This document shows, piece after piece, positions 1 to 64,000 of a stretch of DNA of 64,000 nucleotides (position 1 is the stretch's first letter; the number at the start of each line of letters is the position of its first letter). The stretch spans positions 62,001-126,000 of the forward strand of contig NZ_JADKYY010000006.1 in NCBI RefSeq assembly GCF_015354315.1, read 5' to 3'. The translations under genes and the position numbers were made by a program. This stretch comes from Planobacterium oryzisoli (GTDB lineage Bacteria > Bacteroidota > Bacteroidia > Flavobacteriales > Weeksellaceae). The notes below the pieces were generated by a model. It was not told where the DNA came from. It made no database searches and was given only the letters and a program-made list of their open reading frames with translations.

Positions 1-675
1 ACCAGTGCCGGGGATCCCATAGAACTTGCCAAAAGGTATGCCCGGCAGGGGGCGGACGAATTAGTCCTTCTCGATATAACGGCCACGGTGGAGAACCGCT
101 CTACCCTGCTTTCTTTAATCGAGAACATTTCTAGGGAAGTCTATATTCCCATTACGGTGGGAGGTGGCATCAGCTCGCTCTCCCACGTACGGGCCCTACT
201 AAAAGCCGGAGCCGACAAAATATCGGTGAATTCCTCTGCCGTTAAGCGGCCAGAGCTGGTCAGGGAACTCAGCGAAGAATTCGGATCGCAGTGCATCGTC
301 GTGGCGGTGGATACTAAAAGCAGCGAAGGCACGCATTATGTGCACGTGAAAGGCGGCAGAGAGGCCACAACGATCCAGACCCTGGACTGGGTTAAGACCG
401 TAGAGGCCCTGGGCGCAGGAGAGATTCTTCTTACCTCCATGGACGCGGACGGAACAAAGGCAGGATTTGACCTACATATTACGCGCGAGGTAGCCCTTCA
501 GGTAAACCTTCCGGTAATAGCCTCCGGAGGCGCAGGGGAGATAGCACATTTTTCGGAGCTTTTCACCACTACGCGCGCTACAGGGGCACTGGCAGCCTCT
601 GTATTTCATTTCGACCAAATTCCTTTGCCAACCCTCAAACAAAGTCTTAAACAACAAAATCTACCCATACGATGA
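1..675 (+). CDS. hisF: Imidazole glycerol phosphate synthase cyclase subunit HisF (5' end missing)
   Basis: HisF closes the imidazole ring in histidine synthesis, using ammonia delivered by the HisH glutaminase and releasing IGP and AICAR. The frame is open from base 1, so the gene starts before the window; about 224 residues are visible of the usual 250 or so, and the GTG at base 88 is an internal codon. Visible TIM-barrel signatures are AGDPIELAKRY near the start, LDITAT, VGGGI and TSMDADGTKAGFD, whose first Asp corresponds to the second catalytic Asp of the family. The first catalytic Asp is outside the window. The stop overlaps the hisIE start (ATGA), indicating an operon and translational coupling. 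Confidence 0.95.
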   Translation, partial: TSAGDPIELAKRYARQGADELVLLDITATVENRSTLLSLIENISREVYIPITVGGGISSLSHVRALLKAGADKISVNSSAVKRPELVRELSEEFGSQCIVVAVDTKSSEGTHYVHVKGGREATTIQTLDWVKTVEALGAGEILLTSMDADGTKAGFDLHITREVALQVNLPVIASGGAGEIAHFSELFTTTRATGALAASVFHFDQIPLPTLKQSLKQQNLPIR

Positions 676-1262
676 ATATAGCTTTTGATAAAACTACCGG
701 TCTGGTACCGGCCATCATCCAGGATGCCACCACCCTACAGGTGCTGATGCTTGGATACATGAACCAAGAGGCCCTTGATAGCACCCTCAAGGAAAAAAAA
801 GTGTACTTCTATTCCCGCAGCAGGCAAAAACTCTGGCTAAAGGGCGAGACTTCAGGGGCTTTCCTTCATCTAGAGTCGGTGGAGATGGATTGCGATCAGG
901 ATGCTCTACTGGTAAGGGTACGGCCCGAATCGGTGGTATGCCACACGGGAAGCTTTAGCTGCTTTGGAGAAAAAAGTCCTAAAGGGTTTCTTTACGGACT
1001 GGAAGCTACCATCCGGCAGCGGCTTGAAAACGGTAGCGACTCGAGTTATACCCGCTCCCTGGTGGAAAAAGGCATCAACAAGGTAGCCCAAAAGGTGGGT
1101 GAAGAAGCCGTTGAACTCGTCATTGAGGCCAAGGACAATAATAGGGAGCTGTTCTTAGGAGAAGCTGCAGACCTTCTCTACCACACCCTTATTCTTCTTG
1201 CAGCCAAAGGCGAAGAGCTACAAAGTGTAGAGAAAGTACTTCTTGAGCGTTCCAAAGGTTAA
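672..1262 (+). CDS. hisIE: Bifunctional phosphoribosyl-AMP cyclohydrolase / phosphoribosyl-ATP pyrophosphatase HisIE
   Basis: Catalyses steps 2 and 3 of histidine synthesis. At 196 aa it has the length of a fused HisI-HisE protein. The HisI domain (about residues 1-110) shows SRSRQKLWLKGETSG followed by the metal-binding DCDQDALLV. The HisE domain (about 115-195) shows KVGEEAVELVIEAK and GEAADLLYHTLILL. The ATG overlaps the hisF stop by four bases. Its stop overlaps the stop of the convergent GNAT gene, so this is the operon end and no terminator hairpin separates the two units. Confidence 0.96.
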   Translation: MNIAFDKTTGLVPAIIQDATTLQVLMLGYMNQEALDSTLKEKKVYFYSRSRQKLWLKGETSGAFLHLESVEMDCDQDALLVRVRPESVVCHTGSFSCFGEKSPKGFLYGLEATIRQRLENGSDSSYTRSLVEKGINKVAQKVGEEAVELVIEAKDNNRELFLGEAADLLYHTLILLAAKGEELQSVEKVLLERSKG

Positions 1263-1792
1263 GAAGGTTTTTCAATTAAGTATTCCACATTTTCTCTTGG
1301 AGGCTCCCCGTGGTAGGCAACTAAGACCTCCCCTTGGTAGTGGGCACCTAGTTTTTCCATCGCACGGCGGCTGCGGTAGTTTTCTTTTCCGACATGGAAA
1401 CGTACCTTCACGTATGGGGTGTGGGTAAAAAGATAGTCCAGCATCAGGCGCTTTATCTGGGCGTTGAGTCCCGTACCCCAGTATTTTCGGGCATAAAAGG
1501 TATATCCAATGAAAATTTCCTTTTTCTTAGGGTCCCAGTCGTAAAATCGTGTCGATCCGCATAGCATTCCCGTGCGCTCGTCGCGTACTACCATTGCTCC
1601 ACCGCTCTTTATGGCGCCCTGGAAGAAATTCCGAAAATCCTCCAAGCGGTAGCGAAAAGGATTGGGATGCATCGCCCAGATAAGCGGATCGCTGGCGGCC
1701 GCATAGAGTGCGTCGAAATCGTGGGGCTCTACAGGAATAAGGCCAAAGTCCCCAATAAAGAGACTTGGTTGAAAGAGACTGGTATGTTCCAC
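1259..1792 (-). CDS. GNAT-family N-acetyltransferase (RimJ/RimL-like)
   Basis: Predicted acetyl-CoA-dependent acetyltransferase; the substrate cannot be read from sequence. The RimJ/RimL-type layout is visible: LIPVEPHDFDALYAAASDP at the N-terminus, IGYTFYARKYWGTGLNAQ in the acetyl-CoA-binding region, and NYRSRRAMEKLGAHYQGE near the end. I chose the GTG at 1792 (177 aa) because the alternative ATG at 1858 lies inside the upstream ada-like gene and would only add a non-family extension; both are in frame. The gene lies 17 bp behind ada and is probably co-transcribed with it. Confidence 0.8.
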   Translation of the reverse strand: MEHTSLFQPSLFIGDFGLIPVEPHDFDALYAAASDPLIWAMHPNPFRYRLEDFRNFFQGAIKSGGAMVVRDERTGMLCGSTRFYDWDPKKKEIFIGYTFYARKYWGTGLNAQIKRLMLDYLFTHTPYVKVRFHVGKENYRSRRAMEKLGAHYQGEVLVAYHGEPPRENVEYLIEKPS

Positions 1793-1809
1793 GGTCCAAG
1801 AATTTAATT

Positions 1810-2853
1810 TTATAAAAGTATGGCTTTTTCTAGTTCCAGGAGTTTTTGTTTTCTCCATATCCCCCCTCCGTAGCCTGTCAAATGGCCGTTTAGGCCAATA
1901 ACCCGGTGGCAGGGGATGAGAATGGATATCTTGTTTTTACCGTTGGCAAGGGCCACGGCGCGCACCGCCTTGGGACTGCCCAGGATCTGCGCCTGCTTCT
2001 GATAGGAAACCACCGTACCGTAGGGGATACCCCGCAGCACCTCCCAAACCTGCTTTTGAAAGTCGGTACCAATCGGATCCAAGGGAACGGAAAACTCGGT
2101 ACGGAATCCTTCAAAATACTCAGAAAGCTCCTTTTCGAGCGCTTGTAAAAGGGGACTCTCCCCTACTACTATCTGCGCACCAAGGCGCTTTTCAATATCC
2201 TTTAGTTCGGTCTCCAAAGCCCAACGGTCGGAAAACTCCAATAGGCAAATGCCGCGCGCACTGCTGCAGGCCACCATGGTTCCAAGAGGTGTTTCCAAAC
2301 GTTTTAATTCCACCCGTGTTTTGGTAGCGCTTTGGGAAGGAGATACCTTATAAAGATTTTTGAATGCCTCGGTAAAACCGCTTAGACTCTCGTATCCACT
2401 CTCCAGGGCTACGGAAGGAATACTTTCCCCGTCTTGAAGTTTCTTAAAGGCACTGTTGATTCTAAGGGTGCGCTGAAAACTGTGGAAACTCATCCCGTAC
2501 TGCTTTTGAAAATACCTGCGAATGGCCGTGGGGTCAATCTGTCGCGCGCGCAGATCCTGATCCCTAAGCTTTAGTGAGGGGTCTGCAAGTAGCTCACTTA
2601 GAAGCTGCTGGTATAGCTTAGGCGTTGCGTCGGGGTTCTCAAGTGGAGTGCAGACCTTGCAGGGCCGATATCCCTTCAGCATTGCCGATTTAGCAGAGAA
2701 GAAGAATTCCACGTTCTGCCGTTTGGGTTTTCTTGCGCGGCAGGTGGGCCGGCAAAAAATACCGGTGGTCTTTACTCCCATCCAAAAAACCCCTTCAAAC
2801 GAGGGGTCTTTCTGTAAGGAGGCCTGGTACATTGTATCTTCTGAGAGTTCCAT
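1810..2853 (-). CDS. ada: Ada-type bifunctional DNA alkylation repair protein and AraC-like regulator
   Basis: Three-part Ada architecture in 347 aa. The N-terminal zinc/methylphosphotriester domain has FCRPTC near residues 33-38 and a second PCKVC cysteine pair. An AraC-type HTH follows at about residues 95-185. The C-terminal O6-methylguanine methyltransferase domain has the acceptor motif PCHRVIG. In the family the protein accepts methyl groups on both cysteines and, once methylated, activates alkylation-response genes. The ATG at 2853 is preferred over one at 2922 because a TACCTTTG -7 element lies between them (2876-2883). The GNAT gene follows 17 bp downstream. Confidence 0.9.
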   Translation of the reverse strand: MELSEDTMYQASLQKDPSFEGVFWMGVKTTGIFCRPTCRARKPKRQNVEFFFSAKSAMLKGYRPCKVCTPLENPDATPKLYQQLLSELLADPSLKLRDQDLRARQIDPTAIRRYFQKQYGMSFHSFQRTLRINSAFKKLQDGESIPSVALESGYESLSGFTEAFKNLYKVSPSQSATKTRVELKRLETPLGTMVACSSARGICLLEFSDRWALETELKDIEKRLGAQIVVGESPLLQALEKELSEYFEGFRTEFSVPLDPIGTDFQKQVWEVLRGIPYGTVVSYQKQAQILGSPKAVRAVALANGKNKISILIPCHRVIGLNGHLTGYGGGIWRKQKLLELEKAILL

Positions 2854-2875
2854 AAGCTGGTTTATTGGTACGGTC

Positions 2876-2883
2876 CAAAGGTA
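2876..2883 (-). promoter_or_regulatory. Bacteroidete -7 element for ada
   Basis: TACCTTTG on the minus strand matches the TAnnTTTG consensus. It predicts transcription starting near 2871, about 18 nt before the ATG at 2853, which supports that start. The -33 element is not clear. Confidence 0.6.
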
Positions 2884-2928
2884 GCATGAGGCGGTTTTGG
2901 ACTGCAACCGAAAAATGAGCAAGTATTT

Positions 2929-3513
2929 TTATTTCTCACGTTCAATGCCTCGGATTTCCATCAGCTTTTCTTGAATACGGCCTAGTTTTTCAGTACCTGC
3001 GGCCTCTACAGGAATGCGCACCGCTGTGCGGTCCCACTCCATCACTATATGGGCCTTATGCTCTGAGACGGGCTGGATGGAAATTTCAAAATATTCCTGC
3101 GATGTAGGCAATTTTTCTACCGGCACCTCTACCGAGAGCACGTCCTTTGACGCGTCGTACTGCGTACCCCAAGACTGGGAGTCCGAACTTAGGATCACCC
3201 GCCACTTGGAGGCAGAAGGTTCCACAAAGAGTCCGTAGGTTCCTGAAGAAACATTCTTGCCTTGCAGTAAAACGCCTTGGGAAAAAGTGATTTTGGTGGA
3301 AGAATTTGCCCCTGCCCTCCAGACTTTACCGTAGGGCACAAGAGCGCCGAAAATTTCGCGTCCCTTTACTGCCGGTCTACCGTAGTCTACCGTAATCTTG
3401 GAAAGGGAAAATTGCTGCTCTACTTTGGCCCGTGGAGAGGCCGCAGGAAGGGTATACTGCGCAAAGGTGTAGGCGGATGCACATAATAAGGCGGTAATAA
3501 GTATTTTTTTCAT
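2929..3513 (-). CDS. DUF2911 domain exported protein
   Basis: 194 aa protein of unknown function. The N-terminus (MKKILITALLCASAYTFA) is a signal peptide, so it is exported to the periplasm or outer membrane. The DUF2911 core is recognisable from SPRAKVEQQFSLSKITVDYGRP, the YGKVWRAGANSSTKITF segment and the GTYGLFVEP strand. The family is common in Bacteroidetes and its role is not established. A TATCTTTA -7-like element lies at 3532-3539, giving a short leader. It is transcribed from its own promoter toward ada. Confidence 0.85.
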   Translation of the reverse strand: MKKILITALLCASAYTFAQYTLPAASPRAKVEQQFSLSKITVDYGRPAVKGREIFGALVPYGKVWRAGANSSTKITFSQGVLLQGKNVSSGTYGLFVEPSASKWRVILSSDSQSWGTQYDASKDVLSVEVPVEKLPTSQEYFEISIQPVSEHKAHIVMEWDRTAVRIPVEAAGTEKLGRIQEKLMEIRGIEREK

Positions 3514-3531
3514 GGGTTAAAGGTTTATGGA

Positions 3532-3539
3532 TAAAGATA
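3532..3539 (-). promoter_or_regulatory. -7 element for the DUF2911 gene
   Basis: TATCTTTA on the minus strand is one base from TAnnTTTG and lies 19 bases upstream of the ATG. Confidence 0.45.
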
Positions 3540-3573
3540 CAGATTTTTCCTTTTTGAAAAAGTCTCCCCGAGG

Positions 3574-3613
3574 ACTTAAAAAACAAAGCGGCGCTCCTTC
3601 TAAAAAGCGCCGC
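3574..3613 (-). terminator. Rho-independent terminator after carB
   Basis: GCGGCGC (3607-3613) pairs with GCGCCGC-complementary bases at 3588-3594 to form a GC-rich stem. On the minus strand it is followed by TTTGTTTTTT. It ends the pyrB-carA-carB unit. Confidence 0.85.
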
Positions 3614-3642
3614 CTGGTTAAAGCATTGTTATTTTCTTAAGA

Positions 3643-6600
3643 CTATACCATGGGTTGCATACGGAAGCTCATGCTTTCGATAACCTTAAGGATAGCCTCG
3701 ACCGTATCCATGGAGGTCAGACACGGTACTCCATTTTCCACCGACATGCGGCGGATCTGAAAACCGTCTCTTTCGGCCTGTTTGCCTTTGGTAGTTGTAT
3801 TGACAACATACTGCACCTTCCCTTTTTGAATCAGATCGATAAGGTTTACATTCTCTTCTCCGATCTTGTATCCGATTTTTACAGGAATCCCTTTGCTTTG
3901 GAAATACTTGGCCGTGCCTTCCGTGGCCCAGATACGAAATCCTACCTGGTGGAACCGCTCGGCAAAGACCGCCGCTTCCTCCTTATGTTTGTCGGCTACA
4001 GTAAAGAGTATGGAACCGTGGGTAGGCACTTTGCGTCCTGCGGCGATAAACCCTTTATAGAGGGCTTTCTCCAGGGTGGAATCTTTACCCATCACCTCAC
4101 CGGTGGACTTCATTTCCGGACCGAGAGAGGTGTCTACCTTAGCAAGCTTGGAGAAAGAGAAGACAGGCACCTTAACATACACCCCGTCTTTGGAAGGAAC
4201 CAGTCCGCTGTGGTAGCCCATATCCTTTAGTTTCTCACCCAAAATTACCTTGGTGGCAAGATTGGCCATCGGAACTCCGGTTATTTTGGACAGAAACGGT
4301 ACGGTACGTGAGGACCGAGGGTTGACCTCGATGACGTATACCTGGTTTTCAAAGAGCACGTACTGGATATTCATCAGACCCTTCACCCCAAGACCCAGGG
4401 CCAGTCGCTGGGTGTAATCCACCAGCTGGGCCGTGCAGTGCGCGTTGATATTCTGTGGAGGATACACCGCTATGGAGTCTCCACTGTGCACGCCGGCGCG
4501 TTCGATATGTTCCATGATTCCCGGAATCACCACCGTTTCTCCGTCGCAGATGGCATCCACTTCCACTTCCTTTCCGGTCATATACTTATCTACAAGGATT
4601 GGATGCTCTGGAGAAGCCTCCACGGCATGGTCCATATAGTGGGAAAGTTCCTGCTCGTTGTAGACGATTTCCATGGCGCGTCCTCCAAGCACGTAGCTTG
4701 GGCGCACCAGTACAGGATATCCGATCTCGTTTGCTATCTCCACAGCGCCTTCCTTGGAAAAACAGGTCTTGCCAAGGGGTTGTGGTATACCTAGCTCCTG
4801 CAGTGCCTTTTCAAACTTATCGCGATTTTCAGCCCGGTCCAAATCCTCCAAGGAGGTACCCAGAATCTTGACTCCGTGTGCTGCTATTTTATCCGCTAAG
4901 TTGATGGCTGTCTGTCCACCGAACTGTACCACTACCCCTTCGGGTTTTTCCAGCTCGATAATGTTCATCACATCCTCTTCGGTAAGCGGCTCAAAGTACA
5001 ACTTATCCGATATGGAGAAATCAGTGGACACCGTCTCTGGATTGTTGTTGATGATAATAGCCTCGTATCCTAGCTGCTTGATGGCCCAAACGCTGTGCAC
5101 CGTTGCGTAGTCGAATTCCACGCCCTGCCCGATACGGATCGGTCCGGAGCCCAGGACCACCACTTTGCGGTTACTTGAAACCACACTTTCGTTTTCCTGT
5201 TCGTAGGTTCCGTAGAAGTACGGAGTGTCGCTTTCAAATTCTGCGGCGCAGGTATCGACCATCTTGTAGGTAGGCATGATACCCAATTTCTTTCTCAGTT
5301 CAAAGACTTCCCTTTGCGTAACGCCCCAGTGGTGAGCGATATTCTTGTCGGAGAAGCCCATTTTTTTGGCCGTTAAAAGAACCTCCCCGTCGTGTTTTGC
5401 CCCGGCAATCACCTTCTCATAATCGATTAGTTTCTTTAATTTCCATATGAAGAACGGGTCTATCTTGCTCCATTCTACGATCTGCTCCCAGTCGTATCCT
5501 TTTCGTAAGGCATCACCGATAATAAACAGTCGCTCGTCGTCACAGACGCGTATTCTGCGCTCTATTTCCTCTGCGGTAAGGGCCTCGGCCTGCGTGCTCT
5601 TCAGCCCCAAATGGCGGATTCCGGTTTCCAGGGAGCGAATGGCCTTCTGGATACTTTCCTCAAAGGTCCTTCCGATGGCCATAACCTCCCCAGTAGCTTT
5701 CATCTGCGTGGAGAGCCTGCGGTCGGCCGTCTCGAACTTATCAAAAGGGAACCTTGGGATCTTGGTCACTACATAATCCAGCGCCGGTTCAAAACATGCA
5801 TAGGTCTTGCCTGTTACAGGATTGAGCATCTCATCCAGAGTAAGTCCTACCGCGATCTTGGCAGCCAGCTTGGCAATAGGATAGCCCGTGGCTTTACTGG
5901 CCAGGGCCGAGGAGCGCGATACCCGAGGATTTACCTCAATGATATAGTATTTGTAGGAATGGGGATCGAGCGCAAGCTGTACATTGCATCCCCCCTCTAT
6001 TCCTAGGGCCCGTATGATCTTAAGCGATGCGTTTCGAAGCATCTGGTATTCGCGGTCGGAAAGTGTCTGTGAAGGAGCTACCACGATGCTGTCTCCCGTA
6101 TGCACGCCCACGGGATCCACATTTTCCATGTTACACACCACGATGGCATTGTCGTTGGCATCACGCATCACTTCGTATTCAATTTCCTTGAATCCTGCAA
6201 TGGAACGCTCTATTAGACACTGGGTGACGGGCGAATATTTAAGTCCAAGCTCGGTGATTTCCTTGAGCTGCGTCTCGTCGGTGGCAATTCCCCCACCGGT
6301 CCCTCCCATCGTAAAGGCGGGACGAACAATAACAGGATAGCCAATGGACTGCGCAAACTCTACAGCCCCCTCCACCGTGGTGACGATGTCGCTTTCGGGT
6401 ACCGGTTCACCCAGTTCGCGCATAAGCTCCCTAAAGAGGTCTCTGTCTTCGGCCTGGTTGATGGCCGAAAGCTTCGTACCCAGCACCTCCACTTCGCATT
6501 CCTCCAATATTCCTGATTTCTCGAGCTCAATGGCCATATTAAGACCTATCTGTCCTCCCAAGGTCGGCAGCAGTGCATCGGGACGTTCCTTTCGGATAAT

Positions 6601-6825
6601 ATGGGATACGAATTCCAGGGAAATCGGTTCAATATATACTTTGTCGGCAATCTCGACATCGGTCATGATGGTGGCTGGATTGGAATTGATCAGAATTACG
6701 CGGTAGCCTTCCTCACGAAGTGCCAGACAGGCCTGGGTACCTGCATAATCGAACTCTGCTGCCTGGCCGATGATGATCGGACCGGATCCAATGACAAGGA
6801 TGGTATTTATATCTGTTCGTTTCAT
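3643..6825 (-). CDS. carB: Carbamoyl-phosphate synthase large subunit
   Basis: Makes carbamoyl phosphate from bicarbonate, ammonia and two ATP, feeding pyrimidine and arginine synthesis. At 1060 aa it is full length. Two homologous ATP-grasp halves are visible: [20 protein letters not shown] opens the first and [16 protein letters not shown] (about residue 560) opens the second. Each half has an ATP-grasp metal-binding segment ([34 protein letters not shown]). The C-terminal 130 or so residues form the MGS-like allosteric domain that binds effectors such as UMP in the family. carA is 3 bp upstream, so the subunits are co-translated. Confidence 0.97.
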
Positions 6826-6828
6826 TCT

Positions 6829-7911
6829 TTAGTTGCTTTTAACTGGGTGCTGCTGCATTAGGGTGATAAATTCATCGAAAAGGTAGTTGGCATCTTCCGG
6901 ACCTGGACTCGCCTCAGGATGGTACTGCACAGAGAAACACGGATATTTGGTGTGTCGAAGACCCTCGTTGGTACGGTCATTAAGCGCAATGTGGGTCTGC
7001 TCCAGTCCGGTTCCTTCCAGACTCTCACTGTCCACTGCGTAGCCGTGGTTCTGAGAAGTAATCGACACGGTATTTCTCTTAAGGTCCAAAACCGGGTGGT
7101 TTCCACCACGGTGTCCGAACTTGAGCTTGAAGGTACGGGCGCCACACGCAAGGCCTATAAGCTGGTGGCCCAAACAGATTCCAAAAATAGGGACTTTCCC
7201 AAGTAGGCCCTGGATAAGCTCCTGAGCACCTTTCACGTCCTGGGGATCTCCCGGGCCATTGGAAAGCATGACGCCATCCGGCGATAAAAGCAAGAGCTCC
7301 TCAGCAGTGATATCGTGCGATACCACTGTGATATCACAATCGCGGCGTGAGAGTTCACGTATGATTCCCAGCTTGCTTCCAAAATCCACAAGCACTACTT
7401 TCAGACCTCTACCGGGAGCCGCATACGGCGTCTTGGTTGATACTTGCTCCACCTGATTGGTAGGACTTGGATTTAAGCGCATGTTCTCCAAGGCCTGCTC
7501 CTTGCTCGCATCAGCGTCCAGGATCATTCCCCGCACTACCCCTTTACTTCTAATAAGCCGGGTTAGTGCCCTAGTATCCACGCCCTGAATGCCTGCAATC
7601 CCCTTTTTGCTTAGAAGGGCATCGAGATCCATCTGGGAGCGGAAATTGGAAGGATAATCGCAGAGTTCGCGCACGATAAGTCCCTTAATGGAAGGCTGAA
7701 TACTCTCGAAATCGTCACGGTTTATTCCGTAGTTTCCTATGAGTGGATAAGTCATCGTTACGATCTGTCCACAATAGGAAGGATCGGAAAGAAGTTCCTG
7801 GTACCCTGTCATCGAAGTGTTGAACACCACTTCCCCATCGGTCGCATCCAGTGCTCCGAAGCCTTCGCCCCAAAATACCTCACCGGATTCTAAAAGTAAT
7901 TTCTTTTTCAT
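6829..7911 (-). CDS. carA: Carbamoyl-phosphate synthase small subunit (glutaminase)
   Basis: Hydrolyses glutamine and channels ammonia to CarB. At 360 aa it is normal length. The N-terminal CPSase domain contains GEVVFNTSMTGYQE. The class I glutamine amidotransferase domain has the nucleophile elbow FGICLGHQLIGLACG and the His/Glu of QYHPEASPGPEDA. The start directly follows an A-rich stretch with no Shine-Dalgarno sequence. It lies between pyrB (85 bp upstream) and carB (3 bp downstream). The pyrB-carA gap holds a terminator-like hairpin and a second hairpin near the start codon. Confidence 0.97.
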   Translation of the reverse strand: MKKKLLLESGEVFWGEGFGALDATDGEVVFNTSMTGYQELLSDPSYCGQIVTMTYPLIGNYGINRDDFESIQPSIKGLIVRELCDYPSNFRSQMDLDALLSKKGIAGIQGVDTRALTRLIRSKGVVRGMILDADASKEQALENMRLNPSPTNQVEQVSTKTPYAAPGRGLKVVLVDFGSKLGIIRELSRRDCDITVVSHDITAEELLLLSPDGVMLSNGPGDPQDVKGAQELIQGLLGKVPIFGICLGHQLIGLACGARTFKLKFGHRGGNHPVLDLKRNTVSITSQNHGYAVDSESLEGTGLEQTHIALNDRTNEGLRHTKYPCFSVQYHPEASPGPEDANYLFDEFITLMQQHPVKSN

Positions 7912-7967
7912 TATTTTTTTTTTTGCCTTCCTGGCAGTCTGCCGGAATGAAGCTATTACTGTATTCT

Positions 7968-7990
7968 AAAAAAAATGGGCACTGGGCCCA
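7968..7990 (-). terminator. Terminator-like hairpin between pyrB and carA
   Basis: On the minus strand TGGGC pairs with GCCCA across a 5-nt loop and is followed by eight T. It lies right after the pyrB stop. The stem is only 5 bp, so read-through into carA is likely. It may lower carAB expression relative to pyrB, or carAB may have its own promoter. Confidence 0.5.
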
Positions 7991-7996
7991 CTATAA

Positions 7997-8896
7997 TTAA
8001 TTGATCTCTTTAAAGGAAAAACCTCTTTGCTCCAGCGCATTTTTTAAAATTGCCATTCTGGTAAACACACCGTTTTCAATCTGCTTGAAAATCCTCGAGC
8101 GCGGAGATTCTACTAGCTCCGGAGCTATTTCCACGCCCTGGTTGATGGGGCCGGGATGCATAATAATAGCGCCCGGTTTCATTTTCTTCTCCCGCTCCAG
8201 AGTGAGTCCATAGCGCTGATGGTACTCTCCAGGAGCTAGATGGAACTTCTGACGGTGGCGCTCGTGTTGGATACGCAGCATGATCAGTACGTCCACTTCA
8301 GGGATCAGATGATCAAAATTACGGTACGTACCGTTCATCATCGCTCCATGGTCAAACCAGTCCTCGGGTCCTGAGAAATGCACCTTGGCTCCCAGCCTTC
8401 GTAAGGCATCCGCATCGGAATTCGCTACCCGCGAATGCTTCACATCCCCAATAATACCCACGGTCAGTCCCTGAAAACTTCCAAATTCCTGCTTTATGGT
8501 CATAAGGTCCAAGAGTCCCTGGCTAGGATGGTGTCCGGTACCGTCTCCTGCATTAATTATAGAGATATCCAGGTCCTTGAGTTGGTTATAATAACGGTCG
8601 TCAGGATGACGAATTACCAAAAGATCCAGACCTAGTGCCTTTAAGGTCTTGACGGTATCGAGAAGTGTCTCCCCTTTATTCAGGGAGCTGGTCTGTATAT
8701 TGAATGGAACAACCTGTAGTCCCAGACGTCTTTCGGCCATATCGAAGCTCACGATGGTACGCGTGCTGCTTTCGAAAAATAAATTGGACACGTAGATAGG
8801 CTGTGTGGCCTGTACTGCTTTTCCATTGGCAAAGTCAATACTGTCTGCGAGAATGCGTTCAATGAGTTCTTTGCTTAGACGGGAAAGTTTAATCAT
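7997..8896 (-). CDS. pyrB: Aspartate carbamoyltransferase catalytic subunit
   Basis: Condenses carbamoyl phosphate and aspartate in the committed step of pyrimidine synthesis. The 299 aa protein has the carbamoyl-phosphate loop FFESSTRTIVSFDMAERRLG at about residues 47-66, the HPSQGLLDLMT region, and HPGPINQGVEI near the C-terminus. No pyrI regulatory subunit is adjacent, so if the operon is uridine-nucleotide responsive the control could lie in the unusual leader (8929-9044), which contains a short reading frame and a terminator. First gene of pyrB-carA-carB. Confidence 0.96.
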   Translation of the reverse strand: MIKLSRLSKELIERILADSIDFANGKAVQATQPIYVSNLFFESSTRTIVSFDMAERRLGLQVVPFNIQTSSLNKGETLLDTVKTLKALGLDLLVIRHPDDRYYNQLKDLDISIINAGDGTGHHPSQGLLDLMTIKQEFGSFQGLTVGIIGDVKHSRVANSDADALRRLGAKVHFSGPEDWFDHGAMMNGTYRNFDHLIPEVDVLIMLRIQHERHRQKFHLAPGEYHQRYGLTLEREKKMKPGAIIMHPGPINQGVEIAPELVESPRSRIFKQIENGVFTRMAILKNALEQRGFSFKEIN

Positions 8897-8928
8897 GTTT
8901 TTTTGAATTTTATATTCTAAAAGTACAT

Positions 8929-8957
8929 AAAAAAAACGAAGCCAAAAAGACTTCGTT
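8929..8957 (-). terminator. Attenuator terminator in the pyrB leader
   Basis: On the minus strand a 9-bp stem (8949-8957 with 8935-8943, one G-U pair) carries a five-U loop and is followed directly by a run of T (8929-8936). It lies 33 bases before the pyrB ATG and downstream of the predicted promoter, so it would stop transcripts before pyrB unless prevented from folding. Confidence 0.85.
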
Positions 8958-9030
8958 AATGATAAATATTATAGGAACGGTCGGTCTTAGAGCCGAACCA
9001 GTATACTTCAAAATGCACCATTTCCTTCAT
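8956..9030 (-). CDS. Putative pyrB leader peptide, 24 codons
   Basis: A 24-codon frame runs from ATG at 9030 to TAA at 8958-8956. The stop sits on the first bases of the terminator stem. The peptide is rich in aromatic residues (VHFEVYWFG, then SYNIYH). Within it, GGTTCGG and CCGACC can form a hairpin around 8978-8999, followed by a T-rich stretch (8961-8976) that could pause RNA polymerase. This matches the logic of the E. coli pyrBI attenuator (pause hairpin, U-rich pause, ribosome reaching the terminator), but the peptide itself is not one I recognise. The -7 element ends 6 bases before the ATG, so the message would be nearly leaderless. Translation is an inference. Confidence 0.5.
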   Translation of the reverse strand: MKEMVHFEVYWFGSKTDRSYNIYH

Positions 9031-9036
9031 TGGGTG

Positions 9037-9044
9037 CAAAGATA
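9037..9044 (-). promoter_or_regulatory. -7 element of the pyrB-carA-carB promoter
   Basis: TATCTTTG on the minus strand is a perfect TAnnTTTG match. It puts the transcription start at about 9032, just before the leader ATG at 9030. I see no canonical TTG -33 element at the usual spacing. Confidence 0.65.
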
Positions 9045-9102
9045 AAAATTATTTGCGAACTAGAAAAAATTTCTTTTCACAACTGAGCTGTAATTTCAAT
9101 AA

Positions 9103-9139
9103 TTGCTAAATTGCTATACATTTGCTAAAATACTATACA
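9103..9139 (+). promoter_or_regulatory. Promoter and repeat cluster upstream of the InsA-like gene
   Basis: TACATTTG (9117-9124) matches the -7 consensus. Around it TTGCTA occurs three times (9103, 9111, 9122), and CTATACA occurs twice in direct orientation 19 bp apart (9114-9120 and 9133-9139), the second copy abutting the start codon. The arrangement looks like an operator, possibly for the gene's own HTH product. Confidence 0.5.
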
Positions 9140-9140
9140 A

Positions 9141-9554
9141 ATGAGTCCCAAATGTCCGCGATGCAGCGCCACGGAGGTGGTAAAGAACGGAAAGGTTCAT
9201 CTGCGCCAGCGCTATCTGTGCAAAGATTGCCGCTACCACTTCACCGTAAGCAAACTCGGCAAACAAATCGACCCCTACTATATGACTAAAGCCTTACAAT
9301 TGTACCTTGAGGGACTCTCCTTACGGGATATCGAAAAAATAGTGGGCATTTCCCATGTCACCATTAGTAGTTGGGTAAAAAAACACAATATTCCACGACT
9401 CTTTAAAGAGAAAGTCCACACTTCCTACAGGGTTCTCAGGCACCAGGAGCTCCTTGAGTATCTAGGCGAGAAGCAAAACCTTAAAAACCGAGGTATTATT
9501 GTCTCCGAGCTGGGCGAGCGGTATATACTAATTACGTGGGAGCACCCTATATAA
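9141..9554 (+). CDS. InsA-like zinc-ribbon/HTH protein (domesticated IS1-type)
   Basis: 137 aa. Residues 1-35 form a zinc ribbon of the IS1 InsA type: CPRC near the start, then CKDC in LCKDCRYHFTV. A homeodomain-like HTH follows at about 45-90 (LEGLSLRDIEKIVGISHVTI). The last 40 residues (LGEKQNLKNRGIIVSELGER) are not part of IS1 InsA. There is no DDE catalytic domain, no InsB frame downstream and no terminal inverted repeats, so it does not look like a mobile element. I infer a DNA-binding regulator derived from a transposase. It is divergent from the pyr operon and preceded by repeats that could be its operator. Confidence 0.7.
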   Translation: MSPKCPRCSATEVVKNGKVHLRQRYLCKDCRYHFTVSKLGKQIDPYYMTKALQLYLEGLSLRDIEKIVGISHVTISSWVKKHNIPRLFKEKVHTSYRVLRHQELLEYLGEKQNLKNRGIIVSELGERYILITWEHPI

Positions 9555-9567
9555 GTACCGTCTGCAA

Positions 9568-9616
9568 AGCGCAAATGTATTGCAACCGACCGGATATGTA
9601 TACCTTTTTTTGCGCT
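9568..9616 (+). terminator. Possible terminator after the InsA-like gene
   Basis: AGCGCAAA (9568-9575) is repeated inverted as TTTGCGCT (9609-9616) and is followed by GTTCTTTTTAT. The 33-nt loop is large, so the assignment is weak. Confidence 0.35.
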
Positions 9617-9665
9617 GTTCTTTTTATAAGGGAACTTTACGGGACTAATTCAATTCCCAAATTCT

Positions 9666-10985
9666 ATGCGTAAAGCACACCTGTTGTTTGTATCTCTTCC
9701 CCTACTGTTTTTTTCCCAGCAAAACTCCCTTCCTCAGGATTCCCTCGCAGCCTCCACTGTACTAGCTCCCTCTGCTTCCCCACCGCTAATAAACGCTAGA
9801 CCCCAGGTTCAGACCTATTGGTACGGATGGGCTCGCACTGAATACAGCTACGACTCCAGGGAACTTGCGTACGCCCGGGAATACCAGCTCAACCTCTTCC
9901 CTTTGGATTTCAAAGCAGATTTAAACGGGGAGGATATCCACGCTGCCGGATCCAGCAATTACCTTTCCATCACTTCACGCGTGGGGGTAAGGGCCGTAGG
10001 TCCCAAAATCTGGGGCGCAAAATCCTCGGCTAACCTGGAGGCAGACTTCTTTGGAAATACCGAACTTAACCGTAGTACTTCAGGGACAGGATCTACCGGA
10101 CTGCTTCGTTTAAGACAGGCTAATCTCACCCTGGAATGGCCATCTACCAGGCTCCTAGTCGGTCAAAGCTGGTATCCGAGTTATGTACCTGATGTGAGTC
10201 CCGGAGTAGCTAGTTTTAATGGCGGGATACTCTTTAACCCCTTCGGCTGGGCCACGCAGCTACGCCTCTCCCAAAAGCTTTCCTCCCACCTTTCGGTGCA
10301 TATTACGGCCTATAAAGACCGTGAGTTTCAGGCTCCGGTAGTCGAAGGTGCAAGCAGCAATTCGGCCACCTATAACTCTTTGCTCCCGACCTTTAGTACG
10401 CAGCTGCAGTATCAGGAACAGCAGCTTCTTGTTGGTGTGGGGGCCGAATTGCAGAACCTCCAGCCCGTAAAGGAATCCCGAGGATATAAATCCTCTGAGA
10501 AACTCCACAGCCCCATGTTCTACGGATACCTGCGCTACCAAGCCCCACACCTTACCCTAAAAACCTACGCGCTTAAGGGCGAGAACCTCCACCATCTGGT
10601 CATGCTGGGAGGTATCGCCTCCTACCGGCAGTTAGAGGGTCCAGACCGCTACCAAGGCACGAAAACCTCCGCCGTATGGATGGACGCCTCCATGCCGGTG
10701 AAAAAGACGGTGCCGGGTGTTTTCCTAGGCTACAGCCATCAAGGGGGCACCGATCCCGGGTACGCGGAACTCTACCTTAGGGGTGGATCTACCACCCGTA
10801 TCCTCACGGATCTCTACCGCGCCTCTGCCAGGGTGGAGATTAAGGAGCATTCCTTTCTGCTGGTACCTGAGATTGAGTATACCGTGGGCTCCTGGGAAGA
10901 TACCACTGAGAATGCCACCGGTGCCGGTGATGCGTTTCACGCAGGCTCGCTGCGCCTGATGGCGCGCGTGATGTATTCTTTCTAA
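9666..10985 (+). CDS. Outer-membrane beta-barrel porin-like protein
   Basis: 439 aa. A signal peptide (RKAHLLFVSLPLLFFSQQ) is followed by a Ser/Pro-rich linker and then a body of alternating polar/hydrophobic strands ending in MARVMYSF, the terminal aromatic typical of outer-membrane barrels. Features such as LRQANLTLEW and LLVGQSWYPSY resemble trimeric porin-like proteins of the DcaP type, but this is a loose match. The substrate is unknown. acs begins 56 bp downstream on the same strand; a shared role in uptake and acetate use is only a guess from position. Confidence 0.6.
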   Translation: MRKAHLLFVSLPLLFFSQQNSLPQDSLAASTVLAPSASPPLINARPQVQTYWYGWARTEYSYDSRELAYAREYQLNLFPLDFKADLNGEDIHAAGSSNYLSITSRVGVRAVGPKIWGAKSSANLEADFFGNTELNRSTSGTGSTGLLRLRQANLTLEWPSTRLLVGQSWYPSYVPDVSPGVASFNGGILFNPFGWATQLRLSQKLSSHLSVHITAYKDREFQAPVVEGASSNSATYNSLLPTFSTQLQYQEQQLLVGVGAELQNLQPVKESRGYKSSEKLHSPMFYGYLRYQAPHLTLKTYALKGENLHHLVMLGGIASYRQLEGPDRYQGTKTSAVWMDASMPVKKTVPGVFLGYSHQGGTDPGYAELYLRGGSTTRILTDLYRASARVEIKEHSFLLVPEIEYTVGSWEDTTENATGAGDAFHAGSLRLMARVMYSF

Positions 10986-11041
10986 AAGTTAATCTATGGG
11001 AAAAGGAATATTTTGTAAATTTCATTTCCAAATACATTTCC

Positions 11042-12952
11042 ATGAAAAATCTATACATCGATGATCTTCCCGATTACTTCAAGCAGTACAAGAAATCCAT
11101 AAAGAATCCCAAGAAATTCTGGGATAAAATTGCCGATGAAGGCTTTGTGTGGTACCAGCGCTGGACTAAGGTAGTGGACTTTGATATGGAGAAAGCGCAA
11201 ATCAAATGGTTCAAGAACGCCAAACTCAATATTACCAAGAACTGTATTGACCGCCATCTCGCCCAGCGTGGAGACAAGACGGCCATCATCTTTGAACCGA
11301 ACGACCCCCTTGAGAAGGCCCAGTACATCTCCTACCGCGAACTCCACGAACGGGTATGTAAAATGGCCAATGTACTTAAAGACCTTGGCGTAGAGAAAGG
11401 AGACCGGGTTTGTATCTACCTTCCAATGATTCCGGAACTGGCCGTAACCATGTTGGCATGCGCGCGTATGGGTGCGGTGCATTCGGTTATCTTTGCCGGT
11501 TTTTCCGACTCTGCGGTCTCCAGCAGGGTAAACGATTGCGGGGCAAAAGTCATTGTCTGCTCGGACGGTAGCTACCGCGGGACCAAATCCATAGACCTGA
11601 AAGAGATAATCGACAAGGCGGTGGAAAACTGCCCTACGGTAGAGAAAGTAGTGGTAGTGCGCCGCACGGGCACAGAGGTTACGATGAAAGAAGGACGCGA
11701 CCTGTGGCTCGATACCCTGCTGGAAAAAGCCTCTTCCGACTTTGTCTCCAAGATAATGGATGCCGAAGACCCGCTATTTATCCTCTACACCTCTGGATCT
11801 ACAGGAAAACCCAAAGGAATGCTGCACACCACTGCAGGATATATGGTCTATACCGCCTACACGTTCAAAAATGTATTTAACTACCGGGAAAACGACATCT
11901 ATTGGTGCACCGCCGACATCGGCTGGATCACCGGGCATTCCTATATCCTCTATGGCCCGCTGGCCAATGGGGCCACGACCGTCATTTTCGAGGGCGTACC
12001 TACCTACCCAGAGCCCGACCGGTTCTGGCAAGTGATCGACAAACACAAAGTCACGCAGTTCTACACCGCTCCAACCGCGATACGTTCCCTTGCCAAGGAA
12101 AGCACCCAATGGGTAGAGAAATACGATTTAAGCTCTCTACGGGTAATTGGATCGGTCGGGGAGCCCATCAACGACGAGGCATGGCACTGGTACAACGACC
12201 ACGTAGGAAAGAAAAAATGCCCTATCGTGGATACCTGGTGGCAAACCGAAACGGGAGGCATTATGATTTCCCCTATTCCTTTTGTCACCCCTACCAAGCC
12301 CACGTACGCCACCCTACCTCTCCCGGGAATTCAACCGGTACTTATGGACGAGAAACGTAACGAGATCACCGGAAACCAGGTCGATGGAAATCTATGCATC
12401 CGTTTTCCCTGGCCAGGCATTGCGCGCACCATTTGGGGCGACCACCAGCGGTACGTGGAAACGTATTTTACGGCCTTTCCGGGCAAGTACTTTACAGGCG
12501 ATGGCGCGCTGCGCGACGAGACAGGATACTACCGGATCACCGGACGCGTGGACGATGTAATCATCGTATCGGGCCACAATCTGGGAACGGCACCGATAGA
12601 GGATGCCATCAACCAGCATCCGGCCGTAGCGGAAAGCGCCATTGTAGGCTATCCACACGAGATTAAAGGAAGCGCACTTTACGGATACGTTACCTTGAAA
12701 GAAAGCGGCCAGGTGCGCGACCGGGAAAACCTCAGAAAGGAAATCAATCTGCTTATCTCCGACATGATCGGACCGATAGCCAAACTGGATAAAATTCAGT
12801 TCGTCTCGGGGCTTCCTAAAACCCGCTCCGGGAAAATCATGCGCCGGATCCTAAGAAAAATCGCTGAAGGGGACTTTTCAAGCTTTGGAGACACCTCCAC
12901 CTTGTTGAATCCGGAAATAGTAGAAGAAATTAAAAACGATAGGATTGGCTAA
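11042..12952 (+). CDS. acs: Acetyl-CoA synthetase (AMP-forming)
   Basis: Activates acetate to acetyl-CoA via acetyl-AMP. The 636 aa length is typical of Acs. The AMP-binding motif is YTSGSTGKPKGMLHT, the adenylate-forming core has WWQTETGGIMISP, and the C-terminal domain ends with LPKTRSGKIMRRILR, where the Lys of SGK is the conserved site acetylated and removed by sirtuins in the family. A CobB-like sirtuin gene lies at 27675 in this window. The N-terminal ACAS_N region (DYFKQYKKSIKNPKKFWDKI) is intact. Confidence 0.97.
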   Translation: MKNLYIDDLPDYFKQYKKSIKNPKKFWDKIADEGFVWYQRWTKVVDFDMEKAQIKWFKNAKLNITKNCIDRHLAQRGDKTAIIFEPNDPLEKAQYISYRELHERVCKMANVLKDLGVEKGDRVCIYLPMIPELAVTMLACARMGAVHSVIFAGFSDSAVSSRVNDCGAKVIVCSDGSYRGTKSIDLKEIIDKAVENCPTVEKVVVVRRTGTEVTMKEGRDLWLDTLLEKASSDFVSKIMDAEDPLFILYTSGSTGKPKGMLHTTAGYMVYTAYTFKNVFNYRENDIYWCTADIGWITGHSYILYGPLANGATTVIFEGVPTYPEPDRFWQVIDKHKVTQFYTAPTAIRSLAKESTQWVEKYDLSSLRVIGSVGEPINDEAWHWYNDHVGKKKCPIVDTWWQTETGGIMISPIPFVTPTKPTYATLPLPGIQPVLMDEKRNEITGNQVDGNLCIRFPWPGIARTIWGDHQRYVETYFTAFPGKYFTGDGALRDETGYYRITGRVDDVIIVSGHNLGTAPIEDAINQHPAVAESAIVGYPHEIKGSALYGYVTLKESGQVRDRENLRKEINLLISDMIGPIAKLDKIQFVSGLPKTRSGKIMRRILRKIAEGDFSSFGDTSTLLNPEIVEEIKNDRIG

Positions 12953-13113
12953 GCCTTTATGCGGCTGTCTACAAATATCTTTGGACATAGGGCTTAGATG
13001 CCCCTTTTAAGGGTCCAAATCCTTTGTGTAAAATTACTAAAATTAAGATATGATTTTTGTCAACTTTACGTTAATTTAATACACATCATTTTAAAGTTAG
13101 TATTTTAAATGCG
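12953..13113. other. Non-coding gap after acs
   Basis: No gene seen. It holds TATCTTTG, a perfect -7 match, near 12975, followed by a short GGGC/GCCC hairpin with CTTTT (about 12990-13015). This could be the acs terminator or a very short transcript. The rest is AT-rich. Confidence 0.4.
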
Positions 13114-13121
13114 TATTTTTG
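13114..13121 (+). promoter_or_regulatory. -7 element of a candidate small RNA
   Basis: TATTTTTG, a perfect TAnnTTTG match; transcription would start near 13126. No start codon with a convincing reading frame follows before the terminator at 13243. Confidence 0.55.
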
Positions 13122-13125
13122 CAGA

Positions 13126-13278
13126 GTAAATAACAGATAAAGACAGACTCGTCTGTCCCAACTCTGCCAAAACCGTTTCGAAATTCCCGACCCAGGAGCT
13201 AGAAACAATAAAGACAATTTCATATCATATTTTTTCATTTAGAAAGTCCGGCTCCTTTTCAGGGTCCGGGCTTTTTGT
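13126..13278 (+). ncRNA. Candidate structured small RNA upstream of relA/spoT
   Basis: A segment of about 150 bases lies between a consensus -7 element (13114-13121) and a good terminator, with no convincing reading frame. It contains a perfect hairpin with arms GACAGA and TCTGTC around CTCG (13142-13157), which is further bracketed by GCAGAG (13121-13126) and CTCTGC (near 13162-13167). The terminator stem pairs 13243-13251 with 13266-13274 and ends in TTTTTG. The size and position would fit a free-standing RNA such as the flavobacterial 6S-like RNA, or a leader of the following gene. Which one applies is not decidable from sequence alone. Confidence 0.5.
13243..13277 (+). terminator. Terminator of the candidate small RNA
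   Basis: AAAGTCCGG pairs with CCGGGCTTT (9 bp including one G-U) and runs into TTTTT. It lies about 60 bases before the relA/spoT start. Confidence 0.75.
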
Positions 13279-13306
13279 ATGGCTTTACTTTTGGTGTTTT
13301 TTTTGC

Positions 13307-13314
13307 TATTTTCG
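13307..13314 (+). promoter_or_regulatory. -7 element for relA/spoT
   Basis: TATTTTCG, one base from TAnnTTTG, 22 bases upstream of the ATG. It would give the stringent-response gene a promoter independent of the upstream RNA. Confidence 0.45.
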
Positions 13315-13336
13315 CTTTTACTAAACCCTTCCTTGG

Positions 13337-15541
13337 ATGACGTATGATTTAGAACAGGAAAAACAGGAAATTCTGGCGCGCTACCGCGACCTGATATCCA
13401 ACACCTACCGCACGCTTGATGAAGAAAACAACAAGCTGATCCGGCGGGCGTTCGATATTGCCCTTGATGCCCACAAAGACCAGAGAAGAAAAAGCGGGGA
13501 ACCCTATATCTACCATCCCATTGAAGTAGCCAAGATTGTCGCGAACGAGATTGGACTGGGAGCCACCTCGATTGCCTGCGCCCTTTTGCACGATGTAATC
13601 GAAGACAGTGAATACACCTACGAGGACCTAAAGAAGCTCTTCGGCGCAAAGATCGCAGACATTGTAGCTGGACTTACGAAGATCTCGGTGATGAACCACC
13701 AGAACATCTCGGTGCAAAGTGAGAACTACCGAAAATTACTTCTTACATTAAGTGAAGATTTCAGGGTAATTCTCATCAAGATAGCCGACCGCCTCCATAA
13801 TATGCGCACTCTGGAGAGCATGGCACCGGACAAGCAGAAGAAGATTGCCTCCGAGACCGTGTACATCTATGCGCCCCTAGCCCACCGACTGGGTTTTTAC
13901 AATATTAAATCCGAACTTGAAGATCTCTCACTACGCTACAACAACGCCGATATTTTCAACGAAATAACCGAGAAACTCGAACTGGCCAAGGAGAGCCGTG
14001 AAAAGTACATCGAGGAATTTAAAACCGAGGTCTCCCAGCGCCTGGAGGAAGAGGGACTTAATTTCACCATCAAAGGCCGGGCAAAGGCCATCTCTTCCAT
14101 TTACCGTAAAATGCTCAAGCAGGGAGTCACCTTTGAAGAGGTCTTCGACAACTACGCCATTCGGATCATTTATAAGAGCGATGCCAAGAACGAGAAATTT
14201 CTGGCCTGGAAGATCTACTCCATCGTCACGGACCTATACCACAGCAACCCTTTACGAATGCGGGACTGGATTACCCGCCCCCGTTCCACCGGATACGAAA
14301 GTTTACACCTTACCGTGCTTGGTCCCGACAAAAAGTGGATCGAGGTGCAGATACGTTCCGAGCGCATGGATGAGATCGCCGAGAAAGGTGTGGCGGCGCA
14401 TTACAAATACAAGGAGGGCTACCGAGGCTCTTCGGACGATCAGAACTTCGAGCGTTGGGTTAGGGAAATACGCGAAGTTTTGGAACAGCAGCAGAACCTC
14501 ACCACCTCGGAACTTTTGGACAATATCAAATTAAATCTTTATTCCAAGGAAGTATTCGTATTCACCCCCAAAGGGGAGATCAAGATCCTTCCTATCGGTT
14601 CCACCGCACTGGACTTTGCCTTTGCCGTCCACACGGATTTGGGCACCAAATGCTTAGGGGCCAAGATTAATGGAAAGCTGGTTCCCATTTCCCACGTACT
14701 GCAAAATGGCGATCAGGTAGATATCATCTCCTCCCAGAACCAAAAACCCAAACAAGACTGGCTTGAATTTGTCAAGACCTCGAAAGCCAAATCCAAGATC
14801 AAAGCCTTTTTAAACTCCCAGAAGTCGAGCGCCGTGGAGGAAGGAAAGGAAACATTGCAGCGCAAACTGCGCCACGCAAAAATCAATTTCAACGACGAGG
14901 AAGTCAACCGTATGCAAAAGTTCTTCAACCTGAAGACTTCGCAGGAACTCTTTGTCTCTTTCCAGAACGGAGCACTAGACACCTCGGATCTGCGGCGGTA
15001 TATAGAGAGCAAGAACGTGCTCTCCAATCTTATTCATCGTTTCCGTAAGTCTCCAACCAAGAGCGAGCACCAAGAGGAAACCGTGGAGACCAATTTGGAT
15101 ATGGTGGTATTTGGCAAGGACGAGGAAAAGCTCGATTACACCTACGCCAAATGCTGCACCGTCATACCGGGCGATAAAATATTTGGCTTCATCACTATCA
15201 ACGAAGGGATCAAAGTCCACTCCGACAACTGTCCCAATGCCATTAACCTGCGCGCTCAATACGACTACAGGGTCCTTCCCGCCAAGTGGGTGAATGAGGA
15301 AAGCTTCAAGAACCGAGTGAAAATTGAGATCGAGGGTCTGGACCGCCTGGGTATGATCAACGACATCACGCAGGTCATCTCCAACAGTATGAGCATGGAT
15401 ATGAAAAGTATGAGTATCTCTTCCAACAACGGCGTGTTTAACGGACAGATTAACCTCGAGGTACGCAACAAGAGCCAACTCGAGCAAACCTTCAAGAAAC
15501 TGAAAGACATCAACGGAATCACCAAAGTAAAACGTGTATAG
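13337..15541 (+). CDS. Bifunctional (p)ppGpp synthetase/hydrolase (RelA/SpoT family)
   Basis: 734 aa long-form Rel protein controlling the stringent-response alarmone. Domains in order: HD hydrolase (about 45-200) with YHPIEVAKIV and the HD pair in CALLHDVIEDSEY; synthetase (about 235-350) with KGRAKAISSIYRKM and TRPRSTGYESLH; TGS (about 390-450) with VFTPKGEIKILPIGSTALDFA; helical and zinc-finger-like region with KCCTVIPGD; and a C-terminal ACT domain (DRLGMINDITQVI). Both catalytic halves keep their motifs, so synthesis and hydrolysis are expected. nhaA follows after 23 bp. A probable small RNA lies just upstream. Confidence 0.96.
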   Translation: MTYDLEQEKQEILARYRDLISNTYRTLDEENNKLIRRAFDIALDAHKDQRRKSGEPYIYHPIEVAKIVANEIGLGATSIACALLHDVIEDSEYTYEDLKKLFGAKIADIVAGLTKISVMNHQNISVQSENYRKLLLTLSEDFRVILIKIADRLHNMRTLESMAPDKQKKIASETVYIYAPLAHRLGFYNIKSELEDLSLRYNNADIFNEITEKLELAKESREKYIEEFKTEVSQRLEEEGLNFTIKGRAKAISSIYRKMLKQGVTFEEVFDNYAIRIIYKSDAKNEKFLAWKIYSIVTDLYHSNPLRMRDWITRPRSTGYESLHLTVLGPDKKWIEVQIRSERMDEIAEKGVAAHYKYKEGYRGSSDDQNFERWVREIREVLEQQQNLTTSELLDNIKLNLYSKEVFVFTPKGEIKILPIGSTALDFAFAVHTDLGTKCLGAKINGKLVPISHVLQNGDQVDIISSQNQKPKQDWLEFVKTSKAKSKIKAFLNSQKSSAVEEGKETLQRKLRHAKINFNDEEVNRMQKFFNLKTSQELFVSFQNGALDTSDLRRYIESKNVLSNLIHRFRKSPTKSEHQEETVETNLDMVVFGKDEEKLDYTYAKCCTVIPGDKIFGFITINEGIKVHSDNCPNAINLRAQYDYRVLPAKWVNEESFKNRVKIEIEGLDRLGMINDITQVISNSMSMDMKSMSISSNNGVFNGQINLEVRNKSQLEQTFKKLKDINGITKVKRV

Positions 15542-15564
15542 GCACAAGAAAAAACAAAAAAACC

Positions 15565-16728
15565 ATGACCTTAACTCAGTATTTCAGAAATTTTCTTCAC
15601 TCCACGCAGTCCTCGGGAATTATTCTTTTGATCTGCGTATTTATCTCACTGCTCATTGCCAACTCCTCCCTGGGGCCTGGATTCCAGTCGGTTCTTGACA
15701 CTATGGTAGGACCCTACACCGTAGGGGTGTGGATCAACGACGGTCTTATGGCTATTTTCTTTTTACTCGTAGGTCTGGAAATTAAAAGGGAAATTGCCGA
15801 AGGAGAACTCTCAAGCTTTAAAAACGCATCGCTTCCCATTTTTGCCGCGGTGGGCGGGATGGTAGTCCCTGCCCTGATTTATTTTCTTTTTACCCAGGGC
15901 ACTTCCTACAGTAGTGGATGGGGTATTCCCATGGCTACGGACATTGCCTTTTCTCTGGCAGTGATCTCCATGCTGGGAAAAAGCGTTCCTGCCTCTATTA
16001 AGATCTTTTTGGCCGCCCTGGCAATTGTAGACGATTTGGGCGCCATCCTAGTGATTGCCATATTCTATACCGACCAGATCCACTGGAACTATCTTCTTTT
16101 AAGTGGAGCAGTACTTCTGCTGCTTGTGGCGCTGAACTTCCTTAAGGTGCATAAGCATATTTTTTACCTTATACCAGGAGCTGTGCTGTGGTATCTGATG
16201 CACCATAGCGGCATCCATGCCACGATAGCGGGAGTCCTTCTGGCCTTTACCATTCCCACCAATGTGTCCACTACAGAGATCTCCCCACTGGAAAAACTGG
16301 AGATGAAACTCCACATACCCGTGAGCTTTCTAATCATGCCAATTTTCGCTCTTGCAAACACCAATATACTCTTTAAGCCCGGGATGGTCGATGGACTCTT
16401 TACAAGCTTTGGCTACGGTATAATTCTGGGATTATTTTTAGGAAAGGTCCTAGGGATAAGTCTATTTTCACTTTTAGCCATCAAGCTTAAAATCAGTGGG
16501 CTGCCGGACCGAAGTTCTTGGCAGCATATGATAGGAACAGGATTTTTGGCGGGTATTGGCTTTACCATGTCCATTTTCATTGCGCTGCTCTCCTTCAAAG
16601 GACTTCCGGATATTCAGGAAGAAGCCAAGTTTGCAATCCTAATTGCTTCTGCCCTCTCGGGATTCACCGGATATTTCATTCTCAAGGCTGCTAGAAAAAA
16701 GGTGCAGGCCACTGTAGAAGAAGTGTAA
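15565..16728 (+). CDS. nhaA: Na+/H+ antiporter NhaA
   Basis: Integral inner-membrane antiporter exchanging two protons for one sodium ion, for pH and salt homeostasis. The 387 aa protein has about 12 hydrophobic segments. The paired aspartates of the transport site are in AIVDDLGAILVIAIFYT. Other NhaA signatures are GLEIKREIAEGELS, PMATDIAFSLAVISMLG and FLAGIGFTMSIFIA. It follows relA/spoT by 23 bp and probably shares its transcript. No clear terminator is seen downstream. Confidence 0.96.
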   Translation: MTLTQYFRNFLHSTQSSGIILLICVFISLLIANSSLGPGFQSVLDTMVGPYTVGVWINDGLMAIFFLLVGLEIKREIAEGELSSFKNASLPIFAAVGGMVVPALIYFLFTQGTSYSSGWGIPMATDIAFSLAVISMLGKSVPASIKIFLAALAIVDDLGAILVIAIFYTDQIHWNYLLLSGAVLLLLVALNFLKVHKHIFYLIPGAVLWYLMHHSGIHATIAGVLLAFTIPTNVSTTEISPLEKLEMKLHIPVSFLIMPIFALANTNILFKPGMVDGLFTSFGYGIILGLFLGKVLGISLFSLLAIKLKISGLPDRSSWQHMIGTGFLAGIGFTMSIFIALLSFKGLPDIQEEAKFAILIASALSGFTGYFILKAARKKVQATVEEV

Positions 16729-16961
16729 TGCATAAATACGCACCTACATGTATATAGGCTAGAGATTTATATCTCATATCCAAACATTTATATAAAGACG
16801 TGCCTACAATCTTGAGTGCACACTGTAAAGACATGCACTCTCAGCCTTTACACAAATAGTTAATTCAAATCCTATCAGAATATGTAGCGAAAGGGAGGCC
16901 TTATGATGCAATATATATATATATATATATATATTATAATATACAATTCGATAATATTTCC
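16729..16961. repeat. AT-rich gap with a TA dinucleotide tract and first hipBA palindrome
   Basis: No gene seen. At 16911-16934 there are about 12 uninterrupted AT dinucleotides, directly adjoining the first 14-bp palindrome (16930-16943). Such tracts can slip during replication. Here the tract is about 30 bp upstream of the hipB -7 element, so length changes would alter upstream spacing rather than the core promoter. Confidence 0.7.
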
Positions 16962-16983
16962 TATTTTTGTATATTATAATATA
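16930..16983 (+). promoter_or_regulatory. hipBA promoter with twin palindromic operators
   Basis: Two identical 14-bp palindromes, TATATTATAATATA, lie at 16930-16943 and 16970-16983, exactly 40 bp apart, about four helical turns. Between them sits a perfect -7 element TATTTTTG (16962-16969). The second palindrome covers the predicted start point and ends 4 bases before the hipB ATG. This is the expected layout for autorepression by a HipB dimer pair. Confidence 0.75.
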
Positions 16984-16987
16984 TAAT

Positions 16988-17254
16988 ATGTTACAATTCA
17001 CCACCGTAAAGGATGTTAAAATCAACATTGGCCAATGGTGCAAACTTTTGCGAAAGGAACATAACCTTTCCCGGAAACAACTTGCCGAGCAGCTTGCTTT
17101 ATCTGCTCTTACTATATCCAAACTAGAAAACGGGCATAATCCTACCTTGGAAACACTTCTGAAAATACTGCAGCATTTTGAGCAACTAGATAGCTTTAAT
17201 GTATGGATTCAAACAAAGACTACTGAAATCAATACGAACTCTTCCTTATATTAA
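16988..17254 (+). CDS. hipB: HipB-like XRE-family antitoxin/repressor
   Basis: 88 aa DNA-binding protein with an XRE helix-turn-helix at about residues 25-75 (LSRKQLAEQLALSALTISKLENG). It should bind the twin palindromes just upstream and neutralise HipA. I use the ATG at 16988 because an upstream in-frame start at 16967 overlaps the -7 element. The gene is AT-rich like hipA and unlike its neighbours, suggesting that the module was acquired as a unit. hipA starts 41 bp downstream. Confidence 0.8.
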   Translation: MLQFTTVKDVKINIGQWCKLLRKEHNLSRKQLAEQLALSALTISKLENGHNPTLETLLKILQHFEQLDSFNVWIQTKTTEINTNSSLY

Positions 17255-17295
17255 GATCTACATTTAGGCTGCAAAATCAGAAATACAATTAACCG

Positions 17296-18561
17296 ATGGC
17301 TAAAAATCAAATCATTTCCCTTTGGTTCCAAAATATGGAAATTGGCCGCATAGGTTTCGATGAAAATCTAAAAAAAGCATCATTCCAATACAGTCCACAA
17401 TACCTCGAAAGTGGTAAATACAAAAAGCTTTTTCCCTACCTGTTTAAAAGAACACCTTCGGTTCAGATTTTTTCAATTTTTAATAACGAGACCTTCCGAG
17501 GCCTTCCGCCAATGATTTCCGATTCTTTACCCGATTCTTTTGGTAATTTAGTATTTAAAGAATGGCTTGTAGAATCTAATAAAGATATCGTAAGACTTTC
17601 TCCATTGGAACTCCTCACCTACGTGGGAAAACGTGGTATGGGTGCAATCGAGTATAAACCGGCAAAGGAATTTTCCAATAGCACCACAATAGATCTTAAT
17701 GATATCACTGAAATAGTAAGAAAAGTGGTGGACGGAAAACTGGATACGCAAGAACAAGGTCTCTCAGATGCTTCGTTGCTTAACATTTTTAAGATAGGAA
17801 CCTCCGCTGGAGGCGCCCGTCCAAAAATCATAGTCTCCGAGCATAAGAATACCGGAGTATTAGTTCCTGGAGACCTGGTCGTCTCTGAGGACTATAACCA
17901 TTGGTTAATTAAACTTTCACTTGATAAGAATAGGCCTTATTCCCAAGAACAACTCGAATTTATCTATTATAAAATCGCAACGTCGCTTGGAATAGATATG
18001 ATGCAATCAAAATTAATCGATCACCGGCATTTTGCAACTTTGCGATTTGATCGGCAGCATGGTGAAAAGCAACACATCCTTACTGCTACCGGTATGACAG
18101 GTTGGGATTATAGGAATCCCGACCCTTCCAACTATGAAAACCTATTTAAGCTCAGCACTGCGCTACAAGTTCCCCATCGCGATATAGTACAACTTTTCAG
18201 ACGCATGGCGTTCAATCTTGTTTTTGGGAATACCGACGACCATCTGAAAAATTTTTCATTCATTTACAACCACCAAAGCGACAAATGGAACCTGTCTCCA
18301 GCATACGACCTCACTTATCCTTTTGATGCACTTCTTAACATTACGAAAATTAATAGGGCACTTTCACTCAACGGTAAGAGACATAATATTGTAAAGCAAG
18401 ACCTGTTAGAAATTGCAGAGAAATTCAGTATCAAGGGTGCGCGGGGAATTATAGACGCTACAGTTCACACTACCCACGATTTCAAAAGTTGGGCAGAAAA
18501 ATTTCATTTCCCAAAAGAGGTAGTGGAGAAAATAATGTCCCAATTTCAACTTTTTGAATAA
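17296..18561 (+). CDS. hipA: HipA-family serine/threonine kinase toxin
   Basis: 421 aa, full length for HipA. In E. coli HipA phosphorylates glutamyl-tRNA synthetase and drives persistence; the target here is unknown. The N-terminal couple-HipA region contains RGLPPMISDSLPDSFGN. The kinase core has GTSAGGARPKIIV (nucleotide loop), the catalytic-loop Asp in VFGNTDDHLKNFSF, and the metal-binding LSPAYDLTYPF. All key residues are present, so it is probably active. It forms an operon with hipB. Codon use is visibly AT-richer than in flanking genes. Confidence 0.88.
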   Translation: MAKNQIISLWFQNMEIGRIGFDENLKKASFQYSPQYLESGKYKKLFPYLFKRTPSVQIFSIFNNETFRGLPPMISDSLPDSFGNLVFKEWLVESNKDIVRLSPLELLTYVGKRGMGAIEYKPAKEFSNSTTIDLNDITEIVRKVVDGKLDTQEQGLSDASLLNIFKIGTSAGGARPKIIVSEHKNTGVLVPGDLVVSEDYNHWLIKLSLDKNRPYSQEQLEFIYYKIATSLGIDMMQSKLIDHRHFATLRFDRQHGEKQHILTATGMTGWDYRNPDPSNYENLFKLSTALQVPHRDIVQLFRRMAFNLVFGNTDDHLKNFSFIYNHQSDKWNLSPAYDLTYPFDALLNITKINRALSLNGKRHNIVKQDLLEIAEKFSIKGARGIIDATVHTTHDFKSWAEKFHFPKEVVEKIMSQFQLFE

Positions 18562-18718
18562 GTAGAACGAAAACACAGAAAACTGCGCCGGTAAGCATGC
18601 AATTTTGAAAATAAGGATTTTTTATTTGTGAAATGTATCATCTGAAATGGTCTATGGGATTCCCAAAGTCCATGTACCGTTTTTTGTGCAAATCCAGGCG
18701 AGAACCGACGTAGAATAG

Positions 18719-19723
18719 TTATTGTCCTTTTTCGTCCACCACTATGGTGTGCCCACTTGCATCGATGTCGGGCTGCTGAAGAATCTCCATCTCTTCACTT
18801 TGCTTTTGAAGTTCGTCAGATATTAGTTTCTCCAGGCGGACCCTACGAATAGCAAGATTAAGTTCACTGCCAAATAAAAGCAGGTACACATTCACGTTTA
18901 CCCAAACCATCAGTAGAATCATCGTCCCTATCGATCCATAGAGTACATTGTAGCGTGCAAAATTCCGGACATAGATCGCAAAAAAGTATGTAGTGAGTAC
19001 AAACAGTATGGTTGTGAGAATAGCACCGGGAATGGCCTGGCGAAACCGAGTGATCTTCACCGTACCTACCCAATAAAAGAGAGCAAGAAGTACAAAGTAA
19101 AATAAAGGGAACGAAATAAACCCAATAATCTTGGAAAGGTTTGATACAAACCAAGAAAGGTCGTAGCTGGGCGTAAAAAGCTTGAGTACTACCTCGGAAT
19201 AGTAGATACCAAATATGGAGAGCAGCACCACCGAGATAAAACCCAGAGTGATAAAAAAGGCCGTTATGAATTCCTTCACGTCGTTATGCTTCTCCTCGGT
19301 ATGTTCATTAAACCCATCAATAAGGGCAAAGGTTCCGTTGGTTGCAAACAATAGGGCAAGGATAAGGGTAAGGTTACTCAGGCCCGAAGTGTTGGGAATG
19401 ATATGCTCCTGGATATAAGTTACCACATCACCTTCAATTTTTCCCGGGAAAATATTGTGCATAAGCACGTCAAAAATGTAGAACTGCAGCTTATCGTAAT
19501 GAGGAAGTAGTGGCAGGATAGAGAGAAGGAAAAGGATGAAGGGAAAAAGAGAAAAAACGAAGTTCCAGGAGATGGCCGCAGCCTTGCGCCCAATCTGGTT
19601 CTTAAATATCCCCTGGACATAAATCTCAAACATTTTGTAGAGCGAAATTCCCAAAAACGGAATATGGATTCCGTCAAAAAACAAATGGATTTTTCGGATG
19701 AACCTGGGAACTTTCACTGCCAT
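18719..19723 (-). CDS. YihY/BrkB-family inner-membrane protein
   Basis: 334 aa membrane protein with six or so hydrophobic segments. Family signatures are the early AAAISWNFVFSLFPFILFLLSILP and the late GSIGTMILLMVWVNVNVYLLLFGSELN. Members were once mis-annotated as ribonuclease BN; the function is unresolved. The C-terminal 40 residues are charged and cytoplasmic. The start at 19723 is chosen because the minus-strand -7 element at 19743-19750 lies between it and a longer in-frame start at 19795. It is divergent from rlmH with overlapping promoters. Confidence 0.85.
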   Translation of the reverse strand: MAVKVPRFIRKIHLFFDGIHIPFLGISLYKMFEIYVQGIFKNQIGRKAAAISWNFVFSLFPFILFLLSILPLLPHYDKLQFYIFDVLMHNIFPGKIEGDVVTYIQEHIIPNTSGLSNLTLILALLFATNGTFALIDGFNEHTEEKHNDVKEFITAFFITLGFISVVLLSIFGIYYSEVVLKLFTPSYDLSWFVSNLSKIIGFISFPLFYFVLLALFYWVGTVKITRFRQAIPGAILTTILFVLTTYFFAIYVRNFARYNVLYGSIGTMILLMVWVNVNVYLLLFGSELNLAIRRVRLEKLISDELQKQSEEMEILQQPDIDASGHTIVVDEKGQ

Positions 19724-19728
19724 ACAAG

Positions 19729-19750
19729 TATATTTGCAGAAGCAAATATA
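19729..19750. promoter_or_regulatory. Face-to-face promoters of brkB-like gene and rlmH
   Basis: TATATTTGC (19729-19737) and its exact inverse GCAAATATA (19742-19750) are separated by AGAA. Each arm is a perfect -7 element: the plus-strand copy serves rlmH and the minus-strand copy serves the YihY/BrkB gene. Each predicted start point falls at or inside the other's -7 element, so the two promoters probably exclude each other. Confidence 0.65.
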
Positions 19751-19754
19751 GCAA

Positions 19755-20228
19755 ATGCGAATCAATCTACTCTGCATAGGCAGAACACAGGACAAGGAGA
19801 TAGAATCCCTTCTGGAGTACTACACCAAACGGCTCCCCCGCCATTGGAACTTCTCACTTATTGAAATCCCAGACGTGCGTGGAGGCGGAAGCCTGTCCCC
19901 ACAGGAACTTAAAGTGCAAGAGGGTAAACTTTTCATGCAGCATCTCTTGCCCTCGGACTATGTGGTGCTACTCGATGAAAAAGGAAAACTATATACCAGC
20001 CGTGAATTCTCCGCCCGAATAGAGCATATTCAGAACAGTTCTGTAAAACGCCTCTGTTTTGTTGTGGGAGGAGCCTACGGATTCTCCGAGGAGCTCTACG
20101 GCCGGGCACAGGAACAAGTATCCCTTTCTAAAATGACCTTCACCCATCAGATGGTACGCCTCTTTATGGTGGAACAAATCTACCGTGCCTCGCAAATCCT
20201 ACAGGGCAAACCCTACCACAACGATTAA
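19755..20228 (+). CDS. rlmH: 23S rRNA pseudouridine-1915 N3-methyltransferase RlmH
   Basis: SPOUT-class methyltransferase that modifies helix 69 of 23S rRNA on assembled ribosomes, using S-adenosylmethionine. The 157 aa length matches the family. Signatures are LLDEKGKLYTSREFS, the SAM-knot segment FVVGGAYGFSEE, and the C-terminal SLSKMTFTHQMVRLFMVEQIYRA-like helix (positions about 126-148). Its promoter overlaps the divergent YihY/BrkB promoter. Confidence 0.94.
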   Translation: MRINLLCIGRTQDKEIESLLEYYTKRLPRHWNFSLIEIPDVRGGGSLSPQELKVQEGKLFMQHLLPSDYVVLLDEKGKLYTSREFSARIEHIQNSSVKRLCFVVGGAYGFSEELYGRAQEQVSLSKMTFTHQMVRLFMVEQIYRASQILQGKPYHND

Positions 20229-20324
20229 TTTTTCCCCAAATAAAACGTTAAAATAGTCTCAAGCCTGCTAACGCAAAGTTAAATATGTTAAAATTCGCTT
20301 TAGCATTAGACCCTATGTCACGAT

Positions 20325-20440
20325 TTTTGAAATTAGAAAACCCGTAAGGCAATTGTAGCAAGGAACCTTACTATCTCAAGCAAAGAAGCATAGTTTATGC
20401 AATTTTTTAAGTTCAGCCCCGCAAGTACGCGGGGCTTTTC
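20325..20440 (+). ncRNA. Candidate structured RNA downstream of rlmH
   Basis: Three hairpins follow each other: GTAAGG/CCTTAC (20344-20349 with 20366-20371), GCATA/TATGC (20388-20392 with 20396-20400) and the terminator at 20416-20435. A weak -7-like GATTTTTG precedes them (about 20322-20329). No plus-strand gene lies downstream for 1 kb. It could be an independent small RNA or simply the 3' end of the rlmH transcript. Confidence 0.3.
20416..20439 (+). terminator. Terminator downstream of rlmH
   Basis: GCCCCGC and GCGGGGC form a 7-bp GC stem with a short loop, followed by TTTT. It adjoins the stop of the convergent aldo/keto reductase gene. Confidence 0.8.
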
Positions 20441-20442
20441 CT

Positions 20443-21315
20443 TTAAGGCACTGGATCTCCTCGTGATGCCTCCAAGAGACTAAACCAATCACGACGCTCC
20501 AGTACCAAATTTCTATGGGAGAAGAGCGTTTTTAGATGTCTAAGAGAGGTAGTGCCCACCACGGGCCGTATACCAGCTGGATGGGTTAATAGGAAAGCCA
20601 GTACTATACTACTCCAATCTGCTTGGTATTTCTTTTCCAGTTCTTTTAGTAACTGGTCCAGGTCCACCCTCTGGGAACGCATCTGTAAAACACCATTTAA
20701 AGGGCTATAAGCCTGGATCGGAGTTCCACTGCACATAAACTGCTCCACGCGACCGTCAAGAAGAAATTCGGGTTTACAGAGCGATATCTCTACTTGGTTG
20801 GGACCAAGATCCTTAAATTCGTCTTTAAGAAGTGTGTACTGTGAAAAAGAAAAGTTACTCACCCCAAATGCACGGACCGTTCCCTTTTGGCGCAACTGCT
20901 GAAAACTATCTCCTACTTCCCTGCAATCCATCAGTGGAGAGGGTCGGTGCAGCAGAAGTAAATCAAGATATTCTGTTTTAAGCTCCCTTAAGGAATTATC
21001 GACCGTCCGGAAGATGTGCTCTCGGGTATAATTGTAGGATTTAATAGGGTAAGGACTCTTTTTTCCAGGAAGTTCGATTCCTACCTTCGAGATGAGCCTG
21101 TAGTTTTCTCGCTCCACATTTAGAGAGCTAAGAGCCTTACCCACCTGCCCCTGCGTAGTATTGTCCCCGTATATGTCGGCTAGATCAAACCAATTAAGCC
21201 CGCTCTCCAAGCTCCCTAGGATGAGCTCCTGCATCTGCTTAGTGGAAAGACCACTCCCCCAACTCCCCCAACGCATGGTCCCTACAATTAGCTCCGGAAC
21301 GTGTTCTGTATTCAT
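20443..21315 (-). CDS. Aldo/keto reductase family oxidoreductase
   Basis: 290 aa NADP-dependent TIM-barrel reductase; the substrate is not predictable. Signatures: GLNWFDLADIYGDNTTQGQVG with the Asp-Tyr of the active site, YLDLLLLHRPSPLMD, AFGVSNFSFSQ, and the cofactor-binding RPVVGTTSLRHLKTL near the C-terminus. It is closest in feel to the YdhF subgroup. The start at 21315 is preferred because a TACCTTTA element (21320-21327) ends only 4 bases upstream, so the message would be almost leaderless; a longer frame from 21399 crosses this promoter and the upstream gene's region. Confidence 0.85.
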   Translation of the reverse strand: MNTEHVPELIVGTMRWGSWGSGLSTKQMQELILGSLESGLNWFDLADIYGDNTTQGQVGKALSSLNVERENYRLISKVGIELPGKKSPYPIKSYNYTREHIFRTVDNSLRELKTEYLDLLLLHRPSPLMDCREVGDSFQQLRQKGTVRAFGVSNFSFSQYTLLKDEFKDLGPNQVEISLCKPEFLLDGRVEQFMCSGTPIQAYSPLNGVLQMRSQRVDLDQLLKELEKKYQADWSSIVLAFLLTHPAGIRPVVGTTSLRHLKTLFSHRNLVLERRDWFSLLEASRGDPVP

Positions 21316-21421
21316 GAGGTAAAGGTACGCAAGAGATCTGCAAGTGGTAGGGAATGCACAAAACAAATTCCATAGAATTTTCCAATAGCTTAACCCCATT
21401 GTTTTCTTCAGTGAGGCGACT

Positions 21422-21429
21422 TACCTTTG
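21422..21429 (+). promoter_or_regulatory. -7 element for the thioesterase gene
   Basis: TACCTTTG, a perfect consensus match, 16 bases before the ATG at 21446. Confidence 0.55.
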
Positions 21430-21445
21430 CAGGAAAATCAAGGCG

Positions 21446-21841
21446 ATGAACTACCACACAAGAAAATGGATTAAACCGGAAGATCTCAACCCGAACCACA
21501 CCCTATTTGGGGGAAGGTTACTGCAGTGGATCGATGAAGAAGCAGCGCTCTATGCCATAGTGCAGCTGGAAACTCCGCGCTGCGTGACCAAGTACATTTC
21601 GGAAATTAATTTTGTCAGTTCGGCCAAGCAGGGAGATATCATAGAGATAGGAATTGTCGCAACCGAATTTGGAAACACTTCCATCACGCTCCAGTGCGAA
21701 GTACGAAATATGATGACCCGCCAAACCATAATCACTATCGATAAGATCATTTTTGTCGGTGTGGACGAACAAGGTAAACCAACCAAACACGGAAAGACCA
21801 AAATCGAGTACATACAGGACCGTCTGAAGGGTAAGTTTTGA
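21446..21841 (+). CDS. Acyl-CoA thioesterase (hotdog fold, YciA-like)
   Basis: 131 aa hotdog-fold hydrolase of acyl-CoA thioesters. The active-site region reads NPNHTLFGGRLLQWIDEEAAL, with the conserved Asn, Gly-Gly and acidic residue of the YciA/BFIT group. FVSSAKQGDIIEIG and TLQCEVRNM are later strands. A cytosolic multimer is expected from the family. A strong terminator follows within 60 bp, so it is monocistronic. Confidence 0.9.
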   Translation: MNYHTRKWIKPEDLNPNHTLFGGRLLQWIDEEAALYAIVQLETPRCVTKYISEINFVSSAKQGDIIEIGIVATEFGNTSITLQCEVRNMMTRQTIITIDKIIFVGVDEQGKPTKHGKTKIEYIQDRLKGKF

Positions 21842-21872
21842 ATTATTATGCCCGTCCTTTGTGGGATTCTCA

Positions 21873-21908
21873 AAAGCCTTGTTACTGCAATAACAAGGCT
21901 TTTTTTTG
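21873..21908 (+). terminator. Rho-independent terminator after the thioesterase gene
   Basis: AAAGCCTTGTTA and TAACAAGGCTTT form a perfect 12-bp stem with a 6-nt loop, followed by a T run. Confidence 0.92.
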
Positions 21909-22001
21909 TGCTCAAAGTTGCGCGCATTGGGTCTTTTTATAGCATTTGAACCTTTTCTTATATAATTAAAACAGCAGCGTAGAATTGCCTTAAAAAATCA
22001 A

Positions 22002-22009
22002 TAGTTTTG
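22002..22009 (+). promoter_or_regulatory. -7 element for the stress cassette
   Basis: TAGTTTTG fits TAnnTTTG and lies 31 bases before the DUF892 start. A TTG occurs upstream but the spacing is shorter than usual. Confidence 0.4.
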
Positions 22010-22040
22010 AGTAGAAATCAAATCAAAAAAATAATTAATT

Positions 22041-22574
22041 ATGGCAAAAAAAACGACCGCTAACGGTAAGATTAAACCCAAAGCAGATGCTGCAGACCAG
22101 CTGAAAGATTTTATGGTAGATGGAATGAAAGATCTTTACTGGGCAGAAAAAGCACTAGTTAAAGCACTCCCAAAAATGTCCAAGAATGCCACTTCCAAAA
22201 CACTGAAGGCTTCCATCGATGCGCATTTGAAAGAAACCAAAACACAGGTTACAAGACTTGAGGATGCATTCAAGTCCTTAAAACTAAAGCCTGAGGCTGT
22301 AAAGTGCGATGCTATGGACGGGCTTATCAAAGAAGCAGAAGGGATCATGGAGGAAACTGAACCGGGTGCAGTACGTGATGCCGCGATTATTGCTGCATCG
22401 CAGAAAGTAGAACACTACGAGATTGCATCGTATGGTACTCTGGCTACCTATGCCAAGCTGCTTAAAAACAAAGAAGCACTTAACCTGTTTTTGGAAACGC
22501 TCAAAGAGGAGAAAACCTGCGATAAGGACCTTACCAAATTAGCCAAAAGCGAAATAAACCTCAAAGCCAAATAG
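22041..22574 (+). CDS. DUF892 ferritin-like protein (YciE/YciF family)
   Basis: 177 aa ferritin-like helical protein. The family pattern is visible: QLKDFMVDGMKDLYWAEKALVKALPKM, then HLKETKTQVTRLEDAF, and a late QKVEHYEIASYGTLATYAK helix, with Glu/His residues placed as in the di-iron site. The function is unknown, but members are induced by osmotic or oxidative stress in several bacteria. It is first in a cassette with catalase and a DJ-1-like protein, which fits a stress role. The N-terminus is lysine-rich. Confidence 0.88.
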   Translation: MAKKTTANGKIKPKADAADQLKDFMVDGMKDLYWAEKALVKALPKMSKNATSKTLKASIDAHLKETKTQVTRLEDAFKSLKLKPEAVKCDAMDGLIKEAEGIMEETEPGAVRDAAIIAASQKVEHYEIASYGTLATYAKLLKNKEALNLFLETLKEEKTCDKDLTKLAKSEINLKAK

Positions 22575-22588
22575 GATGTACGTTTAAC

Positions 22589-22613
22589 GCGGTCTTCGGA
22601 CCGCATTTTTTTT
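22589..22613 (+). terminator. Terminator between the DUF892 gene and katE
   Basis: GCGGTC and GACCGC close a TTCG tetraloop, followed by ATTTTTTTT. It is strong and lies only about 10 bases before the katE start, so katE is either expressed by read-through or from a promoter I could not see. Confidence 0.88.
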
Positions 22614-22621
22614 CCCTTTAT

Positions 22622-24754
22622 ATGAAACCACAAAAAAAAAATAAGAATCAGGACAACCTTAAAACAAAGGATTTGTCTAAAAACACGCAGAGTCCAGACA
22701 AGGAGTTCCTTACTACCAACCAAGGTGTACGCATCAACGACAACAACAATTCCCTAAAATCTGGCGAGCGCGGTCCTTCGCTGCTTGAAGATTTTATCCT
22801 CCGGGAAAAAATCACGCATTTCGACCACGAGCGCATACCGGAACGTATCGTACATGCACGCGGAAGCGCCGCCCACGGCATTTTTCAGCTTTATGAAAGT
22901 CAGGAACAGTTCACCAAGGCGGGAATCTTTACAGATACCTCCAGAACCACTCCCGTATTTGTTCGTTTCTCTACCGTGGCGGGATCCCGAGGATCTACCG
23001 ACCTTGCAAGAGATGTTAGGGGATTTGCAGTGAAATTCTACACCGATGAAGGAGTTTTCGATTTGGTTGGAAACAATATTCCGGTATTCTCCATCCAAGA
23101 CGCAATGAAATTTCCAGACTTCATTCATGCAGTAAAACCCGAACAAGACCACGAAATGCCGCAGGCAGCCTCTGCCCACGACACCTTTTGGGATTTCGTA
23201 TCCTTGGTTCCCGAGACCATGCATATGGTCAGCTGGGTCATGAGCGACCGGGGCATACCTAAATCCTACCGAATGATGGAAGGATTTGGTATACATACCT
23301 TTAGGCTAATCAACCAAAAGGGCGATTCCCATTTTGTGAAATTCCATTGGAAGCCAGTTCTCGGCGTACACGCCGTGGCCTGGGACGAAGCGCAGAAGAT
23401 TTCGGGTAAAGATCCGGATTTTCATCGCCGTGACCTGTGGGAAAACATTGACCAGGGCAACTTTCCAGAGTGGGAGTTGGGACTGCAGATCGTACCAGAG
23501 GCCGACGAGTTCAAATTTGACTTCGACCTTTTGGACCCTACTAAGATCATCCCAGAGGAACTGGTACCAGTGCGCATCATAGGAAAGATGACCCTAAACC
23601 GTAACCCAGACAACTTTTTTGCAGAAACCGAGCAAGTCGCCTTCCACCCCGGCCACATAGTGCCAGGAATTGATTTTTCGAACGATCCTCTTCTCCAAGG
23701 CCGACTGTTCTCCTATACCGATACCCAACTCTCCCGACTGGGCTCCCCCAATTTTCATGAAATCCCTATCAACCGCTCAGTGGCGCCCGTGCACAACAAC
23801 CAGCGGGACGCCCATATGCGCATGACCATCAATAAAGGTAAGACCAACTACCACCCCAATTCACTGGGTGGAGGATGTCCCTACCAAGCCATGATCAAGG
23901 ACGGTGGATTCAGTAGCTTTCCCGAGCGTGTCGATGCAGAGAAAATCAGGGGACGAAGCAAAAGTTTCTCCGACCACTTTTCCCAGCCGCGTCTCTTTAT
24001 GAATTCGCTCTCCAAGCATGAAAAGCGCCATATGGTAGATGCCTATGCCTTTGAACTCAGCAAAGTAAACCACGACCATATCAAGGAAAGGGTATGCTAC
24101 AACCTGAGCATGATTGATAAAGACGTGGCAAAGCAGGTTGCCGACAAGCTAGGAATTACCATTCCTAAAAAAGTGGAGTTACCGTTAAATCAAAACATAG
24201 GTGCCGATGAAGATCCTGTACGGAACGAACCGAAGGATGCCAATCACGTGACGGAGTCCTCAAAAGTGCTTTCGATGGAAGCCCACAATAAAGGGGATAT
24301 TAAAACGCGTGTCGTAGGGATGATCTGCTCCAATGGAGTCAGAGAAGACTCTCTTATGGCCTATAAAAACACTTTGGAGAGCCAGGGTGCTACAGTGAAA
24401 ATCATTGCACCAAAGGGAGGTAAAATAAAAACCGACCAAGGGACCGCTTTGAAAGTAGATGAGAATTTTCTAACCGTGACCTCGGTTATTTTCGAAGCCA
24501 TGGTAGCCTGTGACGGACTCGATAAGGAGGTTCTGGAACATCAGGTAGCTAAGCATCTACTTCAAGAGACTTATAAACACTGTAAGGCTATTGCCATTTT
24601 AGGTAACGGTGTAGAACTCCTAAATAACACCCAGATCCCTACAAATAAGAAAGACCCCGCGCTACTTGTGAACGATGAGGCTAAGGCCTTTGTTAAAGCC
24701 ATCGCAGCGGGCAGGAATTGGCAGCGTGAACTCGAACCAGTGGTTCCGGCATAA
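22622..24754 (+). CDS. katE: Large-subunit catalase (HPII type)
   Basis: Haem catalase decomposing hydrogen peroxide. The 710 aa size and C-terminal flavodoxin-like domain (about 555-700, starting RVVGMICSNGVREDS) mark the large-subunit clade. The distal His is in VHARGSAAHGIF, the distal Asn in FDLVGNNIPVFSIQD, and the haem-ligand Tyr in RLFSYTDTQLSRLG. The N-terminal 40 residues are a polar arm, as in HPII. The gene lies within the stress cassette; a terminator precedes it and the PfpI gene follows 86 bp downstream. Confidence 0.95.
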   Translation: MKPQKKNKNQDNLKTKDLSKNTQSPDKEFLTTNQGVRINDNNNSLKSGERGPSLLEDFILREKITHFDHERIPERIVHARGSAAHGIFQLYESQEQFTKAGIFTDTSRTTPVFVRFSTVAGSRGSTDLARDVRGFAVKFYTDEGVFDLVGNNIPVFSIQDAMKFPDFIHAVKPEQDHEMPQAASAHDTFWDFVSLVPETMHMVSWVMSDRGIPKSYRMMEGFGIHTFRLINQKGDSHFVKFHWKPVLGVHAVAWDEAQKISGKDPDFHRRDLWENIDQGNFPEWELGLQIVPEADEFKFDFDLLDPTKIIPEELVPVRIIGKMTLNRNPDNFFAETEQVAFHPGHIVPGIDFSNDPLLQGRLFSYTDTQLSRLGSPNFHEIPINRSVAPVHNNQRDAHMRMTINKGKTNYHPNSLGGGCPYQAMIKDGGFSSFPERVDAEKIRGRSKSFSDHFSQPRLFMNSLSKHEKRHMVDAYAFELSKVNHDHIKERVCYNLSMIDKDVAKQVADKLGITIPKKVELPLNQNIGADEDPVRNEPKDANHVTESSKVLSMEAHNKGDIKTRVVGMICSNGVREDSLMAYKNTLESQGATVKIIAPKGGKIKTDQGTALKVDENFLTVTSVIFEAMVACDGLDKEVLEHQVAKHLLQETYKHCKAIAILGNGVELLNNTQIPTNKKDPALLVNDEAKAFVKAIAAGRNWQRELEPVVPA

Positions 24755-24840
24755 ATCCTTCTTAAAAGCGCTAAAAAGCGTTAAAACCCATAGGGGCGGC
24801 GAAGTTTTTGCTGCTCCTTTATAAATCAAAAACAGTTAAT

Positions 24841-25380
24841 ATGGAAAATTTAAAAAGTAAGAAAATAGCGGTACTTGCCGCAGACGGATACGAAAAATCA
24901 GAACTTGACCAACCGGTCAAAGCCCTTAAAGAAGCCGGCGCGCAGGTTCATATCATTTCCCTTAAACCAGGTGAAATCAAAGCCATGGTAGACCACCAGT
25001 GGGAAGGATCGGTACCTGTGGACTATACCTTGGAACAGGCAAAAGCAGACAACTACGACGGACTTGTTTTACCTGGTGGTGTTTTAAATCCTGATACTCT
25101 TCGCCAGGAAGATAAAGCGGTATCGTTTGTCAAAGATTTTTTCGAACAAAACAAACCGGTGGCAGCCATATGCCACGGACCACAAACCTTAATAGAAGCC
25201 GGCGTGGTTAGCGGCCGTAAAATGACTTCGTTTGCCGCTATTTCCACCGATTTAAAGAATGCCGGTGCTGAGTGGGTAAATCAAGAGGTAGTGACCGACG
25301 GAAATCTGACCACAAGTAGAAAACCCGAAGATTTACCAAAATTCAACCAGCGTATTGTAGAAGAGTTTGCAAAAAGCTAA
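24841..25380 (+). CDS. DJ-1/PfpI-family protein (YhbO/general-stress-18 type)
   Basis: 179 aa class I glutamine-amidotransferase-like protein. The nucleophile elbow is VAAICHGPQTLIEAG, with the reactive Cys followed by His, and an early Glu is in YEKSELDQPV. Related proteins have been described as proteases, chaperones or glyoxal-repair deglycases; the exact activity is disputed. The ATG at 24841 fits the family N-terminus. Its stop overlaps the next ATG (TAATG), implying coupling to the unknown 210 aa protein. A GGGGCGGC/GCTGCTCC hairpin lies just upstream. Confidence 0.9.
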   Translation: MENLKSKKIAVLAADGYEKSELDQPVKALKEAGAQVHIISLKPGEIKAMVDHQWEGSVPVDYTLEQAKADNYDGLVLPGGVLNPDTLRQEDKAVSFVKDFFEQNKPVAAICHGPQTLIEAGVVSGRKMTSFAAISTDLKNAGAEWVNQEVVTDGNLTTSRKPEDLPKFNQRIVEEFAKS

Positions 25381-25385
25381 TGATC

Positions 25386-26018
25386 ATGGAAAACCTACCC
25401 ATCCCCGCACAGACCACAGGTGCAAGCTGCGATGTAACTTCCTCTGTCCAGATGGACTCCTTGGAAGAGGCTCAGGCTTTTTTTCAAACCGTTCGCCAGC
25501 GCTTTGTAGATATCAACTCCTGGAAACTGCATGCGGGTGAAGAAAAAGCATCTTTTTCCTTAAGGGAACCTAGTGGGGACCTTCTCTTACGGGAACCAAA
25601 GGTGGGAGATTATATCCGCATACAGATTCCAGGACTTAATAACCCGGGAACAGATGGGTACGACTGGGTGCAAATAGAAGAAGTGAAAGAAGAGGATAAC
25701 CTGCAGGAGCAATGCCTATATATCCGAGTACGGCCCTGCCCGGATCCTACAGCGCCCGATACGTCGGTAAAACATTTTTACTGCCCGGAGGCTACCTCCA
25801 ATTTTCTTATCGTACGGCAGGGAAAGGAAATACGCGCAGAAGTACACGGCAGGAATGAACTTCCAAACACCCAGGAGGTGGGTGGACTGGAAAAGATCCG
25901 TAATTTCCTAGTAGCTATAGGCGGTATCCTAGCAGGCAGCAAGTTTCAATGGAAATCTCTTACCGAAGGACTTATTGAACTGCCTAAAGAAACCCTAAAG
26001 GATAAAAATAAAAGGTAG
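25386..26018 (+). CDS. Uncharacterised protein coupled to the PfpI gene
   Basis: I do not recognise this 210 aa protein. There is no signal peptide or membrane segment. The body is acidic and strand-rich (GDYIRIQIPGLNNPGTDGYD, then WVQIEEVKEE), with a cysteine in YIRVRPCPDP and another in FYCPEA. The tail (about 165-210) has a small hydrophobic helix, FLVAIGGILAG. An in-frame ATG at 25380 overlaps the upstream stop; the ATG at 25386 is equally plausible. Tight coupling to PfpI and the katE/DUF892 context suggest a cytoplasmic stress-related role, which is inference only. Confidence 0.75.
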   Translation: MENLPIPAQTTGASCDVTSSVQMDSLEEAQAFFQTVRQRFVDINSWKLHAGEEKASFSLREPSGDLLLREPKVGDYIRIQIPGLNNPGTDGYDWVQIEEVKEEDNLQEQCLYIRVRPCPDPTAPDTSVKHFYCPEATSNFLIVRQGKEIRAEVHGRNELPNTQEVGGLEKIRNFLVAIGGILAGSKFQWKSLTEGLIELPKETLKDKNKR

Positions 26019-26038
26019 TACTTGACCTCAATACTTAG

Positions 26039-26115
26039 GACCTGAAGCGATACGGTTTGCAAGGAATTTATTATCTTTAAATTTCAATTGCTTAAAAACG
26101 TGTTCACTTCAGGTC
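26039..26115. repeat. Inverted repeat flanking the amidase promoter
   Basis: GACCTGAAG (26039-26047) and CTTCAGGTC (26107-26115) are perfect 9-bp inverted copies 59 bases apart. The second is followed by TTTTAT and lies 6 bases before the amidase ATG. A TATCTTTA -7-like element (26072-26079) sits between the arms. The arms may be protein-binding sites or may fold as a long hairpin. Confidence 0.5.
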
Positions 26116-26121
26116 TTTTAT

Positions 26122-27678
26122 ATGAAAAAATTGCTTAGCGCTCTGCTTTTCTGTATCTCCTATCTTGCTTGGTCCCAGCAGCCGGTCAAGGAGTTTGAAT
26201 ATATGGAAATATCCGCAGCTGAGCTGCAGGCCTTATATAAAAATAAGCAAGCAACCGTACGACAGGTGGTTTCCCAATACCTAAAGCGAATCGAATCAAT
26301 AGATAAATCGGGTCCCAGCCTTCACTCAGTTATTGCAATAAATCCCGTTGCTCTTAAAACGGCAGATTCACTAGACGCTGTGCCTAGGGAAAAGCGCAAA
26401 GGACTACTCTTTGGCATTCCCGTGCTACTGAAAGACAATATTGACAGTAAGGAAATGCCTACCACAGCGGGTTCTCTAGTTTTAAAAAACTCCTATCCTC
26501 TTAAGGACAGTGAACTGGTGCGGCGTTTAAAAGCAGAAGGAGCGGTAATCTTAGGTAAAAACAATCTATCGGAATGGGCAAATTTCAGAGGTCAAAATTC
26601 CACTAGTGGCTGGAGTGCCGTTGGAGGGCTTACTAAAAACCCCTACGATTTATCCCGCAACACCTGTGGCTCGAGCAGTGGCGCAGGGGCGTCAGTTGCC
26701 GCTAACCTTGCCGTCTTTGCCGTGGGTACCGAGACCAACGGTTCCATTGTATGTCCCTCATCCCTTAATGGCATCGTTGGATTAAAACCTACCGTTGGAC
26801 TGATTTCCCGCAATGGCGTAGTTCCCATCTCCCATTCCCAGGATTCCCCCGGCCCCATGGGTAGAACAGTAACCGACGTAGCATTGGGTCTTGAGGCCAT
26901 GCAATCACCACTTGACCAAAATCCCGCAGGATTACATTCCCATTCTGCACACAGCCGCTCTTATATTCTACCCCTTCAAAAAGATGCGTTAAAAGGCAAA
27001 AGACTCGCGTATGTGAAAAATCCTAGCAATGGAAGTCATCCCAAAGTAGATGCATTATTCCTTTCTACCGTAGAGCGGATGCGTGCATTAGGAGCGGAAG
27101 TCATCGAAATAGAGTCCTTCCTATCGGAAAAAGCTCAGGAGGCTTCCTTCCAGGTGATGCTCATGGAATATAAAGAAGGACTGAATGGGTACTTCCAAAG
27201 CCTTGGAAGCAGCAGCCCGGTGAAGGACCTGCAGGAGCTTATAGCAAAAAACAAGGATATACCTGAAGAGCTGTATTATTTTGGCCAGCAGTACCTGGAA
27301 CTAGCCCAGGCTACCGGAGGAACTAGCGATCCTAAGTATAAGGGCTTACTTCAAGAGATGCACCGGCTCAGTAGAGAAGAGGGTATTGATAAGGTACTTG
27401 CTACCCACCGTCTGGACGGGATTATCGCTCCCACGGCCTCCCCTGCGTGGAAAAGCGACCTTATCAATGGAGACCATTACCTTTTTGGCACATCTTCACC
27501 TGCAGCCATTGCCGGGTATCCTATTATCTCCTTGCCCATGGGGGACATAGATGGACTGCCTGTAGGCCTGTCAATCTACGGCGCCGCATTCTCCGAGCCA
27601 ACCCTTCTGGCAATGGCCTACGCCCTGGAGCAGAGTCTACCAAAACGAATACTACCCACCTTTAAAAATACACCATGA
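26122..27678 (+). CDS. Exported amidase-signature family enzyme
   Basis: 518 aa with an N-terminal signal peptide (KKLLSALLFCISYLAWSQQ), unlike cytosolic GatA. The Ser-cisSer-Lys triad is present: Lys in GIPVLLKDNIDSK, cis-Ser in TCGSSSGAGASVAAN and nucleophile Ser in GTETNGSIVCPSSLNG. It should hydrolyse an amide bond in the periplasm; the substrate is unknown. Its last four bases overlap the start of the sirtuin gene (ATGA), so the two are translationally coupled even though they should act in different compartments. Confidence 0.88.
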   Translation: MKKLLSALLFCISYLAWSQQPVKEFEYMEISAAELQALYKNKQATVRQVVSQYLKRIESIDKSGPSLHSVIAINPVALKTADSLDAVPREKRKGLLFGIPVLLKDNIDSKEMPTTAGSLVLKNSYPLKDSELVRRLKAEGAVILGKNNLSEWANFRGQNSTSGWSAVGGLTKNPYDLSRNTCGSSSGAGASVAANLAVFAVGTETNGSIVCPSSLNGIVGLKPTVGLISRNGVVPISHSQDSPGPMGRTVTDVALGLEAMQSPLDQNPAGLHSHSAHSRSYILPLQKDALKGKRLAYVKNPSNGSHPKVDALFLSTVERMRALGAEVIEIESFLSEKAQEASFQVMLMEYKEGLNGYFQSLGSSSPVKDLQELIAKNKDIPEELYYFGQQYLELAQATGGTSDPKYKGLLQEMHRLSREEGIDKVLATHRLDGIIAPTASPAWKSDLINGDHYLFGTSSPAAIAGYPIISLPMGDIDGLPVGLSIYGAAFSEPTLLAMAYALEQSLPKRILPTFKNTP

Positions 27679-28397
27679 AAAAGCTTGTTGTTCTTTCGGG
27701 TGCCGGAATTTCGGCGCCAAGTGGTATCAAAACCTTTCGCGACCAAAATGGTCTTTGGGAAAACCACCGAATTGAGGAGGTTGCCTGTCCCGAAGCATTC
27801 ATGAGAAACCCTCAGAAAGTGCTGGACTTCTATAACCAGAGAAGGCGTCAGTTACTGGAAATTCAGCCCAATAGAGCGCACTATATTCTGGCCGAACTGG
27901 AAGACCATTACGAGGTGAAAATAATCACCCAAAACGTGGACGATCTGCACGAAAGGGCCGGATCCACCAATGTAATCCACCTCCACGGGGAGCTCCTCAA
28001 AGCACGTCCCGTTGGGAAATCCGAACCGGTGGTATCGTGGAAAAAAGATTTAAACGTCGGAGATACCGATAGCGAGGGTAGACAATTAAGACCCCACGTC
28101 GTATGGTTTGGAGAAAATGTTCCAGCCATTCGAAAATGCATGGACTGTGTCCAGCAAGCCGATATCTTTCTAGTAATAGGTACTTCCCTACAGGTTTATC
28201 CAGCTGCAGGTCTGATTCACTACGTCTCGGACCAGTGCCAGGTCTATGTGGTGGATCCTAACCTGGATGTGAGCTTTACTGCACGGAGAAACTACTTTGC
28301 ACTGGATGCAGTGGAGGGAATGGAACGTTTAAAAAGGATTCTGGTTCGAAGTACAGAGCCCTCCAGAGGATACGATTTCCGACGGTTCTTTGAATAA
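27675..28397 (+). CDS. cobB: SIR2-family NAD-dependent protein deacylase (CobB-like)
   Basis: 240 aa class III sirtuin. NAD-binding GAGISAPSGIKTFRD, TQNVDDLHERAG with the catalytic His in IHLHGEL, and GTSLQVYPAAG are all present. FYNQRRRQL carries the Tyr and Arg that define desuccinylase/deacylase specificity in E. coli CobB and Sirt5. The four zinc-binding cysteines normally found between HGEL and RPHVVWFGE are absent; that segment is short and has no Cys. In the family such enzymes reactivate acetyl-CoA synthetase, and acs is in this window. Coupled to the upstream amidase. Confidence 0.92.
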   Translation: MKKLVVLSGAGISAPSGIKTFRDQNGLWENHRIEEVACPEAFMRNPQKVLDFYNQRRRQLLEIQPNRAHYILAELEDHYEVKIITQNVDDLHERAGSTNVIHLHGELLKARPVGKSEPVVSWKKDLNVGDTDSEGRQLRPHVVWFGENVPAIRKCMDCVQQADIFLVIGTSLQVYPAAGLIHYVSDQCQVYVVDPNLDVSFTARRNYFALDAVEGMERLKRILVRSTEPSRGYDFRRFFE

Positions 28398-28431
28398 GCA
28401 TTCTGCTTCCTGTATTTTAAAGATACTTTTG

Positions 28432-28439
28432 TAAATTTG
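28432..28439 (+). promoter_or_regulatory. -7 element for yggS
   Basis: TAAATTTG, a perfect match, 13 bases before the yggS ATG. Confidence 0.55.
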
Positions 28440-28452
28440 CGTAAAAACCTTC

Positions 28453-29112
28453 ATGTCTCTAAAGGAAAACTACGAGAGAATCCTACAAAGCCTTCCCAGC
28501 CACGTACAGCTGGTGGCTGTCTCCAAGACACACCCAGCCCAAAGCATCCAAAGTCTTTACGATTTAGGCCACCGAGTGTTTGCGGAAAACAAGGTACAGG
28601 AGCTACTTCTAAAGAAAGAGCAACTGCCCTCCGATATAAAGTGGCATTTGATTGGTCATTTGCAGACCAACAAAGTAAAGCAAATCATAGGATTTATCTC
28701 ACTGATAGAGAGTGTGGACAGTGAAAAGCTTCTTGACGAAATCAACCGTCAGGCTGAAAAAATTGGCCGGCAGGTTCCCCTACTTCTCCAGGTTCGTATC
28801 GCGCAGGAGGAGACTAAATTTGGACTGGAGATTTCCGAAACGAAAGAACTTTTCCAGCGCATAGTACAAGGGGAATTTCCTCATATTGTACTGAAAGGAC
28901 TTATGGGTATGGCCAGTTTTACCACAGACCTTGAGCAGGTTAGTTCCGAATTTGCACTGCTTAAAAACCTCTACGACCAACTTAGTCGCATTCAACCCTT
29001 GGAGCTACTCTCCATGGGGATGAGTAGTGACTACGCGCTGGCCATTGAACGGGGCAGCACCTCCGTTAGAATTGGCTCCGCGCTTTTTGGTGAAAGGCAT
29101 TACACTAATTGA
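28453..29112 (+). CDS. YggS-family PLP-binding protein
   Basis: 219 aa PLP homeostasis protein (PLPBP/YggS) with a type III fold barrel and no known catalytic activity. The PLP lysine lies in LVAVSKTHPAQ near residue 25. Other signatures: VFAENKVQELLLKK, WHLIGHLQTNKVK, GLMGMASFTTD and LSMGMSSDYALAIERGSTSVRIG. It has its own -7 element. It probably maintains free pyridoxal phosphate in the cytosol. Confidence 0.95.
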   Translation: MSLKENYERILQSLPSHVQLVAVSKTHPAQSIQSLYDLGHRVFAENKVQELLLKKEQLPSDIKWHLIGHLQTNKVKQIIGFISLIESVDSEKLLDEINRQAEKIGRQVPLLLQVRIAQEETKFGLEISETKELFQRIVQGEFPHIVLKGLMGMASFTTDLEQVSSEFALLKNLYDQLSRIQPLELLSMGMSSDYALAIERGSTSVRIGSALFGERHYTN

Positions 29113-29214
29113 TTAAAGAATTGTATAATTTTTCCTAAAAACAAGTGGCTCCTTAGGAGGAACAATTTTTGCTGCATCTCCCAGAAAGAAAATTCCCCGC
29201 AACCTTTAAAATTG

Positions 29215-29222
29215 TAAATTTG
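29215..29222 (+). promoter_or_regulatory. -7 element for the NtrC-type regulator (near-leaderless)
   Basis: TAAATTTG ends only 5 bases before the ATG at 29228, so the predicted start point is at or within a base or two of the start codon. Confidence 0.55.
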
Positions 29223-29227
29223 CAACT

Positions 29228-30412
29228 ATGCAGAAAATCCTTATAGTAGAAGACGAGAAAGCAATTTCATCCGTACTGAGCGATATTTTATCCGACGAAT
29301 TAAAGGACTACGAGATCCAAGTGGCCGAAGACGGTCTAGAGGGATATAAGTCTATTGAAAAGGACGATTTCGCTTTGGTAATCTCGGACATCAAAATGCC
29401 TAAAGTATCCGGCACCGAACTCTTAAAACAGGCTCTGGCGCTCAAGCCCGAAACAACCTTTGTCATGATTTCAGGACATGCCGATATCGATACTGCCGTT
29501 GATTGCCTCAAAGACGGTGCGTACGATTTCATCTCCAAGCCAATTGATATTAACAGACTGATTACCAGTGTGAAAAATGCCCTAGACAAGGAAAAATTAG
29601 CTAAGGAAAACAAAACGTTGCAAAAAGAAAACGTGACCTTAAAGAAGAAGGTCAACAAAAAATACCAAATGATTGGGCAGAGTCCTGCTCTGAAGAAGAT
29701 TCAGGACATGATCGAGAAAGTGGCTACCTCCGATGCCCGGGTTCTAATTACTGGTCCTAACGGTGCTGGGAAGGAACTAGTAGCCCATGCCATCCATGCG
29801 CAAAGCGACCGCTCTAAAGGGCCAATGATTGAAGTAAATTGTGCTGCCATTCCCTCAGAGCTTATCGAGAGTGAGCTCTTTGGCCATGTCAAGGGATCGT
29901 TTACAGGAGCTATCAAGGACAAACAGGGTAAGTTTGAACTGGCCAACAACGGAACCATTTTCCTCGATGAAATTGGAGACATGAGCCTTATTGCTCAGGC
30001 TAAAGTACTTCGTGCATTGCAGGAGAGCAAAGTCTCTCCCGTAGGAAGTGACAAAGAGATTAAAGTGGACGTACGGGTGCTTGCCGCTACCAATAAAAAT
30101 ATGCAGAAAGAAATTGAGGCTGGACGATTTCGTGAGGATTTGTACCACCGCCTTTCGGTCATTGAGATCTATGTGCCTGCACTCGACGAGCGCAAGGAAG
30201 ACATTGAACTATTGGTGAGGCATTTCGCAAAATTAGTAGCAGATGAACAGGGCAATGCAGCGCGGGAATTTGCACCCGAAGCAATAAAGGCTCTGGAGGC
30301 TTTCTCCTGGACCGGAAACATACGAGAGCTACGTAACGTGGTGGAACGTCTAATTATACTAGGGGGTAGCCCAGTTAGCGAAAAAGACGTAGAAGCGTTC
30401 GTGCGTAAATAG
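29228..30412 (+). CDS. Sigma54-type response regulator lacking a DNA-binding domain
   Basis: 394 aa. The receiver domain (1-120) has EDEK and the phospho-acceptor Asp in LVISDIKMPK. The AAA+ domain (about 145-380) has Walker A GPNGAGKE, the sigma54-contact loop as GSFTGA instead of the common GAFTGA, and Walker B GTIFLDEIGDMS. The protein ends soon after LRNVVERLIILGG, before any Fis-type HTH, so it cannot bind DNA in the usual NtrC way. It may activate sigma54 promoters from solution or through a partner. No sensor kinase is adjacent. A terminator follows. Confidence 0.88.
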   Translation: MQKILIVEDEKAISSVLSDILSDELKDYEIQVAEDGLEGYKSIEKDDFALVISDIKMPKVSGTELLKQALALKPETTFVMISGHADIDTAVDCLKDGAYDFISKPIDINRLITSVKNALDKEKLAKENKTLQKENVTLKKKVNKKYQMIGQSPALKKIQDMIEKVATSDARVLITGPNGAGKELVAHAIHAQSDRSKGPMIEVNCAAIPSELIESELFGHVKGSFTGAIKDKQGKFELANNGTIFLDEIGDMSLIAQAKVLRALQESKVSPVGSDKEIKVDVRVLAATNKNMQKEIEAGRFREDLYHRLSVIEIYVPALDERKEDIELLVRHFAKLVADEQGNAAREFAPEAIKALEAFSWTGNIRELRNVVERLIILGGSPVSEKDVEAFVRK

Positions 30413-30437
30413 GTACTTCTTTTGCACTACCAAGTAC

Positions 30438-30464
30438 AAAATCCCGGCTATAGGCTGGGATTTT
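30438..30464 (+). terminator. Terminator after the NtrC-type regulator
   Basis: AAAATCCCGG and CTGGGATTTT form a 10-bp stem (one G-U) ending in TTTTCTCTT. Confidence 0.8.
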
Positions 30465-30520
30465 CTCTTGCTGGCTGGTGCGGGATCCAGAGGAATTTTT
30501 TTCTACCCCAAAGGATTGCG

Positions 30521-30528
30521 TACTTTTG
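30521..30528 (+). promoter_or_regulatory. -7 element for the MATE transporter
   Basis: TACTTTTG, a perfect match, 17 bases before the ATG at 30546. It rules out a longer in-frame start at 30468. Confidence 0.55.
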
Positions 30529-30545
30529 CATTCAAAACAGCTACG

Positions 30546-31913
30546 ATGGCCTTTCTTCATAAATCCTACACAAAAGAATCCTTGAAACTTGCACTTCCCG
30601 TGATGCTGACGCAGCTCGGGCAGGTTTCGGTGCAGCTGTTTGACAACATCATAGTGGGTAACCTACTGGGCGCTAAGGCACTGGCTGCCGTATCGCTGGG
30701 AAATTCCCTTTTCATTTCTGTGTTTATATTTGGTCTGGGAATTTCCTTTGCCATTCCTCCACTAGTATCCCAGGCACATTCCAGGCTCCGACACGAACGT
30801 ATTAATTCAGTATTTCGCCATGGATTTGTACTCAATATGGTGGTGGGTCTTTTGCTGATGGCCCTGCTGCTTTTATTCCGCCCCGTACTCTACCATCTTA
30901 ACCAACCGGAGGAAATTTTACCCGATACGATTGCGTTCCTTACCGTGATGTCCTTTAGCATTCTCCCCTTTATGGTATTCCAAACCCTTAGGGAGGTCTC
31001 CGAAGGATTGGGTTATACCATTGGAGTTACCAAAGCCACCATTCTTGCTAATATCATTAACATTGCCCTGAACTATGTCTTTATTAAAGGACTTTTGGGC
31101 TTCCCTGAGATGGGAGTACAGGGCTCGGCTCTGGCCACCCTGGTGGCAAGGATTTTTATGATGGTGTTTCTGTACTATATCCTTGTACGCCACCATTCTA
31201 CCCGAAGGTATATAAAGGATTTCAGTTTAAAAGTGAGCCAGTTCTCCCAAAAGATGTTTTCCAAGATGCTTCGTCTTGGTCTTCCAACAGCACTACAGAT
31301 GTTTTTCGAAGTCACGGCCTTTGCTGCCGCTGCATTTGTATGCGGACTGGTATCGGCCAAAGACATTGCTTCCCATCAGATAGCCTTGAGCATGGCCTCC
31401 TTCACCTTTAATCTCTGCATCGGATTTAGTGTGGCCTCCACCGTGATGATTGGTAGAAAACTCGGAGAGAGGAATTTCACCGAACTTCGCGCGGTAGGAA
31501 TTAATAATATCAAGATTTCTTTCCTTTTCATGAGCTTATGTGGTCTCTTCTTTATCTTTGGGAAAGACATATTGCCTACCTTCTTTACGAAAAAAGAAGA
31601 TGTGGAAGTAATCCAACTGGCCTCCAAACTAATGATCATCGCGGCATTATTCCAACTCTCGGACGGCATCCAGGTGACAGCCCTAGGGGTACTTCGTGGC
31701 ATTCAAGACGTAAAAATTCCCAGCTACCTTACTTTTATCGCGTACTGGGTCATTACTTTACCTCTTGGTTATCTTCTCTGCGTCCCACTGAAAATGGGTG
31801 CCTTTGGAATGTGGATCGCCCTGGGACTGGGACTTACCCTATCAGCCGTAATGCTTGTGGTGCGGTTCTTGAGGCTCTCCAAACGACGTATACTGGCCTC
31901 GTCCCTCACTTAA
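30546..31913 (+). CDS. MATE-family multidrug efflux transporter
   Basis: 455 aa inner-membrane antiporter with about 12 hydrophobic segments. The NorM-like N-terminus LALPVMLTQLGQVSVQLFDN and the LGAKALAAVSLGNSLF segment are recognisable, as is the internal repeat at LRLGLPTALQMFFEVTAFA. It should export cationic compounds using sodium or proton gradients; the substrates are unknown. The start at 30546 follows the -7 element. Confidence 0.92.
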   Translation: MAFLHKSYTKESLKLALPVMLTQLGQVSVQLFDNIIVGNLLGAKALAAVSLGNSLFISVFIFGLGISFAIPPLVSQAHSRLRHERINSVFRHGFVLNMVVGLLLMALLLLFRPVLYHLNQPEEILPDTIAFLTVMSFSILPFMVFQTLREVSEGLGYTIGVTKATILANIINIALNYVFIKGLLGFPEMGVQGSALATLVARIFMMVFLYYILVRHHSTRRYIKDFSLKVSQFSQKMFSKMLRLGLPTALQMFFEVTAFAAAAFVCGLVSAKDIASHQIALSMASFTFNLCIGFSVASTVMIGRKLGERNFTELRAVGINNIKISFLFMSLCGLFFIFGKDILPTFFTKKEDVEVIQLASKLMIIAALFQLSDGIQVTALGVLRGIQDVKIPSYLTFIAYWVITLPLGYLLCVPLKMGAFGMWIALGLGLTLSAVMLVVRFLRLSKRRILASSLT

Positions 31914-31974
31914 TTATGATCTGGGCCTTAAGGGTTAACAAAAAGTAAAACGCTGTACAATTAAAAAAAATATT

Positions 31975-33495
31975 ATGCAAATTGATATCCGACGTCTTCA
32001 AGTGGCCGATTACGAAAGCCTTGTGGAGGTAATGCGTAAATCCTACCCCGAGATGCGCGACGATGTCTGGGACAAACGAAATATTCAAAAGCTCACTTCC
32101 ATCTTCCCCGAAGGGCAGCTCTGCGTGACTGTCGACGGAGAAGTGGCCGCTGCTAGTTTATCCATTATAGTGCAATACGAACTCTATGGAGACGACCATA
32201 CCTATGCAGAAATTACTGGAAATTCAACGTTTAACACGCATTATAACTCCGGCAATGTGCTCTACGGTATTGAAATGTTTGTAGACCCCAAATACCGCTC
32301 CCTACGTCTGGGACGCAGGCTCTACGATGCCCGAAAGGAACTTTGCGAAAATCTGAATTTAAAGTCCATCGTGATCGGTGGACGGATCCCGAATTATATC
32401 CAATACAAAGATACCCTGACACCACGACAGTATATTCAAAAGGTCCGAAAAAAGGAAATATACGATCCGGTGCTAACCTTTCAGATATCCAACAGTTTTC
32501 AGCCCATAAGAATCCTAAAAAACTACCTGCCGGGAGACACTTCCTCACAGGAAAATGCCGTCCTTATGGAGTGGAGCAACATATACTACAGCAGAAAACC
32601 CAATACCATGCAGGACAGTGTGGTGCGTCTTGGATTAGTGCAGTGGCAGATGCGTCATTTCCAGAACCTGGATGCTTTTTACGAACAGGTGGAATTCTTC
32701 GTCGATGTAATGGGAGACTACAAGTCGGACTTCGTTCTTTTTCCAGAGTTTTTCAACAGCCCTTTGCTTGCCCCCTATAATCATCTCTCCGAGCGTGAAA
32801 GTATGCTGGAACTGGCAAAATTGACCCCAGAAATAAAGGAAAGAATATCCCAGCTTGCCATCAGTTACAATGTGAATATCATCTCAGGAAGCATGCCCTT
32901 AGAAGACCAAGGGGAAATTTACAATGTCAGCTATTTGCTTCACCGAGACGGCAAGATTGACGAATACCGTAAGATCCACATTACTCCCAATGAACAGAGG
33001 TTCTATGGAATGAAGGGCGGCGATAAAGTCCGGGTATTTGATACCGACTGTGGAAAAGTAGGTATCGTAGTGTGCTACGATGTCGAATTTCCTGAACTGC
33101 CACGTATTCTAGCTGATATGGGAATGAAGATTCTTTTCGTTCCCTACCTTACCGATACGCAGAATGCTTATACTCGGGTGCACCACTGCGCCGCCGCACG
33201 GGCTATTGAGAATGAATGCTATGTGGCCATCGCAGGTTGCGTAGGAAACCTGCCCGGTGTGAACAATATGGATATCCAGTACGGAAAGGCTGCCGTTTTC
33301 ACTCCGTCCGATTTTGCCTTTCCTTCCAATGCCATCAAAGGTGAGGCAACCGCCAATACGGAAATGACCCTCATTGTGGATGTGGACCTTAACCTCTTAA
33401 AGGAACTACACCACCACGGTGCGGTACGCACCATGAGCGACCGAAGGAAAGACCTTTATAAAATAGAACTGCTCGACCAACAGGACGAGCAGTAG
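31975..33495 (+). CDS. GNAT acetyltransferase fused to a nitrilase-family amidohydrolase
   Basis: 506 aa two-domain enzyme. Residues 1-170 are GNAT-like (IDIRRLQVADYESLVEVM; YRSLRLGRRLYDARKEL for acetyl-CoA). Residues 215-500 are a carbon-nitrogen hydrolase with the complete Glu-Lys-Cys triad: Glu in VLFPEFFNS, Lys in YRKIHITPNEQ and Cys in VGIVVCYDVEFPELPR. The fusion suggests that acetyl or acyl transfer and amide hydrolysis act on one substrate, but the substrate is unknown. The same fusion is found in other bacteroidetes, as far as I recall. Confidence 0.9.
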   Translation: MQIDIRRLQVADYESLVEVMRKSYPEMRDDVWDKRNIQKLTSIFPEGQLCVTVDGEVAAASLSIIVQYELYGDDHTYAEITGNSTFNTHYNSGNVLYGIEMFVDPKYRSLRLGRRLYDARKELCENLNLKSIVIGGRIPNYIQYKDTLTPRQYIQKVRKKEIYDPVLTFQISNSFQPIRILKNYLPGDTSSQENAVLMEWSNIYYSRKPNTMQDSVVRLGLVQWQMRHFQNLDAFYEQVEFFVDVMGDYKSDFVLFPEFFNSPLLAPYNHLSERESMLELAKLTPEIKERISQLAISYNVNIISGSMPLEDQGEIYNVSYLLHRDGKIDEYRKIHITPNEQRFYGMKGGDKVRVFDTDCGKVGIVVCYDVEFPELPRILADMGMKILFVPYLTDTQNAYTRVHHCAAARAIENECYVAIAGCVGNLPGVNNMDIQYGKAAVFTPSDFAFPSNAIKGEATANTEMTLIVDVDLNLLKELHHHGAVRTMSDRRKDLYKIELLDQQDEQ

Positions 33496-33498
33496 ATT

Positions 33499-34308
33499 TT
33501 AAAGAATGGCCTGGCGGACCCGGGTTAATTTTTCCAAAAGTCCCTCTAGAAGGTCTAAACGGAGCATATTGGCACCGTCGCTCTTTGCACACGAAGGATC
33601 CGGATGGGTTTCAATGAAAAGACCGTCCGCACCTACTGCAATACCGGCCTTAGCAATTGTTTCAATCAGCTCAGGTCGTCCTCCCGTAACACCAGTGGAC
33701 TGGTTAGGCTGCTGCAGGGAATGTGTCACATCCAAAATGACAGGTGCATACTGCTGCATTACTGGAATACCTCGGAAATCCACTACTAAATCCGTATAGC
33801 CAAAAGAGTTTCCTCGCTCAATAATGGCTGTTTTTTCGTTGCCGGAATCTCTTACTTTTTCTACGGCAAACTTCATTGCCTCAGGAGAAAGAAACTGCCC
33901 CTTCTTTAAAGTCACGCATTTTTGGGTTTTGGCTGCAGCCACCAACAGATCGGTCTGACGCACCAAAAAGGCAGGAATCTGTAGTACATCTACATACTGC
34001 GCAGCAAGGGTTGCATGGTGGTTTTCATGAATATCGGTGGTAGTTGGCACTTTGAAGCGCTCCCCTACCTTTGCCAGGATTTCGAGTGCTTTCTCATCAC
34101 CTATACCAGTGAAGGAGTCCACCCGGCTTCTGTTTGCTTTCTTGAAACTCCCTTTAAATATGTAGGGAATCTGGTATTTATCGGTAATTGCAAGAATTCT
34201 CTCGGCAATTTCCATTGCCATTTCTTCACTCTCAATAGCGCAAGGACCTGCGATTAAAAAGAAATTCTTGGAATCTTTATGGGCGATTTGGTCTAAGAAC
34301 TGTATCAT
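33499..34308 (-). CDS. kdsA: 3-deoxy-8-phosphooctulonate synthase
   Basis: Condenses PEP with arabinose 5-phosphate to Kdo 8-phosphate for LPS inner core. The 269 aa length and FLIAGPCAIESEEMA, FKGSFKKANRSR, DVLQIPAFLVRQTDLL and VTHSLQQPN motifs are diagnostic. It follows the DUF2723 gene by 30 bp on the same strand, so both envelope genes are probably co-transcribed. kdsB lies at 45973-46710. It is convergent with, and 3 bp from, the GNAT-nitrilase stop. Confidence 0.96.
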   Translation of the reverse strand: MIQFLDQIAHKDSKNFFLIAGPCAIESEEMAMEIAERILAITDKYQIPYIFKGSFKKANRSRVDSFTGIGDEKALEILAKVGERFKVPTTTDIHENHHATLAAQYVDVLQIPAFLVRQTDLLVAAAKTQKCVTLKKGQFLSPEAMKFAVEKVRDSGNEKTAIIERGNSFGYTDLVVDFRGIPVMQQYAPVILDVTHSLQQPNQSTGVTGGRPELIETIAKAGIAVGADGLFIETHPDPSCAKSDGANMLRLDLLEGLLEKLTRVRQAIL

Positions 34309-34338
34309 AATTTCTGTGTATTAGAAGAAGTACATCCG

Positions 34339-37300
34339 CTATTGGGTCACCTGAATTAATTCGGTCTCAATTTGTTTCAATTTCTCCGGACCAAACGTGG
34401 AATCGTAGGGATTCACCACCTCGATCAAATAGTGGTAAAACGGCACAATATTCTCAACCTGTCCGGTCTGTCCGTAGGCTTTTTGTTTGCCCATAGCTTG
34501 GAGATCAGAAATTAGTTTACGGTACCTCTTATCTAAAGGTTCCATCGAGCGAATCGTATAGTCGTACCCTTTATCTAGCCTTCCCATCTTTCGGTAGGCA
34601 TCCGATACTGCGGCCACTACCATAGAGTACTCAAAAGGCTTGCTTCTAAGCTGTCGGGATGCAAAACGCTGCTGGTCTTTATCCATTGACATATAATAGT
34701 CGTATTCCTCAAATATACCTTCCTTGATTTGCTCTGCGAGTGCCAGACCTTTCTTTTCCTGCCCGGCAATCATGTACCCGTACACCATACTGGAGAGCGA
34801 CCTTGGATCGTTGTACTTAGTGGAAGGTATTTCTCGTGACGCAAGATCCATAACCTCCAGGGCTTTGGATTTCTGACCCGAAAGTGCAAGTGCTTCTGCA
34901 GCTCTGCTGGCTGCACCGCGGTATACCGGAATGTTTTGCGTACAGGTTTCGTCAAAATGCACATCCAGATCCTTAAAGTTACCCCATCGGAAGTTTTTCA
35001 CGTTTCGGTAGAGGATATCTGGATTCACCCTTCCCATTTCGGCATTCTCTGAGGCATTGGTGGCTATAGGAACCAATCGGTAGCTGAAACCGTCGTATTG
35101 TAAATAATCAGTTAGGTAAAAGATATTCTCCGGATCGTATACCCCTCCGGTGGAAAAACTGATAGGTCGGTTCCAATCAAAATTGGCCAGGATGTCCAAA
35201 AGCATAATGTTATTTTTAAACATACTCTGCCTTTGGTATTCAATAACAATTTGATCTTTTGCCAGAGCTGCTTCCTTTTGCGTGATTATTCCGGACTTAA
35301 CTGCATTATTTTTATTTACCGGAAGTATGAACTTGGAGACAGGCAGTAAGTTAAAGCGTTCGTATTTACTCTCTCCAAAAAGAAGTTTAAGTACCATATC
35401 CTTGGCCTCTGATTTGGTCTTTAGGAATTGGACCGCCTCCTTCATACTCATCGAATCTATCTGCTGGTACTTCTGGAAATCTGCCAACGCACTTTGCGAA
35501 AGCCCGCGTTCGTTTAGGCTGGAAAAAAGGTCCTGCCATTGGTCCGGGGACATCAAATATACCTGGTCGTTGGTACCTTCACGGTAATGCTCGTGTGAGA
35601 GCTCCGAAGGGACTCCAAGGGCGTTGTAGGTTCTTCGCTTCACTTGATCAATGTTCCACGGAGTGGAAAGGAGCGTGAAATTCACCACCTTCACATCATC
35701 GCGCATGCGCTCGGTCTCTTGAATGGCCCAAATTGGATAGGTATCGTTGTCCCCATACACAAATAGAATTCCGTTTTTTGGAAGGTCTTTCAGGGATGAA
35801 TACGCAAAGTCGTAGGCTGCACTTCTTCCACTGCGGTCGTGCGGAGTATAATTCTCAAAAGCCATCAATAGTGGGATTCCTAGCAGTAGGACACCTAATG
35901 CCCAGTTGGCCGGCTTGGACTGAAATTTCTGCTGCATATAGTAGTAGGCTGCCAATACTCCTAGTCCTATCCAAAGGGCAAAAGCATAGAATGACCCCAC
36001 CATGGCGTAATCCCGCTCCCGCGGCTCAAAAGGTTTCACTCCCGTGTAAAAGATAATACCCACACTGGTGAGAATAAACAGGGATAATACTGCATAGAAC
36101 CTTTTAAAATCCCGGTTTAATTGGAAGAAAATTCCCAAAAGTCCTAAAAGAAGCGGAAGAAAGAAAAATGCAGTTGTACTTTCGTTCCGGTATTTGGCAG
36201 GCATCTTTTCTTGATTGCCCCACAATGCATTGTCCACAAAGGGAATACCCGATATCCAGTTTCCGCGGTTGTTTTCCATATGACCTTCTAAATCGTTCTG
36301 TCTACCAACAAAGTTCCACATAAGGTAGCGTACAAAGTAGTATCCATTCTGGAAGGTGATGAAATAATCTAAATTCTGAAAAAACGACGGCCTTTGTACG
36401 TTGATTAGATCGTAGGGTTTAACGTCCAGATAGTCGTCTACTTTAATGGTACCATTATCGAACTTCTTGCGAAGATCGTCGTATATCTTATGTGCTTCGG
36501 GATTATCCGCCACCTGTGGATTGGAATAATTAAAGGTGAAATCCGGAGCACCATACATCGAGATATAATTGGCCATTACTTCTTTATCATCATTGAACAT
36601 ACGCGGCATGATGCTGATATGCTCTTTGCTGTACACATAATTGAACCGCTCTCCTACCTTGCGGTACATTCCGCTTTTTTCATCTTTCTCGAAAATGTCC
36701 CCTGTGGTGTTCTGCTTCCAGGATCCGTCTTCGTTCTTCTCCATACCGTCGTAATCCAGCGCGTGGGTATAGTTTTGACCCTTAAAAATAGGCCAATCAC
36801 CGTACTGTACACGGTTGTAGTAGTCCAGCATACCAATTGCGTTATCCGGATTATTTAAGTTCATCGGCGGATTGGCGTTGGCACGGATCGGTATTACCAG
36901 CCAGCAAGAGAACCCAATGACCATAAATACAATAGAAAGGGCTGCGGTCTGATAAACGGCTCCCAGCTTTTCTTTCGAATAGGTGAGCAGATAATAGCAC
37001 AGAACAGTAAGCAGAATAAAAGCGATTAATGTCCCACTATGGAAAGGAAGTCCCAGACCATTCACGGCGAATATTTCCATTTTACCGAACATGCTCATCA
37101 CCAAAGGAAAAATGATCTTGAAAACAAAAACCATGATTCCCAGAGTTATCAGATTGGCATAGATAAAACTCTTCCAACTAAAGGTATACTTCCTTGCATA
37201 GTAAAACAAACATACGGCAGGAACGGCAAGCATGGCCATCATATGCACTCCTACAGAGAGTCCCACCACAAAAGCCATAAGGATAATCCAGCGGTGGTTG

Positions 37301-37824
37301 TCCTTCGCGTTAGACTCGTTCTCCCAACGGGTCACTAAATAAATTAGAAGGGCAATAAAAAGACTTGCCATAGAATAAACCTCCCCCTCGACTGCACTGT
37401 ACCAGAACGTGTCGGAGAAAGTAAAGCTAAGGGCACCAATAAGGCCTGAAAAAAGTACTGCAAGTTGCTGTGAGGAGCTAAGCTCATTCATTTCCTTATT
37501 AAGAAGTCGACGTGACATATGGGTCACAGTCCAAAAAAGAAGAAGTACGGTCAGTGCACTGAAAAGTGCCGACATTCCATTAATAATGAGCGAATAATTT
37601 TCTCCGTTACCCAGTGCAAGCATAGCCGCCACGGCACCCACCAACTGAAAAAGTGCTGCCCCAGGTGCGTGGGTTACTTCAAGCTTTACGGCAGAAGAAA
37701 TATACTCGCCTGTATCCCAAAAACTGAATTTTCGCTCCATTGTAGAGAGATAGGTGAGGAATGCCACGCCAAATACAGTCCAACCTAGGACTGTGTTCCA
37801 TGTCTTAAATGTCCAGTTTTTCAT
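34339..37824 (-). CDS. DUF2723 giant membrane protein (GT-C-like)
   Basis: 1161 aa. The first 550-700 residues contain a dozen or more membrane segments and carry the DUF2723 signature near residues 25-60 (FWDTGEYISSAVKLEVTHAP), with the early Asp/Glu in a loop as in GT-C glycosyltransferases. The C-terminal 450 residues are soluble and likely periplasmic, with TPR-like helices near the end. A protein or lipid glycosylation role is inferred. Start at 37824 follows a TATTTTCG element (37844-37851). It heads a unit with kdsA. Confidence 0.82.
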   Translation of the reverse strand: MKNWTFKTWNTVLGWTVFGVAFLTYLSTMERKFSFWDTGEYISSAVKLEVTHAPGAALFQLVGAVAAMLALGNGENYSLIINGMSALFSALTVLLLFWTVTHMSRRLLNKEMNELSSSQQLAVLFSGLIGALSFTFSDTFWYSAVEGEVYSMASLFIALLIYLVTRWENESNAKDNHRWIILMAFVVGLSVGVHMMAMLAVPAVCLFYYARKYTFSWKSFIYANLITLGIMVFVFKIIFPLVMSMFGKMEIFAVNGLGLPFHSGTLIAFILLTVLCYYLLTYSKEKLGAVYQTAALSIVFMVIGFSCWLVIPIRANANPPMNLNNPDNAIGMLDYYNRVQYGDWPIFKGQNYTHALDYDGMEKNEDGSWKQNTTGDIFEKDEKSGMYRKVGERFNYVYSKEHISIMPRMFNDDKEVMANYISMYGAPDFTFNYSNPQVADNPEAHKIYDDLRKKFDNGTIKVDDYLDVKPYDLINVQRPSFFQNLDYFITFQNGYYFVRYLMWNFVGRQNDLEGHMENNRGNWISGIPFVDNALWGNQEKMPAKYRNESTTAFFFLPLLLGLLGIFFQLNRDFKRFYAVLSLFILTSVGIIFYTGVKPFEPRERDYAMVGSFYAFALWIGLGVLAAYYYMQQKFQSKPANWALGVLLLGIPLLMAFENYTPHDRSGRSAAYDFAYSSLKDLPKNGILFVYGDNDTYPIWAIQETERMRDDVKVVNFTLLSTPWNIDQVKRRTYNALGVPSELSHEHYREGTNDQVYLMSPDQWQDLFSSLNERGLSQSALADFQKYQQIDSMSMKEAVQFLKTKSEAKDMVLKLLFGESKYERFNLLPVSKFILPVNKNNAVKSGIITQKEAALAKDQIVIEYQRQSMFKNNIMLLDILANFDWNRPISFSTGGVYDPENIFYLTDYLQYDGFSYRLVPIATNASENAEMGRVNPDILYRNVKNFRWGNFKDLDVHFDETCTQNIPVYRGAASRAAEALALSGQKSKALEVMDLASREIPSTKYNDPRSLSSMVYGYMIAGQEKKGLALAEQIKEGIFEEYDYYMSMDKDQQRFASRQLRSKPFEYSMVVAAVSDAYRKMGRLDKGYDYTIRSMEPLDKRYRKLISDLQAMGKQKAYGQTGQVENIVPFYHYLIEVVNPYDSTFGPEKLKQIETELIQVTQ

Positions 37825-37843
37825 AGAATCCAGTAAGTTGATG

Positions 37844-37851
37844 CGAAAATA
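37844..37851 (-). promoter_or_regulatory. -7 element for the DUF2723-kdsA unit
   Basis: TATTTTCG on the minus strand, the same variant as at relA/spoT, 19 bases before the ATG. Confidence 0.45.
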
Positions 37852-38003
37852 ACACAATTATCTCAATTCCCCTTGAATCCAAGCTTCATTTTCCAACAGC
37901 AAACCTCATAATTTAATGCAGTTAGATAAATATTAGTAATGGATGTAAAAGATGATAAAATTCACAAAAAAGACCTCAAGGCAATCAAACCAAAAAAAAA
38001 TTG

Positions 38004-38011
38004 TAATTTTG
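38004..38011 (+). promoter_or_regulatory. -7 element for the cysteine-synthase-like gene
   Basis: TAATTTTG, a perfect match, 27 bases before the ATG at 38039. Confidence 0.55.
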
Positions 38012-38038
38012 CCCATGATTTTTTAGTGTAAATTGAAA

Positions 38039-39076
38039 ATGACAAACGTTTATAACAATATACTCGAACTCATCGGAAACACTCCGATGGTGCGATTAAA
38101 TAAAATCACACAGGAACTCCCATCCGCCGTGTTTGCTAAGTTGGAATCAATGAATCCTGGCCATTCCACTAAAGACCGGATAGCATTGCACATCATTGAA
38201 AATGCAGAGCGCAAAGGACTTCTAAAGCCGGGTTCCATCATTGTGGAAACCACCTCCGGCAATACGGGTTTTTCGGTAGCAATGGTATCGATCATCAAAG
38301 GATACAAGTGCATCCTTTCCGTGAGTGACAAAACCAAACCGGAAAAAATCGCCTATTTGAAAGCTCTTGGTGCAGAGGTCTATGTCTGCCCTGCAAATGT
38401 GCCCGCAGAGGATCCTAGATCGTACTACGAAGTGGCAAAAAGCATTGCGGCACGGACTCCAGGTTCCATATACATTAATCAATATTTCAACGAACTCAAC
38501 ATCGATGCCCATTACCAGACTACCGGTCCGGAGATATGGGAGCAGACCGAGGGGAAAATTACCCATCTCTTTGCCTGTACCGGTACCGGTGGCACGCTTT
38601 CAGGTTCCGCAAAGTACTTGAAAGAAAAGAATCCAGACGTTAAGATCATTGGAGTAGATGCGGACGGATCCATTCTTAAAGGCTATTTTGATACCGGTAA
38701 GATTAATAAAGACGAAATCAAACCCTACCAGATTGAAGGTATGGGTAAAAACCTAATTCCTGGCGCATTACTTTTCGATAAAGTAGACAGCTTTGTACGC
38801 GTAAACGACGAGATGGCTGCCTACCGCACCCGCGAGATAGCCATCAAGGAAGCCATCATGGGAGGTTATACCACCGGAGCGGTCACCCAGGGTCTGTTAC
38901 AGTACGCCAAGGAATATCCGTTTAAAAAGGAAGATGTGGTGGTTTTGATATTTCCAGACCACGGCTCTAGATACATCAGTAAAGTATACAGTGACGAGTG
39001 GATGGCCCAACAGGGATTTACACATAACTGCGTCCATAATTACGAGGAGGTCTTCAAGACCCAGTACGTTAAATAG
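38039..39076 (+). CDS. Cysteine-synthase-family PLP enzyme, candidate cysteate synthase
   Basis: 345 aa fold-type II PLP enzyme of the cysteine synthase/cystathionine beta-synthase family. The PLP lysine is Lys45 in NPGHSTKDRI. The phosphate loop region reads ETTSGNTGFSV and GTGGTLSGSAKYL is present. There is no CBS regulatory domain. Immediately downstream lies an alpha-oxoamine synthase of the same family as cysteate acyltransferases. The pair resembles the CapA-CapB genes for capnine sulfonolipids, in which CapA makes cysteate. Ordinary cysteine or cystathionine synthesis remains possible. Confidence 0.85.
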   Translation: MTNVYNNILELIGNTPMVRLNKITQELPSAVFAKLESMNPGHSTKDRIALHIIENAERKGLLKPGSIIVETTSGNTGFSVAMVSIIKGYKCILSVSDKTKPEKIAYLKALGAEVYVCPANVPAEDPRSYYEVAKSIAARTPGSIYINQYFNELNIDAHYQTTGPEIWEQTEGKITHLFACTGTGGTLSGSAKYLKEKNPDVKIIGVDADGSILKGYFDTGKINKDEIKPYQIEGMGKNLIPGALLFDKVDSFVRVNDEMAAYRTREIAIKEAIMGGYTTGAVTQGLLQYAKEYPFKKEDVVVLIFPDHGSRYISKVYSDEWMAQQGFTHNCVHNYEEVFKTQYVK

Positions 39077-39100
39077 CGTATATCGTACATTGAAACACCT

Positions 39101-39128
39101 AGCCTTTTGCCTTAGCAAAAGGCTTTTT
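39101..39128 (+). terminator. Terminator after the cysteine-synthase-like gene
   Basis: AGCCTTTTGC and GCAAAAGGCT form a perfect 10-bp stem with a CTTA loop, then TTTT. It separates the two PLP-enzyme genes into distinct transcripts. Confidence 0.88.
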
Positions 39129-39144
39129 AATTGTTAAAATTTAT

Positions 39145-39152
39145 TAACTTTG
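39145..39152 (+). promoter_or_regulatory. -7 element for the alpha-oxoamine synthase gene
   Basis: TAACTTTG, a perfect match, 23 bases before the ATG at 39176. It excludes the longer in-frame start at 39131. Confidence 0.55.
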
Positions 39153-39175
39153 TGCCTTATAAAAAACAACTAAAA

Positions 39176-40450
39176 ATGGTAGACATTTTTGATAGAATAA
39201 AACAGAATCCAGGACCACTCGGACAGTTTGCAAACTATGCGGAGGGTTATTTTATTTTCCCGAGACTCGAGGGCCCGATAGGCCCCCGTATGCGTTTTCA
39301 GGGAAGAGAAGTGATTTTTTGGTCAGCAAACGATTACCTGGGTCTATGCAACCACCCGGAAGTACTGGAAGCAGACGCTAAGGCTGCTGCAGAGTACGGT
39401 ATGTTCTACCCGATGGGTGCGCGGGCAATGTCGGGAGAAACCGACCAGCATTTACAATTGGAAAAGGAACTGGCAGAATTTGTACAAAAGGAGTCCGCAT
39501 ACCTACTTAATTTCGGTTACCAAGGGATGGTATCGACTATTGATGCCCTTTTATCCCGCCACGATGTGGTGGTCTATGATGCCGACTCGCATGCGTGTAT
39601 CGTAGATGGGGTGCGCCTGCACATGGGTAAGAGTTTTACATTCAAACATAATGATATTGCCAGCCTGGAGAAGAATCTAGAGCGTGCCACTAAAGTAGCT
39701 GAGGAGCAAGGAGGTGGAGTGCTTGTTATCACCGAGGGTGTATTTGGAATGCGCGGGCAGCAAGGAAAACTTAAGGAAATTTGTGAGCTAAAAAGCAAAT
39801 ACAGCTTCCGTTTGCTAGTGGACGATGCGCATGGCTTTGGAACGCTGGGAAAAACCGGTGCCGGCGCGGGTGAAGAACAGGGTTGTCAGGACCAGATCGA
39901 TGTATATTTCTCTACTTTCGCTAAATCCATGGCAGGGTTTGGGGCTTTCATCGCTGGAAATAAAGATGTGGTTCGATTCCTGAAATTCAACCTAAGGTCA
40001 CAGATCTTTGCAAAATCACTTACTATGCCAATGGTAGTAGGCGGTTTAAAACGTCTGGAACTTTTAAGAACGCGGCCAGAAATTAAAGAGAAACTTTGGG
40101 AGAATGTGCGTAAACTACAAAGTGGTCTTTTGGAAAGAGGGTTTAATCTGGGTGAGACAAATACCTGCGTTACTCCTGTAATGATGCAAGGATCTCCTGT
40201 GGAGGCTACCCTACTGGTGAAAGACCTAAGAGAAAACTTCGGAATCTTTACCTCGGTTGTAGTATATCCGGTAATTCCTAAAGGCATGATACTGCTTCGT
40301 TTGATTCCAACAGCATCTCATACAGATGCGGAGATAAATGAAACCCTTGCAGCTTTTGAAGCCATTCATGGCAAACTAGTTGGAGGACACTACAAGGAGC
40401 AGGCAGAAAAATTCCTTGAAGAGAATAACCTCAGCTTTAAACCGCTTTAG
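39176..40450 (+). CDS. Alpha-oxoamine synthase, candidate cysteate/serine C-acyltransferase
   Basis: 424 aa PLP enzyme of the serine palmitoyltransferase/KBL/BioF family, which condenses an acyl thioester with an amino acid to start sphingoid or capnine bases. The Schiff-base Lys lies in STFAKSMAGFGAF, the PLP Asp/His in LLVDDAHGFGTLGKTG, and the substrate His in VYDADSHACIVDG. The N-terminus (FDRIKQNPGPLGQ) differs from the classical Sphingobacterium SPT sequence as I remember it. Adjacency to a cysteine-synthase-like enzyme favours a sulfonolipid function; serine use for sphingolipids is the alternative. Confidence 0.88.
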   Translation: MVDIFDRIKQNPGPLGQFANYAEGYFIFPRLEGPIGPRMRFQGREVIFWSANDYLGLCNHPEVLEADAKAAAEYGMFYPMGARAMSGETDQHLQLEKELAEFVQKESAYLLNFGYQGMVSTIDALLSRHDVVVYDADSHACIVDGVRLHMGKSFTFKHNDIASLEKNLERATKVAEEQGGGVLVITEGVFGMRGQQGKLKEICELKSKYSFRLLVDDAHGFGTLGKTGAGAGEEQGCQDQIDVYFSTFAKSMAGFGAFIAGNKDVVRFLKFNLRSQIFAKSLTMPMVVGGLKRLELLRTRPEIKEKLWENVRKLQSGLLERGFNLGETNTCVTPVMMQGSPVEATLLVKDLRENFGIFTSVVVYPVIPKGMILLRLIPTASHTDAEINETLAAFEAIHGKLVGGHYKEQAEKFLEENNLSFKPL

Positions 40451-40470
40451 AAGCCTTTAGAAATAGACAA

Positions 40471-40501
40471 AACACTCAATCTAACGATTGAGTGTTTTTT
40501 T
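40471..40501 (+). terminator. Terminator after the alpha-oxoamine synthase gene
   Basis: AACACTCAAT and ATTGAGTGTT form a perfect 10-bp stem followed by a long T run. Confidence 0.92.
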
Positions 40502-40510
40502 ATTAGGCAC

Positions 40511-40544
40511 TAAAAATATCGGCCACCTATGGCGACCGATATTT
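40511..40544 (-). terminator. Terminator after atpC
   Basis: AAATATCGG (40514-40522) pairs with CCGATATTT (40536-40544), extended inward by GC pairs; on the minus strand it ends in TTTTTA. Confidence 0.8.
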
Positions 40545-40566
40545 ACTTTCTTGTTTATAGAATTTA

Positions 40567-40848
40567 TTATTCCGCTAGGATAATACCCTTTCCATTATTG
40601 AACTCCACCACTCCACTTTTGATCGTGTAGGAAAAAACCGATTCTCTTTCGTTTTCTCTAGTGAAAAAAGAATCGTACTGCTGGGGTATCTCGTTGGTGT
40701 AAAGTCGTACTTTACCGCTTCCAAGAGCAGATACAATGGCAGCGTGGTTCTTCATTATGTGGAACTCACCTGATTTGCCAGGAAGCAGCACAGAACTGAC
40801 TTCGCCTTCAAAAACTACAAATTCCGGGGTTAGTATTTTTATATTCAT
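40567..40848 (-). CDS. atpC: F1F0 ATP synthase epsilon subunit
   Basis: 93 aa, the short form lacking the C-terminal helical hairpin of the 130 aa E. coli protein. The N-terminal beta-sandwich is recognisable (MNIKILTPEFVVFEGEVSSVLLPGKSG, split by the VLLPG turn; FHIMKNHAAIVSALGSGKV). It belongs to the central stalk and links gamma to the c-ring. It follows atpD by 52 bp; the remaining ATP synthase genes are elsewhere, which is the usual bacteroidete arrangement. Confidence 0.92.
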   Translation of the reverse strand: MNIKILTPEFVVFEGEVSSVLLPGKSGEFHIMKNHAAIVSALGSGKVRLYTNEIPQQYDSFFTRENERESVFSYTIKSGVVEFNNGKGIILAE

Positions 40849-40900
40849 ACGTTATTCCTTGTGGCTTATGATGCCTGGGCACCGAAAGCATTATTATTTA

Positions 40901-42469
<1,569 letters not shown>

Positions 42470-42590
42470 TCAACATTTTTAATGACCCGAAAGGGGTGTA
42501 AAAGACTGCTTTTAGCGTAGCCTAAGAACGCTACAAATACACCGTACTCTCCGGTTATTCTCTCCCGCAGGCAGGCTCGGTTTATTTTCC

Positions 42591-42598
42591 TATTTTTG
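42591..42598 (+). promoter_or_regulatory. -7 element for ribF
   Basis: TATTTTTG, a perfect match, 19 bases before the GTG start. Confidence 0.55.
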
Positions 42599-42617
42599 CA
42601 CGTAAATTTTTTCCCTC

Positions 42618-43550
42618 GTGAAGGTATACTATCAGATACAGCACTCGGTACAAAGACCACCCCTCGCCCTTTCCCTTGGGATGTTTGACGGTGTACATAA
42701 AGGACACCAGTCTATACTTAAGCGCTTAAAGGAAGTGGCATACGAGCGTGGACTGCAAACCGCTATTCTTACCTTCGATCCGCACCCACGAAAAATCTTT
42801 GACCCTGATACTGATTTGGAGCAGCTTACCACGATCGAGGAAAAAATAGCGTTACTTGAATCTGAGGGTATTGACCATCTGTTCATTCAGTCTTTTGAAG
42901 AGAATTTCTATAATTTAACCGGAGTAGACTTTATCACTTCGATTCTGCACGATACGTTAGAGGTAAAACATTTGATTGTAGGGTACGATCATGTTTTTGG
43001 AAAGAACCGAAGTGGAAACTTTCAGTTATTGATGGAGATGGCTCCCTCCCTGGGTTTCACCTTGGAGGAGATGGATGCCGTAGATCTCTACAGTGAGCAT
43101 ATTTCTTCCACCAAAATACGACGTGCATTGAAAGAAGGGGATGTTCCGCGGGCGAATGCCATGCTAGGCTACCCGTACAGTATGGAGGGAAAAGTAGTGG
43201 AAGGAAGACAGATTGGACGTACCATAGGATACCCTACTGCCAATATCGATGTACATCCAGATAAACTTCGGCCACGTAAAGGCGCCTACATAGTCCAGGT
43301 ACATCTTGAGGACAAAAAACTTGCGGGTATGCTCTCGGTAGGAACCAATCCAACCGTAGGGGGTGAAATTCTAAGTGTGGAAGTGTATATTCTGGATTTT
43401 AATCAGAATCTTTACGGAAAGACAATCAAGGTTGACTTCCTTTCCTTTTTGCATGAAGAGATCGCATTTTCTACCCTTGAGGGCTTAATTGAAAGACTCC
43501 AAGAGGACGAACAGCGGACCCGGGAATATTTCTTGGCAAATGCGCTTTAG
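42618..43550 (+). CDS. ribF: Bifunctional riboflavin kinase / FAD synthetase
   Basis: Phosphorylates riboflavin to FMN and adenylates FMN to FAD. 310 aa. The FAD synthetase domain (1-185) has LGMFDGVHKGHQSILKRL, the nucleotidyltransferase HxGH-type motif, and ISSTKIRRALKEGDV. The flavokinase domain (190-310) has GRQIGRTIGYPTANID and RKGAYIVQV. Start is GTG at 42618, positioned correctly behind the -7 element. No FMN riboswitch is visible upstream. Convergent overlap of 4 bp with the YjbR gene. Confidence 0.96.
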   Translation: MKVYYQIQHSVQRPPLALSLGMFDGVHKGHQSILKRLKEVAYERGLQTAILTFDPHPRKIFDPDTDLEQLTTIEEKIALLESEGIDHLFIQSFEENFYNLTGVDFITSILHDTLEVKHLIVGYDHVFGKNRSGNFQLLMEMAPSLGFTLEEMDAVDLYSEHISSTKIRRALKEGDVPRANAMLGYPYSMEGKVVEGRQIGRTIGYPTANIDVHPDKLRPRKGAYIVQVHLEDKKLAGMLSVGTNPTVGGEILSVEVYILDFNQNLYGKTIKVDFLSFLHEEIAFSTLEGLIERLQEDEQRTREYFLANAL

Positions 43551-43903
43551 TCCTGCTCCAATTCTTTCCGCAATTTTTTAGGGAGCCCACCTAGTACTAA
43601 TTCATAAGAATGGTCAATGAGCCTGTGAACTAATTCAGGCGGAATACCCTGACAGTACACCGAATTCCAATGGGTCTTATTCATGTGGTAAGCGCCCGTA
43701 ATTTGCGTATGCGTTTCGCGAAGAGTTGCGCTCCATTCCGGATCTGTCTTGACCGAGATGCTGCAGGGATTTTCCTCCATCGAGATAAGAAGAAACATCT
43801 TACCGCCAACCTTAAGCACTAAGGTGGTAGTATCAAAAGGAAATCCTTCCGTTACCCCCTTCTTTGCCAAGGCATACTCACGTAATGAATCTATTTCAAG
43901 CAT
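43547..43903 (-). CDS. MmcQ/YjbR-family protein
   Basis: 118 aa cytoplasmic protein with the CyaY-like YjbR fold. Signatures: an early LAKKGVTEGFPFDTTTLVLKVGGKMF, then the HMNKTHWNSVY segment and LIDHSYELVLGGLPKKLR at the end. The molecular function is not established; double-stranded DNA binding has been suggested for the family. Its stop overlaps the end of ribF. Confidence 0.9.
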   Translation of the reverse strand: MLEIDSLREYALAKKGVTEGFPFDTTTLVLKVGGKMFLLISMEENPCSISVKTDPEWSATLRETHTQITGAYHMNKTHWNSVYCQGIPPELVHRLIDHSYELVLGGLPKKLRKELEQD

Positions 43904-43968
43904 AAGGAACAGTACTGTTATTTATTGTAAATTTAGCTAAAGTTACTTTACATAAAATAATTAAAAGA

Positions 43969-44628
43969 ATGAAAGCTCTACTTATCGGTGCGACCGGTGC
44001 GACCGGATCGGATCTTCTACAGGAATTGCTTGTAGATAAAGACTTTACTTGCGTTGAGATTTTTGTACGTAAAGTACCGGAAATTAACCACCCTAAACTT
44101 GTGGTGAATGTGGTGAACTTTGAACGACCGGAAGAATGGAAAGAAAAGATAAAGGGTGATGTCGCGTTTTCCGCTCTAGGAACGACATTGAAAGACGCGC
44201 AAAGCAAAGAGGCACAATACCGCGTGGATTATACTTACCAATTGCGTTTTGCGCAAGCTGCTAAAGAAAACTCCGTTACAAAGTTTGTTCTTGTGTCTTC
44301 CTACGGCGCCAATTCCAAATCCAAATTATTCTATTCGCGTATGAAAGGAGAACTTGAAGAGGCGGTACGCGCACTCCATTTTGAAACTACGATCATTTTC
44401 CAACCCGGTATGCTCGAGCGTAAAAACTCTACTAGGACCGGAGAAGTGCTGGGAGCAAGAGTTATTCGTTTTGCCAACAGCCTGGGCATTTTACAGAGTC
44501 AGCGTCCATTACCAACAAAGGTGCTGGCCAAAGCGATGAGCAATGCCTCTAAAATAAAGAGTAGCGGATACAGTACAATCCCCCTTACCTCAATATGGAG
44601 TTTTGCCTCAAAGAAAACCGAGAGCTAA
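43969..44628 (+). CDS. NAD(P)H-binding Rossmann-fold protein (HTATIP2-like)
   Basis: 219 aa short-chain-like oxidoreductase of the NAD(P)-binding group. The N-terminal dinucleotide motif is LIGATGATGSDLLQELL, followed by AFSALGTTLKDAQSKEAQY and KFVLVSSYGANSKSKLFYSRMKGELE, with the Ser-Tyr-Lys arrangement relaxed. The substrate is unknown. It is convergent with the glutathione peroxidase gene, whose stop abuts. Confidence 0.85.
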   Translation: MKALLIGATGATGSDLLQELLVDKDFTCVEIFVRKVPEINHPKLVVNVVNFERPEEWKEKIKGDVAFSALGTTLKDAQSKEAQYRVDYTYQLRFAQAAKENSVTKFVLVSSYGANSKSKLFYSRMKGELEEAVRALHFETTIIFQPGMLERKNSTRTGEVLGARVIRFANSLGILQSQRPLPTKVLAKAMSNASKIKSSGYSTIPLTSIWSFASKKTES

Positions 44629-45207
44629 TTAATTAAAGTACTTGGTAATCGCTTTATCGGTGGGCTTGGTAGTACTAATGAAAGAGTCGATAAGTTTTCC
44701 TTCCTCGTCCAGTAGAAACTTAGTGAAGTTCCACAGTATCTTGGTGTCCTTGACTCCATTGTACTGCTTTTCAGTCAAAAACTTGAAAATAGGAGCCGTA
44801 TCCTCTCCCACTACGGAAACCTTAGCGGCCATCGGAAAGCTTACTCCGTAATTACGCTGACAAAAACTAGCAATTTCTTCGTTGCTTCCAGGCTCCTGAC
44901 TTCCGAAATTATTGGCCGGAAAACCTACCACTACAACTTTGTCTTTGTATTCTTTGGAAATAGCCTCCAAATCCTCGTATTGTGATGTAAAGCCACACTT
45001 GGACGCCGTATTTACAATTAGGACTTTTTTTCCTTTGAACTGGGCAAAATCAATTGTATCGCCTTCCAGACCTTCCACTTTAAAATCATAGAGGGACTTT
45101 TCCTGCATATTATGTGTCATAGCATCCGGGGTTTGGTCTTTTTTCTGGTTGGTGCAGCTCTGTAGCAGCGCACAAACCGATAGCATTAGTATAAATAATC
45201 TTTTCAT
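44629..45207 (-). CDS. Lipoprotein-type glutathione peroxidase homologue
   Basis: 192 aa. A lipoprotein signal peptide with the lipobox LLQSC precedes a thiol peroxidase domain. The peroxidatic Cys lies in NTASKCGFTSQYEDL, a second motif is GFPANNFGSQEPGSNEEI, and the active-site Trp is in ILWNFTKFL. It uses Cys rather than selenocysteine and probably draws electrons from thioredoxin-like partners in the periplasm, as is usual for bacterial Cys-GPx. Start at 45207 fits the signal peptide. It follows the 45227 gene by 19 bp, probably in one transcript. Confidence 0.93.
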   Translation of the reverse strand: MKRLFILMLSVCALLQSCTNQKKDQTPDAMTHNMQEKSLYDFKVEGLEGDTIDFAQFKGKKVLIVNTASKCGFTSQYEDLEAISKEYKDKVVVVGFPANNFGSQEPGSNEEIASFCQRNYGVSFPMAAKVSVVGEDTAPIFKFLTEKQYNGVKDTKILWNFTKFLLDEEGKLIDSFISTTKPTDKAITKYFN

Positions 45208-45226
45208 GGGGACTGACAATGAGATG

Positions 45227-45889
45227 TTAAAATTTAAATGTGGATTCAGGGAATACCCTGTTAATCTCTATCTTATTGAAAAGCATCACATAATCGCTTT
45301 CTTTATCCTTAGAGCTGCTTTCAATTCGGTGCGGAAACAAAAGCGGACCTACTTTTTTGTAGCCGCTGTAGTTAAGAGTCTCGTTTGCTTTTTCCTCACG
45401 AAGAAGCATGTAGCTTTTAGCATCGAAATAATAAACGGTACGGTTCACGTTCTTAAGTAGTTCTACCTTAAGACAAGGGATGCCACCTACGGATTCCTTA
45501 CCCAAATAATTGGCCTGGAATCCTTTTTTTTCAAAATCGATAAAATCATTGTCAAAGCTCTCAGGCGTATAATCGTCGTACTGCTGCAGCTTATTTGCTG
45601 CGTAATTCATAGCATAGCCTCTTTTTCCATCAAACCCCTCAATGACCGTTTCTTTCTTTCCAATCGTGATCAGGGTTTTAGTTAGGTTGGGGCGTTGCTG
45701 GTATATTTTAATAGGATACTCATCTTTTATACCCAAGGTCACCCGCCCCTGAAGTAGCACAGAGTTAAGCAACTTCCACTGGGTAAGTCCTCCAGAAAGT
45801 TCAATATTTTTTTCAATGATTTCCTTACCTGTCTGTGCACTGAGAAGGAAAGAAAACAAGAAGGTAACGATAAAAAAAAGTCTTTTCAT
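45227..45889 (-). CDS. Exported LolA-like/outer-membrane lipoprotein-sorting fold protein
   Basis: 220 aa with a signal peptide (KRLFFIVTFLFSFLLSAQ). The body resembles LolA/LolB-type half-barrels: KEIIEKNIELSGGLTQW near the start, IEGFDGKRGYAMNY, and the substrate-cavity segment VYYFDAKSYMLLREEKAN, with FPHRIES near the end. Such proteins bind lipid or lipoprotein acyl chains. The specific ligand is unknown, and the assignment is by fold-like pattern only. Confidence 0.6.
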   Translation of the reverse strand: MKRLFFIVTFLFSFLLSAQTGKEIIEKNIELSGGLTQWKLLNSVLLQGRVTLGIKDEYPIKIYQQRPNLTKTLITIGKKETVIEGFDGKRGYAMNYAANKLQQYDDYTPESFDNDFIDFEKKGFQANYLGKESVGGIPCLKVELLKNVNRTVYYFDAKSYMLLREEKANETLNYSGYKKVGPLLFPHRIESSSKDKESDYVMLFNKIEINRVFPESTFKF

Positions 45890-45972
45890 TTAATGAGAGT
45901 AAAATCGTCCAAATATAGAATTTTTATAATAAACATTTTCCCCCATACCTTCGTATGTAGCCAGGCAGCAAT

Positions 45973-46710
45973 TTACTTTAGGCCGTTTTTCATTATTGCC
46001 TTGGCTTTCTCCAGATCTTCCGGAACATCTATTCCTACTCCTACAAACTGGGTTTCTACCATCCGAATTTTCATACCGTTTTCTAGGTAACGAAGGCATT
46101 CAATTTTCTCTGCGATCTCCAAGGGGCTCGCCGAAAGCCGGGCAAACTCCTGGAGTGCTTGTTTACGAAAGGCATATACCCCAATATGTTTATAGTATCG
46201 TACCTCTACACTGCTTTCACGTGCATAAGGCACAACGCTGCGGCTGAAGTAGAGTGCATTGCCCTTAAGGTCTGTCACCACTTTAACATTGTGGGGACTA
46301 CGAATTTCATGCTCGTCCTGCAGACGCATTTTTAATGAAGCCAAGGAAACCTCCCTTCTCTGGTCCTGACGGAAAACCTCAATGAGATCTTCAAGGGGTT
46401 TACGCTCAATAAAAGGTTCATCTCCTTGGACATTGAGTACGATATCGCATTCAATATCACGGGTGGCCTCTGCAATGCGGTCGCTTCCAGTATCTGCTGG
46501 GCCCGTTAATACGGCGTGACCACCTAGGGAATCAATCTCCTGCTTTATTACAGGACTGTCCGTAGCTACAAAGACTTGCGAAAAAAGTCCTGTGGCTACT
46601 ACATTCTCATACGTAGTGGCAATAACCGACTTGTCTCCCAACTTCTCCATGAGTTTTCCAGGAAAACGGCTGGCTTCAAAACGGGCAGGGATCACTGCAA
46701 TTATCTTCAT
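45973..46710 (-). CDS. kdsB: 3-deoxy-manno-octulosonate cytidylyltransferase
   Basis: Activates Kdo as CMP-Kdo before transfer to lipid A. The 245 aa protein has the nucleotide loop IPARFEASRFPGKLM, then VVATDSP, the core VLNVQGDEPFI and NVKVVTD. Together with kdsA in this window it completes two steps of Kdo synthesis, though in separate units. It follows the aminotransferase gene by 14 bp and precedes the LolA-like gene. Confidence 0.96.
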   Translation of the reverse strand: MKIIAVIPARFEASRFPGKLMEKLGDKSVIATTYENVVATGLFSQVFVATDSPVIKQEIDSLGGHAVLTGPADTGSDRIAEATRDIECDIVLNVQGDEPFIERKPLEDLIEVFRQDQRREVSLASLKMRLQDEHEIRSPHNVKVVTDLKGNALYFSRSVVPYARESSVEVRYYKHIGVYAFRKQALQEFARLSASPLEIAEKIECLRYLENGMKIRMVETQFVGVGIDVPEDLEKAKAIMKNGLK

Positions 46711-46724
46711 GCGGTTGGAATTTT

Positions 46725-47981
46725 TTATTTGGCAAGTGCCGATAGAGCTTTTTGTAGTCTCGGGATTAGTTCTTCAATTTCTTCCTTGGAAACTGCCCCC
46801 ACGGAAGCTCTAAACCATGGAAAATCCCCTGCGGCACCAAAAGCGGAAAACGGAACCAATGCTACTCCCGCTTCTTTAATCAGGTAAAATACCAAATCAG
46901 AACTGGTATTAATGGTGCTGCCTTGGGGAGCGGTATACCCAAGATAATCCAGTTTAACAGTAAGATAGAGTGCACCCATCGGTTCAATACTATCGGTATG
47001 ATAACCCTCTGATTTTAGCTCCTGCATTCCTTGATGAAGTGCGGATAAGCTACTTTGAAGCTGTTTTTTATAAGTTGAGACGAAGTGCTCTACCTCCTGG
47101 GCATGTGCAAGGTACTCGCCCATGGCATGCTGCTCTGGCTTAGGGGCCCATGCGCCTACATGGCCCAGGAACGACTTCATAGGGTCCATTATTTCCTTAG
47201 GACCAAAGGCCCAGCCTACACGTACTCCGGTGGCTGCAAAACATTTAGAGGATCCGTCAATATATACCGTATAAGGCCTCATCTCTTCAAAAAGACCTAC
47301 AGGGTGGACATGGCTCTTGCCAAAGGTCAAAAGCGCATATATTTGATCGTAGAGAAGATAAAGTGGTTTCTTTCCAGGTTCACGTCGCGAGTTTATATCC
47401 AGCACCATCTGGCATATTTCACTAAGCTGCTGTTCGGTATACATGGTACCGGTGGGGTTCTGCGGAGAGCATAATGTAAGTAATACGGCATCCTCACACA
47501 CAGAGCGCAACTGCGAGGCAGTAGGTAGGAAGTTGGTGCTTTCGTCGGTCTTAACTTCTACTGGAGTGGCACCACTCAAATAGACATAATGGTTGTTATT
47601 CCAAGACGGCACAGGATATACCACCTTTTCTGCTGGGTCTACTAGGGTTTTATAAGCGGCGTAAATAAGTGGTCTGGAACCACCTGCCACCAGAATATCG
47701 CCGCTCCCATACTTGAGATTCCAGCGTTTTTCGATATCGTTTGAAATACTGTTTCTTAGAGACAGTAGACCATTAGCAGGGGGATAATTTGTAAGATTCT
47801 CTGCATAAGCTCTAGATATGCCCTCTTTTAGTTCTTGAGGAATGGGATAGATAGCGGAATTCAGATCCCCAATCGTTAAGTTGGAAATTTCCTGTCCCTG
47901 GGTTTTGAGTTCGTTAACTTCATTTCCGATTTTAATGATTTCAGAGCCTATCAGGTTCTCTGCTAAAGAAGATATCTTCAC
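46725..47981 (-). CDS. Class I/II PLP-dependent aminotransferase
   Basis: 418 aa fold-type I aminotransferase of the aspartate-aminotransferase superfamily. The PLP lysine lies in YIDGSSKCFAATGVRVGWAFGP. NPTGTMYTEQQL and YLLYDQIYALLTF are also present. The substrate amino acid is not predictable, although aspartate-type activity is common for this group. It begins a unit with kdsB 14 bp downstream. Confidence 0.88.
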   Translation of the reverse strand: MKISSLAENLIGSEIIKIGNEVNELKTQGQEISNLTIGDLNSAIYPIPQELKEGISRAYAENLTNYPPANGLLSLRNSISNDIEKRWNLKYGSGDILVAGGSRPLIYAAYKTLVDPAEKVVYPVPSWNNNHYVYLSGATPVEVKTDESTNFLPTASQLRSVCEDAVLLTLCSPQNPTGTMYTEQQLSEICQMVLDINSRREPGKKPLYLLYDQIYALLTFGKSHVHPVGLFEEMRPYTVYIDGSSKCFAATGVRVGWAFGPKEIMDPMKSFLGHVGAWAPKPEQHAMGEYLAHAQEVEHFVSTYKKQLQSSLSALHQGMQELKSEGYHTDSIEPMGALYLTVKLDYLGYTAPQGSTINTSSDLVFYLIKEAGVALVPFSAFGAAGDFPWFRASVGAVSKEEIEELIPRLQKALSALAK

Positions 47982-48068
47982 GGTCGTATATTTTTATTCA
48001 TTTTAATAATAGGTGGCTTCTTAAGGGTAATGTGTTTTTGGTTCTGCCCCTTTTTAGTCCCAAAGGAA

Positions 48069-49781
48069 CTAGAGATTCAGATCGGCTTTGACCTGGTCTA
48101 TTTTTGCTTCAAGCAACTGAAGCTTTGCTTTAAATTCCTCCTTATTTGCTAGTGTCTCCTTTACCGAAACATAAAATTTGATCTTGGGTTCGGTACCCGA
48201 AGGCCGAATACATACTTTGGTACCGTCTACTGTATAATAAATCAGAACATTCGACTTAGGAATATCGTCCATTACCGAAACGCTGTCGGTAGAGAGCACC
48301 TGACAGGTCTGCTCTTTAAAATCTTTGATTTCTTCAATGGGCGAGCCGGCAAGTTCTCTTGGAGGGTTTGCCCGAAAATCATGCATCATCTGCTGGATTT
48401 GCTCTGCTCCTTCCCTTCCCTTTCTAACTACGTTGATCAGGCCTTCGTAATACAGGCCCGTGGAAGTATAAATTTCAATCAAATACTCGTACATGGTTTT
48501 GCCTTGAGCCTTGCACCATGCAGCAATTTCGCATGCCAGCAGTATGGAGCCGCACGAATCCTTATCTCGGACAAAATCACCTGTCATAAAACCAAAACTC
48601 TCCTCACCTCCACAAACAAATTTCTCAATCCCTTCATAGTCGCGGATCATCTTTCCAATCCATTTAAATCCGGTAAGGCCCACCTTGCAATCCACTCCAA
48701 ACTTTTGTGCTATGTCAAAGAAAATATCCGAAGTTACAATAGTGGATCCAATGAATTCTGTACCCGTGATGCGCCCGCTTTTTTTCCACTGCTCCAAAAT
48801 ATAATGGGTCAAGATAGTATTGCACTGGTTTCCATTTAAGAGTTGCATCTCTCCCTCGAGATTACGTACAGCAATTCCTAGACGGTCTCCGTCAGGATCG
48901 GTTCCAATCACAATATCGGCGTTGGTAATCCGCGCTAGGTCCATAGCCATCTCCAAGGCGGCAGGTTCCTCTGGGTTGGGACTCTCCACTGTTGGGAAAT
49001 TTCCGCTTGGAATCATTTGCTCACGTACCAGATCAATTTTTTTAAAACCAGCCTGCTTCAAAGCCTGGGGAACAGTTGTATAGGTAGTTCCGTGGATGGA
49101 GGTAAATACAATATTCAAATCCTCATAACCCACATTCTGGTACGTGCTGTTTGAAATACAGGCCTCGATATATGCTTGATCCTGCGACTCATCCAACCAC
49201 TCGATAAGGGCATCATTCCCCTCAAACTTGATTTCTGAGAACTCCACGGAGTACACCTCTCTTATGATAGCTTCATCGTGAGGAGGTACAATCTGAGCCC
49301 CGTCGTTCCAATATACTTTATACCCATTGTATTCCGGTGGATTGTGCGAAGCCGTAAGCACAATACCTGCATGGCAACTCTTGTCCCTTACGGTGAAGGA
49401 AAGTTCTGGCGTAGGGCGATGCTCCTTAAATAGAAGCACGTGGATACCGTTGGCGGTAAGTACATCGGCTACCAGTTTTCCAAATTCCTTGGAGTTGTTT
49501 CGCACGTCGTAGGCAATTGCCACTTTTATTTTATCCGAAGGAAATTGGCCGTGAAGGTAATTGGCAAGTCCTTGGGTTGCCTGTCCCAAAGTATACTTAT
49601 TTAGTCGGTTCGTACCAACACCCATAATACCACGCATACCGCCGGTTCCGAATTCCAATTCGCGGTAAAAACTGTCTTCCAAATCGGGAGACGCTGAATT
49701 GATGAGCATTTCAACGGCCGAACGTGTTTCCTGATCGAACGACTCAGCAAGCCAAAGTTTTGCTTTTTCTAATGTTGTCAT
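48069..49781 (-). CDS. Phospho-sugar mutase (phosphoglucomutase/phosphomannomutase)
   Basis: 570 aa alpha-D-phosphohexomutase. The phosphoserine loop is GIVLTASHNPPEYNGYKVYW, the metal loop GTDPDGDRLGIAV, the sugar-binding loop VCGGEESFGF and the phosphate-binding RPSGTEPKIKFY. The length matches the long PGM2-like group. It supplies hexose 1-phosphates for envelope polysaccharides; whether glucose or mannose is preferred is unknown. It lies 4 bp after the head-GIN lipoprotein gene. Confidence 0.93.
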   Translation of the reverse strand: MTTLEKAKLWLAESFDQETRSAVEMLINSASPDLEDSFYRELEFGTGGMRGIMGVGTNRLNKYTLGQATQGLANYLHGQFPSDKIKVAIAYDVRNNSKEFGKLVADVLTANGIHVLLFKEHRPTPELSFTVRDKSCHAGIVLTASHNPPEYNGYKVYWNDGAQIVPPHDEAIIREVYSVEFSEIKFEGNDALIEWLDESQDQAYIEACISNSTYQNVGYEDLNIVFTSIHGTTYTTVPQALKQAGFKKIDLVREQMIPSGNFPTVESPNPEEPAALEMAMDLARITNADIVIGTDPDGDRLGIAVRNLEGEMQLLNGNQCNTILTHYILEQWKKSGRITGTEFIGSTIVTSDIFFDIAQKFGVDCKVGLTGFKWIGKMIRDYEGIEKFVCGGEESFGFMTGDFVRDKDSCGSILLACEIAAWCKAQGKTMYEYLIEIYTSTGLYYEGLINVVRKGREGAEQIQQMMHDFRANPPRELAGSPIEEIKDFKEQTCQVLSTDSVSVMDDIPKSNVLIYYTVDGTKVCIRPSGTEPKIKFYVSVKETLANKEEFKAKLQLLEAKIDQVKADLNL

Positions 49782-49785
49782 AGTG

Positions 49786-50499
49786 TCAATCTAATTTTTT
49801 GTTTTCAATCCGCACTGACGGCTCACTCTTCAAGCGCGACACGGGAGAGTTGTAGTATAATAATTTGGCGGTATTCTGCAGTCTGCCTTTTAAGGTATCT
49901 ACTGCATAAACCTCTGTATAACTTCCATTCTGAGCATCTAAATCTAGTACCTCTATACGGTGGTATGGGGCAATTATATGCGCTGTATCTCGAATTTTAA
50001 GTTCCGCATATCTGCTTTTACCCGTCAGGTTGGCGCGGGACAGTTCCTTCATCTGTAGTTCCAATTGCTCTGAGGACACTGCCCCTATGAACTTGGAGTT
50101 ACCTTCCAACTCCAACCGAAGGGAGGGGCTTTGAATGGCGCTGGAGAGGGTAAGTTCTACTTGGTCCTTTAAATGGATTTTTTCAATGGGTCGGGAAGAA
50201 TAAATGGTAACATTATAAAAATCGTTACCTGCCACTTTCCTTTTCTCTTTAATTTCTAAAGTGTGGTTTCGTACATTCAAGCTTAAGTTATCCGCTATAT
50301 TCTGATAGGTCTCCACCTCCACTGCATTCTCCTTGCCCAGGACATAAAAGACTCTATAATTTCCTTCCAAATGCATCTGGGAAAAGGAATCCACCTTTTC
50401 ACTTCTTAAGGCCAGCTCACCCTTCGGAGTGATGTCACCACATCCAAGCAGGAAAACCATTGCGGAGCATAGCAGCAAAAAAAAATACTTAAATTTCAT
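49786..50499 (-). CDS. Head-GIN (DUF2807) lipoprotein
   Basis: 237 aa. The lipobox VFLLGCG marks a lipoprotein. The body is a right-handed beta-helix typical of DUF2807, seen in repeated NYRVFYVLGKENAVEVET, ELTLSSAIQSPSLRLELEG and SKFIGAVSSEQLELQM strands. The function is unknown; an adhesion or surface scaffold role is guessed for the family. It overlaps the GT2 gene by 11 bp and lies directly before the phosphomutase. Confidence 0.85.
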   Translation of the reverse strand: MKFKYFFLLLCSAMVFLLGCGDITPKGELALRSEKVDSFSQMHLEGNYRVFYVLGKENAVEVETYQNIADNLSLNVRNHTLEIKEKRKVAGNDFYNVTIYSSRPIEKIHLKDQVELTLSSAIQSPSLRLELEGNSKFIGAVSSEQLELQMKELSRANLTGKSRYAELKIRDTAHIIAPYHRIEVLDLDAQNGSYTEVYAVDTLKGRLQNTAKLLYYNSPVSRLKSEPSVRIENKKLD

Positions 50500-51439
50500 C
50501 TTCTATATGGTAGTTTTTTTGCGAACGGTGGGTACGGATGATTAGCTCTCCCAGAAATCCACCAATAAATAAAAGCGTACCCATCAACATTAAAGTAAGA
50601 GCTAGAAAAAACAGCGGATTATCGGTCAGTAAGTTTCCATAGATCCCACGCGCCACGCTGATTAGTTTAGAAATGCCCAACCAGGCGGCCGATAGAAAAC
50701 CTAAGATGAACATAAGGGTTCCTACCGCCCCAAAGAAGTGCATGGGACGTGCGCCAAACCGACTGACAAACCAAAGGGTCACCAGATCCAAAAAACCCCT
50801 AATAAATCGTTCGCTGCCAAACTTAGAGACACCATAGGGCCGCGCTTGATGCTGTACGGGTTTTTCCGTTATTTTCTTGAATCCTGCATTGGCAGCCAGT
50901 ACCGGGATATAGCGATGCATATCCCCGTGGACATCGATATTTTTGACTACTTGTTTTCTATAGGCTTTCAGACCACAGTTAAAATCATGAAGGCTCACAC
51001 CCGAAACCCTGCGCGCTGCTGCATTGAATAACTTGGAAGGAATATTTTTCGTCATCACGTTATCGTAGCGCTTCTTTTTCCATCCTGAAACTATATCGAG
51101 CTGCTCTTCCAAAAGCAATTTTCTCAGCTCAGGGATTTCTTCAGGAAAATCCTGCAGGTCTGCATCCATGGTAATTACTACATCACCACGGACCCGTTCA
51201 AATGCAGCATGAAGTGCTTGGGACTTGCCGTAGTTCCGGGCGAATTTGATGCCGTGGACCTGAGGGAATTGTACCTTTAAATTTTCTATGATACTCCAGG
51301 AGAGATCGGTACTCCCATCGTCTACAAACCACACTTCATAACGAAGGTCATTCTCATTGCATACGCGGTGGATGCGGGAGAAAAGTTCCTCCAAGGAGGC
51401 CTCTTCATTTAAAAGCGGTATTACAATTGATAAATCCAA
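50489..51439 (-). CDS. GT2 glycosyltransferase, polyprenyl-phosphate sugar synthase type
   Basis: 316 aa. The GT-A domain has IVIPLLNEEASLEELF, WFVDDGSTDLS and the DxD-like VITMDADLQDFPE. Two C-terminal transmembrane helices (about 230-255 and 265-295) anchor it, as in GtrB/DPM1-like enzymes that load sugars onto polyprenyl phosphate. It acts at the inner membrane; the sugar is unknown. Overlaps the head-GIN gene start. Confidence 0.9.
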   Translation of the reverse strand: MDLSIVIPLLNEEASLEELFSRIHRVCNENDLRYEVWFVDDGSTDLSWSIIENLKVQFPQVHGIKFARNYGKSQALHAAFERVRGDVVITMDADLQDFPEEIPELRKLLLEEQLDIVSGWKKKRYDNVMTKNIPSKLFNAAARRVSGVSLHDFNCGLKAYRKQVVKNIDVHGDMHRYIPVLAANAGFKKITEKPVQHQARPYGVSKFGSERFIRGFLDLVTLWFVSRFGARPMHFFGAVGTLMFILGFLSAAWLGISKLISVARGIYGNLLTDNPLFFLALTLMLMGTLLFIGGFLGELIIRTHRSQKNYHIEDEI

Positions 51440-51486
51440 GGGCTATAGTTTTTCTTTAGTTTTGTCTTCTTTAATAATTAGTAAAA

Positions 51487-52068
51487 TTACGTATTACTTC
51501 TGGTTCTGAAAAAAGATCCAAAAAATAAGGACAAAAGTAAAAAATAGGCACTGTAGCCGGCAAAGATATACAGGAAATATTTCACCGAGAACATATCTTC
51601 CTTACGCTGGCGTTTGGCCTCAATCCGTTCGATACCTTGCTGGTATTTTGTTTCAATATCTTTCATTTCTGCACTTTCCGGCTTAAACACTTTACTCCCC
51701 CTCTCATACTCGTCATCGAGTGCCGTCTTAAAACTCTCTATATATTGATAGTTCAGAAGGTCCTTGGTATCGGGATCCACATAATTTATGTAAAGAAAAA
51801 TAGATCCCAGAGAAAGTGCACCTCCTATAAACATTGGTATGAAAGCTCGTCCGTAGGCTTCCTTAAAACTGACTCTTTTTTTATGTTTTACGTAAGTAGT
51901 TACAGAGAGAAGCGCTCCAAGAGCAAATAATAATGGAAGTAAAAAGGCACTTAATGTTACGGAGTTGCGGTAGTAATCTACATCTCTGAAGAAAATATTG
52001 GTTATAAAAAATGCCAGGATAATTGCGGTAAAAATAAGCAGACCAACGGCATATACATTTTTAAACAT
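51487..52068 (-). CDS. DUF4199 membrane protein
   Basis: 193 aa with four hydrophobic segments, at about 5-25, 38-58, 75-95 and 165-188. The hydrophilic stretch in the middle (GSKVFKPESAEMKDIETKYQ) is coiled-coil-like. The DUF4199 family is bacteroidete-restricted and uncharacterised. The GT2 gene follows 47 bp downstream, so this gene may head that envelope unit. Start at 52068; SRP RNA is transcribed divergently upstream. Confidence 0.75.
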   Translation of the reverse strand: MFKNVYAVGLLIFTAIILAFFITNIFFRDVDYYRNSVTLSAFLLPLLFALGALLSVTTYVKHKKRVSFKEAYGRAFIPMFIGGALSLGSIFLYINYVDPDTKDLLNYQYIESFKTALDDEYERGSKVFKPESAEMKDIETKYQQGIERIEAKRQRKEDMFSVKYFLYIFAGYSAYFLLLSLFFGSFFRTRSNT

Positions 52069-52130
52069 GGAGGTAATTTTCGGGTTAGTGAGAAAAAGTT
52101 ATTCTTATTTTGAAATTTAAATTTTTGCCT

Positions 52131-52138
52131 TATCTTTG
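52131..52138 (+). promoter_or_regulatory. -7 element for the SRP RNA gene
   Basis: TATCTTTG, a perfect match, 4 bases before the mature 5' GGCAAG. It gives an internal calibration for the start-point distance used elsewhere. Confidence 0.75.
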
Positions 52139-52141
52139 CAG

Positions 52142-52236
52142 TGGCAAGTCCTACACAACCAGCTCCTGAGAATCCTCCAGGGCGGGAACGCAGCAAAGGT
52201 AATCGGTTGTAGCGGTGTGATGTAGATCGCTTGCCA
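52142..52236 (+). ncRNA. ffs: Signal recognition particle RNA (4.5S-like, small bacterial form)
   Basis: About 95 nt. The terminal stem pairs GGCAAG (52143) with CTTGCC (52230-52235). The apical domain IV has the Ffh-binding symmetric loop in CCAGG...AGCA, with a stem GCG/CGC closed by a GGAA tetraloop (52181-52190). A T run follows. This is the RNA core that binds Ffh and directs nascent membrane proteins to FtsY. The promoter is the TATCTTTG at 52131. It is convergent with the UPF0173 gene, whose stop is 12 bp away. Confidence 0.93.
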
Positions 52237-52247
52237 TTTTTTTGTTT

Positions 52248-52928
52248 CTATACTTCCCATTCTTCACCCAGTTCCGGTAGTTTTAATTCAATGTCCATCG
52301 CTTCAAAATAGGCTTTGGCCTTTTGATGATCAATAGAAATAGGTGGAAACGTATCAAAGTGGCAGCCTACGACATGAGCACAATCCAATAGATTTTTTGC
52401 CGCATATGCTGCCTTCTTATAGTCCATGGTATAATGCCCACCCACTGGCAGAATGGAAATACTTATCGGTCCATAAAACTCCTTTAGAAGCTTCATTTCC
52501 ATTGTTAGACCGGTGTCTCCAGCCAAATACAGGTTCCCTCCCTCGGACTGCAGCAAATATCCACAACTCAAACCACCATAACTTCCATCCGGAAACGAGC
52601 TGGTGTGCAGCGCAGGCACCATATCAATCGAAACCTTTCCTATGTCCAGTGTACCACCGAAGTTTAGATCGACCATCGAGGAGTGTGAAAAATAGCCACA
52701 TACTTCGGGCTGAGCAATCAGCGTTGCTTGAGGATAGTGCTCCAAGACTTGCTTGACATCAGCCATATGATCTTGGTGCACGTGCGTAAGTAGTATATAG
52801 TCCACCTTGGTGCTTTCCAATAGAAATCCGGATTTATCTTTTTGGTAGGAGTAAAAGGGATCTGTAAGAATGTTGGTAGTTCCAGTGGTTATAAGGAAAC
52901 AGTTCTGTCCTAAAAATCGTAATTTCAT
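52248..52928 (-). CDS. UPF0173 metallo-beta-lactamase-fold hydrolase
   Basis: 226 aa. The metal site HVHQDHMAD (HxHxDH) and later GHYTMDYKKAAYAA are present, as are LAGDTGLTMEM and VGCHFDTFPPI for the remaining ligands. The substrate is unknown; the UPF0173 group comprises predicted metal-dependent hydrolases. Last gene in the menaquinone-linked unit, 44 bp after menA. Confidence 0.92.
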   Translation of the reverse strand: MKLRFLGQNCFLITTGTTNILTDPFYSYQKDKSGFLLESTKVDYILLTHVHQDHMADVKQVLEHYPQATLIAQPEVCGYFSHSSMVDLNFGGTLDIGKVSIDMVPALHTSSFPDGSYGGLSCGYLLQSEGGNLYLAGDTGLTMEMKLLKEFYGPISISILPVGGHYTMDYKKAAYAAKNLLDCAHVVGCHFDTFPPISIDHQKAKAYFEAMDIELKLPELGEEWEV

Positions 52929-52972
52929 AGTCGTAGATTGTGTTCTGGTTGTTACGTTGTATACTATGTGCT

Positions 52973-53902
52973 TCAGTACATATTAAGTCCTGCTGCAAGC
53001 AGAATGCTTGTGGCAAAGGTGATAATTCCAATCTGCTTTAAGAATCCATCGAGCTCCTCACGGGATTTACTCTGGAGAATTCTTCTGCGCAGGGCCGCGG
53101 TTGGGAAAAGCATTACCATTACAATAAAGGCGTAGTACTGCCCTTTTTCATGCAGACCATTAAGCATCAGGAAGACCAATAGTAGAATGTGAGGCAACTG
53201 CAGTAGTACCATCTGGTAAATCATTGCATTTCTATACCCCAAACGCAGGGCTAGAGTCTTCTTACCCGTAATACGATCCGATTCCATATCCCGCATGTTA
53301 TTTAGATTCAATACTGCCGCGCTGAAGAGCCCTATCGCCGAGGCAGGCAAAAGCATATCCCAATGAAATTCTCTGGTAAAGAGGTAATAACTGCCACACA
53401 CAGAAAGAATCCCAAAGAACAGAAATACCATAATGTCCCCAAGCCCCATATATCCATAAGGTTTTCTACCGAGTGTATACCCTACAGCCGCCAATATACT
53501 CAGTATACCCAGTACCAGCAGCACCGTAAATCCTTTGTGAAATCCGTCCTGTAAGAATGCAACATAGAGTAAGGCCAGCGTCGCTATAAGAGAAAGCACT
53601 GCCACCAGAACGATAGCCATTCGCATGCTTTTCGAAGAAATCTTCCCCGAGGCTACGCTACGAGCCTCTGCAGAGGAGCTACGTAGCGAGTCGGTACCTT
53701 TCAAGGCATCTCCATAATCGTTAGCATAGTTAGAAAGCACCTGGTAAAGAAGAGTAACCAAAAGGGCCAGAACAAAGACCTCTATATTCCATTTGCCCTC
53801 TGCCTCACTCATCCGCCAACGTGCTATAAAGGAGCCTACAATAATTCCACTTAAGGACAAAGGAAGCGTCCTAAGGCGTGCCGCCTTAATCCATTCAGAC
53901 AT
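52973..53902 (-). CDS. menA: 1,4-dihydroxy-2-naphthoate polyprenyltransferase
   Basis: UbiA-family membrane enzyme adding the isoprenoid tail in menaquinone synthesis. 309 aa with about nine membrane segments. The prenyl-diphosphate Asp motif NYANDYGDALKGTDSLR (about 63-79) and the second NNMRDMESDRITGKKTLA (about 201-218) are intact. It is 42 bp downstream of menB. Confidence 0.95.
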   Translation of the reverse strand: MSEWIKAARLRTLPLSLSGIIVGSFIARWRMSEAEGKWNIEVFVLALLVTLLYQVLSNYANDYGDALKGTDSLRSSSAEARSVASGKISSKSMRMAIVLVAVLSLIATLALLYVAFLQDGFHKGFTVLLVLGILSILAAVGYTLGRKPYGYMGLGDIMVFLFFGILSVCGSYYLFTREFHWDMLLPASAIGLFSAAVLNLNNMRDMESDRITGKKTLALRLGYRNAMIYQMVLLQLPHILLLVFLMLNGLHEKGQYYAFIVMVMLFPTAALRRRILQSKSREELDGFLKQIGIITFATSILLAAGLNMY

Positions 53903-53944
53903 AGTTGTTATTTAAAATGATGTATGTAGTTTCGTAAGTTTTTC

Positions 53945-54781
53945 TTACGATATCCACTGGTTCTCACCAAAATCAGGTTTGCGTTTTTCAAGAAAAGCAT
54001 TTCTACCCTCTTTAGCTTCTTCCGTCATATAGGCAAGACGGGTAGCCTCCCCTGCAAATACTTGCTGTCCAACCATACCGTCGTCGGTAAGGTTCATCGC
54101 AAATTTTAGCATCCGTATTGAAGTAGGTGATTTGGCCAGGATTTCCTGCGCCCATTGGTAGGCCGTCTGCTCCAGGTCCTGATGATCCACCACTTCATTG
54201 ACCATTCCCATCTCAAAGGCTTCCTGGGCACTGTAATTTCGTCCTAAAAAGAATATTTCGCGCGCTTTTTTCTGTCCTACCATTTTTGCCAGATAGGCGG
54301 ATCCGTATCCCCCGTCAAAGCTGGTAACGTCGGCATCCGTTTGCTTGAAGATTGCGTGTTCTTTACTGGCAAGGGTCAGATCGCACACCACATGGAGGGA
54401 GTGCCCTCCACCAACTGCCCAACCGTTTACCACTGCAATGACTGCCTTAGGCATAAATCGAATTAGGCGTTGTACCTCCAGTATGTTAAGCCTATGCCTG
54501 CCGTCGGTCCCTACATAGCCTTTCTCGCCCCGCGCTTTTTGATCACCACCACTGCAGAATGCATGGACCCCGTCCTTGGGACTAGGACCCTCTCCAGTTA
54601 ATAGAACCACTCCAATGGAGGGATCTTCCGAAGCGTCATAAAAAGCATCATAAAGCTCTGAGGTAGTTTGTGGACGAAATGCATTACGTACCTCCGGACG
54701 GTTAAACGCAATTCGTGCTACACCTCCAGACTTTTTATAGGTAATATCTTGGTATTCTTTAACGGTTTTCCATTCGTTCAT
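53945..54781 (-). CDS. menB: 1,4-dihydroxy-2-naphthoyl-CoA synthase
   Basis: Crotonase-fold enzyme that closes the second ring of DHNA-CoA. 278 aa from the ATG at 54781. The oxyanion-hole region is FCSGGDQKARG and the bicarbonate-site region VNGWAVGGGHSLHVVCDLTLAS is conserved, followed by DVTSFDGGYGSAYLAKMVGQK. An in-frame start further upstream overlaps the DUF2007 gene and adds non-family residues. Coupled to menA; respiratory quinone is menaquinone. Confidence 0.96.
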   Translation of the reverse strand: MNEWKTVKEYQDITYKKSGGVARIAFNRPEVRNAFRPQTTSELYDAFYDASEDPSIGVVLLTGEGPSPKDGVHAFCSGGDQKARGEKGYVGTDGRHRLNILEVQRLIRFMPKAVIAVVNGWAVGGGHSLHVVCDLTLASKEHAIFKQTDADVTSFDGGYGSAYLAKMVGQKKAREIFFLGRNYSAQEAFEMGMVNEVVDHQDLEQTAYQWAQEILAKSPTSIRMLKFAMNLTDDGMVGQQVFAGEATRLAYMTEEAKEGRNAFLEKRKPDFGENQWIS

Positions 54782-54851
54782 TGTGGTAATATTTTCGGTA
54801 AAAATAAGTAAAATAAACCCACAAAAAAAGCACGGAATAAGAGACAAATTG

Positions 54852-55079
54852 CTACAGATCTTGTTGGTCTTCCTCCAGTAGAGCCGATTGCTGCAAAATT
54901 TCCAAAGCACGTGCAAAATCCCTCTCTCCTACTTTCAGAAGGTAGTTTTCCGCCACAGGCATCACTGCCACATTATTGACATATTCATTATGTACGTAGG
55001 AAATAATTCCATGGGCTTCCAATAGGCCTTGTGCGATCTGTACTTGGTGCAGCATAAAAGTGCGGTATACGGTTTTCAT
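54852..55079 (-). CDS. DUF2007 small protein
   Basis: 75 aa. The DUF2007 pattern is clear: FMLHQVQIAQGLLEAHGI, VHNEYVNNVAVMPV, and YLLKVGERDFARALEIL. The fold is ferredoxin-like and the family was annotated as a putative signal-transducing protein without real evidence. It lies 10 bp after the amino-acid permease and 70 bp before menB. Confidence 0.85.
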   Translation of the reverse strand: MKTVYRTFMLHQVQIAQGLLEAHGIISYVHNEYVNNVAVMPVAENYLLKVGERDFARALEILQQSALLEEDQQDL

Positions 55080-55089
55080 ACGGATAGAA

Positions 55090-56514
55090 TCATTTACGTT
55101 CTTTGGCGGGAGACTTCTTTCTGTTTATAAAATAGTAAATGGGAAGCCCCAGCAAAATTAGAAGAAAGCCTGGCCAGGTGTAGCCCGGCTTATATACAAT
55201 TAGCAGTACACAAAATAACGTACCAAGTACCAAATATAAGATAGGAGTAAATGGGTACATCCAAGCCCGGTAAGGGCGCTCTCTTTGTGGCTGGGAGATA
55301 CGCATATAAAGAACACCTGCCACGGTGAGCATGTAAAATAGTACAATCACAAAAGAAATCATATCCAAGAGATCCCCATACTGCCCCGAAAGGGCCAGAG
55401 CACTTGCCCACCCCCCTTGCATCCAAAGAGATTTTTCAGGCACATCAAATCGGTTGTTCTCTAGCGCGCTCTTAAAGAAAAGACCGTCGTGGGCCATACT
55501 TTGGTATACCCTGGCCCCGGAAAGTACTAACCCGTTAATGCAGCCAAAGGTGGATACCATCACCAGAACGGCCATGATATACGTTCCCACCGTACCAAAG
55601 AGAACTTGTGATACAGCTACTGCAGGTCGGTTCTTATCTGCGAAGGCAAGGGCATCACGCCCTAATGCGTTTAAATACACTAGGTTAACCAGAAGGTACA
55701 GTAGCATTACCACCGTGGTACCTATCACCATGCTTCTAACTACCGTTTTCTCCGGCGATTTAATTTCTCCGCTCATAAAGGTAACATTCTCCCATGCAAC
55801 AGAACTAAACACCGATCCTACCATCGCTGCAGCAATACCACCCATTAGGGCCATACCACTGATAGGAAGCCACGAGTCGGAAGTAAGGTCATTGCCGAGC
55901 TCTGTCCCCAGATTCTGGAATCCGTTCCATCCCAATCGCGCGTAGTCACTCCAGTGACTGTCTTTCACTAGAAGGAAACCAAACACAATAATTCCCAAAA
56001 GGGCTACAACTTTGGAGGCTGTAAATACGTTCTGTAATAACTTACCATTTTTTACCCCACGTGTATTGATGTACGTGAGAAAAAGCACAACGACAATAGC
56101 CAAAATCTGTACCCAGGTAATACGGAAGGAGCCCCTTACAAAAAGAGGCTCGGAATCATTAAGTACAGGAAATAGATACGCTGTGAATTTGCCGAAGGCC
56201 ATGGCGACAGCAGCAATTGTTCCTGTTTGAATAACACTGAAAAGTCCCCATCCATAAAGAAACCCTGTTTTACGTCCAAAAATTTCCGAAAGATAAGTAT
56301 ACTGCCCTCCTGCCTTAGGAAACATAGAGGATAGTTCCCCATAGGAAATGGCACCTGCTACGGTAAGAACTCCAGTAATAATCCACACCGCAATAACCCA
56401 GTATCCGGACCCTAGATTCCGCATCATATCGGAACTAACAATAAAGATTCCGCTTCCTATCATCGATCCCATCACAAGCATGGTAGCGTCCCACAAATTC
56501 AGTTTTTTCTTCAT
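55090..56514 (-). CDS. APC-superfamily amino acid permease
   Basis: 474 aa with 12 membrane segments. The N-terminal signature LWDATMLVMGSMIGSGIFIVSSD and SYGELSSMFPKAGGQYTYLSE are typical LAT/PotE-type transporters. SVAWENVTFMSGEIKSPEKTV also fits. The substrate is unknown. Leftward unit: permease, DUF2007, menB, menA, UPF0173. A TATATTTA element lies about 17-25 bases upstream of the start. Confidence 0.92.
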   Translation of the reverse strand: MKKKLNLWDATMLVMGSMIGSGIFIVSSDMMRNLGSGYWVIAVWIITGVLTVAGAISYGELSSMFPKAGGQYTYLSEIFGRKTGFLYGWGLFSVIQTGTIAAVAMAFGKFTAYLFPVLNDSEPLFVRGSFRITWVQILAIVVVLFLTYINTRGVKNGKLLQNVFTASKVVALLGIIVFGFLLVKDSHWSDYARLGWNGFQNLGTELGNDLTSDSWLPISGMALMGGIAAAMVGSVFSSVAWENVTFMSGEIKSPEKTVVRSMVIGTTVVMLLYLLVNLVYLNALGRDALAFADKNRPAVAVSQVLFGTVGTYIMAVLVMVSTFGCINGLVLSGARVYQSMAHDGLFFKSALENNRFDVPEKSLWMQGGWASALALSGQYGDLLDMISFVIVLFYMLTVAGVLYMRISQPQRERPYRAWMYPFTPILYLVLGTLFCVLLIVYKPGYTWPGFLLILLGLPIYYFINRKKSPAKERK

Positions 56515-56572
56515 AATGTAGAATAAGAAGTAAATATAAGAGAAATTAGAACTGCCAATACACAGAAAAATG

Positions 56573-56580
56573 TAAATTTG
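56573..56580 (+). promoter_or_regulatory. -7 element for the DUF4920 gene
   Basis: TAAATTTG, a perfect match, 19 bases before the ATG. Confidence 0.5.
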
Positions 56581-56599
56581 GATCTGAAATAGATTTACA

Positions 56600-57094
56600 A
56601 TGAAAAAAATAGCATTTCTAGTCTTGCTTTTGACCTTTTCGATTTTCTCCGCACAGCAGACCGCTAAACCTTCTCCCCCTGAAGGAAAAGCTTTAGTAGG
56701 AGAACTCTACGGTGCGGGCGTGACTTCATCCAATGAGGTTCTTACGGTAGAAGCTCTGCAGACAACCTTGAAGTCCAAAGACAAAGTGGAGAATGTCACT
56801 GTTAGAGGTAAAGTAACTGAAGTGTGTCCGAAAAAAGGATGTTGGGTGAGCATTGAAACGGAAAATAACGAAAGATTTTGCGTAAAAATGAAGGACTATG
56901 CCTTCTTTGTACCCACTGCATTAGAGGGAAAAACAGTATTACTGGAAGGAGTAGCTGAAAACAAAATGCTTTCTGTAGAAGAAGCGCGCCATTATGCAGA
57001 AGATGCCAAACGCTCGGAAGCAGAGATTGATGCGATAACCTCTCCTCAGCGCGAAATTCGCTTTATGGCTGCAGGAATCAAAGTAGTAGAATAA
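56600..57094 (+). CDS. DUF4920 exported protein
   Basis: 164 aa with a signal peptide (KKIAFLVLLLTFSIFSAQQ). The DUF4920 domain is recognised from GELYGAGVTSSNEVLTVE, then VRGKVTEVCPKKGCWVSIET with its two cysteines, and FCVKMKDYAFFVPTALEGK. The fold is OB-like, and the CxxxxC pair could bind a metal or form a disulphide. The function is unknown. A terminator follows. Confidence 0.85.
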   Translation: MKKIAFLVLLLTFSIFSAQQTAKPSPPEGKALVGELYGAGVTSSNEVLTVEALQTTLKSKDKVENVTVRGKVTEVCPKKGCWVSIETENNERFCVKMKDYAFFVPTALEGKTVLLEGVAENKMLSVEEARHYAEDAKRSEAEIDAITSPQREIRFMAAGIKVVE

Positions 57095-57115
57095 GTGCCG
57101 CACCTAAGAAATGAC

Positions 57116-57146
57116 AAGCTGGGATTCTTTGTTCCCAGCTTTTCTT
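57116..57146 (+). terminator. Terminator after the DUF4920 gene
   Basis: AAGCTGGG and CCCAGCTT form an 8-bp stem with a 10-nt loop, then TTCTTTTTT. Confidence 0.85.
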
Positions 57147-57148
57147 TT

Positions 57149-58252
57149 TTATAGAATCTGAAAATTAACCGGGGCGTCAAGTTTGGGATACAGACTTTGG
57201 GACACAAACCGTTTGTCCGTGCAGTCTAGCTCTTCCCAGCCTTTTTTCTTCCCACAATCTCCTACTTCCACCACTATAGGAATAAATTCTATGTCCAGGG
57301 AGTCAGGTTTCTTTTCCTCTCGATACTGCACGGCAATATCCAAAACGCATGGAAAATCGGTATTGAGTTTCACATTCCTGTATATGATATCGTAATGACT
57401 CTCCCTGTTTTCGGGTAGTGCAAAATATTGTTCATAACCTAATGTATCACCCTGGTACTTCCCAATTGCCACCAGACAATAATATAAAGCTATAGTGTAG
57501 TATTTTCGAGTTTGCTGTCGTTGGTAATCCTTTTCATAGTGGCCACCTTCAAACAAAATGGTAGGCAGTCCTAAGCGCATAAAATTATCGCCCGTTGAGG
57601 TGGGATAATACTCGTCGCTATAACGGGCAATATTCTCAGGAATTAACTCTCGGAGATGATGCGCCGTATCAGAAATAATTTTCATCGCTCTTTTTCGTAC
57701 GGGAGTAATGCTTCGTGAGCTATCTTGGGATGGCGCCAAGAAAGATAGCGTTGCAGGATGCATCCCGTCTGTGGAGAATATGGTTCGCTGCTCGTGCAGG
57801 TTCAATCCGAAATCATATGTCCCACCTAAGGCTAATTCTACCAAAAGAGGAAGTTCCTTACTGGAACGTTTTATAAAATCTCTATTCAAATCAATCTCCA
57901 CGGCATTTCTGCGGGTCCAAAGCGCAGATCCGTCGGGATTAAGCATTACTATAAAATCCAAAGTGATTTCAGCAAACAAATTATCGTAAAGAGGCGAGTC
58001 CTTTAGACTGTAGAGCATATCAAGTAAAGCGTGTGTGGCATTACTCTCATTCCCGTGCATCTGGGACCACGCTAAGACCTTTTTGTTACCTCTTCCAACA
58101 CGCAACATATATATCGGAACACCTAGAGTAGAAGTACCAATCTGCTTCACATAATCGCTGAGATTTTCGCAGAGGAATTTTTCAAGGGAACTGGGCGCTA
58201 TATAACGGTATGGAAAATTAGGCTCTTGTTGGTAAATATTTTCAAATCGCAT
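57149..58252 (-). CDS. M14-family zinc carboxypeptidase
   Basis: 367 aa. The zinc ligands His and Glu are in WSQMHGNESNATHALLD and the third His probably in FGLNLHEQRTIF. NPDGSALWTRRNAVEIDLNRDF carries the Arg that holds the substrate carboxylate. The catalytic Glu is likely in TILFEGGHYEKD. There is no signal peptide, so it probably acts in the cytosol on peptides or modified amino acids. Start at 58252 chosen for the family N-terminus. It is convergent with the DUF4920 gene. Confidence 0.85.
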   Translation of the reverse strand: MRFENIYQQEPNFPYRYIAPSSLEKFLCENLSDYVKQIGTSTLGVPIYMLRVGRGNKKVLAWSQMHGNESNATHALLDMLYSLKDSPLYDNLFAEITLDFIVMLNPDGSALWTRRNAVEIDLNRDFIKRSSKELPLLVELALGGTYDFGLNLHEQRTIFSTDGMHPATLSFLAPSQDSSRSITPVRKRAMKIISDTAHHLRELIPENIARYSDEYYPTSTGDNFMRLGLPTILFEGGHYEKDYQRQQTRKYYTIALYYCLVAIGKYQGDTLGYEQYFALPENRESHYDIIYRNVKLNTDFPCVLDIAVQYREEKKPDSLDIEFIPIVVEVGDCGKKKGWEELDCTDKRFVSQSLYPKLDAPVNFQIL

Positions 58253-58279
58253 GGGATAAACACGTGTTACAAAAGCCAA

Positions 58280-58583
58280 AAATAAGCTTAATTGATCATG
58301 TACCGAAATTTACAAATGAAAACAGCCTTAAACAATAGTAAATGACAGAGTGTCTGTGGAAAATTTTGTGGATTGCCAATAATTTAACGTGATAAAAATA
58401 AATATCACTAAATGAGTTATTTATAACTTTCAATTAAAGCATTTTAATAATACTACTTTAAGTTGAATTAAAGAGTTAAAAAATGAATTACCAGTTACTA
58501 AATTAAACATTAGCTTCTTAATTTGCATACAATTGTAAAACATGTATACATTTGTAAAAAATATCAAAAATGCCCATTTTTGT
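58280..58583. other. AT-rich gap before terC
   Basis: No gene seen. The notable content is a direct repeat, ACAATTGTAAAA and ACATTTGTAAAA, about 18 bp apart at 58529-58560; the second copy includes a TACATTTG -7 match. Similar ACATTTGTAAA text recurs before the XRE gene at 59820. Confidence 0.5.
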
Positions 58584-58591
58584 TATATTTG
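58584..58591 (+). promoter_or_regulatory. -7 element for terC
   Basis: TATATTTG, a perfect match, 15 bases before the ATG at 58607. Confidence 0.55.
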
Positions 58592-58606
58592 CGCATAATT
58601 TATACT

Positions 58607-59698
58607 ATGAGTAATGAACTTCTGTTTCTTGGAGGATTTTTAGTGTTCATCACTATAATTCTCGCCATTGACTTGAATATGGGTAAAAAGTCAGGTGGCA
58701 TTGTAACTATGAAAAAAGCGGGAATAATGAGCTTTTTTGTGGTGGCACTATCCATGTGCTTCTATTTTGTCCTTATAACCTACGGCCACCTACTCCACGG
58801 CATTGACTCGATGGAAAAACTACAGGAGGTTATTACCAAGCACAAGCACCCTGTGCGCATTGTCCCGGATAACCTTGACTTATCCCTTCAGCTCTATAAT
58901 CAGAATCTAGGACTGGAATACTTAACCGGGTATATTGTGGAATATGCACTTTCGGTAGATAATATCTTTGTAATGATACTTATTTTCGGTGCTTTTGGAG
59001 TGGCAGAGAAGAACTACCACCGTGTACTGTTCTGGGGAATTCTGGGCGCAATAGTCATGCGCTTCATTTTTATTTTTGTAGGTGCTGCCCTAATCGCCAA
59101 ATTTGGGTGGATTATGTACGTTTTTGGGGCCTTTCTAGTGATTACAGGTATTAAGATGTTTCTCGATAAAGACAAGGAAGAGAAAATCGACACGCAAAAC
59201 CATCCGGTAGTGCGCTTTGCCAACAAGTATTTTAAAGTGCACAACCACTTTGTAGGAGACAAATTCTGGGTGACTATCGACGGTGTTAAGAAAATGACCC
59301 CACTGTTTTTGGTTTTGTTAATCATAGAAGCTACGGATTTGATATTCGCGGTAGACAGTATCCCCGCGATCTTTTCAGTCACGCACGATCCCTATGTGGT
59401 GTTTTTTTCCAACATATTTGCTATCATTGGACTTAGAAGTATGTTCTTTTTGCTGGCGGGAATCATTGATAAATTTCGTTTTCTTAAGGTTGGACTCGCG
59501 CTGCTCCTGACCTTCATCGGAGTTAAAATGCTTTTACACGGACAGCTTAAAGAAATAGGTTTTGAAACCTCCCATTCCCTTCTTATCATAGTATCTATCT
59601 TAGGAGTAAGTATTCTGGCATCTCTGATATTTCCTGAAAAGAAAAAGGATAGGACGTTAAAATATGATCCTAAACACGATGATCAGTTTAGACACTAA
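58607..59698 (+). CDS. TerC-family membrane protein
   Basis: 363 aa integral membrane protein with about eight segments. EYALSVDNIFVMILIFGAF and the second EATDLIFAVDSIPAIFSVT are the TerC acidic motifs implicated in metal (Mn2+) handling in homologues; tellurite resistance gave the family its name. No other ter genes are present, so a metal export role, perhaps to protect or load exported proteins, is the likelier job. Start at 58607 follows the -7 element. Confidence 0.92.
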   Translation: MSNELLFLGGFLVFITIILAIDLNMGKKSGGIVTMKKAGIMSFFVVALSMCFYFVLITYGHLLHGIDSMEKLQEVITKHKHPVRIVPDNLDLSLQLYNQNLGLEYLTGYIVEYALSVDNIFVMILIFGAFGVAEKNYHRVLFWGILGAIVMRFIFIFVGAALIAKFGWIMYVFGAFLVITGIKMFLDKDKEEKIDTQNHPVVRFANKYFKVHNHFVGDKFWVTIDGVKKMTPLFLVLLIIEATDLIFAVDSIPAIFSVTHDPYVVFFSNIFAIIGLRSMFFLLAGIIDKFRFLKVGLALLLTFIGVKMLLHGQLKEIGFETSHSLLIIVSILGVSILASLIFPEKKKDRTLKYDPKHDDQFRH

Positions 59699-59727
59699 AG
59701 TAAACAATTTAACTTTTAAATTATTGT

Positions 59728-59758
59728 AAGCCAGCGTATTTCGCTGGCTTTTACTTTT
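59728..59758 (+). terminator. Terminator after terC
   Basis: AAGCCAGCG and CGCTGGCTT form a 9-bp stem, then TTACTTTTG. Confidence 0.82.
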
Positions 59759-59818
59759 GTAAATAACAGTTGTTTAGTTTAGTTTACAGTTGTATTTTGT
59801 GAATTGGAAGGGGAATGT

Positions 59819-59840
59819 TACATTTGTAAATACAATTTAC
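59819..59840 (+). promoter_or_regulatory. Promoter with palindromic operator for the XRE gene
   Basis: TACATTTG (59819-59826) is a perfect -7 match. Immediately downstream, GTAAAT and ATTTAC (59826-59840) form an inverted repeat spaced by ACA and running up to the start codon, a likely autoregulatory site. Further GTAAA/TTTAC half-sites occur at 59759-59789. Confidence 0.55.
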
Positions 59841-60401
59841 ATGTTTATGAGTCTCAACACGCGCATTTCCCAGCTTATAGAATACACGCAACTTTCACTT
59901 TCCGAATTTGCCGATAAAGTTGACGTACAGCGTTCCTCCATTTCTCATATTACTTCGGGACGCAATAAACCCTCCTTAGATTTTTTAATCAAAGTAAAGG
60001 ACACCTACCCCTTGCTTCGATGGGAATGGCTTATAGAAGGCGAAGGTCCCATGCTCGAGCAGGAAAGTTCTACTCCTACAAATCAAATTCCTACACCAAC
60101 CTCCCCTGCCGACTTATTTGCTTTAATCAACGATGAGAACTTTGGCCGGACGGAAAGTGAGGATACTTTACAGGCAGTTACCTCCAGAATGAATTTTGAA
60201 ACGCCACCAGAATCCACTGAGCTGCCACAGGATAGGGCTCAAGAAGCTACAGAGCATTCTCAGCGATTAGAGACCAATGCATCTGCAAACACATTAGTTT
60301 CCCCAAATTCTAAACCGCTGAAGAGAATCATCCTATTTTTTCAGGACGGCTCATTTGAAAGTTACGAGCAACAAAATATCCCCCACATAAGTGGAGGATA
60401 G
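59841..60401 (+). CDS. XRE-family regulator with long disordered tail
   Basis: 186 aa. The HTH occupies residues 1-70 (LSEFADKVDVQRSSISHITSG; RWEWLIEGEGPML). Residues 75-165 are rich in Ser, Thr, Pro and Glu with no visible fold. The final 20 residues (KPLKRIILFFQDGSFESYEQ) are a hydrophobic, conserved-looking tail that may be an interaction motif. There is no peptidase domain of the CI/LexA type. The layout is of a kind seen in other flavobacterial XRE proteins. The palindrome at 59826-59840 suggests self-regulation. Confidence 0.8.
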   Translation: MFMSLNTRISQLIEYTQLSLSEFADKVDVQRSSISHITSGRNKPSLDFLIKVKDTYPLLRWEWLIEGEGPMLEQESSTPTNQIPTPTSPADLFALINDENFGRTESEDTLQAVTSRMNFETPPESTELPQDRAQEATEHSQRLETNASANTLVSPNSKPLKRIILFFQDGSFESYEQQNIPHISGG

Positions 60402-60428
60402 TCTATAGTAATGTAGCAGCTAGACGCT

Positions 60429-61088
60429 CTATGATTCAAACTGCATTTCAGGAATGGTTCCTTCGATTAGAAGCGGCGCCTCAGTCAGCTCCACTATTTT
60501 TTCCACACTGACCCCTGGGGCGCGTTCCAGTAGCTTAAGCCCGTTCGGTGTAACTTCCATCACTGCCAGATTAGAGACTATCTTTCTCACGCACTGTACA
60601 CCTGTTAAAGGTAGAGTACATTCACGTAGAACCTTGCTTTCCCCCTCCTTATTGGTATGCATCATGGCAACAATGATATTTTCGGCCGAGGCCACCAAAT
60701 CCATCGCTCCCCCCATTCCCTTTACCATCTTTCCCGGAATTTTCCAGTTAGCTATATCTCCCTTCTCCGATACTTCCATAGCACCCAGTATGGTCAAATC
60801 CACTTTTTGACTACGGATCATTCCAAAGCTAAAAGCAGAATCAAAAAACGAAGCACCCGGTAGCGTAGTTATAGTCTGTTTACCTGCATTGATTATATCT
60901 GCATCTTCCTCACCTTCAAAGGGGAAAGGCCCCATACCAAGCACCCCATTCTCGCTTTGAAACTCTACATTTAGGTTTTCCGGAACGTAGTTGGCAACGA
61001 GCGTAGGTATACCAATACCTAGATTAACATAATACCCGTCTTTGACCTCCTTGGCAATGCGCTGGGCTATTTGTTCTTTATTTAACAT
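60429..61088 (-). CDS. scoB: 3-oxoacid CoA-transferase subunit B
   Basis: Transfers CoA from succinyl-CoA to acetoacetate or a related acid. 219 aa. The active-site Glu is in FQSENGVLGMGPFP and the family start GYYVNLGIGIPTLVANYVP is present. It pairs with subunit A, 6 bp upstream. The pair allows use of ketone bodies or branched keto acids; the exact acid is uncertain. Confidence 0.94.
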   Translation of the reverse strand: MLNKEQIAQRIAKEVKDGYYVNLGIGIPTLVANYVPENLNVEFQSENGVLGMGPFPFEGEEDADIINAGKQTITTLPGASFFDSAFSFGMIRSQKVDLTILGAMEVSEKGDIANWKIPGKMVKGMGGAMDLVASAENIIVAMMHTNKEGESKVLRECTLPLTGVQCVRKIVSNLAVMEVTPNGLKLLERAPGVSVEKIVELTEAPLLIEGTIPEMQFES

Positions 61089-61094
61089 CCGTAT

Positions 61095-61793
61095 TTATTT
61101 TTTTCTCGTTGTGCGTTGTTCTATTCTTTTTTCGTACACCTCTCCTTGGAAAATGCGCTGTACCATAATTCCAGGAATGTGGATGGCATTGGGATCCAGT
61201 TCACCCACTGGCACCAAGTGTTCTACCTCTGCGATAGTGATCTTTGCAGCACCTGCCATAGGATGATTGAAATTTCTTGCAGATCCTCTAAAAATAAGAT
61301 TTCCGGCATAATCACCTTTCCAGGCTTTTACAATTGCAAAATCTGCTTGGAAAGCATGTTCTAATATATGCATCTTACCATTGAACTCACGTTGTTCTTT
61401 ACCCTGGGCAACTTCCGTTCCGTATCCAGCCGGAGTATAGAAGGCTGGAATCCCTGCCTGGGCTGCCCTGCATTTTTCTGCAAGAGTTCCTTGTGGGGTA
61501 AGTTCCACCTCGAGCTCACCGGAGAGCATTTGCCTCTCAAATTCTGCATTCTCACCCACATAAGAGGATATCATTTTCTTGATTTGCCTACCCTTAAGTA
61601 GTAACCCCAAGCCAAAATCATCTACACCTGCATTGTTGGAAATGCAAGTCAAATCAGTGACCTGGCTCTGGGACAGCGCTTTTATACAATTTTCAGGAAT
61701 TCCACACAACCCAAAACCTCCCAGCATCAAGGTCATACCACTTTCAATTCCCGCAATTGCGGCCTGGGAATCCGCTACTCTTTTATCAATCAT
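61095..61793 (-). CDS. scoA: 3-oxoacid CoA-transferase subunit A
   Basis: 232 aa. [19 protein letters not shown] at the N-terminus and [21 protein letters not shown] are diagnostic of subunit A. It is 6 bp before scoB. A leftward two-gene unit; no clear terminator between scoB and the XRE gene. Confidence 0.94.
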
Positions 61794-61888
61794 TTTAAGC
61801 TTAGTTTGAATTTACTGCATTAAAAGCAGGTTTCTAAAATACATACAAATTACCATTCCGTGCAAACTGGCTTTTCCTAGACTGTACT

Positions 61889-62788
61889 TTAACGCAAAGG
61901 CAGGGAACGAGCTGGCAGGGGCACATATTCATCCCCCTCACCTACTACTTTGGGAAATACCTCGTGGTTCTGATAGTACCAGTCTTCTCTTGCTTTAGCA
62001 ATACGTGCCTTATCCGCACTTACAAAGTTCCAGTCGATATAGTGTTGTTCCTGTAAAGGTTCTCCACCAAATAAATACAACGTCGTGCCACTTTGCATTT
62101 GAAAACTGCAAAGCTTCGCATCCTTAGCTATAATTAGCTGCTTACCACCCATAAGCTGCCCTTCAAGCGTGACCTGTCCTTCGAGGATATACATAGCCAC
62201 CTCACCATAAAGCTCTTCTCCAATATCAATAAAAGCATCTTGGGGGGTAAAAATTTCGAGAAAGTAAAATTTCGAATACGCTTTCACTGGGGAGATTTTA
62301 TCCATAAGCGTACCGGCGATGAGCCTGTAGCGCACTGAATTTATATACCATAAGGGAATTTCCGTACTCTCCACATGTTGGAAAGTGGGACTCATTTGTT
62401 CTTTATCCAGAGGCAGGGCCACCCAGATCTGCAAGCCATGGAGAACTTTAGCCTTATCCCGTAAACGGTCTGGAGTCCGCTCGGAGTGCACTACCCCTTT
62501 TCCAGCACTCATCCAGTTCACCGCTCCAGGAGTGATTTCCATCTGATTACCAAGACTATCTCGGTGCATTAGAGCGCCTTCAAACAAAAAGGTGAGCGTG
62601 GAAAGACCAATATGTGGATGCGGTGCAATATCTAGATTTTCATCCGCCGAGAGATTTTTTGGTCCCATGTGGTCAATAAAAACAAACGGACCCACATTTT
62701 TCTTTTGCACAAATGGCAGCAATCTTCCAACCAGAAAATTGCCAATGTCGGCCGCTTTCTCCTCGATAATTAGACTGATATTGGACAT
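61889..62788 (-). CDS. Pirin-family cupin protein
   Basis: 299 aa bicupin. The metal-binding His residues are in FVFIDHMGPKNL and IAPHPHIGLSTLTFLFEG, with the Glu in VNWMSAGKGVVHSERTP. Pirins bind iron or nickel and some act as quercetinases; the role here is unknown. It has its own promoter region upstream near 62800. Cytosolic. Confidence 0.92.
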   Translation of the reverse strand: MSNISLIIEEKAADIGNFLVGRLLPFVQKKNVGPFVFIDHMGPKNLSADENLDIAPHPHIGLSTLTFLFEGALMHRDSLGNQMEITPGAVNWMSAGKGVVHSERTPDRLRDKAKVLHGLQIWVALPLDKEQMSPTFQHVESTEIPLWYINSVRYRLIAGTLMDKISPVKAYSKFYFLEIFTPQDAFIDIGEELYGEVAMYILEGQVTLEGQLMGGKQLIIAKDAKLCSFQMQSGTTLYLFGGEPLQEQHYIDWNFVSADKARIAKAREDWYYQNHEVFPKVVGEGDEYVPLPARSLPLR

Positions 62789-62890
62789 AGTATTCTCTAT
62801 AGTAGTACCATTCTAAGGTACACATTTTCTTTTACTGTACTAATTGATCTATAAAACCAGTACTCTATTTGTAAAACAAAATAATTATTG

Positions 62891-62898
62891 TATTTTTG
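62891..62898 (+). promoter_or_regulatory. -7 element for rplS
   Basis: TATTTTTG, a perfect match, with a TTTG about 20 bases upstream as -33. Transcription starts near 62903, leaving a leader of about 67 nt. Confidence 0.65.
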
Positions 62899-62902
62899 CA
62901 AA

Positions 62903-62969
62903 CCGTTAACCAACCTCTGACGAAGGACGTGCACGTTGCTTAGCGTAAAAATCTATTTTTAAAAATACA
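62903..62969 (+). promoter_or_regulatory. Structured rplS leader (possible L19 autoregulatory element)
   Basis: The leader contains a nested hairpin at 62920-62946: outer ACG/CGT, middle AAG/CTT and inner ACG/CGT around a TGCA loop, with small bulges. Such leaders let ribosomal proteins repress their own translation. L19 leaders are known in other groups; whether this one matches a described flavobacterial motif I cannot say. Confidence 0.4.
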
Positions 62970-63326
62970 ATGGATCTATTACAGTACGTACAAGACAAGT
63001 ACATTTCAAAGAAAGAATTCCCAGAATTCAAGGCCGGTGACACCATCACTGTGTATTACGAAATTAAAGAAGGTAACAAGACTAGAACCCAGTTCTTCAA
63101 AGGAACTGTGATTCAACTTAGAGGTACCGGAGGCACTAAGACGTTTACAATCCGTAAAATGAGCGGAGATGTAGGTGTTGAAAGAGTATTCCCTATCAAT
63201 ATGCCGGCTTTACAGAAGATTGAAGTAGACAGAAGAGGAAAAGTAAGAAGAGCAAGAATCTATTACTTCAGAGATCTTAGAGGTAAGAAAGCTCGTATAA
63301 AGGACGCAGCTTACAAGAAAAACTAA
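62970..63326 (+). CDS. rplS: 50S ribosomal protein L19
   Basis: 118 aa, canonical length. FKAGDTITVYYEIKEGNKTRTQFFKG is recognisable as L19, as is FPINMPALQKIEVDRRGKVRRARIYYFRDLRGKKARI. It sits at the 30S-50S interface. The C-terminal KDAAYKKN is basic. Monocistronic, with a strong terminator 25 bp downstream and a structured leader. Confidence 0.98.
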   Translation: MDLLQYVQDKYISKKEFPEFKAGDTITVYYEIKEGNKTRTQFFKGTVIQLRGTGGTKTFTIRKMSGDVGVERVFPINMPALQKIEVDRRGKVRRARIYYFRDLRGKKARIKDAAYKKN

Positions 63327-63351
63327 GTCTTTGCTTCTACGCATTATAGTG

Positions 63352-63381
63352 AAACTGCCTCCGTTTGGAGGCAGTTTTTTT
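63352..63381 (+). terminator. Terminator after rplS
   Basis: AAACTGCCTCC and GGAGGCAGTTT form an 11-bp stem with a GTTT loop and T run. Confidence 0.93.
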
Positions 63382-63398
63382 GTTTTTAGCGCAAGAAG

Positions 63399-63420
63399 AA
63401 GGACGGTTTAAGCCGTCCTT
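63399..63420. terminator. Second, bidirectional-looking hairpin between rplS and the peptidase gene
   Basis: AAGGACGG and CCGTCCTT with a 6-nt loop, T-rich on the plus side. It may end the leftward peptidase transcript. Confidence 0.55.
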
Positions 63421-63485
63421 TTGTTAGTACTATATGCTATAGCATGTTCTCTGCATGTGTTTTCACCTTTTAGGGGCTAGAGATC

Positions 63486-64000
63486 TTAAATAGGTTCGGT
63501 CATTTTTAATAACCACTCTTTTTCCTCTCCTTGCAAACGATCCCCAAGCTTTTCTCTAACCCATTGGTGGTAGTTGTTAAGCCAATCAATTTCTTTAGGG
63601 GAAAGCAAGTCCTTCTCAATCACAGAGCTAAAAAACGGACAGATCGTTAAAGTCTCGAATTCCATAAAATCTCCGAACGCTGTACTTTCTGCTTTTCGTA
63701 CTGCTATAAGATTCTCATGGCGAATACCGTATTGATTTTCTATGTAGAGCCCTGGTTCGTTGGACACTACCATGCCTTCCAACAGATCTTGGGGATTCAT
63801 ATCCTTTCGTATATTTTGCGGCCCTTCATGCACATTCATAAAGCTCCCCACCCCATGTCCCGTTCCATGGTTGTAGTCCTTACCTTCCGCCCATAGGGCT
63901 TCCCGTGCAAATGCATCTAAATGTACTCCCTTCGTTCCCTTAGGAAATTTAACCATAGAGAGTCTGATCATACCCTTTAAGACAAGTGTCGTATCGCGTT
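63486..64000 (-). CDS. Aminopeptidase P-type M24 metallopeptidase (C-terminal part only)
   Basis: The frame stays open to the window edge (RDTTLVLKG precedes the ATG at 63971), so the N-terminal part lies outside; about 171 residues are visible. Metal ligands of the M24 fold are seen: the His in HGTGHGVGSFMNVHEGPQ, and Glu in VVSNEPGLYIENQYGIRHENLI. These match Xaa-Pro aminopeptidases that release N-terminal residues next to proline. The tail (KEIDWLNNYHQWVREKLGDRL) is the typical C-terminal helix of the long (about 590 aa) forms. Confidence 0.92.
   Translation of the reverse strand, partial: RDTTLVLKGMIRLSMVKFPKGTKGVHLDAFAREALWAEGKDYNHGTGHGVGSFMNVHEGPQNIRKDMNPQDLLEGMVVSNEPGLYIENQYGIRHENLIAVRKAESTAFGDFMEFETLTICPFFSSVIEKDLLSPKEIDWLNNYHQWVREKLGDRLQGEEKEWLLKMTEPI

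Follow-up and report, generated by a model that had tools for sequence, protein, structure and literature searches.

A predicted translation-coupled attenuator upstream of pyrB in the family Weeksellaceae

We found a leader upstream of the pyrB-carAB operon of Planobacterium oryzisoli that probably (at roughly 80%) acts as a translation-coupled attenuator, setting the expression of pyrB-carAB by the supply of UTP and working like the pyrBI attenuator of E. coli. Judging from the upstream regions of relatives, this attenuator-like leader is family-wide in Weeksellaceae, occurring in nearly every examined member.

In the proposed mechanism, a ribosome could load on the leader AUG immediately when the 5′ end of the RNA emerges, and RNA polymerase would pause past a small hairpin, within a U-rich tract. 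At low UTP, the polymerase would dwell in this tract while the ribosome closes up. A ribosome at the leader stop codon would then cover the 5′ arm of the terminator, which would lead to readthrough into pyrB. With ample UTP, the polymerase would outrun the ribosome, the terminator would fold and transcription would end. The start site, the actual translation of the leader, the pausing and the role of UTP as the signal are steps that we infer.

Layout and conservation of the leader

The leader lies in a window of 64,000 nucleotides (contig NZ_JADKYY010000006.1, positions 62,001 to 126,000), and its parts and the operon occupy the minus strand as follows.

9037–9044, minus strand: −7 promoter box TATCTTTG, from the sequence (Bacteroidota consensus TAnnTTTG)
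9030–9034, minus strand: predicted transcription start, at about 9032 and 2 nt 5′ of the AUG, inferred from the geometry of the −7 box and the fixed gap
8956–9030, minus strand: leader frame of 24 codons, MKEMVHFEVYWFGSKTDRSYNIYH, plus TAA, from the sequence and the open frame in relatives
8979–8999, minus strand: putative pause hairpin GGTTCGG-CTCTAAG-ACCGACC, from folding and a conserved, covarying register
8958–8977, minus strand: U-rich tract GTTCCTATAATATTTATCATT between pause hairpin and terminator, from the share of T across 45 cluster representatives
8929–8957, minus strand: intrinsic terminator, a stem-loop at 8957–8935 with a T-run at 8934–8929, from sequence, folding and covariation
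7997–8896, minus strand: pyrB, aspartate carbamoyltransferase catalytic chain, from Pfam OTCace_N and OTCace
6829–7911, minus strand: carA, the operon gene after pyrB
3643–6825, minus strand: carB, the third gene of the operon

Six bases (CACCCA) separate the −7 box from the ATG at 9030, and the TAA of the leader occupies 8958–8956. The pause hairpin (8999–8979) falls within the leader frame and folds with −7.3 kcal/mol. The terminator stem-loop, AACGAAGTC-TTTTT-GGCTTCGTT at 8957–8935, folds with −10.8 kcal/mol, starts inside the leader stop codon and is followed by six T, to 8929. The initial annotation had named a −7 box, a 24-codon frame, a hairpin, a T-rich stretch and a terminator on the stop codon, and all of these were found in this order. 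Taken alone, the fold of the window leader is modestly better than chance (z −1.8). What places the feature above chance is comparative evidence, namely the order of parts, the open frame, covariation and a covariance model, rather than the fold of a single sequence.

A search for pyrB in relatives gave 148 oriented upstream regions, 123 of them distinct. We parsed 122 of these, 121 automatically and one (L131) by eye, in which the leader proved normal; the remaining region (L029), from a divergent genus, was handled separately. To pick the leader ATG, we went by how far it lies from the box and the terminator and disregarded the reading frame. All 122 regions have the identical order of parts upstream of pyrB, and the carriers include Chryseobacterium, Kaistella, Elizabethkingia, Cloacibacterium, Riemerella, Bergeyella, Epilithonimonas and Halpernia. 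The TAnnTTTG box is present in 121 of the 121 automatically parsed leaders, at a distance from the ATG of 6 nt in 113, 5 nt in seven and 7 nt in one. These comparisons show the promoter box, the open frame, the hairpin, the U-rich tract and the terminator, as well as their geometry and the constraints on them.

A covariance model of the whole element has a match directly upstream of pyrB in 28 of 29 pyrB-bearing genomes of the family, with E-values of 0.0044 or better. The remaining matches start at an E-value of 0.014 and none is at pyrB; nothing else scores below 0.01. Neither the other families nor the Weeksellaceae genera without pyrB gave a comparable match. A PyrB match is absent in seven genera of the family (G008, G010, G019, G022, G028, G029 and G031), several of which are 99% complete. 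These genera possibly lost pyrimidine synthesis or use another enzyme.

The gene carA adjoins pyrB in 96 of 102 Weeksellaceae loci. Divergent from pyrB in the window, at 9141–9554 on the plus strand, is a gene for a protein of 137 amino acids with an InsA-type zinc ribbon (PF03811) and a helix-turn-helix. At 40 of 148 loci of the family, a divergently oriented copy with 51–58% identity is found upstream of pyrB. The product looks like a domesticated DNA-binding protein of the IS1 type.

The AUG of the leader is predicted to lie almost at the start of transcription. In Flavobacterium psychrophilum, the −7 box is at −12 to −5, and 5.5% of mRNAs are leaderless (PMC9723704). By analogy with this geometry, a box 6 nt from the ATG predicts a 5′ UTR of about 2 nt. 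For the other genes in the 64-kb window that have a box at most 80 nt from the first ATG, the gap is 13–43 nt in 14 of 15 cases. A leaderless start is not in itself new, since in trpL of Sinorhizobium meliloti the mRNA begins with the AUG of the attenuator leader peptide (PMC7298713). Apart from this shared trait, trpL belongs to an unrelated gene and lineage, and differs in sensing tryptophan through codons and an antiterminator.

RNA structure and predicted translation of the leader

We tested covariation in an alignment of 36 diverse leaders, using a named structure of two helices. In total, 86% of cells are paired, and 11 of 15 pairs have two-sided changes, in 32 cells altogether. In 500 shuffles, no covariation measure came out as high. 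Slid versions of the structure have 21–54% of cells paired, a comparison in which the tested structure has an advantage because it was drawn from one of the aligned sequences. The terminator helix is paired in 100% of cells, with two-sided changes in five of nine pairs. Covariation of both hairpins, put forward as a check in the initial annotation, is therefore present.

An ungapped test, in which leaders are lined up at the ATG, avoids the choice of an alignment. Here, pairing over six pairs reaches 68% in the register i+j=83 and 24–52% in every other register. In the five inner pairs of register 83, 307 of 410 cells are paired, as against 246 (sd 5.9) in shuffles. Local folding gave a z of −2.0 for the region of the pause hairpin and 0.0 for the leader start, which served as control. 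A search for the best hairpin in single leaders against plain shuffles gave a weak signal (40 of 90 at p≤0.1), and some leaders have a weak pause hairpin. By analogy, the hairpin may have a role in pausing.

The 3′ end of this hairpin is a median of 22 nt upstream of the terminator. In 45 cluster representatives, T makes up 68% of the 14 nt directly before the terminator stem, A 25% and C+G 7%. By comparison, the 35 nt that follow the ATG contain 30% T. Because the tract also contains this much A, we call UTP, rather than the general NTP supply, the presumed signal. The tract falls in frame 0 of the leader in 18 representatives, in frame 1 in 11 and in frame 2 in 15, so that its nucleotides are conserved rather than any codons.

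With stop codons counted up to 15 nt before the terminator stem, none of the 91 distinct leaders is interrupted in the leader frame, and the two shifted frames are open in three and 22. In every leader, the terminator abuts the frame or falls within it. Among the 45 representatives, the stop codon overlaps the stem in 25 and precedes it by at most 13 nt in eight; in the other 12, the frame continues into the stem or past it. Termination in E. coli is suppressed by a ribosome that occupies a stop codon within a few nucleotides of the stem, and it recovers fully beyond about 27 nt (PMC4824070). The distances in these leaders are within the range in which the E. coli ribosome hinders a terminator (PMC4824070).

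The initial annotation had suggested looking for coding conservation of the 24-codon frame. The frame itself is retained, but its amino acids vary: pN/pS is 1.17, indicating no conserved codons or peptide, and even the two members of the window genus have unrelated leader peptides. Synonymous changes are not in excess in the frame, so that the coding case comes from stop avoidance alone. In a Pfam scan of six leader peptides, five had no match and one had a chance match to an unrelated family. Since Pfam presumably includes the enterobacterial pyrBI leader family, this agrees with the earlier remark that the peptide is unrelated to the enterobacterial one. Given that the amino acids are free to vary and that the U-rich tract occurs in all three frames, translation seems to matter and the peptide does not. 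What selection keeps would then be the act of translation and not the sequence of the peptide.

PyrR, the origin of pyrB and alternative explanations

No full match to pyrR was found in 36 Weeksellaceae genomes; there was a single fragment with an E-value of 4.5e-4. In other families of the same order, pyrR adjoins pyrB in 17 of 17 pyrB-bearing genomes. No pyrI was found in 59 genomes of the family and of relatives outside it, and control genomes were positive. The initial annotation had noted no pyrR or pyrI in this DNA, and neither was found across the whole genome. Weeksellaceae PyrB groups with that of Bacillaceae, not with that of other Flavobacteriales (tree support 100/100). It follows from this grouping that a transferred pyrB seems to have displaced the pyrR-pyrB pair, and a horizontal replacement of pyrB in Weeksellaceae is likely. 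The leader apparently stands in for PyrR control in this family.

The arrangement differs in one genus of the family. In L029, L203 and L205–L210, we found a long leader of 139–159 nt, for which we chose a UUG start. Upstream of pyrB, its frame continues without a stop across an unrelated terminator (AACATCTTA/TAAGATGTT), and the other frames have 2–6 stops. The start lies about 39–68 nt past the nearest −7 box. No comparable leader was found at the pyrB locus of L204, which belongs to the same genus. The genus stands apart from the remaining family in the tree, with weak support. From these sequences, the long leader would seem to follow the same logic with different parts. We offer tentatively, as a scenario with somewhat less than even odds, that pyrBI-type attenuation in Weeksellaceae originated separately from that of enterobacteria, after a Bacillaceae-like pyrB had replaced the ancestral pyrR-pyrB, and on a leaderless transcript that would receive a ribosome directly at its 5′ end. 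Under this scenario, two constructions would have arisen within the family, one being the short leaderless form and the other the long, UUG-started form with an unrelated terminator.

Amino-acid attenuation, peptide arrest and PyrR control each conflict with a tested feature. In an attenuator of the trp/his type, the ribosome would stall at specific codons and thereby choose between antiterminator and terminator. A short frame upstream of a terminator fits such a mechanism, carAB also feeds arginine synthesis, and leader-peptide attenuators were reported upstream of amino-acid operons in F. psychrophilum (PMC9723704). However, the leaders share no run of regulatory codons (Arg-Arg occurs in one of 45 and Asp-Asp in 10 of 45), the U-rich tract is not tied to one frame, and no antiterminator pairing with the 5′ arm of the terminator was found (mean z 0.02, with one of 45 leaders below −2), so that we regard this explanation as very unlikely. 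The chances are slimmer still for nascent-peptide arrest of the tnaC/erm type, in which the sequence of the peptide makes the ribosome stall in response to a ligand. Similar final residues do occur inside some genera (NIY, DIY), but this shared ending stems from the nucleotide tract that is present in three frames, and both the pN/pS of the frame and the unrelated peptides within the window genus speak against a conserved peptide.

Attenuation by PyrR, or by another protein or metabolite that binds the RNA, would work without translation. PyrR attenuation is known in Bacillaceae, to whose PyrB that of the family is nearest, and PyrR is the usual neighbour of pyrB in related families. Against this, Weeksellaceae lack pyrR, Rfam scans of the window and five relatives gave no match at the leader, the PyrR element included, and the avoidance of stops in one frame only would be left unexplained; we see little chance that this is the mechanism. 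It is also conceivable, if improbable, that the leader senses coupling with no nucleotide specificity, such that readthrough tracks the supply of ribosomes or the general rate of elongation, with the U-rich tract serving only for pausing; of the alternatives, we give this one the best chance. Every part needed for coupling is present, and the tract contains A besides U. On the other hand, the element is confined to pyrB-carAB, stands in place of a regulator that responds to uracil nucleotides, and has a tract almost without C and G.

Comparison with known systems and significance

The layout follows the scheme of E. coli pyrBI, as the initial annotation had proposed, with an open frame, covarying stems and a terminator that abuts the frame or lies within it. 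In the pyrBI leader (pyrL) of E. coli and Salmonella, too, a promoter is followed by a frame that reaches into or through an intrinsic terminator, with pyrB downstream, and a U-rich pause region is directly before the terminator, with no antiterminator. The E. coli leader has 44 codons and runs through the terminator stem. By contrast, the Weeksellaceae peptide is unrelated, has about 24 codons and mostly ends on the stem, and its AUG is at the predicted 5′ end. The operon also differs in lacking pyrI, in continuing into carAB and in having a Bacteroidota promoter. The UUU that serves reiterative transcription in E. coli pyrBI does not occur at the transcript start predicted for Weeksellaceae. 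A further difference is the covarying pause hairpin, given that the pause in E. coli pyrL was reported not to depend on, or be stabilised by, a hairpin (PMC9291695). The Weeksellaceae leader would work like pyrBI, and by its sequence appears to stand outside the enterobacterial leader family.

PyrR attenuation, as found in Bacillus and in other Flavobacteriales, resembles the Weeksellaceae system in that termination versus readthrough in the leader controls pyrB. It differs in that neither a pyrR gene nor a PyrR-binding RNA was found in Weeksellaceae, and in that a translated frame is apparently needed there. We saw no similar leader in Bacteroidales pyrBI loci that were read by eye. A search of open-licence papers found no described pyrBI-type attenuator in Bacteroidota, in line with the earlier statement that no such case was known.

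If our main interpretation, a pyrBI-type attenuator, is true, this leader would be the first one described in Bacteroidota, as far as the open-licence literature shows. Its conservation spans a family that includes Chryseobacterium, Elizabethkingia and Riemerella. One regulatory logic would have been reached from unrelated parts, and the exchange of regulators, with PyrR going out and the leader coming in, can be placed on the tree. To our knowledge, transcription-translation coupling has been little tested in Bacteroidota, and these bacteria, as far as we know, lack Shine-Dalgarno sequences. The leader would report directly on coupling in this phylum, and its leaderless start would probe how fast ribosomes load on a nascent 5′ end.
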